A model generated the notes under the pieces. That model did not search any database. It was not told the DNA's origin and saw only the letters and a program-made list of their open reading frames with translations. Made by a program: the position numbers and the translations under genes. 39,707 nucleotides of DNA, taken from assembly GCA_945870505.1 (NCBI GenBank), contig CAMBSN010000019.1, positions 1 to 39,707 on the forward strand, written 5' to 3'. The stretch comes from Candidatus Kuenenia stuttgartensis (GTDB lineage Bacteria > Planctomycetota > Planctomycetia > Pirellulales > UBA1268). Shown piece by piece: positions 1-39,707 of the stretch (its first letter is position 1; each line of letters starts with the position of its first letter).

Positions 1-582
1 GCCCGCAACGAGTTCTTTCGCCGGCTATCGAAGTACAAGCCGGTCGATTCCGGAGGCAAGGTGATGAACACGCTTGGCCACCGCGTGGCCGACAAGCGGG
101 CGTTTCTCGCCGACTGCCGGTTCACGATCGCCTTCGAAAATGAGTCGCACCCGGGCTACACGACGGAGAAGATCGTCGAACCGATGCTCGTCAACTCGAT
201 CCCGATCTACTGGGGCGACCCGCTCATCGGTCGCGACTTCGACACGCGGAGCTTTCTCTCCGCCCACGATTGCTCGTCGCGAGCGATATCGGCCCTCCTC
301 GACGAACTCGTCGAGCGGGTGATCGAGGTCGATCGCAACCCGGACCTTCTGCGGGGCTTGCTCGCGCGGCCCTGGCTGCGGGACAACCGCGTGCCGCGGT
401 GCGTGGACGAGGAGGCCATTCTTGATCACTTTCAGCGGATCTTTACGACCCCGGTCGAGCCGGTGGCACGGCGCGGAGGCGTGGGACGCGCGCTTGGGCT
501 CGACCGGATTCCAGACTCGCTTCGTAGCATTCGCCACCGCGTGCAACGAAAATACCGCCAGTGGACGTCCAACGCGTCCTGA
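1..582 (+). CDS. Glycosyltransferase family 10 (alpha-1,3/1,4-fucosyltransferase-like), 3' part
   Basis: The reading frame is open from the first base, so the gene begins outside the window; about 193 C-terminal residues are present. The motif FENESHPGYTTEKIVE, followed by PIYWGDP about 15 residues later, is the GDP-fucose-binding signature of GT10 fucosyltransferases, with the conserved Y-T-EK cluster that contacts the nucleotide sugar. Enzymes of this family move fucose from GDP-fucose to GlcNAc or glucose units of surface glycans or O-antigen. The C-terminal 60 residues (arginine-rich) are not conserved in the family. The gene ends seven bases before the first REP-like palindrome. Its natural glycan acceptor cannot be read from the sequence. 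An operon context, if any, lies upstream of the window. Confidence 0.9.
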   Translation, partial: ARNEFFRRLSKYKPVDSGGKVMNTLGHRVADKRAFLADCRFTIAFENESHPGYTTEKIVEPMLVNSIPIYWGDPLIGRDFDTRSFLSAHDCSSRAISALLDELVERVIEVDRNPDLLRGLLARPWLRDNRVPRCVDEEAILDHFQRIFTTPVEPVARRGGVGRALGLDRIPDSLRSIRHRVQRKYRQWTSNAS

Positions 583-588
583 CCGCCG

Positions 589-669
589 CGCCCGAGGCCT
601 TACGGCCTTCGGCTTATACGGACGGACACGCCCTGCCCGTAAAAGCCCAACGCCGTGAGGCGTGGGACG
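589..669. repeat. REP-like palindrome pair (family A), left of the RAYT gene
   Basis: Two copies of one 27-bp palindrome face each other: 589-615 in reverse and 643-669 in forward orientation. The forward copy has arm CCCAACGCC, loop GTGA, arm GGCGTGGG, which makes an 8-bp stem with one bulged A. The reverse copy, read on the minus strand, has arm CCGAAGGCC, loop GTAA, arm GGCCTCGG, the same fold with paired C-to-G changes. The 27-bp spacer carries TACGG near one end and CCGTA near the other, so the whole pair can fold as a BIME-like unit. Confidence 0.85.
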
Positions 670-701
670 CGGCCAGGACAGACGCGGCATCTTCTCGACC
701 G

Positions 702-728
702 CGCCCGAGGCCTTACGGCCTTCGGCTT
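702..728 (-). repeat. Single REP-like palindrome (family A) at the 3' end of the RAYT gene
   Basis: A reverse-orientation family A copy matches the one at 589-615 almost base for base, including the following spacer with ACGGACGG and CCCTGCCCGT. The forward partner expected about 27 bp further on is missing. Instead the transposase gene ends at 758, so the spacer abuts the gene. This is the arrangement expected when a RAYT gene sits between the two halves of a REP pair. Confidence 0.8.
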
Positions 729-757
729 GTACGGACGGACACGCCCTGCCCGTGGCT

Positions 758-1252
758 TCACGATCTCGGTCTGTCCTGGCCGTCCACAACGTACTCGACG
801 ACCCGCTGCAAATCGCATTCTCTAAAGACGAGGCGCGTGCTGCCACCCCGCGACCAGCAGCGGCGGTGCGACAGGCCTGAGGTCGCAAGTGACCGCGTTG
901 ACCACACTTTGAGCTGCCTGAGAACGAGCTCCGGTTGCGTGTGTGTCGCCGTCACGACCACATGCACATGCTGGATGCGGCATTGGCAGGCGTGCATCAC
1001 CCAACCACGTTGGCGACAGGTCATGTCGATCGTATGCCGTACGTGACCACGCTGGTCGGGCGACAGTGCCAGCGGGGGATTGGTCATCGTCCGCACGACC
1101 GCGGTGTGGAGAATCTGATCGGCTGGACGAAAATCGCCGCCGCGTTTCACCCAGCCGCGTGGATCCCCCGGAAGCCATGATCCGTGGGTTGTCCACGTCA
1201 GGAAGTACGCGATCGGGCCCGTGTCGCGAATGCGACCGATGTCAGCAGGCAT
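758..1252 (-). CDS. REP-associated tyrosine transposase (RAYT), IS200/Y1-like
   Basis: The 164-residue protein belongs to the Y1 (HUH) transposase superfamily. The N-terminal FLTWTTHGSWLPGD segment (residues 17-30) is typical of stand-alone RAYTs of planctomycetes. The HUH metal-binding motif is HVHVVV with His95 and His97. The only tyrosine after it is Tyr154 in VVEYVVDGQ, which I infer to be the nucleophile. Such enzymes cut single-stranded REP hairpins and are thought to spread them; they normally lack IS ends. Family A palindromes lie directly on both sides (702-728 and 1317-1554). No frameshift is visible, so the gene may be active. The ATG at 1250-1252 is the first in frame; no clear ribosome site precedes it. 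Confidence 0.85.
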   Translation of the reverse strand: MPADIGRIRDTGPIAYFLTWTTHGSWLPGDPRGWVKRGGDFRPADQILHTAVVRTMTNPPLALSPDQRGHVRHTIDMTCRQRGWVMHACQCRIQHVHVVVTATHTQPELVLRQLKVWSTRSLATSGLSHRRCWSRGGSTRLVFRECDLQRVVEYVVDGQDRPRS

Positions 1253-1316
1253 TAAGAGAGTGTACAGATGAACAGTTCTGCTGTCGAGGGTCAGGATGGC
1301 GGCATCTTCTCGACCG

Positions 1317-1554
1317 CACCCGAGGCCTTACGGCCTTCGGCTTATACGGACGGACACCCCCTGCCCGTAAAAGCCCAACGCCGTAAGGCGTGGGATGCGG
1401 CCAGGACGGCGCCCAGATCCTTCCCAACGCCGTAAGGCGTGGGACGCGGCCAGGACGGCGCCCAGATCCTTCCCAACGCCGTAAGGCGTGGGGGGCGGCC
1501 AAAACAGAATCGGCATCCACTCGACCGCGCCCGAGGCCTTACGGCCTTCGGCTT
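1317..1554. repeat. REP-like cluster (family A) right of the RAYT gene, with a 49-bp tandem
   Basis: This gene-free stretch holds five family A palindromes: reverse 1317-1343, forward 1371-1397, forward 1421-1446, forward 1470-1495 and reverse 1528-1554. The second and third forward copies belong to a 49-bp unit (1398-1446 and 1447-1495) repeated head to tail with nearly identical sequence, CGGCCAGGACGGCGCCCAGA being its linker. All loops here are GTAA rather than the GTGA seen at 643-669. No gene is seen between 1253 and 1616. Confidence 0.85.
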
Positions 1555-1616
1555 GTACGGGCCGGGAATCATGCGGCCATTGCGGGGGCGGCCGGAGCAT
1601 CGCATACACTTCTCGC

Positions 1617-3173
1617 ATGACCGCTTCTGGATATGTCACCGACGTCGCGTACGTCCCGGGCTTCTACCCTCAGATGGCCCCGGTGACTCTGCGGCACGTG
1701 GCCGCGCTCAACGGCGTCTGCCCGCCCGGGACGTCCACGAGTTACCGTTACCTCGAGCTTGGCTGTGGCCTTGGCCGCTCCTTCACCACGCTTGCCGCGG
1801 CGAACCCGCGCGGCGAGTTCATCGGCGTCGATATCAACCCCGATCACACCGCGGCAGCTGCCCGCGACATCGCCGCCGGTAGCCTCGCCAACGCGCGGGT
1901 GATCACCAGCGACTTCGCGTCGCTGCCGGCCGACCTTGGGGAGTTTCAGTTCATCGCCCTCCACGGCGTGTTCAGTTGGGTAGGGCCCGAGGTGCGCGAG
2001 CAGATCCTCGAGGTGGCCCGCGGGCATCTCGCCCCTGGCGGCCTTCTGCTCGTGAGCTACAACGCCATGCCCGGCTGGGCTCACCTCCAGCCGATCCGAG
2101 GGATTCTCAGGCAGTACGCCGCGCTCCGGCAGGGCGACAGCACCCAGCGGGTCCGCGACGCGCTGGCGTATCTCGTGTTTCTCCGCGATCGCCAGGCGAA
2201 ATACTTCCTCGACAACCCGCGGGCCTCGGCCTACCTCGACGCGCTCGTCACGCAGGACCTCCGCTACCTCGTGCACGAGTATCTCAACGAACACTGGACG
2301 AGCTTTTATTTTGCCGAGGTCGCGGAGATGTTCGGCAGCGCGGGGCTTACGTTTGTGGGAAGCCAGCCCGTGCACACGAACTTCTGGGATCTCTGCGTGC
2401 GGCCCGAGTTTCAGGAACTCTTCCGCACCACCCGCGACCGCCTGGTCACGGAGGCTCACAAGGATTTCTGTGCGAACACGGCCTTCCGCTGGGACATTTA
2501 CGCAAAGTCGCCGCAACCGCTCGGTGGCCTGGAGGGTCGGCTCGCCACGACCGACGACCTCGAGTTTCGCGTTGCCCGTCCCGGCACCGCGCTCCCCTTT
2601 CAGTCAAACCTCGGCGTCGTGACGAGCACGGTAGACGGCCCGCTCTACCAGGGACTGCTCGACGCGCTGTCCGCGGGCAGTCTGCCGCTGTCGAAGATCG
2701 TCGCGGATGGGCGGTTCGCCGCCACCCCGCCCGCCGACCTGGCGCGGGCCGTCGATGCGGGTGTGGCCCTGGGCCTGCTGGACGTGTCGGCGGGGCACGT
2801 TCCCGCGCCGGGTGACATTGCAGACGGCGCGGTGGCGATCCCGAGCGGCTTCAATCGCGCAGTGGTTGAAGCCGACTCCCTTGGGGGCCGCGCGGTGGCG
2901 TTGGCAAGCGAGTTGACGGGAACCGGCTGCGTGATCGGGGATCTCGACGCGGCCATGCTGCACGAAGCGATGACGGGCGGCACGGCGGGCCTCGCCGACA
3001 GGCTTGCGTCGCGGCTGGCTGCAAGTGGGCGGGCGCTGCAGCGAGACGGCCAGCGGGTGGACGACTCCGCGGAGCAGCGAAAGCTCGTCGATGCGGCGTG
3101 TGAGGCGTTTTTGAAGACCACGCTCCCGCGGCTGGTGAACGTGGGCGCGGTCACACGCTCATTCCCCGCGTAG
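1617..3173 (+). CDS. Class I SAM-dependent methyltransferase with C-terminal regulatory domain
   Basis: The 518-residue protein has a Rossmann methyltransferase domain in its first 200 residues: motif I is YLELGCGLGRS (about residues 44-54), the acidic end of strand 2 is GVDINPDH, and motif IV is FQFIALHGVFSW. After LLVSYNAMPGW comes the segment that fits the methyltransferase regulatory domain family (MethyTransf_Reg, PF10119). The substrate is unknown. The frame is open further upstream, but those residues are translated REP repeats, so I place the start at ATG 1617, where the family-like sequence begins with YVTDVAYVPGF. No good ribosome site is visible. The TAG stop is supplied by the first bases of a family B repeat that begins at 3169. 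Confidence 0.85.
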   Translation: MTASGYVTDVAYVPGFYPQMAPVTLRHVAALNGVCPPGTSTSYRYLELGCGLGRSFTTLAAANPRGEFIGVDINPDHTAAAARDIAAGSLANARVITSDFASLPADLGEFQFIALHGVFSWVGPEVREQILEVARGHLAPGGLLLVSYNAMPGWAHLQPIRGILRQYAALRQGDSTQRVRDALAYLVFLRDRQAKYFLDNPRASAYLDALVTQDLRYLVHEYLNEHWTSFYFAEVAEMFGSAGLTFVGSQPVHTNFWDLCVRPEFQELFRTTRDRLVTEAHKDFCANTAFRWDIYAKSPQPLGGLEGRLATTDDLEFRVARPGTALPFQSNLGVVTSTVDGPLYQGLLDALSAGSLPLSKIVADGRFAATPPADLARAVDAGVALGLLDVSAGHVPAPGDIADGAVAIPSGFNRAVVEADSLGGRAVALASELTGTGCVIGDLDAAMLHEAMTGGTAGLADRLASRLAASGRALQRDGQRVDDSAEQRKLVDAACEAFLKTTLPRLVNVGAVTRSFPA

Positions 3174-3392
3174 CGCAGGTTGTTAACCTGCGTGCGCTGA
3201 CGTCGAGCGTTCGCTCGGCACAGGTTGAAAACCTGTGCTACTGGGGAGGCACGGTCGCGCTGCCTCACGTAGCGCAGGTTGTTAACCTGCGTGCGCTGGC
3301 GTCGGGCGTTCGCTCGGCACAGGTTGAAAACCTGTGCTACTGGGGAGGCACTATCGCGCTGGCTTACGTAGCGCAGGTTGTTAACCTGCGTC
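3169..3392. repeat. Family B palindromes in a 99-bp tandem array
   Basis: The array has two full 99-bp units starting at 3169 and 3268, then a partial unit from 3367. Each unit contains GTAG followed by a palindrome of arms CGCAGGTT and AACCTGCG, and 30 bp later a second palindrome of arms CACAGGTT and AACCTGTG followed by CTAC. The units differ at only a few linker bases. The array fills most of the gap between two convergent genes (1617-3173 and 3412-4359) and could end transcription from either side. The stop codon of the upstream gene is its GTAG. Confidence 0.9.
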
Positions 3393-3411
3393 ATGAGGCG
3401 CGGTCGGCTCG

Positions 3412-4359
3412 CTACCTGATCGGCACGAGCGGCGGCGCCGCCGGCTCGTAGGGCGTGTCAGTCGCTCCGGTCACCGGCACTACCGGTTGCTGGGGCACGG
3501 GCTGCGGAGCCGCGGGCGGCTGTGGGAGCGTCGGGAATCCGCCTACGGGCTGCAAGCCCGGCGGCGCAGGCGGCGGCACCGGCTGGGTGATCGCCGCGGG
3601 TGGCGCGGCCACCGACGGCGGCACGATCTGCGCAGCGGCCTGCGCCACCACCTGGCTGCGGGCGTTGAGGTCGTCGATCAGGAGCTTCACCTCCTCGTGA
3701 TAGCCGAGCCCACGGGCGGCGAAGACGTCGGCCGGCGTCACGCCGAACCGGCCGTAGAGCATCGCGTTGGCGTTGTTGTCGACGGAGAGATCGGCGCCGT
3801 TGATCGACACGCCGAGGAACAACCCGCGGCTGCGGGCATACGAATAGATCTCCGCGCCGAGGCGGGCGTCGGTGCCGGCATTCGCCTGGCGGCCGATGGG
3901 GCCGAGGGCCACCGAGGCGTCGGCGCCGAGCGTCACCTTCTGGCCGTTGAGGATGCCGTTGAGGCTCCGCGGCGTGGCGAAGATCAGCACGATGTCGGCC
4001 GACTGCACGCCCGCCTGAAACCCGAGGCTGCCGCCACCCATCGTGACCATCACGGGCGGGCTCCAGGTGCGGTCGGGTCGGCGGACGAGGAGCACGCCCT
4101 TGCCGTAGTTGACGCCGAGGATGAAGCCTCCCTTGATCATGTCGGGGAAGATCGCCACGCCCTCGGCCTTGCCAAACATCGCCGGCGGGATTGATTCGAT
4201 GGCCAGGCCGCTGAACTCGTCGAGCGTCTGCTTGGCGGAGTTGACGGTCTGAATCTCCGCCTGGCCGCCGGTCATCTGCATCTGGGCAGCAGCGGTGCCG
4301 GCAACGAACGCGAGGGCGGCGGCAACGGCCGCGCGATACGACGGGCAGAAAAGACGCAT
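3412..4359 (-). CDS. SYLF-domain (YSC84-related) secreted protein
   Basis: The 315-residue protein begins with a signal peptide (basic start, then AAVAAALAFVAGTAAAQ). Residues of about 35-220 match the SYLF lipid-binding fold: EGVAIFPDMIKGGFILGVNY, then VMVTMGGGSLGFQAG, then IVLIFATPRSLNGIL. SYLF proteins bind phosphoinositides in eukaryotes; bacterial members are exported and their role is poorly known. The last 75 residues are a Pro/Ala/Gln-rich tail, probably unstructured. The start at 4359 is supported by AAAGGA seven bases upstream. Longer readings would run back through family A and B repeats and are rejected. The gene is transcribed toward the 99-bp repeat array. Confidence 0.85.
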   Translation of the reverse strand: MRLFCPSYRAAVAAALAFVAGTAAAQMQMTGGQAEIQTVNSAKQTLDEFSGLAIESIPPAMFGKAEGVAIFPDMIKGGFILGVNYGKGVLLVRRPDRTWSPPVMVTMGGGSLGFQAGVQSADIVLIFATPRSLNGILNGQKVTLGADASVALGPIGRQANAGTDARLGAEIYSYARSRGLFLGVSINGADLSVDNNANAMLYGRFGVTPADVFAARGLGYHEEVKLLIDDLNARSQVVAQAAAQIVPPSVAAPPAAITQPVPPPAPPGLQPVGGFPTLPQPPAAPQPVPQQPVVPVTGATDTPYEPAAPPLVPIR

Positions 4360-4425
4360 GGCGAATCCTTTCGCGGGGGCGTGACGGAACCCCGGAAATC
4401 GTATCGCAGGCCCGTTTCCGTGGGA

Positions 4426-4511
4426 AAGCCCAACGCCGTGAGGCGTGGGACGCGGCCAGGACCGAGGCTGCCTCATCTCGACTGCGCCCGAGGCCTTCCG
4501 GCCTTCGGCTT
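4426..4511. repeat. REP-like palindrome pair (family A)
   Basis: A forward copy at 4426-4452 (loop GTGA) faces a reverse copy at 4485-4511, whose loop reads GGAA on the minus strand instead of GTAA. The order, forward then reverse, is opposite to that of the pair at 589-669. It lies just upstream of the SYLF gene, 67 bp from its start. Confidence 0.8.
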
Positions 4512-4526
4512 GCACGGGGGGCAAAT

Positions 4527-4591
4527 GCCACAGGTTGGCAACCTGTGCTACGGGGGGGGCGGCACATGCCACAGGTTGGAAACCTGTGCTC
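4527..4591. repeat. Two family B palindromes
   Basis: Two short hairpins, CACAGGTTGGCAACCTGTG at 4529-4547 and CACAGGTTGGAAACCTGTG from 4570, lie just past the stop codon of the DAHP synthase gene, which ends at 4603 on the minus strand. Each is followed by GCTAC or GCTCC. A role in transcription termination or mRNA 3' end protection is possible but not shown. Confidence 0.8.
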
Positions 4592-4602
4592 CGGGCGGGC
4601 GG

Positions 4603-7445
<2,843 letters not shown>

Positions 7446-7462
7446 AGAAGAAAGGAAGCCAT

Positions 7463-7774
7463 ATGAGCGACGAGATGAGCGAAGAAGCGGAGATCGCCGA
7501 CGGTGGCAGCGGCGGGGCCATGGGGAAGATGCCACCGGCCACGTTCGAGTTCCTGATCCACACGCTCTTCACGCAGGCGCTGATGGCGTTTGGCCGGATT
7601 CCGAATCCGATCACGAACAAGGCGATGAAAAACATCCCTACCGCCAAGCACTTCATCGACACCCTCGACATGCTCGAGGAGAAGACGCGGGGCAACCTCG
7701 CCAGCGACGAGCGGAAACTCCTCGAGGAGATCCAGCACCAACTGCGGACGCTGTACGTGGAGGCCTGCTCATGA
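7463..7774 (+). CDS. DUF1844 domain protein
   Basis: The 103-residue acidic protein starts 17 bases after pyrG, with AAAGGA placed seven bases before the ATG. After a 20-residue acidic, glycine-containing head, the DUF1844 core runs PPATFEFLIHTLFTQALMAF through NLASDERKLLEEIQHQLR. The family is small, helical and common in planctomycetes and acidobacteria; its function is unknown. The stop codon overlaps the ATG of the next gene (ATGA at 7771-7774), so the genes are probably translated together. Confidence 0.92.
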   Translation: MSDEMSEEAEIADGGSGGAMGKMPPATFEFLIHTLFTQALMAFGRIPNPITNKAMKNIPTAKHFIDTLDMLEEKTRGNLASDERKLLEEIQHQLRTLYVEACS

Positions 7775-8901
7775 TGTCGCTGCTCGCAAACATGGCTGGA
7801 CTGCTGCTGCGGTTCATGAAAACGGTGACAGCCACCTTTTGTCTGGAGACCCCGGCTCTTGGCCGGGGCCGTGTCGCCTACGGCGACCGGCAAAAGGTGG
7901 CTGTCACCGTTTTCCTCGTCGCCCTCGTCTGCCTGCAGGCGGCGGCGACGGCGGAGGTCACGCTCGACCGCCACGACGATCGGATCGATGTCTCCGTCGA
8001 TGGCAAGCCCTTCACGTCGTACATCCACGCCGGCCACCGCAAGCCGATTCTCTTTCCGGTGCACGGCCCGAGTGGCGTGCCGATGACCAGGTCGTGGCCG
8101 ATCGTGGAGAGTGTCGCCGGCGAGGCCCACGACCATCCCCACCACGAATCGATCTGGTTCACCCACGGGATCGTCAACGGGATCGACTTCTGGACGTCGA
8201 GCCCCAAGGCGGGCAAGCCGGAGCGGGACGTGAACAATCGCATCGAGCAGGCCGAACTCGTACGGGCCGACGGTGGCGACGAGGGCGTGATCGAGACGCG
8301 AAACCGCTGGGTGAAGGCCGATGATGCGGTCGTCTGCACCGACACCCGAAGGCTTGTGTTTGGTGGCGATGCCACGACGCGAACGATCGACTATTCCATC
8401 ACGGTCCGCGCCGATCACGGCCCGGTGACCTTCGGCGACACCAAGGAGGGGGCGATGGGCCTGCGGGTGCCTACGCAGCTGCAAATCAGGGACCTTGACG
8501 GCTCGCAGGGGGCCGCGGGCCACTGCATCAACTCCGAGGGCCAGTGCGACGTAGACGCCTGGGGCAAAGCTGCCCGCTGGGTGGGCTACTGGGGTCCGAT
8601 CAACGGCAAGACCGTGGGCCTCGCCGTGCTCGACCATCCGGGCAACCTGCGGCACCCGACTCACTGGCACGCCCGCGACTATGGGCTGGTGGCGGCGAAC
8701 CCCTTCGGACTTCACGATTTCACCGGGGCTGTCTTGGGGAGCGGCGACCACACGATCCCCGCCGGCGAATCGCTCACGTTCCGCTACCTGTTCGTGTTTC
8801 ACGAGGGGGATTCCGAGGCCGCCGGCATCGAGGGCCTCTGGAAGCGGTGGGCAGCGTCGGGCGAGGCTGTGGCCGCCGATGGCGCGAAGGCCGCTCCATG
8901 A
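7771..8901 (+). CDS. PmoA-like (DUF6807) secreted protein with element C inside its leader
   Basis: Residues of about 60-370 match the DUF6807 family (often named methane oxygenase PmoA, although no link to methane oxidation is established). Typical blocks are VDGKPFTSYIHAG, GEAHDHPHHESIWF, WVGYWGP and HDFTGAVLGSGDHTI. Members occur near sugar-catabolic and oxidoreductase genes. The leader is unusual: residues 1-16 (MMSLLANMAGLLLRFM) are followed by about 32 residues encoded by a 95-bp inverted-repeat element, then LVALVCLQAAATAEV, which looks like the end of a signal peptide. The frame stays open through the element. Start choice is uncertain: ATG 7771 (overlapping the previous stop), ATG 7816, or GTG 7897 inside the element. 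The gene overlaps folD by ATGA at 8898. Confidence 0.82.
   Translation: MMSLLANMAGLLLRFMKTVTATFCLETPALGRGRVAYGDRQKVAVTVFLVALVCLQAAATAEVTLDRHDDRIDVSVDGKPFTSYIHAGHRKPILFPVHGPSGVPMTRSWPIVESVAGEAHDHPHHESIWFTHGIVNGIDFWTSSPKAGKPERDVNNRIEQAELVRADGGDEGVIETRNRWVKADDAVVCTDTRRLVFGGDATTRTIDYSITVRADHGPVTFGDTKEGAMGLRVPTQLQIRDLDGSQGAAGHCINSEGQCDVDAWGKAARWVGYWGPINGKTVGLAVLDHPGNLRHPTHWHARDYGLVAANPFGLHDFTGAVLGSGDHTIPAGESLTFRYLFVFHEGDSEAAGIEGLWKRWAASGEAVAADGAKAAP
7819..7913. mobile_element. 95-bp inverted-repeat element (family C, MITE-like), copy 1
   Basis: The two ends, 7819-7841 and 7891-7913, are perfect 23-bp inverted repeats beginning AAAACGGTGACAGCCACC. Two inner hairpins lie between them: arms ACCCCGGC and GCCGGGGC, and arms GTCGCC and GGCGAC. 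A second copy of equal length lies at 17889-17983, and the window ends in the first 13 bases of a third. No target duplication or protein is visible. It lies inside the 5' part of the DUF6807 gene. Confidence 0.85.
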
Positions 8902-9809
8902 CGGCCCCGGCGGCTCGAATCCTCGACGGCAGAGCGCTCGCGGGACGGGTCGAGACGTCGCTCCGTGAGGACGTCGAGACGTTTGCCAGCATGTTCGGCC
9001 GCAAGCCTCGCCTTGTGGTGGTCCTTGTCGGCGACATGGCCGCGAGCGCCTCATACGTGAAGAGCAAGGCGGCGGCCGCGGCCCGCGTGGGCATCGACGC
9101 AGCGGTGCTGCCGGTGGCGGCGACGGCGACAACCGCCGAACTCGTGGCCCTCGTGCAGGCGATCGCCCGCGACGAGCACGGGCATGCCGACGGAATCCTC
9201 GTGCAACTACCGCTGCCCGCGCACGTTGACACGGTGGCGGTGCTCGACGCCGTGCCGCCCGACCGCGATGTGGATGGCTTCCATCCGGAGAACGCAGGAC
9301 TCCTCTCACAGGGGCGGCCGAGGTTTATCCCCTGCACGGCCGCGGGCGTTCAGCGGATGCTCATCAACGCGATGATCCCCACGGCGGGGAAGCACGTGGT
9401 GATCGTGGGTCGCAGCGACATCGTGGGCAAGCCGCTGGCACTCCTGCTCGCCCAGCGGCCGCCGCTCGGCTTCCCGAGTGACGGCACGGGTGGCTGCGAT
9501 GCGACCGTGACGATCTGTCACAGCCGCTCAGGCGACATCGGCCACTTCACGCGGCAGGCCGACATCGTGGTGGCGGCGGTGGGCAAGCCGCGACTGATCA
9601 CGGCCGACATGGTGCGGAAGGGAGCCACCGTGATCGACGTGGGGATCAACCGCGTCGACGGGAAACTGGTGGGCGACGTGGATTATGGCGCAGTGAGCGA
9701 GGTGGCCGGCTGGATCACGCCGGTGCCTGGGGGCGTCGGCCCGATGACGGTGGCCATGCTGATGGCCAACACGCTCCTCGCCGCCGAACTCCGCCTCGGA
9801 AGACGGTGA
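8898..9809 (+). CDS. folD: Bifunctional methylenetetrahydrofolate dehydrogenase/cyclohydrolase
   Basis: The 303-residue enzyme interconverts 5,10-methylene-, 5,10-methenyl- and 10-formyl-tetrahydrofolate, supplying one-carbon units for purines and formyl-Met. Visible signatures are SYVKSK (the conserved Tyr and catalytic Lys near residue 56), ILVQLPLPAHVD, VDGFHPENAG, the NADP-binding GRSDIVGKPLALLL, and PGGVGPMTVAML. Length is slightly above the usual 285 because of a loop around GFPSDGTGGCDA. The ATG overlaps the stop of the upstream gene, so translation is probably coupled. Together with pyrG this makes a nucleotide-supply operon. Confidence 0.97.
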   Translation: MTAPAARILDGRALAGRVETSLREDVETFASMFGRKPRLVVVLVGDMAASASYVKSKAAAAARVGIDAAVLPVAATATTAELVALVQAIARDEHGHADGILVQLPLPAHVDTVAVLDAVPPDRDVDGFHPENAGLLSQGRPRFIPCTAAGVQRMLINAMIPTAGKHVVIVGRSDIVGKPLALLLAQRPPLGFPSDGTGGCDATVTICHSRSGDIGHFTRQADIVVAAVGKPRLITADMVRKGATVIDVGINRVDGKLVGDVDYGAVSEVAGWITPVPGGVGPMTVAMLMANTLLAAELRLGRR

Positions 9810-9835
9810 ATCTAGGCGCTGTGGCGAGATTCTCC

Positions 9836-9854
9836 GGTTTTCGCTGGGAAAACC
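9836..9854 (+). terminator. Possible weak terminator hairpin after folD
   Basis: Arms GGTTTTC and GAAAACC with a five-base loop form a 7-bp hairpin 27 bases past the folD stop. No T-run follows, so it may only be a chance palindrome. The rest of the gap up to 10050 shows a short direct repeat, GACCGATCTGACCGATC, near 9990, and nothing else that I recognise. Confidence 0.3.
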
Positions 9855-10050
9855 CGCCCTTGAACGCTGCCGCCGGGGTCACTACTTTCCCCACCCGCAC
9901 AGCAGGTGCCGGCGGCTACGGTCCGCCCATCCTGCCACGCCACGCGCAGCCTCCGCCGCCGGATCGATCGGAGACTGTGATGGGGGCGTGCGACCGATCT
10001 GACCGATCACTTCCGGGGCCTACCCACCGCTCTTTTCGAGACGCCGGTTC

Positions 10051-12000
10051 ATGAACTACTTCCTCAGGGCGCTTCGCGAGGCCTCCAAGAGTTGGCCGCT
10101 GCTTGCCGCGGCGCTGCTCTGCTCCGCCGGCGTGGCCGCCCTCTGGGGCGCCAATATCGCCGCCCTGTTCCCGATCATCGAGGTGACGCTCAAGGGCGAT
10201 TCGCTCCAGTCGTGGAACGAACGGCGGATCGAGGACGCCAAGGGGCGAATCACGTCCGTGACCAAGCAGACCGCGGCCCTCGAAGCGTCGCTCGCCGATC
10301 CCGAGGTCGGCGTTGATCAGGCGAAGAAGAACCGCAACCTCCTCGACACCCTGAAACTCTCGAAGCGGGGTGACGAGGCGATCGTCTACTCGGGCGAGCG
10401 GCTCGCGCCGTGGCTCGACCGCTTCCTGCCGCGTGACCCCTTCAACACAGTGCTCCTCGTGGTGGTGTTCGTCGTCGTCAGTACGTTCGTGAAGCACGTG
10501 CTCCTGATGGGCTCGACGCTCCTCGTCAGCTGGGTGGCGATGACCATCAGCCGGAACATTCGGCTGAAGGTTTTCGACAAGGCGCTCGAACTCGACCGGG
10601 CGCAGTTCATGAAGTGGGGTTCGGCCGGCTTCATGGCTCAGGTGACGAGCACCTCCGACATGCTCGCCAGCGGCATCACGGCGGTCTATGGTGGCGCGAT
10701 CACCGAGCCGCTCAAGATCGCTACCTGCCTCGGCTTCGCCTTTATGGTGTCATGGCGGCTCACGCTCGCCTGCCTGATGCTCGCCCCGCTCGTGGGCTTC
10801 CTGATGGTCTGGCTCAACCGCCAGATTCGCGGCGTGTCGAAGAACATCCTCGCCCGCTCCAAGGGCTTTCACCACGTGCTGCTCGAGGCGCTCAATAACG
10901 TGCTCACCGTGCAGGCCTACACGATGGAGGAGTTCGAGCGACAGCGGTTTCGCACCTGCACCGGCGACATGATGAAGACCGGCATGTGGCATTCCTTCTA
11001 CCACGCGCTGGCCAACCCGATCACCGAGATCCTCGGCATCGGGATGGTGTGCACCTCGATCGCCGTCGGGGCCTGGCTCGTGATTCACCAGGAGACGCAG
11101 ATCTTCGGCATCACGATGACCGACCAGCCGATGACGGTGCCGGGCATCATGATCTTCTTCGGCTTCTTGATCGGGGCCAGCGATCCGGTGCGAAAGCTCT
11201 CGGGCGTGATCACCGGCCTGAACATCGGGATGGTGGGTGCCCAGGGGCTCTATCCGCTGCTCGACACGCCGTCGAAGCTCGTCGAGGCGATTCATCCGAA
11301 GACCCTGCCCTCGCCCCATCGCGAGATCCGCCTCGATAAGGTGTCGTTCTCCTACGACGGCATCGACACCGTGCTCAAGGACGTTGACCTCACGATCCGC
11401 TTCGGCGAGCGAGTAGCGATTGTCGGCCCCAACGGCGGCGGCAAGAGCACGCTCGTGAACGTGATCTGCCGGTTCTACGACCCGAGCTCCGGCCGCGTGC
11501 TCCTCGACGATGTGCCTATCAAGGAACTCGCGCTGCACGACCTGCGGCGACGGATCGCGATGGTCACGCAGCAGACCGAACTCTTCAACGAGTCGATCCA
11601 CTACAACATCCGCTATGGCCGCTGGGACGCCACCGAGGAAGAGATCGAGGAGGCTGCTCGAAAGGCCCACGCACACGAGTTCATCTCGGAGTTTCCCGAG
11701 GGCTACCGGACGATGGTCGGGCCCAACGGCTTCCGGCTCTCCGGCGGGCAGCGGCAACGAATCTCGCTGGCCCGGGCATTTCTGCGAAATGCAGAGATTC
11801 TCGTGCTCGACGAGGCCACCAGCCAGATCGACGTCGAGAGCGAGCGGTTGATCCACGAGGCCCTCGCGAGGTACGTCGAGAACCGGACCGTGATCATGAT
11901 CACGCACCGGGCGAGCACCCTCGCCCTGGCCGACGCGATCATCGAGGTCGATCACGGCGTGGTCACGAAGCGGCCCGCTCGCCAGCAACAGGCGGCCTGA
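10051..12000 (+). CDS. ABC exporter, fused permease and ATPase (MsbA-like)
   Basis: The 649-residue half-transporter has an N-terminal membrane domain with hydrophobic segments near residues 15-40, 130-165, 220-250 and 325-385, then a nucleotide-binding domain. The latter shows Walker A GPNGGGKST (about residue 459), the Q-loop in MVTQQTELFNESI, signature LSGGQRQRISLARAF (about residue 563), Walker B ILVLDEATS and H-loop MITHRAST. Proteins of this group flip lipids or export peptides and drugs as homodimers. An insertion of about 80 polar residues (40-125) after the first helix is longer than in MsbA and should lie in the periplasm. The substrate cannot be told. The gene stands alone between folD and rhaB. 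Confidence 0.92.
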   Translation: MNYFLRALREASKSWPLLAAALLCSAGVAALWGANIAALFPIIEVTLKGDSLQSWNERRIEDAKGRITSVTKQTAALEASLADPEVGVDQAKKNRNLLDTLKLSKRGDEAIVYSGERLAPWLDRFLPRDPFNTVLLVVVFVVVSTFVKHVLLMGSTLLVSWVAMTISRNIRLKVFDKALELDRAQFMKWGSAGFMAQVTSTSDMLASGITAVYGGAITEPLKIATCLGFAFMVSWRLTLACLMLAPLVGFLMVWLNRQIRGVSKNILARSKGFHHVLLEALNNVLTVQAYTMEEFERQRFRTCTGDMMKTGMWHSFYHALANPITEILGIGMVCTSIAVGAWLVIHQETQIFGITMTDQPMTVPGIMIFFGFLIGASDPVRKLSGVITGLNIGMVGAQGLYPLLDTPSKLVEAIHPKTLPSPHREIRLDKVSFSYDGIDTVLKDVDLTIRFGERVAIVGPNGGGKSTLVNVICRFYDPSSGRVLLDDVPIKELALHDLRRRIAMVTQQTELFNESIHYNIRYGRWDATEEEIEEAARKAHAHEFISEFPEGYRTMVGPNGFRLSGGQRQRISLARAFLRNAEILVLDEATSQIDVESERLIHEALARYVENRTVIMITHRASTLALADAIIEVDHGVVTKRPARQQQAA

Positions 12001-12014
12001 GTTGCCGTTCGTCC

Positions 12015-12143
12015 AAGCCCAACGCCGTGAGGCGTGGGGCGCACCGCCACGAGACGCCGCGTCGAGCATAAATCGCCCGCGGCCTGACGGCCGGTCGGCT
12101 TTTACGGGAGCCGTCCAAGCCCAACGCCGAGAGGCGTGGGGCA
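12015..12143. repeat. Three REP-like palindromes (family A)
   Basis: Forward copies at 12015-12041 (loop GTGA) and 12117-12143 (loop GAGA) flank a reverse copy at 12074-12101. The reverse copy is a variant: on the minus strand its arm is CCGACCGGCC, loop GTCA, arm GGCCGCGG, which has a two-base AC bulge in place of the single A. They lie between the ends of two convergent genes, the ABC exporter and rhamnulokinase. Confidence 0.8.
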
Positions 12144-12156
12144 TGCGTGATCTGTG

Positions 12157-13629
<1,473 letters not shown>

Positions 13630-13784
13630 GCGCACCTCTTCGCCTTGTGGATGCTTCACCGCTAAGGTGGCGATTGTGCCGTTTTGGAGAGGGTTGGCGA
13701 GGGGCCGCCGCGGAAGTCGGGAAACGCCGTCAAACCCTGCGGCTCGCACGGACTGAAACGCGATGCCGACCGCGCTGTTGGCCG

Positions 13785-13815
13785 ATTCAAAAGATCGAAG
13801 TAAAATTCCTACAAT
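13785..13815 (+). promoter_or_regulatory. Candidate cysH promoter in an AT-rich island
   Basis: TTCAAA (13785-13790) and TACAAT (13810-13815) are separated by 19 bases and lie 28 bases before the cysH start. The segment 13785-13830 is much richer in A and T than its surroundings. It includes AAAATTCCTACAATAG, whose TTCC-TA core resembles one half of operators bound by CymR-like Rrf2 repressors; the other half is not evident. It is a plausible target of the Rrf2 protein encoded two genes on. Confidence 0.4.
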
Positions 13816-13842
13816 AGTTGAGCAACAAGGTAAGGTATTGGC

Positions 13843-14580
13843 ATGGTGCCGGCAGTCGTTGTTGACCAGCCCGAGGTTCGTCAGGCGACACCCCAGCTCC
13901 GCGAGGAGCTTGCGCGGGACAGCCGGTCGCTCGAGTCGGCGACGCCGCAGGAGATCATCCGCTGGGCCGTGGATCGCTTTGGCGGCAAGCTCACGATGGC
14001 CACGGCCTTCGGCCCCGAAGGGTGCCTGATTATCCACTGGCTCGCGACGATCTCGCCGTCGACGTACGTCTTCAACCTCGACACCGGCTACCAGTTCCCG
14101 GAGACGCTCGAGCTTCGCGACCGGATCGCCAAGCGGTATGGGATCGACGTGGTGCTCGAAAAGCCAGCGACCACCGTCGAGGAATACGAGCGCATGCACG
14201 GTGGGCCGATCCATCGCACGGAGCCCGACCGCTGCTGCGGCGATCGGAAACTCTCGATCGTCACCCGCGTGCTGGCGAACTACGACGCCTGGATGAGCGG
14301 GATCCGCCGCGACCAGAGCCCCGACCGTGCCGCCGCGCCGATCGTGGGCTGGGACCACAAGTTCGGCGTGGTGAAGGTGTCGCCGCTGGCGAACTGGACG
14401 AAGGCCAAGGTCTGGGACGCGATCATCAGAGAGAACGTCCCCTACAACCCCCTGCACGACAAAGGCTATGTGAGCATCGGCTGCGCGCCCTGCACCCGCG
14501 CCGTCACCATGGGTGAGGACGAGCGGGCCGGCCGCTGGAGCGGCTCCGCCAAGACCGAGTGCGGCCTGCATTCACGCTGA
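13843..14580 (+). CDS. cysH: Adenylyl-sulfate (APS/PAPS) reductase
   Basis: The 245-residue enzyme reduces APS or PAPS to sulfite in assimilatory sulfur metabolism. A PP-loop-like ATAFGPEGCLI binds the adenylyl group. The paired cysteines of RCCGDRK and of GCAPCTR are the ligands of a [4Fe-4S] cluster, which marks the APS-using bacterial type rather than the cluster-free E. coli enzyme. The catalytic cysteine is in the C-terminal KTECGLH. ATG 13843 follows AAGGTAAGGT by eight bases. The gene is divergent from rhaB and is followed after 16 bases by an Rrf2 regulator. No other sulfate genes are seen nearby. Confidence 0.94.
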   Translation: MVPAVVVDQPEVRQATPQLREELARDSRSLESATPQEIIRWAVDRFGGKLTMATAFGPEGCLIIHWLATISPSTYVFNLDTGYQFPETLELRDRIAKRYGIDVVLEKPATTVEEYERMHGGPIHRTEPDRCCGDRKLSIVTRVLANYDAWMSGIRRDQSPDRAAAPIVGWDHKFGVVKVSPLANWTKAKVWDAIIRENVPYNPLHDKGYVSIGCAPCTRAVTMGEDERAGRWSGSAKTECGLHSR

Positions 14581-14596
14581 AGAAAAGGACTTTGTG

Positions 14597-15034
14597 ATGC
14601 GCCTCTCCGCCAAGACCGAGTATGCGGCCCTCGCGGCCGTGGAGTTGGCGAGGCGAATCGACGCCCCGGCCCCGGTCCGGATCCGTGAGATCTGTGCGGC
14701 ACAGGGCGTGCCGCCGCGGTTTCTCGTCCACATCCTGCTCCAGCTGAAGGCCGCCGGCATCGTGGCGAGCATTCGGGGGGCTGCCGGCGGCTACCGGCTG
14801 GCGAAGCCGGCTGACCAGGTGACGCTCCAGGACGTGCGGGATGCCGTCGAGGGGCCGGCCGACGCCGTGGCGCCCTTGTCGTTGGATCTCGGAAAAAAGT
14901 CTCGAACCGCCGCCATGCTTGCCGCCGCCTGGGAGAAGGCCGCCGAAGCCGAGGCCGAGACGCTCGCGGAGATCACGCTTGCGAGCATCGCCGCCCGCTG
15001 CAAGCCGACCGGCGATTCGATGTATTACATCTGA
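14597..15034 (+). CDS. Rrf2-family transcriptional regulator
   Basis: The 145-residue protein starts MRLSAKTEYAALAAVELAR, the N-terminal helix of Rrf2 winged-helix regulators. It continues with IREICAAQGVPPRFLVHIL (recognition helix region) and IRGAAGGYRLAKPADQVTL (the wing). The three cysteines that hold an Fe-S cluster in IscR and NsrR are absent from the middle of the protein; only Cys near residues 35 and 136 remain. It therefore more likely senses a metabolite or partner protein, as CymR does for cysteine status. It lies 16 bases after cysH with AAGGA before its ATG, so control of cysH is likely. Confidence 0.88.
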   Translation: MRLSAKTEYAALAAVELARRIDAPAPVRIREICAAQGVPPRFLVHILLQLKAAGIVASIRGAAGGYRLAKPADQVTLQDVRDAVEGPADAVAPLSLDLGKKSRTAAMLAAAWEKAAEAEAETLAEITLASIAARCKPTGDSMYYI

Positions 15035-15053
15035 CGATCGCGGCTGGAGCGAA

Positions 15054-15207
15054 TTCCAGGGCGGTCTGCGCTGCTGGTGCAGGTTACCAACCTGCACCTA
15101 CATGGCGGTACGTTGGCAGCCCTGACCTCCGTAGCCGCAGGTTGGCAACCTGCGGTGAGTTCCAGGGCGGTCTGCGCTGCTGGTGCAGGTTACCAACCTG
15201 CACCTAC
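15054..15207. repeat. Family B palindromes within a 48-bp direct repeat
   Basis: A 48-bp block beginning TTCCAGGGCGGTCTGCGCTG occurs identically at 15054-15101 and 15160-15207. Each ends in a palindrome, GGTGCAGGTTACCAACCTGC followed by ACCTAC. Between them is another palindrome, GTAGCCGCAGGTTGG then CAACCTGCGG. The group fills the gap between convergent genes (the Rrf2 regulator and the universal stress protein). Confidence 0.88.
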
Positions 15208-15228
15208 TCTCGGGCTGCGACAGAAACG

Positions 15229-16122
15229 TTACTTCTCCACCGGGACGATCAGCACGCTCGCCGTGGCACGACCGAGCACCGCTTCCGAGGTGCTGCCGAT
15301 CAGCCACCGCGACAGCGGGTCGGTTGGTGTGCGGCCGAGCACGATCAGGTCGACGCCCCGGTCCTTCGCGGTCGCGACGATCTTGTCGCCCGGATTGCCC
15401 TGGGCAATGATCGGCTTCGCCGACCGGAACACACGCGGCAGCGTACCGGCAAACGCGTCGAGCGTGCCGCCAAGCGCCGTCACCTCGTCATCGTGTTCCT
15501 GCTGCCAGGCCTTCGCGACCGAGGCGGTGTCGGGATCGCGGACGCGGTTCTCGAGCCACGAGGGCAGCGGCCCGGCGAGCAGTGACTCGGCCACGCCGAT
15601 CACGAGCCCCTCGGTGCCGGCGGGCCAGTGGATGTGGCCGAGGGCTTTGGCGACCGCCGCCGCGCTCGCCGGATGGTGGCAGGCAAGCACCTTCAGGCCG
15701 CGGCCTTCGGCCGCCGCCTCGCGGACGACCAGCACCGGCCGATCGCCGCCATGCACCACGGCCCTCGACACGCTGCCGAGCATGAGGTTCTGCAGGCCGC
15801 CATGGCCGCGGGCCCCTACCACCACCATGTCGGCCTGCCACTGTGCGGCAGACGTGAGGATGCCGACCGCGGCGGCCGCATCGCTCTGGAGAAACTCGGC
15901 CCGCGCCGCGACGTCGGCAGGCAGCGCGGCGCGGGCGTCTTCAAACACCGCGGCGGCCGCCCCGCCGATGATCGAACGCGAGGCCTCCGGGACCCGCTTC
16001 TCGAGGTCGCGGGGGGAGTAGTAGAGGGCGACGAGATCAGACGCGTGATCGAGGAGCCCCCCGACCATTCGCACCGCATCGAGCGCGGGCTTCGAACCAT
16101 CGACGGCGATCAGGACTCTCAT
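15229..16122 (-). CDS. Tandem universal stress protein (UspA)
   Basis: The 297-residue protein contains two Usp domains of about 140 residues. The first begins MRVLIAVDGSKPALDAV and ends with the ATP-binding pattern GARGHGGLQNLMLGSVS, then PVLVV. The second ends VLGRTPTDPLSRW and LIGSTSEAVL, then VLIVPVEK. Both keep the G-x2-G-x9-G-S/T type loop in recognisable form, so nucleotide binding is likely. The start at 16122 is preceded by GAGGAG at seven bases. Usp proteins help cells survive starvation or oxidative stress by unknown means. The gene lies 43 bases downstream of epmB on the same strand and may share its transcript. Confidence 0.92.
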   Translation of the reverse strand: MRVLIAVDGSKPALDAVRMVGGLLDHASDLVALYYSPRDLEKRVPEASRSIIGGAAAAVFEDARAALPADVAARAEFLQSDAAAAVGILTSAAQWQADMVVVGARGHGGLQNLMLGSVSRAVVHGGDRPVLVVREAAAEGRGLKVLACHHPASAAAVAKALGHIHWPAGTEGLVIGVAESLLAGPLPSWLENRVRDPDTASVAKAWQQEHDDEVTALGGTLDAFAGTLPRVFRSAKPIIAQGNPGDKIVATAKDRGVDLIVLGRTPTDPLSRWLIGSTSEAVLGRATASVLIVPVEK

Positions 16123-16165
16123 GACAAGTGCTCCTCGTGGTGTGTGGCCGGTGTGTGATGCGAAC

Positions 16166-17182
16166 TCATGCGATCCAGACCTTCGAGGGCTCTCCCGGCA
16201 CCTCGCGAACAAGACGGGGAACGGCGTAGCCCGGGAGCGTGTCTCGGAGTTGGCGGTGGAGTTCTTCCGCGCGGCCCTGCGGACCGTCGAAGTGAGTGGC
16301 GCCGCGAACTCGATCGAGCAAATGGAGATAGTAGGGCACCACGCCGATCTCGACGAGCCTCTCCGACAAGGTCGCGAGCACGGGAGCGGAGTCGTTGACG
16401 CCAGCCAGCAGCACCGCCTGATTCAGGATGATCGCCGGCGAGTTGGCGAGAGAACGCACCGCCACGGCCACCGAGGTGTCGAGTTCCGCGGGGTGGTTGG
16501 CGTGGAGCACGACCACGCGGGCGAGCCGGGAGGCCGTGAGCACGTCGACGAGCCCCGGCGTGACGCGGGACGGCAGCACCACCGGGAGTCGCGTGTGGAT
16601 CCGGATTCTGCGGAGGTGCTGGATGCCGTCGAGCCGCTCGATCACCTCCCCGAGGAAGGCGTCGTCGGCCAGTAGCGGATCGCCGCCGGAGAGGATCACC
16701 TCGGTGAGCGAGTCGTCGGCAGCGATCGCCTCGAGCCCCTCCGCCACACCCCGGCGAGAGGCTCCGCTGGCGGCGTAGGGAAACTCGCGGCGGAAGCAGT
16801 AGCGGCAGTTCACGGCGCAGCCAGCCGTGAGGAGGAGCAGCGCCCGACCGTCGTACTTCTTCACCAGGCCCGGCGCGGCCAACACATCGGCCTCACGGAG
16901 CGGGTCGGCCGACCAGCCGGCGACGTCTGCCGTCTCCGCTGTCTGGGGCAGCACCTGGAGCAGCAGCGGGTCGCGCGGGTCGCCCGGCCGCATCCGCTCC
17001 GCGAACGCCCGTGGCACGAGAAGTGGAAACGATCCGATCGCGGACCGGGCCGCTTCTGCGATCTCGGCGTCGAGGCCGAGCATGCGGCAGAGCTCGACCG
17101 GGTCGCGGATCGCGTCGGCGAGTTCCCGCTGCCATTCCGACTGTGCCGGTGGCGTGGTGCGGACGAGGGTGGCGGTCGGCAT
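16166..17182 (-). CDS. epmB: EF-P beta-lysylation protein, lysine 2,3-aminomutase family
   Basis: The 338-residue radical SAM enzyme has the cluster motif CAVNCRYCFRREFPY (Cys at about 121, 125 and 128), the form found in EpmB rather than in catabolic lysine aminomutases. SGGDPLLADD and RIRIHTRLPVVLPSRV follow, and HANHPAELD lies in the substrate region. EpmB turns (S)-alpha-lysine into (R)-beta-lysine, which EpmA attaches to EF-P. Length matches E. coli EpmB (342). It is divergent from efp with 119 bases between the starts, which strongly supports the role. EpmA is not in the window. ATG 17182 is chosen because conserved sequence begins there; its ribosome site is weak. Confidence 0.93.
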   Translation of the reverse strand: MPTATLVRTTPPAQSEWQRELADAIRDPVELCRMLGLDAEIAEAARSAIGSFPLLVPRAFAERMRPGDPRDPLLLQVLPQTAETADVAGWSADPLREADVLAAPGLVKKYDGRALLLLTAGCAVNCRYCFRREFPYAASGASRRGVAEGLEAIAADDSLTEVILSGGDPLLADDAFLGEVIERLDGIQHLRRIRIHTRLPVVLPSRVTPGLVDVLTASRLARVVVLHANHPAELDTSVAVAVRSLANSPAIILNQAVLLAGVNDSAPVLATLSERLVEIGVVPYYLHLLDRVRGATHFDGPQGRAEELHRQLRDTLPGYAVPRLVREVPGEPSKVWIA

Positions 17183-17301
17183 CGGGAACGGCCGGTGGAA
17201 GTTGACAGGTTCGGGCGTCGCGGCGACGCTTGACCCTCCACAAGGATACGGGTGTCGGCCCCCGAAGAGAAAGCGGCCATCCACAGGAGCGTCGAGCAGC
17301 A

Positions 17302-17871
17302 GTGCCAGCCTACAACACGAGTGAGTTCAAGAAGGGCCTCAAGGTCCAGATCGATGGCGACCCGTACATCATGATCGAGTGCAACTTCGTGAAGCCGGGC
17401 AAGGGGCAGGCACTCTACAAGTGCAAGCTCCGCAACCTGCTGCGGAACACGGTGCTCGACCGGACGTACAAGAGCGGCGACTCGCTCGACGCGGCCGACA
17501 TCACCACGATCGAAGCCCAGTTCCTCTACAAGCAGAGCGAGGCGTTCGTGTTCATGGACAACGCCAGCTACGAACAGTACGAGCTCTCCAAGGAGCAAGT
17601 CGACGACGCCTGGAAGTGGATCAAGGAAGGCACCGTCTGCTCGATGCTGCTCTACAATGGCAATCCGATCTCGATGGAGCCGCCGAATCACATGGTGCTC
17701 AAGGTCGAGTACGCCGAACCGGCGATGCGCGGCAACACGGCGACGAACCTCACGAAGCCCGTGAAGCTCGAGACCGGTGCCGACGTGATCGTGCCGGCGT
17801 TCATCGAGCAGGGCGACTCGATCAAGGTTGACACCCGCACCGGCGAATATCTCGAGCGGGTGAAGGCCTGA
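17302..17871 (+). CDS. efp: Translation elongation factor P
   Basis: The 189-residue protein has the three beta-barrel domains of EF-P. It binds between the P and E sites of the ribosome and relieves stalling at proline runs. The tip of domain I reads FVKPGKGQALYK, with Lys34 in the position of the E. coli residue that receives beta-lysine. This fits with epmB as the divergent neighbour. The start is GTG 17302, giving the usual VPAYNTSEFKKGL head; AGGAG lies 12 bases upstream, rather far. The C-terminus ends GDSIKVDTRTGEYLERVKA, as in the family. A family C hairpin follows 18 bases after the stop. Confidence 0.97.
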   Translation: MPAYNTSEFKKGLKVQIDGDPYIMIECNFVKPGKGQALYKCKLRNLLRNTVLDRTYKSGDSLDAADITTIEAQFLYKQSEAFVFMDNASYEQYELSKEQVDDAWKWIKEGTVCSMLLYNGNPISMEPPNHMVLKVEYAEPAMRGNTATNLTKPVKLETGADVIVPAFIEQGDSIKVDTRTGEYLERVKA

Positions 17872-17888
17872 GCCGCGCGGCTCCGCCG

Positions 17889-17983
17889 AAAACGGTGACA
17901 GCCACCTTTTGTCTGGAGACCCCGGCCTTTGGCCGGGGCCGTGTCGCCTTCGGCGACCGGCAAAAGGTGGCTGTCACCGTTTT
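17889..17983. mobile_element. 95-bp inverted-repeat element (family C), copy 2
   Basis: It has the same length and the same perfect 23-bp ends as the copy at 7819-7913. The two copies differ at only about three bases, all in hairpin loops (CTTTGG for TCTTGG, CTTCGG for CTACGG). It lies 18 bases after the efp stop and is followed by TTTT, so it can act as an intrinsic terminator here. The flanks of the two copies are unrelated, which supports movement of the 95-bp unit itself. Confidence 0.85.
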
Positions 17984-17997
17984 TGGCAACCTGCGAC

Positions 17998-18142
17998 CGT
18001 AGCGTAGGTTTTCAACCTGCGGCCGTAGCGTAGGTTTTCAACCTGCGGCATATCAGGGAACAGGTTGAAAACCTGTTCTACTTTTCGAAACAGGTTGAAA
18101 ACCTGTTCTACGTTTTGAAACAGGTTGACAACCTGTTCTACG
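17998..18142. repeat. Family B palindromes, five copies in a row
   Basis: Two units of GTAGCGTAGGTTTTCAACCT are followed by three units of AACAGGTTGAAAACCTGTTC, spaced by TACTTTTCG-like linkers at a period of about 30 bases. The last of the three reads GACAACC. A degraded sixth copy may lie at 18149-18164. The array separates the convergent efp and DUF1598 genes; the gap from 17872 to 18172 holds no gene, only elements C and B. Confidence 0.88.
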
Positions 18143-18172
18143 TTTCGGCAGGTGGGAAGCCTGTGCGACGCG

Positions 18173-19717
18173 TCAGTCCCAATACCAGGCGTCGCCGGGG
18201 AGATCCTTCGCGGCGGCGTGGGCCGACTGCACCTCGCCCTTCTCGTCCATGATCAGGTTCGGGGCGTCGATCGCCATCCGCGGATGCACGGTCACGCCAC
18301 CGCCGATCGGCGTCAGTAGCCGGTTGCCACTCCAGACGGCGTGGATCGCCGTCTCGGCACGGGTGGGGGGCGTGAGCCGCTCGACCGGATAGGCCTGTTC
18401 GCTGCACAGCGTCTCGGCGGCCCAGCCGGCCTTCCCGTAGGCGTCGTGCTCCTGCATGTAGGCGGCCGCGACCACGAGATCGATCATGTTTCTCAGTTGG
18501 GCGTAGACGGGGCTTCGGGCCGCGATCGCCGCGTAGTTGCGGGTGAACGCCTGGGTGAACTTTGCGCTCGCCTGGTCAGACTTGGTGGCCGAAAGCCGGC
18601 TGCCATCCGCCCGGACCACCTCGTCGGCACCGCAGAGTTTCACGCCGCGGCCCACCAGCTCGATCGCCAGGTCGTCTTCGGCGATCTTCACGCACTCGTA
18701 GTCGGGCACGAAGTACCACCGCTGCATGGCGTTGGCGGCGACGGCGCCCGCACTCGCCAGTTCGATCCAGGTGGGCATCTTCACCGGCGGCTGCTCGAGG
18801 CCGATGCCCATGAGCTTCATGCGATAGTCGGCCTCGACCATCACGCTGGCGAAGTGGGTTGCCGGCGACACGCCCTGGATGGAGACCTTCTGCTCGCCGA
18901 GGGCCTCCTTCATGCCGGCGACGAGGCTCTCGGTGCCGCCCTTCGGGTTCACGCGTCCGGTCTTGGCTAGGAACGCCTGCATCGCGGCGAGGCCCTCCTT
19001 GGTCGGGTCGATCGAGCAGCCAACGAGACGGTCTTGCGGGTGGCCCGGGGCGAATGCGCGGAGGGCTGTGGCGAGGTCTTCGAGGAGCACGGTCGGGCTG
19101 CCGCTCTCGGCGCCGATGACTCGGCCGGTCGATGGGTCGGTCAGCCAGGGCTCGGCGGGGCCGGCGAGCACGACCTCACCAGGTGTGTCACCCTCGGCCG
19201 GATAGACAAACACATACTGCACGCGGGTGAGGCCGGCGAGTTTTTCGATTTCGTCGGGAATGCCGCGGCCATCGGCGGCGTGCTTCGCCAGCGCCTTTTC
19301 GAGCCGCGAGAGCGCCACCTTGCGGAGCGGCACCTTCTTCCGCAGGTCGCCCGGCAGGCCCTCGAGAGCAGCCTTCCGCTGCGCGATCGAGAGAGGTTGG
19401 CTGGGGAACGCCTGCGCCCGAAGGACGCCCTGCGCGTCGATCAAGACACCAGCAGGATCGATGCCGCCGCCCACGACGGTCGTATTGTTTCCACCGCCAC
19501 CTTGCTGGCCGCCCTGTTGGCCACCGAGGCCGCCCTGCTGGTTGCCTTGTTGACCACCTTGCTGTTGCTGGCCGCCAAGACCGCCACCCTGCTGGCCACC
19601 CCCACCCAGCTGTTGACTGTGCACGATCCTGCCTCCGATGAGGCAGGCAGTGGCAAGAAGCAGCACCGCGAACGCACGACCGAGTCGCCAATTGAGGCCG
19701 CTGGCAGGGGCACGCAT
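18173..19717 (-). CDS. DUF1598 secreted protein with Gly/Gln-rich segment
   Basis: The 514-residue protein begins with a signal peptide (FAVLLLATACLIGG, residues about 14-27). Residues 35-80 are almost only Gly, Gln and Asn, for example GGLGGQQQQGGQQGNQQGG, a low-complexity linker. The rest fits the DUF1598 family: RKKVPLRKVALSRLE, VQYVFVYPAEGD, LVGCSIDPTKEGLAAMQ and WYFVPDYECVKIAEDD. I know this family only from planctomycetes and its function is unknown. It is downstream of dnaE on the same strand, 117 bases away. The start at ATG 19717 gives the signal peptide a normal length; the longer frame adds 35 residues without similarity. Confidence 0.85.
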   Translation of the reverse strand: MRAPASGLNWRLGRAFAVLLLATACLIGGRIVHSQQLGGGGQQGGGLGGQQQQGGQQGNQQGGLGGQQGGQQGGGGNNTTVVGGGIDPAGVLIDAQGVLRAQAFPSQPLSIAQRKAALEGLPGDLRKKVPLRKVALSRLEKALAKHAADGRGIPDEIEKLAGLTRVQYVFVYPAEGDTPGEVVLAGPAEPWLTDPSTGRVIGAESGSPTVLLEDLATALRAFAPGHPQDRLVGCSIDPTKEGLAAMQAFLAKTGRVNPKGGTESLVAGMKEALGEQKVSIQGVSPATHFASVMVEADYRMKLMGIGLEQPPVKMPTWIELASAGAVAANAMQRWYFVPDYECVKIAEDDLAIELVGRGVKLCGADEVVRADGSRLSATKSDQASAKFTQAFTRNYAAIAARSPVYAQLRNMIDLVVAAAYMQEHDAYGKAGWAAETLCSEQAYPVERLTPPTRAETAIHAVWSGNRLLTPIGGGVTVHPRMAIDAPNLIMDEKGEVQSAHAAAKDLPGDAWYWD

Positions 19718-19834
19718 GGATTCACCCGTGGCGGGATTCCGGAGTCTGACCGACGCACGGGGCGGAGAGTAGTTGCACGGGAATCCACAGGCAATGCGAG
19801 GTTTGGCCGTAAAACAGCCCATCCCTCCCGGTTT

Positions 19835-22800
19835 TCAGCCCACGCTGGCCGGGGTCCGGCCGGGCGGGCCACGGCGGGCCGACTCCTCGCGGCGGCCACC
19901 GAGCGACACGGGCGCCCGCACGCATCCCGGGCCGAGGAGGGCCACGAGGTCGCGTTGCAACTCTTGGCCCCACGCCACCTTGTCGCGGTCGGCGTCGAGG
20001 AGCACCCGCGACCCGTCAGCGACATCGATCACCAGCCGGAGGGGCGCCTTGCCAGGATGGCGGCGGACGAGGTCGGCGAGCCGGTCGAGCGTGGTGGAAT
20101 CGTGCTGCCCCTCCACCAGTTTCACCGTGATGCCCCGCGGTTGCAGCTTCCAGGCCTCGGCGATCGGCACGATCTCGTTGACGATCAGGTTGGTCTCCTC
20201 GCTGCCGGCGCGACGGTCGATCGAGCCAGCCACGATCACCACGGCGTCGGGCTGCAGGTGCTCGCCGAGGCGGGCGTAGTCTTCCGGCCAGCAGATGCTG
20301 CGAACGAGACCGTTCATATCCTCGAGGTCGAACATGCCGTAGCGGGTGTGCGTTGATCCCGGCCTCGCCTGCTTGGTGTTGGAGAGCTTCAGCGCCGACA
20401 CGAGGCCGCCGATCACGACCGCGTCTTTCGCCTTCGTGCTCCCGAGGTCGCTGGTGCCGTGGGTGCAGATTGATTCGATCAGCCCCTGGGATTCCGCGAG
20501 TGGGTGGCTGTGGATGTAGTAGCCGAGCACCTCCTTCTCGTTCGACCTCATCTCGAGGTCGGAGAGGGTGGGCACGTCGGGCAGGCCGGCCGGAGCGGCG
20601 GCCGCGGCCGGCTGCGGGTCTTCGAAGGCGGCGAACAGGTTCTTCTGGCCGCTCCTGCGGTCGGCGAGCTGCGCGGCACCCGCCGCTATCGCCTTTTCGA
20701 TGCCGGCGAGCAGCGCGCCGCGGTGGCCACCGAGCGAGTCGAGGGCCCCGGCCTTCGCGAGGTTTTCGATGGCCGTCTTGTTGACCACCGACGAGTCGAG
20801 CCGGCCGCAGAAGTCGTGGAGGTCTTGGAACCGCCCCCGCTTCGCCCGCTCCGCGCTGATCGCCTCCGATGCCTGCTGGCCGCAGCCCTTCACAGCGGCA
20901 AGCCCGAAGAGGATCTTCCCGCCGGCGACGGTGAAGTCGGCGTCTGAGGCGTTGACATCGGGCGGAGCCACGTCGATCCCCATCCGCCGGCAGTCCTCGA
21001 TGTGCTCGACGAGTGAGTCCTTCTTCTTGAAGTTGCGGCCCGTGATATCGCCCGAAAGCAGGGCGGCCATGAACTCGGTGGGGAAGTGGGTCTTGAGGTA
21101 GGCCGTCTGGAAGGCGAGCAGGGCGTAGGCCGTGGAGTGGCTCTTGTTGAAGCCGTAACCAGCGAACTTCTCGATCAGCGCGAAGACCTCCTCCGCCTGC
21201 TGCTTCGTGATGCCCTGCTCCTGAGCGCCCTGCACGAATTGCTCGCGGAAGGCAGCGATCGTCTCGAGCTTCTTCTTGCTGATGGCCTTGATGCAGGTGT
21301 AGGCGGAGGAGAGCTCGATGCCCCCGAGCCGCTGCAGGATCCGCATGACCTGTTCCTGATAGACCATCACGCCGTGCGTTTCCCCGAGCACGTCCTTCAT
21401 GACGGGATGGAGAAACTCGGCCCGCTTCCGGCCGTGCTTGACGTTGACGTACTCGTCGACCATGCCGCCTTCGAGCGGCCCCGGCCGGTAGAGGGCGTTG
21501 ACGGCGACGATGTCGAGGAATTGGTCGGGCTTCATCCGCTGGAGCAGGTCGCGGATGCCGCCGCTTTCGAGCTGGAAGATGCCCTTCGTCTCGCCGCGGC
21601 AGAGCGTGGCGAACGTGGCCTTATCGTCGAGCGGGAAGGCGAAGGGGTCCATTCGCCGCTGCTGCGTGCTGAAGATGATGTCGAGCGTCTTGGCGACGAC
21701 CGTGAGGTAGCGGAGGCCGAGGAAGTCCATCTTCATCAGGCCCGCCCGCTCGACGTCGCCCATCGCCCACTGGGTGATCACTTCTTCCTTGCCCGTCACC
21801 CGCTGGAGCGGCACGTATTCATCGAGCGGCCGGTCGGCGATCACGACCGCTGCGGCGTGGGTGCCGACGTTGCGGGCCAGACCCTCGATCTGCTTGGCGA
21901 GGTGCACAAGCTCTCGGATTTCGGCGTCGGCCTCGCAGGCGGCAGCAAGCTGCGAGCCCACGGCGGCGGCGTCGTCCAGCGAGATGCCGAGCTGGTCGGG
22001 GACGAGCGCCACGATCTGATCGACGCGGGGAACCGGCATCCCGAGCGCACGGCCCACGTCGCGGATCGCGGCCCGCGCGGCGAGCGTGCCGAACGTGCCG
22101 ATCTGGGCCACGTTGGCCTCGCCGTACTTCTTCTTCACATAGTCGATGACCTCGCTCCGCCGCTCCTTGCAGAAGTCGATGTCGATATCGGGCGCTTCCC
22201 GGCGATTGATATCGAGAAATCGCTCAAAGAGCAGGTCGTATTCCAGTGGGCAGACGTGCGAGAGGTAGAGCGAGTAGGCGACCAGCGCCCCCACGCCCGA
22301 GCCTCGCGCGGCCGCCGGAATGCCCCGCTCGCGGGCGTGGCGGACGAAGTCCCAGACGATCAGGAAGTAACTGGCGAACCCGAGCGTGTCGATCACCGAC
22401 AATTCCCGGTCGAGCCGCTCCATCACCTGTGTGTGGAGCGCGGCCGTCGCCGGGTCGGCCGGCACGCCGCCGTCGGCCCAGCGCTTCGCCACGGTGGCAT
22501 ACCGCTCGCGGAGCCCCTCTAGGCAGAGCCGGCGAAGCTCCTCGGAGGCGGTGAGCCCGCCGGGCACCTCGAATCCGGGAAAGTGTCGCTTGCCGAGGTC
22601 GAGATCGATCGACACGGAGTCGGCGATCTCCTGGCTACGGTTGACCGCACCGCTCACGAGCTCGCGATCAATGCCAGAGAATGCCGAGTGCATTTCCTGC
22701 GGACTCTTGAGATAGAACTCGCTGGAGTCCATCCGCATGCGCGAGGCGTCGTTGCGGAACCGGCCGGTGTTGACGCAGAGGAGAATGTCCTGCGCCTCGG

Positions 22801-23467
22801 CATCCTCGCGATTCACGTAGTGGCAGTCGCACGTGGCCACGGGCGGGATGCCGAGTTCCCGCGAGATCTCCAGGGCGACCTCCGTCACCTGCCGCTGGAC
22901 GTCGAGGCCGTTGTCCTGAATCTCGATGAAGTAGCGGTCGCCAAAGGTCTTCTGGAACCAGCCGGCCACCTCGCGTGCCTGCGCGAGAGACTCCCGCTGT
23001 GCGCGGGATGACCCCACGAGTGCCCGGCTGAACTCACCGGAGAGGCAGCCCGACAGGCAGATCAGCCCTTCGCCGTATTCCTCGAGGAGTTCGCGGTCGA
23101 TGCGGGGCTTGAAGTAGAAGCCCTCGAGGTAGGCCTTCGTGGCCAGTTTCAGGAGGTTGGCGAAGCCGACGCGGTCGCGGGCGAGGAGCGTGAGGTGGTA
23201 GCTCGAATCCCGCTGGCTGCCGGCATCCTTCTGGAAGCGGCTGCCCGGGGCGATGTAGGCCTCGTAGCCAATGATCGGGTTGATCTTCGCCGCCTTGGCG
23301 GCCTCGTAGAACTCCAGCGCCCCGTGAAGGTTGCCGTGGTCGGTGATCGCCAGGGAGTTCATCCCCAGTTCGACCGTGCGGGACACCAGCCGGTCGATCG
23401 AACTGGCCCCGTCGAGGAGGCTGTAGTGGCTGTGGCAGTGGAGGTGGGCGAACGACTGCGTGCTCAT
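19835..23467 (-). CDS. dnaE: DNA polymerase III alpha subunit
   Basis: The 1210-residue replicative polymerase starts with a PHP domain: HLHCHSHYSLLDGAS, LAITDHGN and ATCDCHYVN keep metal-binding His and Asp residues that are lost in E. coli DnaE, so an active PHP nuclease is possible. The palm shows ARGSGVGALVAYSL and the catalytic PDIDIDF aspartates near residue 425. KSHSTAYALLAFQTAYLK lies in the fingers region, a helix-hairpin-helix region follows, and an OB fold with VVIVAGSIDRR is near 1060. Length is slightly above E. coli (1160). The last 30 residues are Arg/Gly/Pro-rich and show no clear beta-clamp motif. The gene is not in an evident operon. Confidence 0.97.
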   Translation of the reverse strand: MSTQSFAHLHCHSHYSLLDGASSIDRLVSRTVELGMNSLAITDHGNLHGALEFYEAAKAAKINPIIGYEAYIAPGSRFQKDAGSQRDSSYHLTLLARDRVGFANLLKLATKAYLEGFYFKPRIDRELLEEYGEGLICLSGCLSGEFSRALVGSSRAQRESLAQAREVAGWFQKTFGDRYFIEIQDNGLDVQRQVTEVALEISRELGIPPVATCDCHYVNREDAEAQDILLCVNTGRFRNDASRMRMDSSEFYLKSPQEMHSAFSGIDRELVSGAVNRSQEIADSVSIDLDLGKRHFPGFEVPGGLTASEELRRLCLEGLRERYATVAKRWADGGVPADPATAALHTQVMERLDRELSVIDTLGFASYFLIVWDFVRHARERGIPAAARGSGVGALVAYSLYLSHVCPLEYDLLFERFLDINRREAPDIDIDFCKERRSEVIDYVKKKYGEANVAQIGTFGTLAARAAIRDVGRALGMPVPRVDQIVALVPDQLGISLDDAAAVGSQLAAACEADAEIRELVHLAKQIEGLARNVGTHAAAVVIADRPLDEYVPLQRVTGKEEVITQWAMGDVERAGLMKMDFLGLRYLTVVAKTLDIIFSTQQRRMDPFAFPLDDKATFATLCRGETKGIFQLESGGIRDLLQRMKPDQFLDIVAVNALYRPGPLEGGMVDEYVNVKHGRKRAEFLHPVMKDVLGETHGVMVYQEQVMRILQRLGGIELSSAYTCIKAISKKKLETIAAFREQFVQGAQEQGITKQQAEEVFALIEKFAGYGFNKSHSTAYALLAFQTAYLKTHFPTEFMAALLSGDITGRNFKKKDSLVEHIEDCRRMGIDVAPPDVNASDADFTVAGGKILFGLAAVKGCGQQASEAISAERAKRGRFQDLHDFCGRLDSSVVNKTAIENLAKAGALDSLGGHRGALLAGIEKAIAAGAAQLADRRSGQKNLFAAFEDPQPAAAAAPAGLPDVPTLSDLEMRSNEKEVLGYYIHSHPLAESQGLIESICTHGTSDLGSTKAKDAVVIGGLVSALKLSNTKQARPGSTHTRYGMFDLEDMNGLVRSICWPEDYARLGEHLQPDAVVIVAGSIDRRAGSEETNLIVNEIVPIAEAWKLQPRGITVKLVEGQHDSTTLDRLADLVRRHPGKAPLRLVIDVADGSRVLLDADRDKVAWGQELQRDLVALLGPGCVRAPVSLGGRREESARRGPPGRTPASVG

Positions 23468-23564
23468 CCGTGGGCCTCGCGAGAAAAGGCCGCATTCTAG
23501 CAGACGGGCCCGGGGGCCTTGAGCATGCGGGAAGCGGGCCCGCAGGATGCGAAAACGGTTGGCC

Positions 23565-23710
23565 CGCAGGTTACCAACCTGCGGCTACGTGGCACAGCCT
23601 TTCGATCCGCAGGTTACCAACCTGCGGCTACGTTCGGAGAAACCGTGGGTGCAGGTTGTCAACCTGCGGCTACGTGGCCAAAACCGTAGGTGCAGGTTGT
23701 CAGCCTGCAC
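23565..23710. repeat. Family B palindromes, four copies
   Basis: Copies near 23565, 23602, 23650 and 23690 read CGCAGGTTACCAACCTGCGG (twice), then GTGCAGGTTGTCAACCTGCG and GTGCAGGTTGTCAGCCTGCA. The first three are followed by CTACGT. The last has lost one pair. They fill the gap between the FHA gene's 3' end and the dnaE start. Confidence 0.85.
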
Positions 23711-23730
23711 ACCTCACGCAGCGGGAGCCG

Positions 23731-24405
23731 TTAGTCCGTCGGTGGGTCGCCGATCTTCCGCAGCAGTTCCGCCAGACGGGACTGGAGATCGAGCAACGCC
23801 TGCCACTGCGGGAAGTCGAGTTCCACCTTTTCAGCGCCGGCGCGAATCACGGCGGCCTCGCTCGAATCGCGGAGCACCGCCTGCACGTAGTCGAGCAGTT
23901 CGGCGAGTTCCGCCGACTGCGCCGGGCTGAGTCGCTCCGGCAGGGGTGGAGGCCCCGAGGGCAGCAGCGGCGACCGCACGCTCGACATGTCCTCGACGGC
24001 ATCGGGCTGTTGGCCGGCGATTCGCTTCATCCGCTCCTGGAGCTGACGGGCATGCCCGTTGGCCGCCGGCTGTTGGCGGGCCGAGACCTCGGCGATGCGG
24101 CGGTCGATGTCGCTGTGCGATCCGACGAGAAGAAGGGAGCGGCCGACAGCGATCATGTCGCCGTGGCGGACGATCCGCACCTGGACGTCCTCGCCGTTGA
24201 TCTTCGTGCCGTTGGTGCTCTCCAGGTCGGTGGCGACGATCTTGTCGCTGTCATCCTGGAGCTTGAGGTGGTACCGGCTGACCCGCTCGTCGTTGAGCTG
24301 GATCGAGTTGCCCTCCTCGCGGCCGATCGTCACGGGCGTGGGCACGTCTTCAAACACACGGCCGCGGTCGGCGCCGTGCAGGACGCGGAGAGTGATCAAA
24401 GCCAT
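23731..24405 (-). CDS. FHA-domain protein
   Basis: The 224-residue protein has an N-terminal forkhead-associated domain (residues 1-95). VTIGREEGNSIQL, ERVSRYHLKL and DLESTNGTKING carry the conserved Gly-Arg, Ser, His and Asn-Gly that grip phosphothreonine. The remaining 125 residues are polar, with DIDRRIAEVSARQQ and a helical end (PAQSAELAELLDYVQAVL, LQSRLAELLRKIG) likely to form a coiled coil. It probably docks a Ser/Thr-kinase target or partner; none is encoded nearby. The start at 24405 is the ATG that gives the usual MALITLRVLHG head; an upstream ATG at 24492 adds 29 unconserved residues. Confidence 0.88.
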   Translation of the reverse strand: MALITLRVLHGADRGRVFEDVPTPVTIGREEGNSIQLNDERVSRYHLKLQDDSDKIVATDLESTNGTKINGEDVQVRIVRHGDMIAVGRSLLLVGSHSDIDRRIAEVSARQQPAANGHARQLQERMKRIAGQQPDAVEDMSSVRSPLLPSGPPPLPERLSPAQSAELAELLDYVQAVLRDSSEAAVIRAGAEKVELDFPQWQALLDLQSRLAELLRKIGDPPTD

Positions 24406-24589
24406 GTCGTCTACGCCCGCGGCTGGGCCCGCTTTTGCGGGTGATGCCCCGTCTCCGTCCGCCCGGGCGAACCTCCATAGTGAAGGATACACGACAGATT
24501 CGCCGCCGTCGGGTTCCGGGTGGCCCCGTCGCGGCTCCGGATGCCCGCCACGGTTGACCCGGCCGCAAAACCGGTACGATTGTGGGGAC

Positions 24590-24662
24590 GCACCCGTAGC
24601 TCAATGGATAGAGCATCGGTCTTCGGAACCGAGGGTTGCAGGTTCGAGTCCTGCCGGGTGTA
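24590..24662 (+). tRNA. tRNA-Arg, anticodon UCG
   Basis: A full cloverleaf can be drawn. The acceptor GCACCCG pairs with CGGGTGT (closing G-U pair), followed by discriminator A. The D arm is GCTC and GAGC. The anticodon arm is TCGGT, loop CTTCGGA, ACCGA. The T arm is GCAGG, loop TTCGAGT, CCTGC. Loop positions 34-36 read TCG, which decodes CGA (Arg). CCA is not encoded. The 3' half is partly duplicated at 26302-26326. Confidence 0.96.
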
Positions 24663-24666
24663 TTTC
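24642..24666 (+). repeat. Candidate attL: 25-bp direct repeat inside the 3' end of tRNA-Arg
   Basis: The segment from the T loop through four bases past the tRNA end (GTTCGAGTCCTGCC then GGGTGTATTTC) recurs at 26302-26326 with one mismatch (A to G at the sixth base), in the same orientation. A repeated tRNA 3' end is the usual mark of integration by a tyrosine recombinase. Confidence 0.6.
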
Positions 24667-24716
24667 AGGCGGTTGTTATTGGCGGGTCCTCCAAGAGCCT
24701 CGCGCGGCCACCGTCC

Positions 24717-24803
24717 AAGCCCAACGCCGTGAGGCGTGGGGCGAACCATCACAAGGTGCGGCGTCCGGCGTGGTTCGCCCGCGGCCTCACGGCCGGTCGG
24801 CTT
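24717..24803. repeat. REP-like palindrome pair (family A)
   Basis: A forward copy at 24717-24743 (loop GTGA) faces a reverse copy at 24776-24803 of the AC-bulge variant (loop GTGA on the minus strand), as in the group at 12015-12101. The linker between them differs, but both groups share the lead-in CCGTCCAAGCCC. It lies 55 bases after the tRNA. Confidence 0.8.
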
Positions 24804-24855
24804 TCACTTGCCGTGCACTCGAGCGCGAGGATCAAGCGTGAGCCGTATTCGTGGC

Positions 24856-24893
24856 GGCAGCCAAGGCAAACCTCGGCTTTGCCTTCGGCTGCC
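24856..24893 (-). terminator. Strong hairpin downstream of the Fic gene
   Basis: Arms GGCAGCCAAGGCAAA and TTTGCCTTCGGCTGCC pair over 15 bp with one bulged base and a seven-base loop. It lies about 50 bases after the Fic stop codon on the minus strand. No T-run follows, so Rho-independent termination is uncertain; protection of the mRNA 3' end is another option. Confidence 0.4.
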
Positions 24894-24941
24894 TGAGCGC
24901 AGCGAGGCCCGGAGGGCTCGCGCCCGTCCGAACGCCCGCGT

Positions 24942-26153
24942 TCAATCTCGTTCGGACGGAGGCTCGGGAAACAGGCCTGGCAACCAGTGGTGCGCCAGCT
25001 TCACCGGGAAACCCAGTCGCAGCGGGGCCCGCGGTGAATCGGATTCCACGGCTCCCTGGGTGATCAGCGCCGATGTCACCCGGCGTGCGGTTCGTTCGCT
25101 CGTTCCCAACACTTTTTCGATGTCGCCACGCTTGAGTTCCCCGCGAACCAGCACCGCCTCGAGGAGGCGGTCGGATCGTGCAGCGAGTCGTCCCGCCGCG
25201 ACTTCTTCTTCTGCCCAGCGAGTCACGCGACCGACGAATGCGGCGGGCTGCACGAGCCGCTCCATGAACATCACTTGATCCAAACAGGTATCCAGGAAGA
25301 AACCGACGAACTCGGCAAGGGCCTCCTCGCTCAACGCGCCGCGGCCATCGAGGTCACCATGGCGGGGCTGGTCGCAATCTTCCAGGCGGTCCTTATAGGC
25401 CGGCTCATTGCGGGCAAGGCCCCGGGCAATCGACCAGATGCCAGTCGTGCCCATGGCATCCTGGAGCATCGCGTACGACATCAGCCTCGCGACGCGGCCG
25501 TTGCCGTCGGCGAACGGATGAATCCAGAGCAAGCGGTGATGCGCCGTCGCCGCCGCGAGAATGGTGTCCATTTTTCCGAGCCGCGCATAAACCGCCTCGA
25601 AGCGATCCATGAACCTCGCCACGGCCCCGGGGCTCACGGCGTGGTGCCGACCAACGGCCACATCCGTCTCCCGCCACCGGCCCGGCACCACTCGATGTCG
25701 TGTGCCCGAATCCGGATTCTCGACCGTGAGCAGCGAATCGGGGAGCTCTTCGCAGAATCGCCTGTGAATCTCGCTGATGCCGTCAGCGGAGGCCGCGCGT
25801 CCCTTGAGACCTCCTGAGTCGATCCACGACTGCACGGCAATGTGCGACCGGGCTTCGAGTTGGAGGTCACGTTTCCGGGGTTCCTTGCTGTAGTCCGCAT
25901 GCAGTGCCCGTTCGATATCCACGGGGTGCGCGTCATGTCCCTCGATGAGGTTGCTGTAGTAGCAGTTCATCGAGCGGACGAGGCGGGCGAGCCCCCCGGC
26001 GATTCCTGTCGGCAGGCTGTGGTCGAGCCGCGCCGAGGCGGCGACCAACTCCAGGGCCTTGTCGTGGAGCGTGGAACGCCACCGGGAGGACTCCCCGACC
26101 AGCAGGGGTTCCATCGAGATCGTGCTTTCTCCCCTGTCCGCGGGCATCTTCAT
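24942..26153 (-). CDS. Fic-domain protein (probable AMP transferase) with C-terminal winged helix
   Basis: The 403-residue protein carries the Fic active site HPFADGNGRVARL (about residues 211-223), with catalytic His and the phosphate-binding loop, so it probably transfers AMP from ATP to a target hydroxyl. Upstream, YYSNLIEGHD contains the class II inhibitory pattern S-x3-E-G, whose Glu blocks ATP binding until relieved. The last 100 residues include LVRGELKRGDIEKVLGTSERTARRV, split over a winged-helix fold that may bind DNA or a partner. Such proteins regulate themselves or act as toxins. ATG 26153 is chosen; ATG at residue 14 is also possible. It lies alone within a candidate tRNA island. 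Confidence 0.9.
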   Translation of the reverse strand: MKMPADRGESTISMEPLLVGESSRWRSTLHDKALELVAASARLDHSLPTGIAGGLARLVRSMNCYYSNLIEGHDAHPVDIERALHADYSKEPRKRDLQLEARSHIAVQSWIDSGGLKGRAASADGISEIHRRFCEELPDSLLTVENPDSGTRHRVVPGRWRETDVAVGRHHAVSPGAVARFMDRFEAVYARLGKMDTILAAATAHHRLLWIHPFADGNGRVARLMSYAMLQDAMGTTGIWSIARGLARNEPAYKDRLEDCDQPRHGDLDGRGALSEEALAEFVGFFLDTCLDQVMFMERLVQPAAFVGRVTRWAEEEVAAGRLAARSDRLLEAVLVRGELKRGDIEKVLGTSERTARRVTSALITQGAVESDSPRAPLRLGFPVKLAHHWLPGLFPEPPSERD

Positions 26154-26214
26154 GGCTCAAAAATTGGCCGCTTTCTTGGCCGCCTTTCCGGATCGGTCAG
26201 CGCAGCCGAAATCC

Positions 26215-26243
26215 ATTATAATTGGGCATTTCCGGATCGTCGA
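26215..26243 (-). promoter_or_regulatory. Candidate sigma70 promoter of the Fic gene
   Basis: On the minus strand a perfect TATAAT (26220 down to 26215) has TCGACG 17 bases upstream (26243 to 26238) as a weak -35 box. It lies about 60 bases before the Fic start codon. Two copies of TTTCCGGATCG (plus strand, near 26185 and 26230) flank it and could be regulator sites. Confidence 0.5.
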
Positions 26244-26301
26244 GGATGCCGCGGCGGCCGCTTCGTGGCCGCTTGCATGGCCGGATGAAGGGGGCAGGTC
26301 C

Positions 26302-26326
26302 GTTCGGGTCCTGCCGGGTGTATTTC
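26302..26326 (+). repeat. Candidate attR: copy of the tRNA-Arg 3' end
   Basis: It matches 24642-24666 at 24 of 25 positions. The bases before it (GGGGGCAGGTCC) match the tRNA T stem only loosely, so this is a 3' fragment and not a second tRNA gene. The match stops just after TATTTC in both places, where the flanks differ by a base and then diverge. Confidence 0.6.
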
Positions 26327-26349
26327 GGCCGCCGTGTCACCGTGAATGA

Positions 26350-26417
26350 GCCCGACGGCTTACGCCGTTCGGCGTTGACGGCGGGCCTCCAAGCCTAACG
26401 CCGTGAGGCGTGGGGCC
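26350..26417. repeat. REP-like palindrome pair (family A), divergent copy
   Basis: The reverse copy 26350-26376, read on the minus strand, has arm CCGAACGGC, loop GTAA, arm GCCGTCGG: the same bulged-A fold with four changed pairs. The forward copy 26391-26417 has CCTAACGCC, loop GTGA, arm GGCGTGGG, giving one T-G pair. The paired changes show that the hairpin, not the sequence, is kept. Confidence 0.8.
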
Positions 26418-26437
26418 GAGATGACGGAGGCCCGGCT

Positions 26438-26791
26438 TCAGGGGGCGGCTGGTTCCGGAGTCTTCGCGTCGAGCAGGCCAGTGGTTGTGCCCTCGGCGTC
26501 GAAGAACTCGACTTCGCCGTCGCGACCCTCGGGGCCCGTGCCGATCGCCACTGCCTCAGTGCCCGTGCGGTCGCTGATTTCGATCCTGCCGCCACCGCCC
26601 CCCTTCACCCGTCCGATGTGCACGAGTTTCGTGCCGTCATCCGACGTCACCACGATCTCACCGCTGATCACCCGGCCGGCCTCAAGCACATCGACCTTGA
26701 GGTCGGCCGGCGGAATCGTCGCCGCCCGCAGTGCCAGGCCGATGGCGAGGAAGAGCAATGGGTAGACGGTCCAGCATTCGCGGCTCGTCAT
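26438..26791 (-). CDS. Small membrane-anchored hypothetical protein
   Basis: The 117-residue protein has one hydrophobic segment near the N-terminus (YPLLFLAIGLALRAATIP), which is either a signal peptide or an anchor, followed by a beta-rich domain with repeated valine-charged patterns (LKVDVLEAGRVISGEIVV, TKLVHIGRVKGGGGGRIEI, DGEVEFFDAEG). I do not recognise the family. Its ATG lies one base after the stop of the thioredoxin-like gene (TGACATG), so the two are surely cotranscribed and perhaps work together at the membrane. It ends just before a family A pair. A real gene is likely from the coupling and from the intact frame. Confidence 0.7.
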   Translation of the reverse strand: MTSRECWTVYPLLFLAIGLALRAATIPPADLKVDVLEAGRVISGEIVVTSDDGTKLVHIGRVKGGGGGRIEISDRTGTEAVAIGTGPEGRDGEVEFFDAEGTTTGLLDAKTPEPAAP

Positions 26792-26792
26792 G

Positions 26793-27419
26793 TCAGTCGC
26801 CGTGCTTCTGTCGCAGCCGCGCCGACAGCCTCAGGATGTGGTGCACCCGCTCAAACTGGTCGAGCCAGTCGCTCACCACCGCCGCCAGCGAGTCGGCGGG
26901 CGGGACCACCGCACCCGTTGGGCACGACGTATCAGCCTGAACCGCCGCGGCGCGGTAGGCGGAGAGCGTGCGATCACCGTAGAAGAGGATCGGTGCGAAG
27001 TCTTCACTGAAGAATGCCGCCACCGGCACCCGCTGGCCGCCGCAGACCTTGAGATGAGCTGCGATGTCCGGCAGAGCGTCGCGATCGAGGAACCGAACGT
27101 CGAGCGACGGTGCGGCCGCCTGGAAGTGGGCGAAGATCGGGCACTGGTTCACGCAGTCACCGCACCAGGCACCCGCGAGCACCAGCACCGGCATCGGCCG
27201 CACGAACCCGCCGAGCAGTCGCTGCTGCTCGGGGGTGAGCAAGACCTTCGAGTGCAGGGCGGCCCACCGCTCTCGCTGATCGGGTGTGGCGTGCTTCGCG
27301 AGGAAATCGGCGTAGGGCAGGGCGACCGCGAATGCGGCCTCCCAGGCCTCGGCCGTGGGCGGAGCGCCCGCACCGGGAATGGAAGCAGACGGGTGGGCGA
27401 GTGGGACGGTCGAGGCCAT
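26793..27419 (-). CDS. Thioredoxin-family protein
   Basis: The 208-residue protein has the redox motif AGAWCGDCVNQCP (the two Cys of WCGDC near residue 104) and a later RVPVAAFF with the cis-proline typical of thioredoxin folds. The region fits the Thioredoxin_9 group of bacterial proteins. The N-terminal half (AFAVALPYADFLAKHATPDQ) is helical. No signal peptide is evident from ATG 27419, so it is probably cytoplasmic. A longer frame to 27485 adds 22 residues without similarity. Partner proteins are unknown. The gene directly precedes the small anchored protein at 26791. Confidence 0.85.
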   Translation of the reverse strand: MASTVPLAHPSASIPGAGAPPTAEAWEAAFAVALPYADFLAKHATPDQRERWAALHSKVLLTPEQQRLLGGFVRPMPVLVLAGAWCGDCVNQCPIFAHFQAAAPSLDVRFLDRDALPDIAAHLKVCGGQRVPVAAFFSEDFAPILFYGDRTLSAYRAAAVQADTSCPTGAVVPPADSLAAVVSDWLDQFERVHHILRLSARLRQKHGD

Positions 27420-27583
27420 GAGATTGAGGCTCCAGAGGGGAAGTCCGCCGATCATACCCGTTTCAACCCGATCTTCCCGATCCACCTAGTCATCCACGAA
27501 TCGTTCGCGTGCGCGGAAGTCTGCGTGAACTGGGAAGCCTTCGTTCCCGTTTTTTCACCCTGCAAACGGCAATCGAATCGGCA

Positions 27584-27612
27584 TTGACCCCAAAAAATCA
27601 CCCCCCTATTGT
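27584..27612 (+). promoter_or_regulatory. Candidate promoter of the structured RNA
   Basis: TTGACC (27584-27589) and TATTGT (27607-27612) are separated by 17 bases, matching the sigma70 consensus at five and four of six positions. Transcription would start near 27619, exactly where the first helix of the RNA candidate begins. The upstream region from 27420 holds no gene; GGGAA and TTCCC at 27532-27548 followed by six T's could end an opposing or earlier transcript. Confidence 0.5.
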
Positions 27613-27618
27613 CCCCTC

Positions 27619-27792
27619 CGCCTGAAGGCCAAGGGGTTGGTGCAACACCCGCCCCACTCGAAGTCGGCGGTGGCACGGAAGCCGGCCGCCGACCTCGAGA
27701 GGGCTCCTCAGGCACGTCCGTCCAATCGCTCCCGGAAACGGTCCAGGTTCTCCGCCCCCCTGGTACCTGGGCCGTTCCGGGGGCCTTTTTTT
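27619..27792 (+). ncRNA. Candidate structured RNA of unknown family, about 174 nt
   Basis: Helices visible by eye are: P1, GCCTGAAGG (27620-27628) with CCTCAGGC (27706-27713), one bulged A; P2, GGGG and GGTG (27633-27642) with CACC and CCCC (27646-27655), loop CAA; P3, CTCGAAGTCGGCGG (27657-27670) with CCGCCGACCTCGAG (27686-27699), 13 of 14 paired and extended by GGC/GCC. P1 encloses P2 and P3 as a three-way junction. A terminator hairpin and seven T's follow. No SRP, 6S, tmRNA, RNase P or common riboswitch signature is seen. It may be free-standing or a leader of the small membrane protein gene at 27850. No good coding frame accounts for it. Confidence 0.5.
27731..27792 (+). terminator. Strong intrinsic terminator
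   Basis: The outer stem is CCCGGAAACGG (27731-27741) with CCGTTCCGGG (27772-27781), one bulged A. The inner stem is CCAGGT (27743-27748) with ACCTGG (27765-27770). GGCC and seven T's (27786-27792) follow. It ends the RNA candidate, 57 bases before the next plus-strand gene. Confidence 0.8.
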
Positions 27793-27849
27793 CCGCGGCC
27801 TCAGCCAGCGGCGGGGCGACGCTAGTCTCCAGCCGGCTACCATGCGTGC

Positions 27850-28056
27850 ATGGCGAAGCCTGTTTCTCACCCCGGTGCCGAGCGGATCATCCTCTGGATC
27901 ATGGTCGGCGTCGTGGCCTGGGGACTGTTTCACGCGATCGGCGCTTGGCGGCTCAACCACGACCCACGACGGATGCTCGTGGTGCTCGCCTGCGTGGCCG
28001 CGTTCCTGGGATTTTGGCTGACGATGCTCGCGGCATGGCGTCGGGCGAGATCGTAG
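27850..28056 (+). CDS. Small two-helix membrane protein
   Basis: The 68-residue protein has two hydrophobic helices, IILWIMVGVVAWGLFHAIGA (about residues 13-32) and MLVVLACVAAFLGFWLTMLA (about 42-61), joined by a short basic loop (WRLNHDPRRM). It ends with basic WRRARS, so both termini should face the cytoplasm. I do not recognise the family. No clear ribosome site precedes ATG 27850. It lies 57 bases after a terminator that closes a structured RNA candidate, and its stop is three bases from the end of the convergent peptidase gene. The two clean helices in one frame argue that it is real. Confidence 0.6.
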   Translation: MAKPVSHPGAERIILWIMVGVVAWGLFHAIGAWRLNHDPRRMLVVLACVAAFLGFWLTMLAAWRRARS

Positions 28057-28059
28057 CGG

Positions 28060-29292
28060 CTACTCCGCGGTCGTGGAGAGGTTCGGCACGCCGACGGCAG
28101 CGCCGTAGGCCTTCACGAGGTCATCGAGCGTGCCGCCGAACGACCGCTTGAGCGACTCCTCGACCGGCATCCCTTCCTTGATCCCGCGGACAAACTCGGC
28201 AAACTTCCGGGCATCGCGGCTGATCAGCATCCGTACCATGCCCGACGCCATGCCGTATTGCAGCGGCTGGATGTTCGGGGCCGTGAAGAAGCCCGGGCCG
28301 AGCGTGCCCTGCGACCGCATGAAGGCGGCGGCTCGGGCCTCCTTGAGCGGCACCTGGTCGCAGTTCTTCACCACGCGGGTGCCCACCCACTCGGCGATTC
28401 CCTCGTTGAGCCAGTTGGGCAGCCGCTGGGGCGACATCCAGCGATGGTTGAAGCCGTGGCTCGTTTCGTGCACGAGCATGTGGGCGAAGGTCGCCGGGTC
28501 GGCCCCGCGATGGCACGCCATGATCACGCGGCCGTCGCTTCGCTGGTGGCAGACGCCGTGGGTGCCCTGCATGCCTGACTTGAGCACCCCTTCTTCGAAC
28601 GCCACGTAGTCGCCCTCGTTGAGGAAGGCGATGACCAGGCACTTGCCCTTCCAGAGCGGCTCGCCCGTTGGAATGCCGTAGAGGTCGCAGAGGAAGTCGT
28701 GCATCGTGTCGAGGTTGGCCACGAACGGCGCGAACTGCGCCGCAGGGATGTCGCTCGCCACGAGAAACTCGTGCGTCTCGCTGACGGAGAGCCCCGGAAA
28801 CTTCTGTCGGACCTCGGTCACGAATGCCTCCAGCGACGTCACCTCGGCGGCATGCTCCTCGGCCGTGAGCTGCGGCCAGGGTTCGACGCCGTTGGCCTTC
28901 ATGCGGGCCGCCGACTCCTCGGCCTGCCGGTCGTAGGCCTCACGGACGCGGCGGCCCCGGAGTTGGGCAAACGCCTTGCCCGTGGTCGTGGCTTCGTGGA
29001 CCGTCTCCCGCCCGGCCACGATCTTCGCGATGCCCGAGAGTGATACCGAGGTCACGGTCGTCTGGCCCTCGGCCCGGAGTCGCAGGCCGGTGACCGCATC
29101 GTTCTTCTCGACGACGCCCGTCAGCACCGGCCGCACGAACCGCCTGCCGGTGCCGAGTTCCACCAGATCGATCGTCTCGCCCACGTGCGGCGCGAGTTTC
29201 TCGGCGAGCGTGTCGGCCCACGCCGGTGTGCCAGTGAGCGCCGCCAGCCAGGCCATCGCCGCCAGTTGCGGCATCACTGTCAGGCTTCGCAT
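28060..29292 (-). CDS. Secreted HExxH metallopeptidase-like protein
   Basis: The 410-residue protein has a signal peptide (LAAMAWLAALTGTPAWA, cleavage near residue 26), a beta-rich N-terminal part (IDLVELGTGRRFVRPVLTG), and a C-terminal domain with FAHMLVHETSHGFNHRW (His near residues 272 and 276). NWLNEGIAEWVG follows about 20 residues on and supplies the third metal ligand Glu, the gluzincin arrangement of MA-family peptidases. It should act outside the cytoplasm; the substrate is unknown. The ATG at 29292 overlaps the preceding gene's stop (29280) by 13 bases, so the genes are coupled. The longer frame upstream is a shadow of that gene. Confidence 0.8.
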   Translation of the reverse strand: MRSLTVMPQLAAMAWLAALTGTPAWADTLAEKLAPHVGETIDLVELGTGRRFVRPVLTGVVEKNDAVTGLRLRAEGQTTVTSVSLSGIAKIVAGRETVHEATTTGKAFAQLRGRRVREAYDRQAEESAARMKANGVEPWPQLTAEEHAAEVTSLEAFVTEVRQKFPGLSVSETHEFLVASDIPAAQFAPFVANLDTMHDFLCDLYGIPTGEPLWKGKCLVIAFLNEGDYVAFEEGVLKSGMQGTHGVCHQRSDGRVIMACHRGADPATFAHMLVHETSHGFNHRWMSPQRLPNWLNEGIAEWVGTRVVKNCDQVPLKEARAAAFMRSQGTLGPGFFTAPNIQPLQYGMASGMVRMLISRDARKFAEFVRGIKEGMPVEESLKRSFGGTLDDLVKAYGAAVGVPNLSTTAE

Positions 29293-30458
29293 GCCGTCCC
29301 CCGTCGCTCGTTCTCCTGCCGCCGGAGTTCGGTGCTCGAGATGTCGAGGCGAAACTCCCGCTGCGAGACGAAGTAGCTGACGTCGCGGAGCCGCTGCGGT
29401 GCGTCGATCTTCGACGCATCCTCGAACACGCCGTTTCGCGTTCGGCCGAAGACGATCAGGCCGCGAGCCCGTTCCGCGATCGCCTCGACCGCCTCCTCCG
29501 CTGCCGCCGTCGAGCCGCCGTAATACCGTGGGTCGGCGAGCCGGACGAACGTGTCGGCGCCCATCACGAACGTGCCTTCGGGAAAGATCGAGAGCTTTTC
29601 CGTAAACCGCGCCGCCCTCGTGAGCCAGAGCCGCTGGCCCGCGAACTGCGCTGTGCGATCGCGGATTGAGAGATAGTCGGCCAGCGGCTTTTCGACGTTG
29701 GTGACGGAGATCTCCCAGGAGAGCGGCCGCTCGGCGATCTCCTCGGCGATCCTCGCCATCAAGCGGTGTCCCTCGTGGAGCGGGTCGAACGACCCGGGAA
29801 ACACCAGACTGCCCGCGGCCGGCGTTGTCGTCTCGCCGTCGGCGGCCGCCACGCTGCGCCGGCCAGCGAGTAAGTCGCGCCACGGGTCAGGCGGGATGAC
29901 ATCGTCACGCACGATCCGCTCGCCGCCGCGAAGCAGCGCAGCGAGGTCGCTGCGGCATTCGGCTGGCAGGCCCGTGGCCTCGGTCAGCAGATCGAGCGCC
30001 AGGGCTGCCGCCACCAGTTCCTCATCGGCCCTCGACCGGGCGTCTTTGGTCAGCACGAGTTCCGCGGAGAAGGTTGCGTCGAGCGTCTGCACCGCCGCGC
30101 AGATGCGGTGGCTGCCCCGCTTGGGCCGCGATGTCTTCAGGCTCGCCGTGATCGCGAGGCCGACAGCGCGGTCGGGGGTCGCCGTGGCGCCGTCGAGGTA
30201 GATGGCCCGCTCCCAGGCGGCCGCCGCAAGTCGCCTCGCCACCGTGGGCGAGCAGTACGAATCCTGCGCCCCGCCGAGCAACTGATCGACCGCCGCCCGC
30301 GCGGAGGGCACCTGGGCGTCGAGCACGACGGCGCTCGAGCCGGGCGTCGTCACCAGGTGCGTGATCGCGATCGCCCCGCCGCCCGCTGACACCACCGCAA
30401 GCCGCCGATCGGCGGCGGCTAAGGCGGCGATCAGCCGGGCCGGATCTGGAAGATGCAT
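29280..30458 (-). CDS. Fusion of a CinA/PncC-like domain and a cytidylyltransferase-like domain
   Basis: The 392-residue protein has two parts. Residues of about 5-160 resemble the CinA C-terminal (PncC, NMN amidase) domain: HLVTTPGSSAVVLDAQVPSA, then YCSPTVARRLA and AVGLAITASL. Residues of about 215-390 form a nucleotidyltransferase with LVFPGSFDPLHEGHRLMA (the HxGH-type motif near 218-231) and a C-terminal ISSTELRR. In PncC the nucleophile is in ESCTGG; here that place reads SAGGGA, so amidase activity is doubtful. A link to NAD recycling is suggested by the domain pair. ATG 30458 gives the family-like start without a clear ribosome site; ATG 30614 would overlap the divergent gene. Confidence 0.75.
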   Translation of the reverse strand: MHLPDPARLIAALAAADRRLAVVSAGGGAIAITHLVTTPGSSAVVLDAQVPSARAAVDQLLGGAQDSYCSPTVARRLAAAAWERAIYLDGATATPDRAVGLAITASLKTSRPKRGSHRICAAVQTLDATFSAELVLTKDARSRADEELVAAALALDLLTEATGLPAECRSDLAALLRGGERIVRDDVIPPDPWRDLLAGRRSVAAADGETTTPAAGSLVFPGSFDPLHEGHRLMARIAEEIAERPLSWEISVTNVEKPLADYLSIRDRTAQFAGQRLWLTRAARFTEKLSIFPEGTFVMGADTFVRLADPRYYGGSTAAAEEAVEAIAERARGLIVFGRTRNGVFEDASKIDAPQRLRDVSYFVSQREFRLDISSTELRRQENERRGTACEA

Positions 30459-30613
30459 GTGTTTCGGTAAACCGTGACGCGCGTTGGCAAACCCACGGCA
30501 GTCCACCCCGCCGACCCGGACTTCCTCGGACCGCCACCGAGGCTGGCCTTCGGGCCACCACACTCCAGCATGACGGGTCCGCCTGTCGATCACTGTCGCG
30601 TGGAGGCTCTCCA

Positions 30614-31090
30614 ATGATAACGCTCATCGCGTGGCATCGCACGCGGTCGCTCCTGCCGGCCGTGGCCGTGACTGCCGCCATGCTCATGGCACGTGGGACG
30701 TGCGCGAAAGACATCGATCTGCGGCCGGGCACGAAGCCCGACGACACGGCCGCCATCCAGTCTGAAACGGGCCGCATGCTCGCCACACTGCTGCCGCCGC
30801 GCACCGACAACGCCTCCGACTGGTATGCGCCACTCGAGCCGCTCCATCGGTGCGGCGAGCCGCGACTGCTGCCCACCTGCGTGCCACCGCCGCCGTGCCA
30901 TCCGGCGCTGCCGCCGCGACCGTACGATCTCGTCGGCATGCCTGGAGCGCCGACCTGCGGTCCGATCTATCGTGGGCCGTGCGAGCCGCGGACCGGCACC
31001 CACGACAATGGCCCGCATCCGCGAGCCCACCGGATTCACGATCGAGCGTTTGACTGGTTCTACGCGCCGCGCACGCCCATCCTTCCCTGA
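30614..31090 (+). CDS. Small secreted Pro/Cys-rich hypothetical protein
   Basis: The 158-residue protein begins with a signal peptide (SLLPAVAVTAAMLMARGTCA). The mature part is rich in Pro and has six Cys within 60 residues (HRCGEPRLLPTCVPPPPC, then APTCGPIYRGPCEPR), which may form disulfides outside the cytoplasm. I do not recognise the family. GGAGG lies seven bases before ATG 30614, a good ribosome site. It is divergent from the CinA-like fusion and precedes the Gfo/Idh/MocA gene by 94 bases on the same strand. There is an open frame on the opposite strand, but the signal peptide and ribosome site favour this one. Confidence 0.65.
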   Translation: MITLIAWHRTRSLLPAVAVTAAMLMARGTCAKDIDLRPGTKPDDTAAIQSETGRMLATLLPPRTDNASDWYAPLEPLHRCGEPRLLPTCVPPPPCHPALPPRPYDLVGMPGAPTCGPIYRGPCEPRTGTHDNGPHPRAHRIHDRAFDWFYAPRTPILP

Positions 31091-31184
31091 CGCGGGAGGG
31101 CCGGCAGCGCCGCTTGTGCTGCTCCCGCCATGCCGCGACACTTGGCGGCCGCGAGACGATCACCGTCCCGCCGGGAGGCGACAG

Positions 31185-32261
31185 ATGCGGGCAGCCATCA
31201 TTGGCATCGGGGCGATCGCGAAGATGCACGCGCGGGCGCTCCGCGACATCCCCGGCGTGCAGCTTGTGGCCGCCACCTGCCGCACCGAGGAGAAGGGGCG
31301 GGCCTTTGCCACCGAGTTTGGATGCCAGTGGCATGCCGACACCGCGCGGATGCTTCGCCGCGAGAAGCCCGACTTCGTCACCGTGGCCACGCCGTCGGGC
31401 GCGCACCTGCCCGCCGTGCTCGCGGCGCTCCGCCGTGGTGTGCACGTGATCTGCGAGAAGCCGCTTGAGATCACGCTGCCGCGAATCGATCGGATGGTGG
31501 CCGCCGCCGAGCGGTCGGGCGGGAGGCTTGGCGCGATCTTCCCGCAGCGGTTCAATCCGGTCGTGCAGACGGTCCACGCCGCCGCCGCCGCCGGCCGCTT
31601 CGGAACGCTCGCCGTCGCCGCCAGCTACGTGCCCTGGTGGCGGGACGACGCGTATTACGGTCCCGGTCGCTGGCAGGGCACCAAGGCCCTCGATGGCGGC
31701 GGCGCCCTCATGAATCAGTCGATCCACGGCGTGGACGCCCTGCAGTGGATCGCCGGGGCGACGATGCCCGGGCTCGCGCCCGGCGAGAATCCCGTCGAGA
31801 GCGTCGTGGCCATGACCGCCGTGCGAGCCCACGACGCCGAACGGCTCGAGGTGGAGGACACCTGCGTAGCGATCCTCCGCTTCAAGAATGGGGCTCTCGG
31901 TCAGCTGCTCGCGGCCACGAGCCTCTTCCCCGGACAGCTCCGGCGGTTTCTCGTCGGTGGCCGCGATGGCACGGCTGAGATCCTCGAGGAGCAACTCGTG
32001 GCCTGGCGGTTTCGGAGCGAGTCGGCTGACGACGAGGCGACCCGCGGTCGATTCGGCGGCACGAGCGGCACCAGCGGCGGCGCGGCCGATCCGATGGCGA
32101 TCAACTACTCCTGCCACACGCGAAACTTCGAGTCGTTTCTCGAGGCGGTGCGGGCCGGCCGCCAGCCGGAACTCGACGGCCGCGAGGGCCGCAAGGCAGT
32201 GGCGATCGTAGACGCCTGCTACCGTTCGGCCCGCACCGGCCGCGTCGTCCCGGTAAAGTGA
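31185..32261 (+). CDS. Gfo/Idh/MocA-family oxidoreductase
   Basis: The 358-residue NAD(P)-dependent enzyme starts with a Rossmann fold (AAIIGIGAIAKMHARAL). The EKPLEIT motif (Lys near residue 94) is the catalytic Lys of the family, and the substrate-side GGGALMNQSIHGVDALQW has the conserved His pair region. It would oxidise a sugar or cyclitol hydroxyl to a ketone. Ribosome site GGGAGG precedes ATG 31185 by eight bases. Eight bases after its stop comes a sugar isomerase-like gene and then an MFS carrier, forming an uptake and first-steps cassette. A Gly/Thr/Ser insertion (GGTSGTSGGAAD) interrupts the C-terminal sheet and is not typical. Confidence 0.9.
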   Translation: MRAAIIGIGAIAKMHARALRDIPGVQLVAATCRTEEKGRAFATEFGCQWHADTARMLRREKPDFVTVATPSGAHLPAVLAALRRGVHVICEKPLEITLPRIDRMVAAAERSGGRLGAIFPQRFNPVVQTVHAAAAAGRFGTLAVAASYVPWWRDDAYYGPGRWQGTKALDGGGALMNQSIHGVDALQWIAGATMPGLAPGENPVESVVAMTAVRAHDAERLEVEDTCVAILRFKNGALGQLLAATSLFPGQLRRFLVGGRDGTAEILEEQLVAWRFRSESADDEATRGRFGGTSGTSGGAADPMAINYSCHTRNFESFLEAVRAGRQPELDGREGRKAVAIVDACYRSARTGRVVPVK

Positions 32262-32268
32262 GTGGCCC

Positions 32269-33102
32269 ATGAACAGCCCCTTCCGCTACGCCATCTGCAA
32301 CGAGACCTTCGGCGACTGGCCGCTGGCCAAGGCCTGCGACTTCGCAGCGGAGTGTGGCTACTCGGGCATCGAGATCGCGCCGTTCACGCTCGCGCCGCTG
32401 GCCACCGATCTCTCCGCGCAGGCGCGGGGCGATCTGCGGCGGACGATCGCCCGATCGGGCCTCGACTGCGTAGGGTTGCACTGGCTGCTCGCCAAGACGG
32501 AAGGGTTTCACGTCGCCCATCCCGAGGCCGACGTCCGCGGCCGCACGGTGGACTATCTCGGTGAGCTCGCCAGGCTCTGCCACGACCTCGGTGGCCGGGT
32601 CCTTGTGTTTGGTTCGCCGAAGCAGCGGAGCCTCCTACCGGGCGTCACGCCCGAGCGGGCGGTCGATCACATCCACGAGGTGTTCTCCCGGCTGGTTCCG
32701 GTGCTCGAGGCGACCGACACCGTCGTGGCGCTCGAGCCGCTTTCGCCCGTGGAGACCGATGTGCTCACCACGACCGCCGAGACCTGCCGGCTGATCGAGC
32801 GGATCGGGTCGCCGCACGTCCGCCTCCATCTCGACGTCAAGGCGATGGCCAGCGAGGAGACGCCGATCCCCGAGATCATCGTGGCTAGCGCCCGGCATCT
32901 CGAACACTTTCACGCCAACGATGTGAACCTCCAGGGGCCGGGCTTCGGGGCGGTCGACTTCGCGCCGATCTTTGGCGCGCTCGATGAGGTCCGCTACGCA
33001 GGCTGGGTGAGCGTCGAGGTGTTTGACTATGCTCCCGGTCCGGAGCGTCTGGCCCGCGAGAGCATTGCCTACATGTCCCGCATCGAGGCGGACCTGGGCT
33101 AG
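32269..33102 (+). CDS. Sugar phosphate isomerase/epimerase-like TIM-barrel protein
   Basis: The 277-residue protein fits the xylose isomerase-like TIM barrel (AP endonuclease 2 superfamily). YSGIEIAPFTLAPLATDLS forms the early barrel, VVALEPLSPVETDVL gives a metal-ligand Glu, HVRLHLDVKAM supplies Asp/His, HFHANDVN a second His and WVSVEVFDYAPGPE the last Glu. Such enzymes isomerise or epimerise sugars or cyclitols with a divalent metal. It starts eight bases after the oxidoreductase stop, and the MFS gene follows after 41 bases. The two enzymes recall inositol or 3-keto-sugar pathways, but the true substrate cannot be told. Confidence 0.9.
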   Translation: MNSPFRYAICNETFGDWPLAKACDFAAECGYSGIEIAPFTLAPLATDLSAQARGDLRRTIARSGLDCVGLHWLLAKTEGFHVAHPEADVRGRTVDYLGELARLCHDLGGRVLVFGSPKQRSLLPGVTPERAVDHIHEVFSRLVPVLEATDTVVALEPLSPVETDVLTTTAETCRLIERIGSPHVRLHLDVKAMASEETPIPEIIVASARHLEHFHANDVNLQGPGFGAVDFAPIFGALDEVRYAGWVSVEVFDYAPGPERLARESIAYMSRIEADLG

Positions 33103-33143
33103 CGCTGCCCGGGGAACGATCACCGACCCAAAGGAAGATCCGC

Positions 33144-34514
33144 ATGGCCCAGGCATCGTCCACGTCCGCCACTCCCTGGTATCGCGACCTCACGCCGTAC
33201 CACTGGTTCGTGTTCGCCGTGGCCTCGCTCGCCTGGCTGTTCGACTGCCTCGACCAGCAGCTCTTTATCCTCGCCCGCAACAAGGCGATGGAGTCGCTCC
33301 TTCCAGCCGGAATGGACCCGAAGCTCTACGGCGGCTACGCCACGAGCATCTTTGTGGCTGGCTGGGCGATGGGCGGTCTCATCTTTGGGTCGCTCGGCGA
33401 TCGGTATGGCCGGGCGAAGATGCTCACCCTCACGGTGCTGATCTATTCGATCTGCACCGGACTCTCCGCCTTCTCGAAGGGCTGGATCGACTTCGCGGTC
33501 TATCGCTTCCTTACCGGCCTCGGCGTGGGTGGCGTGTTTGGCCTCGCCGTGGCGCTCGTCGCCGACACCCTGCCCGATCGCTCCCGCACCGGTGCCCTCG
33601 GCATGCTTCAGGCACTCTCGGCGGTGGGCAACGTGGCCGCCGGCGTGATCAGCATGTACATCGGCAGCCTCGAGACCAGCGGGGCAATCCAGAAGGGAGT
33701 TGGCTGGAAATACATGTTCCTCGTCGGCGCCATCCCGGCCTTTCTCTGCGTGTTCATCCAGATGCGGCTCAAGGAGCCGGAGAAGTGGGTCAAGGCTCAG
33801 GCGGCGGGCAAGGCGGCGGGGGTGAAGTTTGGCTCCTATACAGCACTGCTCGGCGACCCGCGGTGGCGCGGGCCGGCGCTGCTCGGCATGATCCTCTGCG
33901 TGTCGGGTGTGATCGGTCTCTGGGGCATCGGCTTCTTCAGCCCGGAGCTCGTCGGCGACGTGATTAAGTCGTCGCTCGTGAAGGAAGGCGTGCCCGAAGC
34001 CGAGATCGCCGGCCGGCAGCAGTACTGGATCGGCGTCAACTCGATCGTCCAGAACCTCGGGGCCTTCGTGGGGATGCTGCTGTTCACGCGGCTGGCGCAG
34101 GGCATTGGCCGCAAGGCGGCATTTGCCATCGGCTATGTCGCAGCCCTCGTCGCCACGATCGCCTACTTCCAGATGTTCAACGGCCGGGGCGACATCTGGA
34201 TGAGCGCAATCATGGGCGGCTGTCAGCTCGCGCTATTCGCCGGCTTCGCCATCTACCTGCCAGAGCTCTTCCCCACGAGTCTGCGGAGCACCGGCACGAG
34301 CTTCTGCTACAACGTCGGCCGCTTCGTGGCCGCCACCGGCCCGTTCACGCTCGGTGCCCTGCAGGCAGCGCTCAAGGCCGGGGCCACCACGCCGGAGGCA
34401 AAGCTGCTGGCGTTTCGCAACGCCTGCTCTTACATGAGCGCGATCTTTTTGCTGGGCCTCGTGGCGCTGGTGTTTCTACCGGAGACCAAGGGCCGCCCGC
34501 TGCCCGAGGACTGA
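33144..34514 (+). CDS. MFS sugar/acid transporter
   Basis: The 456-residue protein has 12 hydrophobic helices. The loop 2-3 signature of the major facilitator superfamily is GSLGDRYGRAKML, and the sixth-helix region ends with MRLKEPEKWVKA, typical of sugar and aromatic acid:H+ symporters. PELFPTSLRSTG after helix 10 is also a family hallmark. DCLDQQLFILA in helix 1 has charged residues suited to proton coupling. AAAGGA lies eight bases before ATG 33144. The gene ends the three-gene cassette; a strong hairpin begins eight bases after its stop. It probably imports the substrate used by the two upstream enzymes. Confidence 0.93.
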   Translation: MAQASSTSATPWYRDLTPYHWFVFAVASLAWLFDCLDQQLFILARNKAMESLLPAGMDPKLYGGYATSIFVAGWAMGGLIFGSLGDRYGRAKMLTLTVLIYSICTGLSAFSKGWIDFAVYRFLTGLGVGGVFGLAVALVADTLPDRSRTGALGMLQALSAVGNVAAGVISMYIGSLETSGAIQKGVGWKYMFLVGAIPAFLCVFIQMRLKEPEKWVKAQAAGKAAGVKFGSYTALLGDPRWRGPALLGMILCVSGVIGLWGIGFFSPELVGDVIKSSLVKEGVPEAEIAGRQQYWIGVNSIVQNLGAFVGMLLFTRLAQGIGRKAAFAIGYVAALVATIAYFQMFNGRGDIWMSAIMGGCQLALFAGFAIYLPELFPTSLRSTGTSFCYNVGRFVAATGPFTLGALQAALKAGATTPEAKLLAFRNACSYMSAIFLLGLVALVFLPETKGRPLPED

Positions 34515-34521
34515 CCTTCAC

Positions 34522-34551
34522 GCGAAACACCGGCATCCTGCCGGTTTTCGC
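34522..34551 (+). terminator. Terminator-like hairpin after the MFS gene
   Basis: GCGAAA and ACCGGCA (34522-34535, one bulged C) pair with TGCCGGT and TTTCGC (34539-34551), leaving the loop TCC: a 13-bp stem. Four T's lie within the 3' arm. It starts eight bases after the stop codon and probably ends the oxidoreductase/isomerase/MFS transcript. Confidence 0.6.
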
Positions 34552-34565
34552 TTGGGCCCGGCGTT

Positions 34566-34658
34566 CGTAGCCACAGGTTGGCAACCTGCGGTGCTGGTTC
34601 GGTAGTAGCCGCAGGTTGGCAACCTGCGGTTTCGGCACAGGTTGACAACCTGTGCTAC
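34566..34658. repeat. Family B palindromes, three copies
   Basis: GTAGCCACAGGTTGGCAACC, GTAGCCGCAGGTTGGCAACC and CACAGGTTGACAACCTGTGC (then TAC) follow one another. The second is preceded by GTAG, in the position in which RAYT enzymes of other bacteria recognise a GTAG before a REP hairpin. Confidence 0.85.
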
Positions 34659-34749
34659 GGGGGAGGCCAGTGTCACGCCGCCCCTTCGTGCCGTAGAATC
34701 CGCGGACCGCTCCAGGACGGGCGGTACACCCGAAGGAGGATGGACGATC

Positions 34750-35616
<867 letters not shown>

Positions 35617-35639
35617 CGCAGGTGGTAACGAGTCAGCTA

Positions 35640-35768
35640 CGTAGGTGCAGGTTGGTAACCTGCACCTGAATCACGCCAGACGTTGCATCACCGCAGGTTG
35701 CCAACCTGCGGCTACGGGCCGGCGGTTTCCAACCTGTGAACGACCGCAGGTTGAAAACCTGCGGCTCC
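35640..35768. repeat. Family B composite unit
   Basis: The part 35640-35716 is a copy of the 97-bp unit that is repeated at 37284 and 37381: GTAGGTGCAGGTTGGTAACC, the linker TGAATCACGCCAG, then ACCGCAGGTTGCCAACCTGC. Two further palindromes follow (a degraded one near 35724 and CGCAGGTTGAAAACCTGCGG near 35746). It lies between two plus-strand genes. Confidence 0.85.
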
Positions 35769-35795
35769 TGGCGCCGCCGCGGGTAGACTCCCCTC

Positions 35796-37223
35796 ATGCG
35801 GATCCTCCTCACCGGCGCCACGGGCTACGTCGGCGGCTGCCTGCTCGACGAACTGCAGCGCCGTGGTCATGCGGTCTGCTGCCTGGTGCGGCGTCCTGAG
35901 AGGCTCGCCGGCCGCACGAGCGCCACGACAGAGATCATTCAAGGCGATGCCGCCAACCCGGCCGACTTGGCCCGGGCCTGCGCGGGCGTCGAGGTCGCCT
36001 ACTGGCTCGTCCACTCGATGGAGGGCGGCGTCGACTTCGAGCGGGCCGACCGGCTCGCGGCGGAGCGGTTTGCGGCCGCCGCCACCGCGGCCGGCGTGCG
36101 AAAGATCGTCTACCTCGGTGGTCTCGGAGCCGATGACGACCGGCTCTCGCCACACCTCCGCAGTCGCCAGGAGGTGGGGTCGATCCTGCGGGCGAGCGGC
36201 CTCGACGTGATCGAGTTTCGGGCCTCGATCATCATCGGGGCGGGCAGCTTTTCGTTTGACCTCGTGCGGATGCTCGTCGAGCGACTCCCGGTGATGATCT
36301 GCCCGGCATGGCTGGCCACCCCAACCCAGCCGATCGCGATCGCCGATGTTGTGGCCTATCTCGCCGCAGCCGCTGACCTGCCGTCCGACGGTCCGCGAAT
36401 CTTTGAGATTGGCGGTCCAGACAAGGTCTCGTATGGCGCCATCATGCACGAGTACGCCCGGCAGCGAGGCCTCCGCAGGCTGATGATCCCGGTGCCGGTG
36501 CTGACGCCGCGGCTCTCCGGGCTGTGGCTCAAACTCGTGGCGCCGCGATACGCGAAGGTAGGGCAGAAGTTGATCGACGGCCTCAAGAACCCGACTGTCG
36601 TGACCAACGACGCCGCCCACCGCGAGTTTTCGCTCGTGCCTCGCGACCTGCGCACGGCCGTGGGCGAGGCACTCCGCAGCGAACACGCCGCCTTCGCCGA
36701 CCGTAATTGGGCCGAGTTTGCGGGTGGGTCGCCGCGGCGGTACGGCGGCACGAACGAGGGCCGCGTGCTCATCGATCATCGTCACGCGGTGGTATCTGTG
36801 TCGGCTGACAAGGCCTTCGCAGCGATCGAGCGGATCGGCGGTGCGAATGGCTGGTATGCCTGCAACTGGCTCTGGATCGTTCGCGGCTGGATCGACCGCA
36901 TGCTGGGCGGGCCGGGGATGTCGCGAGGCCGCCGCGATCCGGAGCGGTTGCGGCAGGGCGACACGCTCGACTGCTGGAAGGTGGAGGTCTTGGAACCACC
37001 GCGGCGGCTGCGACTCGTGGCGGAGATGAAGATGCCGGGCCGCGGCTGGCTCGAGTTTGAGGTTGTGCCCCGCGACGGCGATGTGACGATTCATCAGACC
37101 GCCGTCTTTGATCCGCACGGCCTCGGTGGCCTGGCCTACTGGTATTCGATCTGGCCGCTCCATGAGGTCGTATTTCGGAGGATGCTGGCCGGGATCGCCC
37201 GCGCCGCCGTCCGCGGGGCGTAG
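35796..37223 (+). CDS. NAD(P)H-binding SDR-like protein with DUF2867 domain
   Basis: The 475-residue protein has an N-terminal atypical short-chain dehydrogenase domain: ILLTGATGYVGGCLLDEL is the dinucleotide loop, then VAYWLVHSM and IVYLGGLGADD, but no YxxxK catalytic pair is obvious. From about residue 320 it fits DUF2867 (RVLIDHRHAVVSVSADKAF, WLWIVRGWIDRMLGGPGM, GDTLDCWKVEV, LRLVAEMKMPGRGWLEFEV). The fusion is common in bacteria and sometimes called a nucleoside-diphosphate-sugar epimerase, but its reaction is unknown. ATG 35796 gives the standard start, without a good ribosome site. It stands alone between family B arrays. Confidence 0.88.
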   Translation: MRILLTGATGYVGGCLLDELQRRGHAVCCLVRRPERLAGRTSATTEIIQGDAANPADLARACAGVEVAYWLVHSMEGGVDFERADRLAAERFAAAATAAGVRKIVYLGGLGADDDRLSPHLRSRQEVGSILRASGLDVIEFRASIIIGAGSFSFDLVRMLVERLPVMICPAWLATPTQPIAIADVVAYLAAAADLPSDGPRIFEIGGPDKVSYGAIMHEYARQRGLRRLMIPVPVLTPRLSGLWLKLVAPRYAKVGQKLIDGLKNPTVVTNDAAHREFSLVPRDLRTAVGEALRSEHAAFADRNWAEFAGGSPRRYGGTNEGRVLIDHRHAVVSVSADKAFAAIERIGGANGWYACNWLWIVRGWIDRMLGGPGMSRGRRDPERLRQGDTLDCWKVEVLEPPRRLRLVAEMKMPGRGWLEFEVVPRDGDVTIHQTAVFDPHGLGGLAYWYSIWPLHEVVFRRMLAGIARAAVRGA

Positions 37224-37237
37224 CGGGCGAAGTAGCA

Positions 37238-37458
37238 CCTCAGGTTGCCAACCCGCGGCTACGGGTTCGTGACACGCCCATCACGTAGGTGCAGGTTGGT
37301 AACCTGCACCTGAATCACGCCAGGCGTTGTGTCACCGCAGGTTGCCAACCCGCGGCTACGGGTTCGTGACAAGCCCGCCACGTAGGTGCAGGTTGGTAAT
37401 CTGCACCTGAATCACGCCAGGCGTTGCGTCACCGCAGGTTGCCAACCTGCGGCTACGT
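37238..37458. repeat. Family B palindromes with a 97-bp tandem unit
   Basis: Two 97-bp units start at 37284 and 37381. Each contains GTAGGTGCAGGTTGGTAACC (the second has one change, TAAT), the linker TGAATCACGCCAGGCGTTG and a CCGCAGGTTGCCAACC palindrome. A partial unit precedes them at 37238. The same composite lies at 35640. They fill the gap between convergent genes. Confidence 0.88.
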
Positions 37459-37486
37459 AGGTGTTCGACGCCGCAAGGGCTTGCTG

Positions 37487-38416
37487 TCAAAGCACGTCAG
37501 AGGGCCGCTGGCGACACTGCTCGCAGGCGGCCAGGCCCTCGATCTGGATCGTCGAGTGCGCCACGCGAAACCGCTCCCGGAGCACCGCCCCCGCTTCGCT
37601 CAGGAGACGGTCATGATCGGTGCCATCGACCGCGACGAGGTGAGCCGTGAGCGAGATTTCCGAGGTGCTCGCGCCCCACACGTGCAGGTCGTGCACCTCG
37701 CGCACGCCGGGCAGCGCGGCGAGAGCGGCCTCGATCGCCTCGGGCTCGACCCCGCGTGGCACGGCGTCGAGTGCCAGATCGAGGCTCTCGCGAAACAAGC
37801 CCCAGGTTCCGGCCACGATCACCGCCGCCACCACGAGGCTGGTGACGGGATCGATCCACGTGGCTCCGGTGAGGGCGATCGCCGCTCCCGCGAGCACCAC
37901 GCCGAGCGACACGGCCGCATCGGCGGCCATATGCAGGAAGGCGCCGCGGACGTTCGCATCGCTGTGGCCCTTGAGAAACAACAGAGCAGTGACCGTGTTG
38001 ATGACGACGCCCAGCGAGGCCACCGCGATCACGATCGGCCCGGCGACCGGCTCCGGCGACTGCAACCGACGCACCGCCTCCCAGGCGATGCCGCCACAGG
38101 CCACGAGCAATAGGACCGCGTTGGCGAGCGCCGCGTAAATCGTCGAGCGACGCAGGCCCCAGGTGTATCGTCGTGACGGTGGCCGGCGGGCGAGCCAACT
38201 GGCCCCCCAGGCGAGCAGCAGGCCAAGCACATCGCCGGCGTTGTGGCCTGCGTCGGCCAGCAACGCCAGGGAGCCTGCCGCCACGCCCGCCACCGCCTCC
38301 GCGGCGACGAACAGCGTGTTGAGGGCCACGCCGGCTGCCATGGCCCGGTCGAGGTAGCCCGTCGAGAGGCCGTGGCCGCAGCCGGCTCCGTGCGAATGGG
38401 TGTGGGTATGGGGCAT
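37487..38416 (-). CDS. Cation diffusion facilitator (zinc/cobalt exporter, CzcD/ZitB type)
   Basis: The 309-residue protein has a His-rich head (MPHTHTHSHGAGCGHG), six membrane helices and a cytoplasmic C-terminal domain. The transport-site ligands are SLALLADAGHNAGD in helix 2 (Asp and His four and eight residues apart) and AFLHMAADAAVSLG in helix 5 (HxxxD), the pattern of zinc-selective CDF proteins. The C-terminal part has VREVHDLHVWGAS and AHLVAVDG, typical of the dimer domain. It exports Zn2+ or similar ions against protons at the inner membrane. A Cys pair (ACEQCRQ) at the end may bind metal. It is divergent from the Gfo/Idh/MocA gene at 38542. Confidence 0.93.
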   Translation of the reverse strand: MPHTHTHSHGAGCGHGLSTGYLDRAMAAGVALNTLFVAAEAVAGVAAGSLALLADAGHNAGDVLGLLLAWGASWLARRPPSRRYTWGLRRSTIYAALANAVLLLVACGGIAWEAVRRLQSPEPVAGPIVIAVASLGVVINTVTALLFLKGHSDANVRGAFLHMAADAAVSLGVVLAGAAIALTGATWIDPVTSLVVAAVIVAGTWGLFRESLDLALDAVPRGVEPEAIEAALAALPGVREVHDLHVWGASTSEISLTAHLVAVDGTDHDRLLSEAGAVLRERFRVAHSTIQIEGLAACEQCRQRPSDVL

Positions 38417-38541
38417 GGCGTAGGGATCATACCCGCCGAGCCAGCAGGCATTGGGATACCAGCGGGCGAGGATTCGCCAGCGGCGGTAGGATTCGGCGTT
38501 TGAACCAGCTCACGTGTTTGGTGTGATTGAAAGGGAGTCGT

Positions 38542-39663
38542 ATGGAACCTCTGCGGGTGGCGGTGATCGGTCGGACGGGCCGCGGCGATTGGGGGCATGC
38601 GATCGATGAACTCTGGCGAGACATCGAGGTGGCCGAACTTGTGGCGGTGGCCGACGAGAGCGAAGAGGGCCTCGCCCAGGCGGTCGCGCGACTGAAACTC
38701 GACGGCACGAAGCCCGGTACGGCCCATCGCGACTGGCGGAAGATGCTCGCCGAGGTGAAGCCCGACGTGGTTGTCCTGTGCATGCGGCATATCGACTGCC
38801 ACGCCGAGATGGCGATCGCGGCCGCGGAGGCCGGGGCGAAGGGAATCTTCGTCGAGAAACCGTTCGTCCGAACGCTCACCGAGGCCGACGCCGTGGTCGC
38901 GGCCTGCACGAAGGCCGACACCAAACTGGGGCTCGCCTTCGTCAACCGCCACGCACCGTCGTATGCCGCGGCGAAGGATCTGATCGAGGACGGCCGGATC
39001 GGGAAGGTGCTCGAGATCCGGGCACGCGGCAAGGAAGACAAGCGTGGTGGCGGCGAAGACCTCTGGGTGCTGGGCAGCCACGTCCTCGACATGATGGCCG
39101 ACCTCGGCGGCACGCCGAAGTGGTGCGAGGCCGCGGTCACCCTCGGAGGCAAGGCGATCACCAAGGCCGATGCGGTGGAGGGACCCGAGGGCCTGGGGCT
39201 GATCGCCGGCGATGCCGTCGCCGCGATGTTCGGGATGGCCGATGGGCCGATCGGCTACTTTGCCAGTGTGCGCGACGCTGGGGCCAAGCAGCCCAACTTC
39301 GGCCTCACGATCGCCGGCACAGCTGGAGCGATCCACATCCGTCCCGACTTCGTGCCGCACGCCTACTTCCGGGAGGCGCCGCTCTGGCGAATGGACAAGG
39401 ACTACCCCTGGCAGCCCATCGGCCCCGAGGGACTCGGTTCACCGCTGCCGGAGCAGGATGTCGACCGGGCAGCCGAACGGGCGAAGTGGGGCCGCCTCGC
39501 CGCCCTCGATCTGCTCGCCGCGATCGCCGAAGACCGCGAGCCGGAGACAGGGATGTATGCGGGCACCACGACCGTGGAGATGATCGCCGCGATCTACGCC
39601 TCGGCCCTCTCCGCTCGTCGCATCGACCTGCCGCTGAAGGACCGCGCCAATCCGCTGGCGTAG
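38542..39663 (+). CDS. Gfo/Idh/MocA-family oxidoreductase
   Basis: The 373-residue protein begins with a Rossmann fold of the form LRVAVIGRTGRGDWGHA, slightly unlike the usual GxGxxG. GIFVEKPFVRTLTEAD contains the family's EKP motif (Lys near residue 112). The second domain has DLWVLGSHVLDMMADL with the conserved His. It differs clearly from the copy at 31185 and more closely resembles planctomycete members of unknown substrate. AAAGGGAG lies six bases before ATG 38542, which decides the start over an upstream TTG. It stands alone; element C begins 32 bases after its stop. Confidence 0.9.
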   Translation: MEPLRVAVIGRTGRGDWGHAIDELWRDIEVAELVAVADESEEGLAQAVARLKLDGTKPGTAHRDWRKMLAEVKPDVVVLCMRHIDCHAEMAIAAAEAGAKGIFVEKPFVRTLTEADAVVAACTKADTKLGLAFVNRHAPSYAAAKDLIEDGRIGKVLEIRARGKEDKRGGGEDLWVLGSHVLDMMADLGGTPKWCEAAVTLGGKAITKADAVEGPEGLGLIAGDAVAAMFGMADGPIGYFASVRDAGAKQPNFGLTIAGTAGAIHIRPDFVPHAYFREAPLWRMDKDYPWQPIGPEGLGSPLPEQDVDRAAERAKWGRLAALDLLAAIAEDREPETGMYAGTTTVEMIAAIYASALSARRIDLPLKDRANPLA

Positions 39664-39694
39664 GTCGAACGGCTCACTCCTCACTCCGCGCGGG

Positions 39695-39707
39695 AAAACG
39701 GTGACAG
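39695..39707. mobile_element. Family C element, first 13 bases of copy 3
   Basis: AAAACGGTGACAG at the right edge is identical to the start of the elements at 7819 and 17889. The remainder lies outside the window. As at 17889, it is placed just after a gene's stop codon. Confidence 0.65.

Follow-up and report, generated by a model that had tools for sequence, protein, structure and literature searches.

Our analyses of the window, the whole 39,707-nt stretch of DNA considered here (contig CAMBSN010000019.1, positions 1 to 39,707), revealed that its forward strand probably encodes a previously uncatalogued small RNA at 27619-27792, with start and stop signals of its own (Table 1). The hexamers TTGACC and TATTGT are separated by 17 nt (27584-27612), the promoter that a sequence-only reading of this DNA had proposed, and a scan of a 701-nt region gives an expectation of 0.1 such promoter-like sites per shuffle. 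Comparison shows that this putative sigma70-type promoter is shared: TTGAC, 16-19 nt and TA...T, a layout that corresponds to hexamer spacers of 15-18, lies upstream at 110 of 152 homologous loci, compared with 0.4% of shuffles. The layout was sought within 300 nt, and some of the 42 loci without it may start farther out; across the homologous loci, the implied start lies 17 to 264 nt from the conserved 3′ core. The stretch 27619-27792 folds with an energy of -102.4 kcal/mol (z -6.2), with none of 200 shuffles equally low, and much of this low energy is contributed by the terminator hairpin. Among 27 relatives, RNA length ranges from 157 to 190 nt and the differences are non-multiples of three, which makes coding unlikely and agrees with the earlier statement that no reading frame explains the stretch. 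At gathering level, Rfam 15 gave nothing in the window but a tRNA-Arg at 24590. At E values up to 10, the region 27500-27860 gave five microRNA-type matches and one weak anti-hemB match, all below cut-off, and at the loci of 17 relatives tRNAs alone exceeded the gathering cut-off; no family thus stands above cut-off at 27619-27792 or its counterparts in those relatives. The structured RNA of about 174 nt with its own promoter and terminator that had been proposed is therefore supported and is uncatalogued in Rfam 15. The locus looks like a free-standing RNA gene, the transcription of which we infer from its sequence.

Table 1. Features of the predicted RNA gene (positions in the window)
Feature	Position	Strand	Basis
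-35 element TTGACC	27584..27589	+	promoter scan; similar layout at 110/152 homologous loci
-10 element TATTGT, C-rich stretch after it	27607..27612	+	promoter scan; layout in homologous loci
Predicted RNA, about 174 nt	27619..27792	+	start inferred from promoter; fold z -6.2; DNA search matched 34/40 genomes, own included
Invariant 5′ element GCCUGAAGGC	27620..27629	+	27/27 relatives, picked by GCCTGAAGG
Helix P2, covarying	27633..27655	+	27-relative alignment
Helix P3, covarying, 17 pairs in the window	27657..27699	+	27-relative alignment
P3 tip GGC-ACGGAA-GCC, hexaloop ANGGAN at 27675-27680, putative CsrA site	27672..27683	+	family invariance; hexaloop enrichment
Conserved CCAATCG, foot of terminator hairpin (27728 = first paired base)	27722..27728	+	class-wide comparison
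Terminator hairpin, class-wide core	27728..27784	+	outer stem near-invariant; middle stem varies with compensation
C-rich loop segment GCCCCCCU	27754..27761	+	nearly unchanged across two orders and five readable loci of a third lineage
T-run of terminator, seven T	27786..27792	+	absent from some relatives

Inside the window's family the whole RNA aligns, and across the order the sequence match is mainly to the 3′ ~70 nt. A covariance model of this 3′ part (R1) matched 277 of 397 class genomes that were at least 90% complete, the window's own genome apart, with one match in 270 of these and two in seven. In the window's own order or closer, about 149 of 155 genomes carry the RNA, by a hand count in a kinship-sorted listing with 100 misses beyond that listing taken as outside the order; of the other 242 genomes of the class 128 matched, family f18 supplying 117 and f112 the remaining 11. 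In a sample of 294 genomes from the phylum, R1 matched 21 (20 in the class and one dubious) and a broader model, R2, matched 20, all in the class, so that neither model found anything convincing outside the class in this sample. The R1 match in a genome of another class (G299, 28.5 bits) resembles an ordinary terminator and is missing from the R2 matches, and was rejected. An exact-pattern scan of named genomes matched at least 117 stretches, and these 117 all entered the analysis; 80 titles among these were all planctomycetes except one that gave only 'bacterium', and carriers among the matches listed are Blastopirellula marina DSM 3645, Bythopirellula, Botrimarina and Fuerstiella. We judge the range within the class to comprise Pirellulales, Planctomycetales and part of a third lineage, the order names being ones that we presume from the titles of matched genomes and from recall. 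For comparisons between loci, L032, L036-L041 and L060 were left out (one genome that had been fetched twice, four loci of 6S RNA, two loci fetched again and one dubious match), L019, L021, L045 and L049 did not fit the core pattern, dereplication took out 11 more, and L075 (Phycisphaeraceae), a match judged false by eye, was dropped, giving 153 loci. Three of the contigs, at L073, L108 and L125, are titled Candidatus Kuenenia stuttgartiensis and have an RNA form like that of the window's family, and their bins or bin names may therefore be wrong.

The 5′ domain varies widely among class members, and its structure was analyzed in the family alignment of the whole RNA, which holds 27 sequences picked by GCCTGAAGG. 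Comparison of these 27 distinct relatives shows a predicted family fold that covaries: 19 of the 26 P2 and P3 pairs changed on both sides at least once (5/7, 2/2 and 12/17 by helix), and the covariation score of the whole structure was 0.172, compared with 0.095 when shuffled, a value that none of 500 shuffles reached. Adding the terminator hairpin to the structure gave 92.2% paired cells and 20 pairs with both-side changes; sliding the partner columns by one reduced pairing to ~50%. Two of the three helices proposed from the window's sequence, P2 and P3, were thus borne out in homologues. The third, P1 (27620-27628 with 27706-27713), was not, with 50.2% of cells paired in the 27 relatives and 50.5% when shuffled; its 5′ strand GCCUGAAGGC is invariant in all 27, yet the proposed 3′ partner is not kept. 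The invariant 5′ element might fold into a GCC-UGAA-GGC hairpin. Another conserved module, GGGTCTGCA...TGCGGACCRCGAAG, is located upstream of the core in one branch with long 5′ domains (for example, at L023, L025, L033, L074, L097 and L123), and probably forms a hairpin; its pattern matched at 32 of 151 loci, with a few of these being chance matches.

The tip of P3 presents an ANGGAN hexaloop, which the sequence-only reading had missed. All 27 family members share the A, the GGA and both closing G-C pairs without change; the free loop positions vary (C 21 and U 6 at one; U 17, A 6, C 3 and G 1 at the other), and the third stem pair under the loop has both-side changes (GC 13, AU 7, CG 2, UA 1, unpaired 4). 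When all hexaloop classes with four fixed letters were ranked, ANGGAN came first, in 81 of 134 dereplicated RNAs compared with 4.1 in shuffles. Hairpins matching CANGGANG were present in 74 of 110 predicted transcripts; the control, a stretch of the same length taken from before the promoter, could be placed for 56 of the 110 and in no case contained one. By length, comparison shows the predicted hairpin with its ANGGAN loop in almost every long form (49 of 54, with 130 nt or more before the core), in 25 of 38 medium forms and in none of the 18 short forms (under 60 nt). Two or more such hairpins occur in 15 of the 110 transcripts. At 42 of the 153 loci CANGGANG was absent from the 190 nt examined, L143 among these having no upstream sequence and L075 not being counted. 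The hexaloop was first noticed by eye and the CANGGANG pattern was chosen after seeing the data; the safeguards are the positional control upstream of the promoter, the motif-free hexaloop ranking and the choice of relatives by another motif. A hairpin with an ANGGAN loop is the published consensus for CsrA/RsmE, in which RsmE contacts the A and the GGA (part of PMC7652899). The RNA at 27619-27792 thus probably carries a hairpin of the type gripped by the regulatory protein CsrA, and we infer from its sequence that CsrA would bind it.

The csrA gene was found in 40 of 40 relatives, with 1-14 matches each, and has four matches in the window's genome. Three host CsrA copies were read, and one host CsrA compared with solved structures matched CsrA chains over its first 58 residues, the best being 1y00, with a further match to 2jpp, which we take to be an RsmE-RNA complex. 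Hfq was found in none of the 40 relatives, in a search whose control recovered Hfq in 5 of 14 known genomes. As an observation in its own right, csrA is multiplied in the class, with up to 17 matches per genome, compared with 0-2 in each of 91 genomes sampled from other classes; in the phylum sample, 7 of 7 class genomes have 4-17 csrA matches and 30 of the 91 other genomes have any. The idea that RNA presence tracks csrA number was rejected, as nine class genomes of f111, f113 and f114 have 2-11 csrA matches yet no detectable RNA, and for the same reason the link between the two is confounded by ancestry.

The most conserved part of the RNA is the terminator hairpin. The hairpin and its seven T had been recognized from the window's sequence, and are present; the class-wide conservation of hairpin and loop had not. 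At 128 of 153 loci at least five T follow the hairpin, and at L006, L007, L016 and L017 the hairpin is kept and the T-run is missing, indicating that the hairpin is not kept as a terminator alone. The core opens with CCAATCGCTCCCGGAA or CCAATCGCCCCCGGAA at 128 of 143 loci, and the prevailing form of the loop among class loci is NCYNNGCCCCCCUGG. Within the window's family the terminator stem is nearly invariant. Class-wide, comparison shows a predicted middle stem that varies with compensation: in the largest length class (31 dereplicated RNAs), native arms gave -24.78 kcal/mol, compared with -21.29 kcal/mol when the 3′ arms were permuted among species, a mean cost of 3.5 kcal/mol, and none of 300 permutations was as low as native. 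In the smaller length classes (n = 10 and n = 8), 0/300 and 3/300 permutations were as low. The compensation is clear on averages and not per RNA; when arms were swapped singly, the native arm equalled or surpassed the best of 30 swapped arms in just 21 of 100 hairpins, 9 of the 153 hairpins having been left out as failing the pattern of this test. Over 66 class-wide cores, 97.8% of cells were paired at 11 conserved pairs, three of which have both-side changes, a number equalled by some slid controls; the outer stem hardly varies and therefore gives little information on its pairing. A general anti-Shine-Dalgarno role for the C-rich loop was rejected, as its complement GGGGG occurs 11 times before 573 mechanically called starts compared with 20 when shuffled; GGAGG before the same starts occurs 39 times compared with 17.

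Taken together, the comparisons make it fairly probable, in our estimate, that this is a usually single-copy, trans-acting small RNA of one planctomycete class, on which CsrA would dock at the 5′ hairpin and in which the C-rich loop would face a partner. Of the several CsrA proteins in the host, at least one would bind the hexaloop hairpin. The working end would be the near-invariant 3′ module (CCAAUCGC and the C-rich loop), pairing with a partner or being bound by one; that the working end should be the 3′ hairpin follows from the C-rich-loop hairpin being common to all forms seen. Conversely, CsrA docking cannot be the core function because the ANGGAN hexaloop is not universal, and the CsrA-type hairpin would be an added module of the longer forms. 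Other results that weigh against this reading are the single CsrA-type site of most copies, the many csrA copies of class genomes in which no RNA was detected, the lack of GGGGG enrichment before the called starts and the outcome of the single arm swaps. Docking might stabilize or present the RNA, or the RNA might draw off part of the CsrA pool. A more tentative extension, which we consider less likely than not, makes the RNA a hub of Hfq-free CsrA riboregulation, with the CsrA paralogues acting as a chaperone on the ANGGAN hairpin and the C-rich loop pairing with shared targets. Such an RNA would depend on CsrA, act by base pairing and be shared by entire orders of bacteria. What we rate as new here is the joint presence, in one putative free-standing RNA, of a CsrA-type hairpin and a conserved C-rich terminator loop.

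The strongest competitor, which we consider rather unlikely, is a trans-acting RNA whose function resides in the C-rich terminator loop alone, antisense to G-rich RNA or protein-binding, with ANGGAN a lineage-specific decoration or stability element that does not involve CsrA. The core is indeed kept where the 5′ domain shrinks to tens of nucleotides, and in the five readable of six f112 loci GCCCCCCUGG(A/G)AC survives despite a different stem sequence and the loss of CCAAUCG. There is also a precedent in RepG of Helicobacter pylori, a free-standing RNA in which a C/U-rich terminator loop is the working part and pairs with a G-repeat (part of PMC8295292). RepG shares its C-rich terminator loop with the planctomycete RNA; the latter differs in that its loop, GCCCCCCU, is conserved across orders, in its extra ANGGAN hairpin and in the lack of general G-run enrichment before the 573 mechanically called starts, which itself speaks against a function of the loop alone. 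Further against this alternative, ANGGAN is the top hexaloop class, and the two positions left free are those that CsrA leaves free (part of PMC7652899).

A sponge that titrates CsrA in the manner of CsrB or RsmZ, for which the ANGGAN hairpins, the free-standing gene and the several CsrA paralogues might argue, is improbable. Gammaproteobacterial CsrB/CsrC and RsmX/Y/Z are likewise free-standing, with GGA in hairpin loops and an ANGGAN hexaloop (part of PMC7652899), but CsrB has 22 GGA (same part of that source), whereas the planctomycete RNA usually has one such hairpin. Titrating RNAs carry many sites; here two or more were found in just the 15 of 110 transcripts given above, the window's RNA has one hairpin site and two GGA in total, one of which is inside the terminator stem, and the short forms have no site at all. 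Because most copies have one CsrA-type hairpin, the RNA is not CsrB-like. Rfam gave no match to CsrB/CsrC or RsmX/Y/Z at 27619-27792, and we know of no conserved C-rich terminator loop in those RNAs. The hairpin loops of the TwoAYGGAY motif are, as its name says, AYGGAY, and fit ANGGAN. That motif, with which we compared the RNA by description alone, is rated a probable RNA and not cis-regulatory, and its taxa are given as human gut, gammaproteobacteria and Clostridiales (table in part of PMC2864571). The Rhodopirellula-1 motif, found in Planctomycetes and also in Proteobacteria and lacking an Rfam number, is rated ambiguous as an RNA and probably cis-regulatory (part of PMC2864571); the comparison here is by description, and the two may be the same RNA. 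A literature search for such a planctomycete RNA found none, within a scope that left most subscription journals outside and so does not establish absence from print.

The sequence-only reading had offered two alternatives, a free-standing RNA and a leader controlling the two-helix membrane protein at 27850, and the former is favored by the RNA's own promoter and by neighbors that are not conserved. A cis-acting leader or attenuator for this downstream 68-aa protein is very improbable, although 57 nt separate the end of the T-run from the ORF and the layout is attenuator-like. Comparison shows no gene that appears linked to the RNA: with neighbors taken as ORFs of at least 60 aa picked by length (crude calls, n = 627, contig ends cutting some loci), downstream genes differ among the 153 loci, the biggest downstream cluster accounting for 14, in 8 of which it is the first same-strand gene. 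Among the other neighbor clusters, one of 24 loci is made up of upstream ORFs on the same strand, and two, of 13 and 12 loci, lie downstream on the opposite strand; in the window, the 24-locus cluster seems to be the shadow of an opposite-strand thioredoxin-like gene (Pfam). Since no neighboring gene is conserved, a leader role is unlikely. Also against it, the sole alternative pairing considered, between the C-rich loop and the GGGGGC strand of the terminator, was rejected by eye, as many forms keep the loop with just GGG there, where this pairing is impossible.

We give almost no credence to a diverged copy of a housekeeping RNA, 6S (RF00013) or small SRP RNA (RF00169), which are likewise broadly kept and single-copy, as our RNA is usually single, class-wide and endowed with a good promoter, but Rfam gave no match at E 10 beyond noise and none to either family here, in keeping with the earlier statement that SRP and 6S motifs are absent, and both RNAs lie elsewhere, SRP RNA in 38 of 40 relatives, G000 included (on contig C58 in the host, the window being C19), and 6S in 4 of 40, one of the four over cut-off. 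The 6S matches are those at L036, L037, L038 and L039, and their sparsity suggests a diverged planctomycete 6S RNA.

To our knowledge, conservation throughout an entire bacterial order is seen in few regulatory small RNAs. A review table gives 8 for Planctomycetes/Verrucomicrobia/Chlamydiae compared with 345 for Proteobacteria, which we read as small-RNA numbers (part of PMC9029176). With matches in about 149 of the 155 genomes sampled from the order, the RNA is a strong candidate for a central role. It would offer a handle on RNA regulation without recognizable Hfq, given none in the 40 relatives, and on why a single genome can have as many as 17 csrA matches. The claim is testable, since the RNA is present in named strains, Blastopirellula marina DSM 3645 being one.

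Apart from the RNA gene, tandem palindromic repeat clusters of CAGGTTNNNAACCTG, with variants, recur through the window at 3169-3391, 4516-4603, 17987-18147, 23564-23708 and 37236-37457, and resemble a REP-type element.
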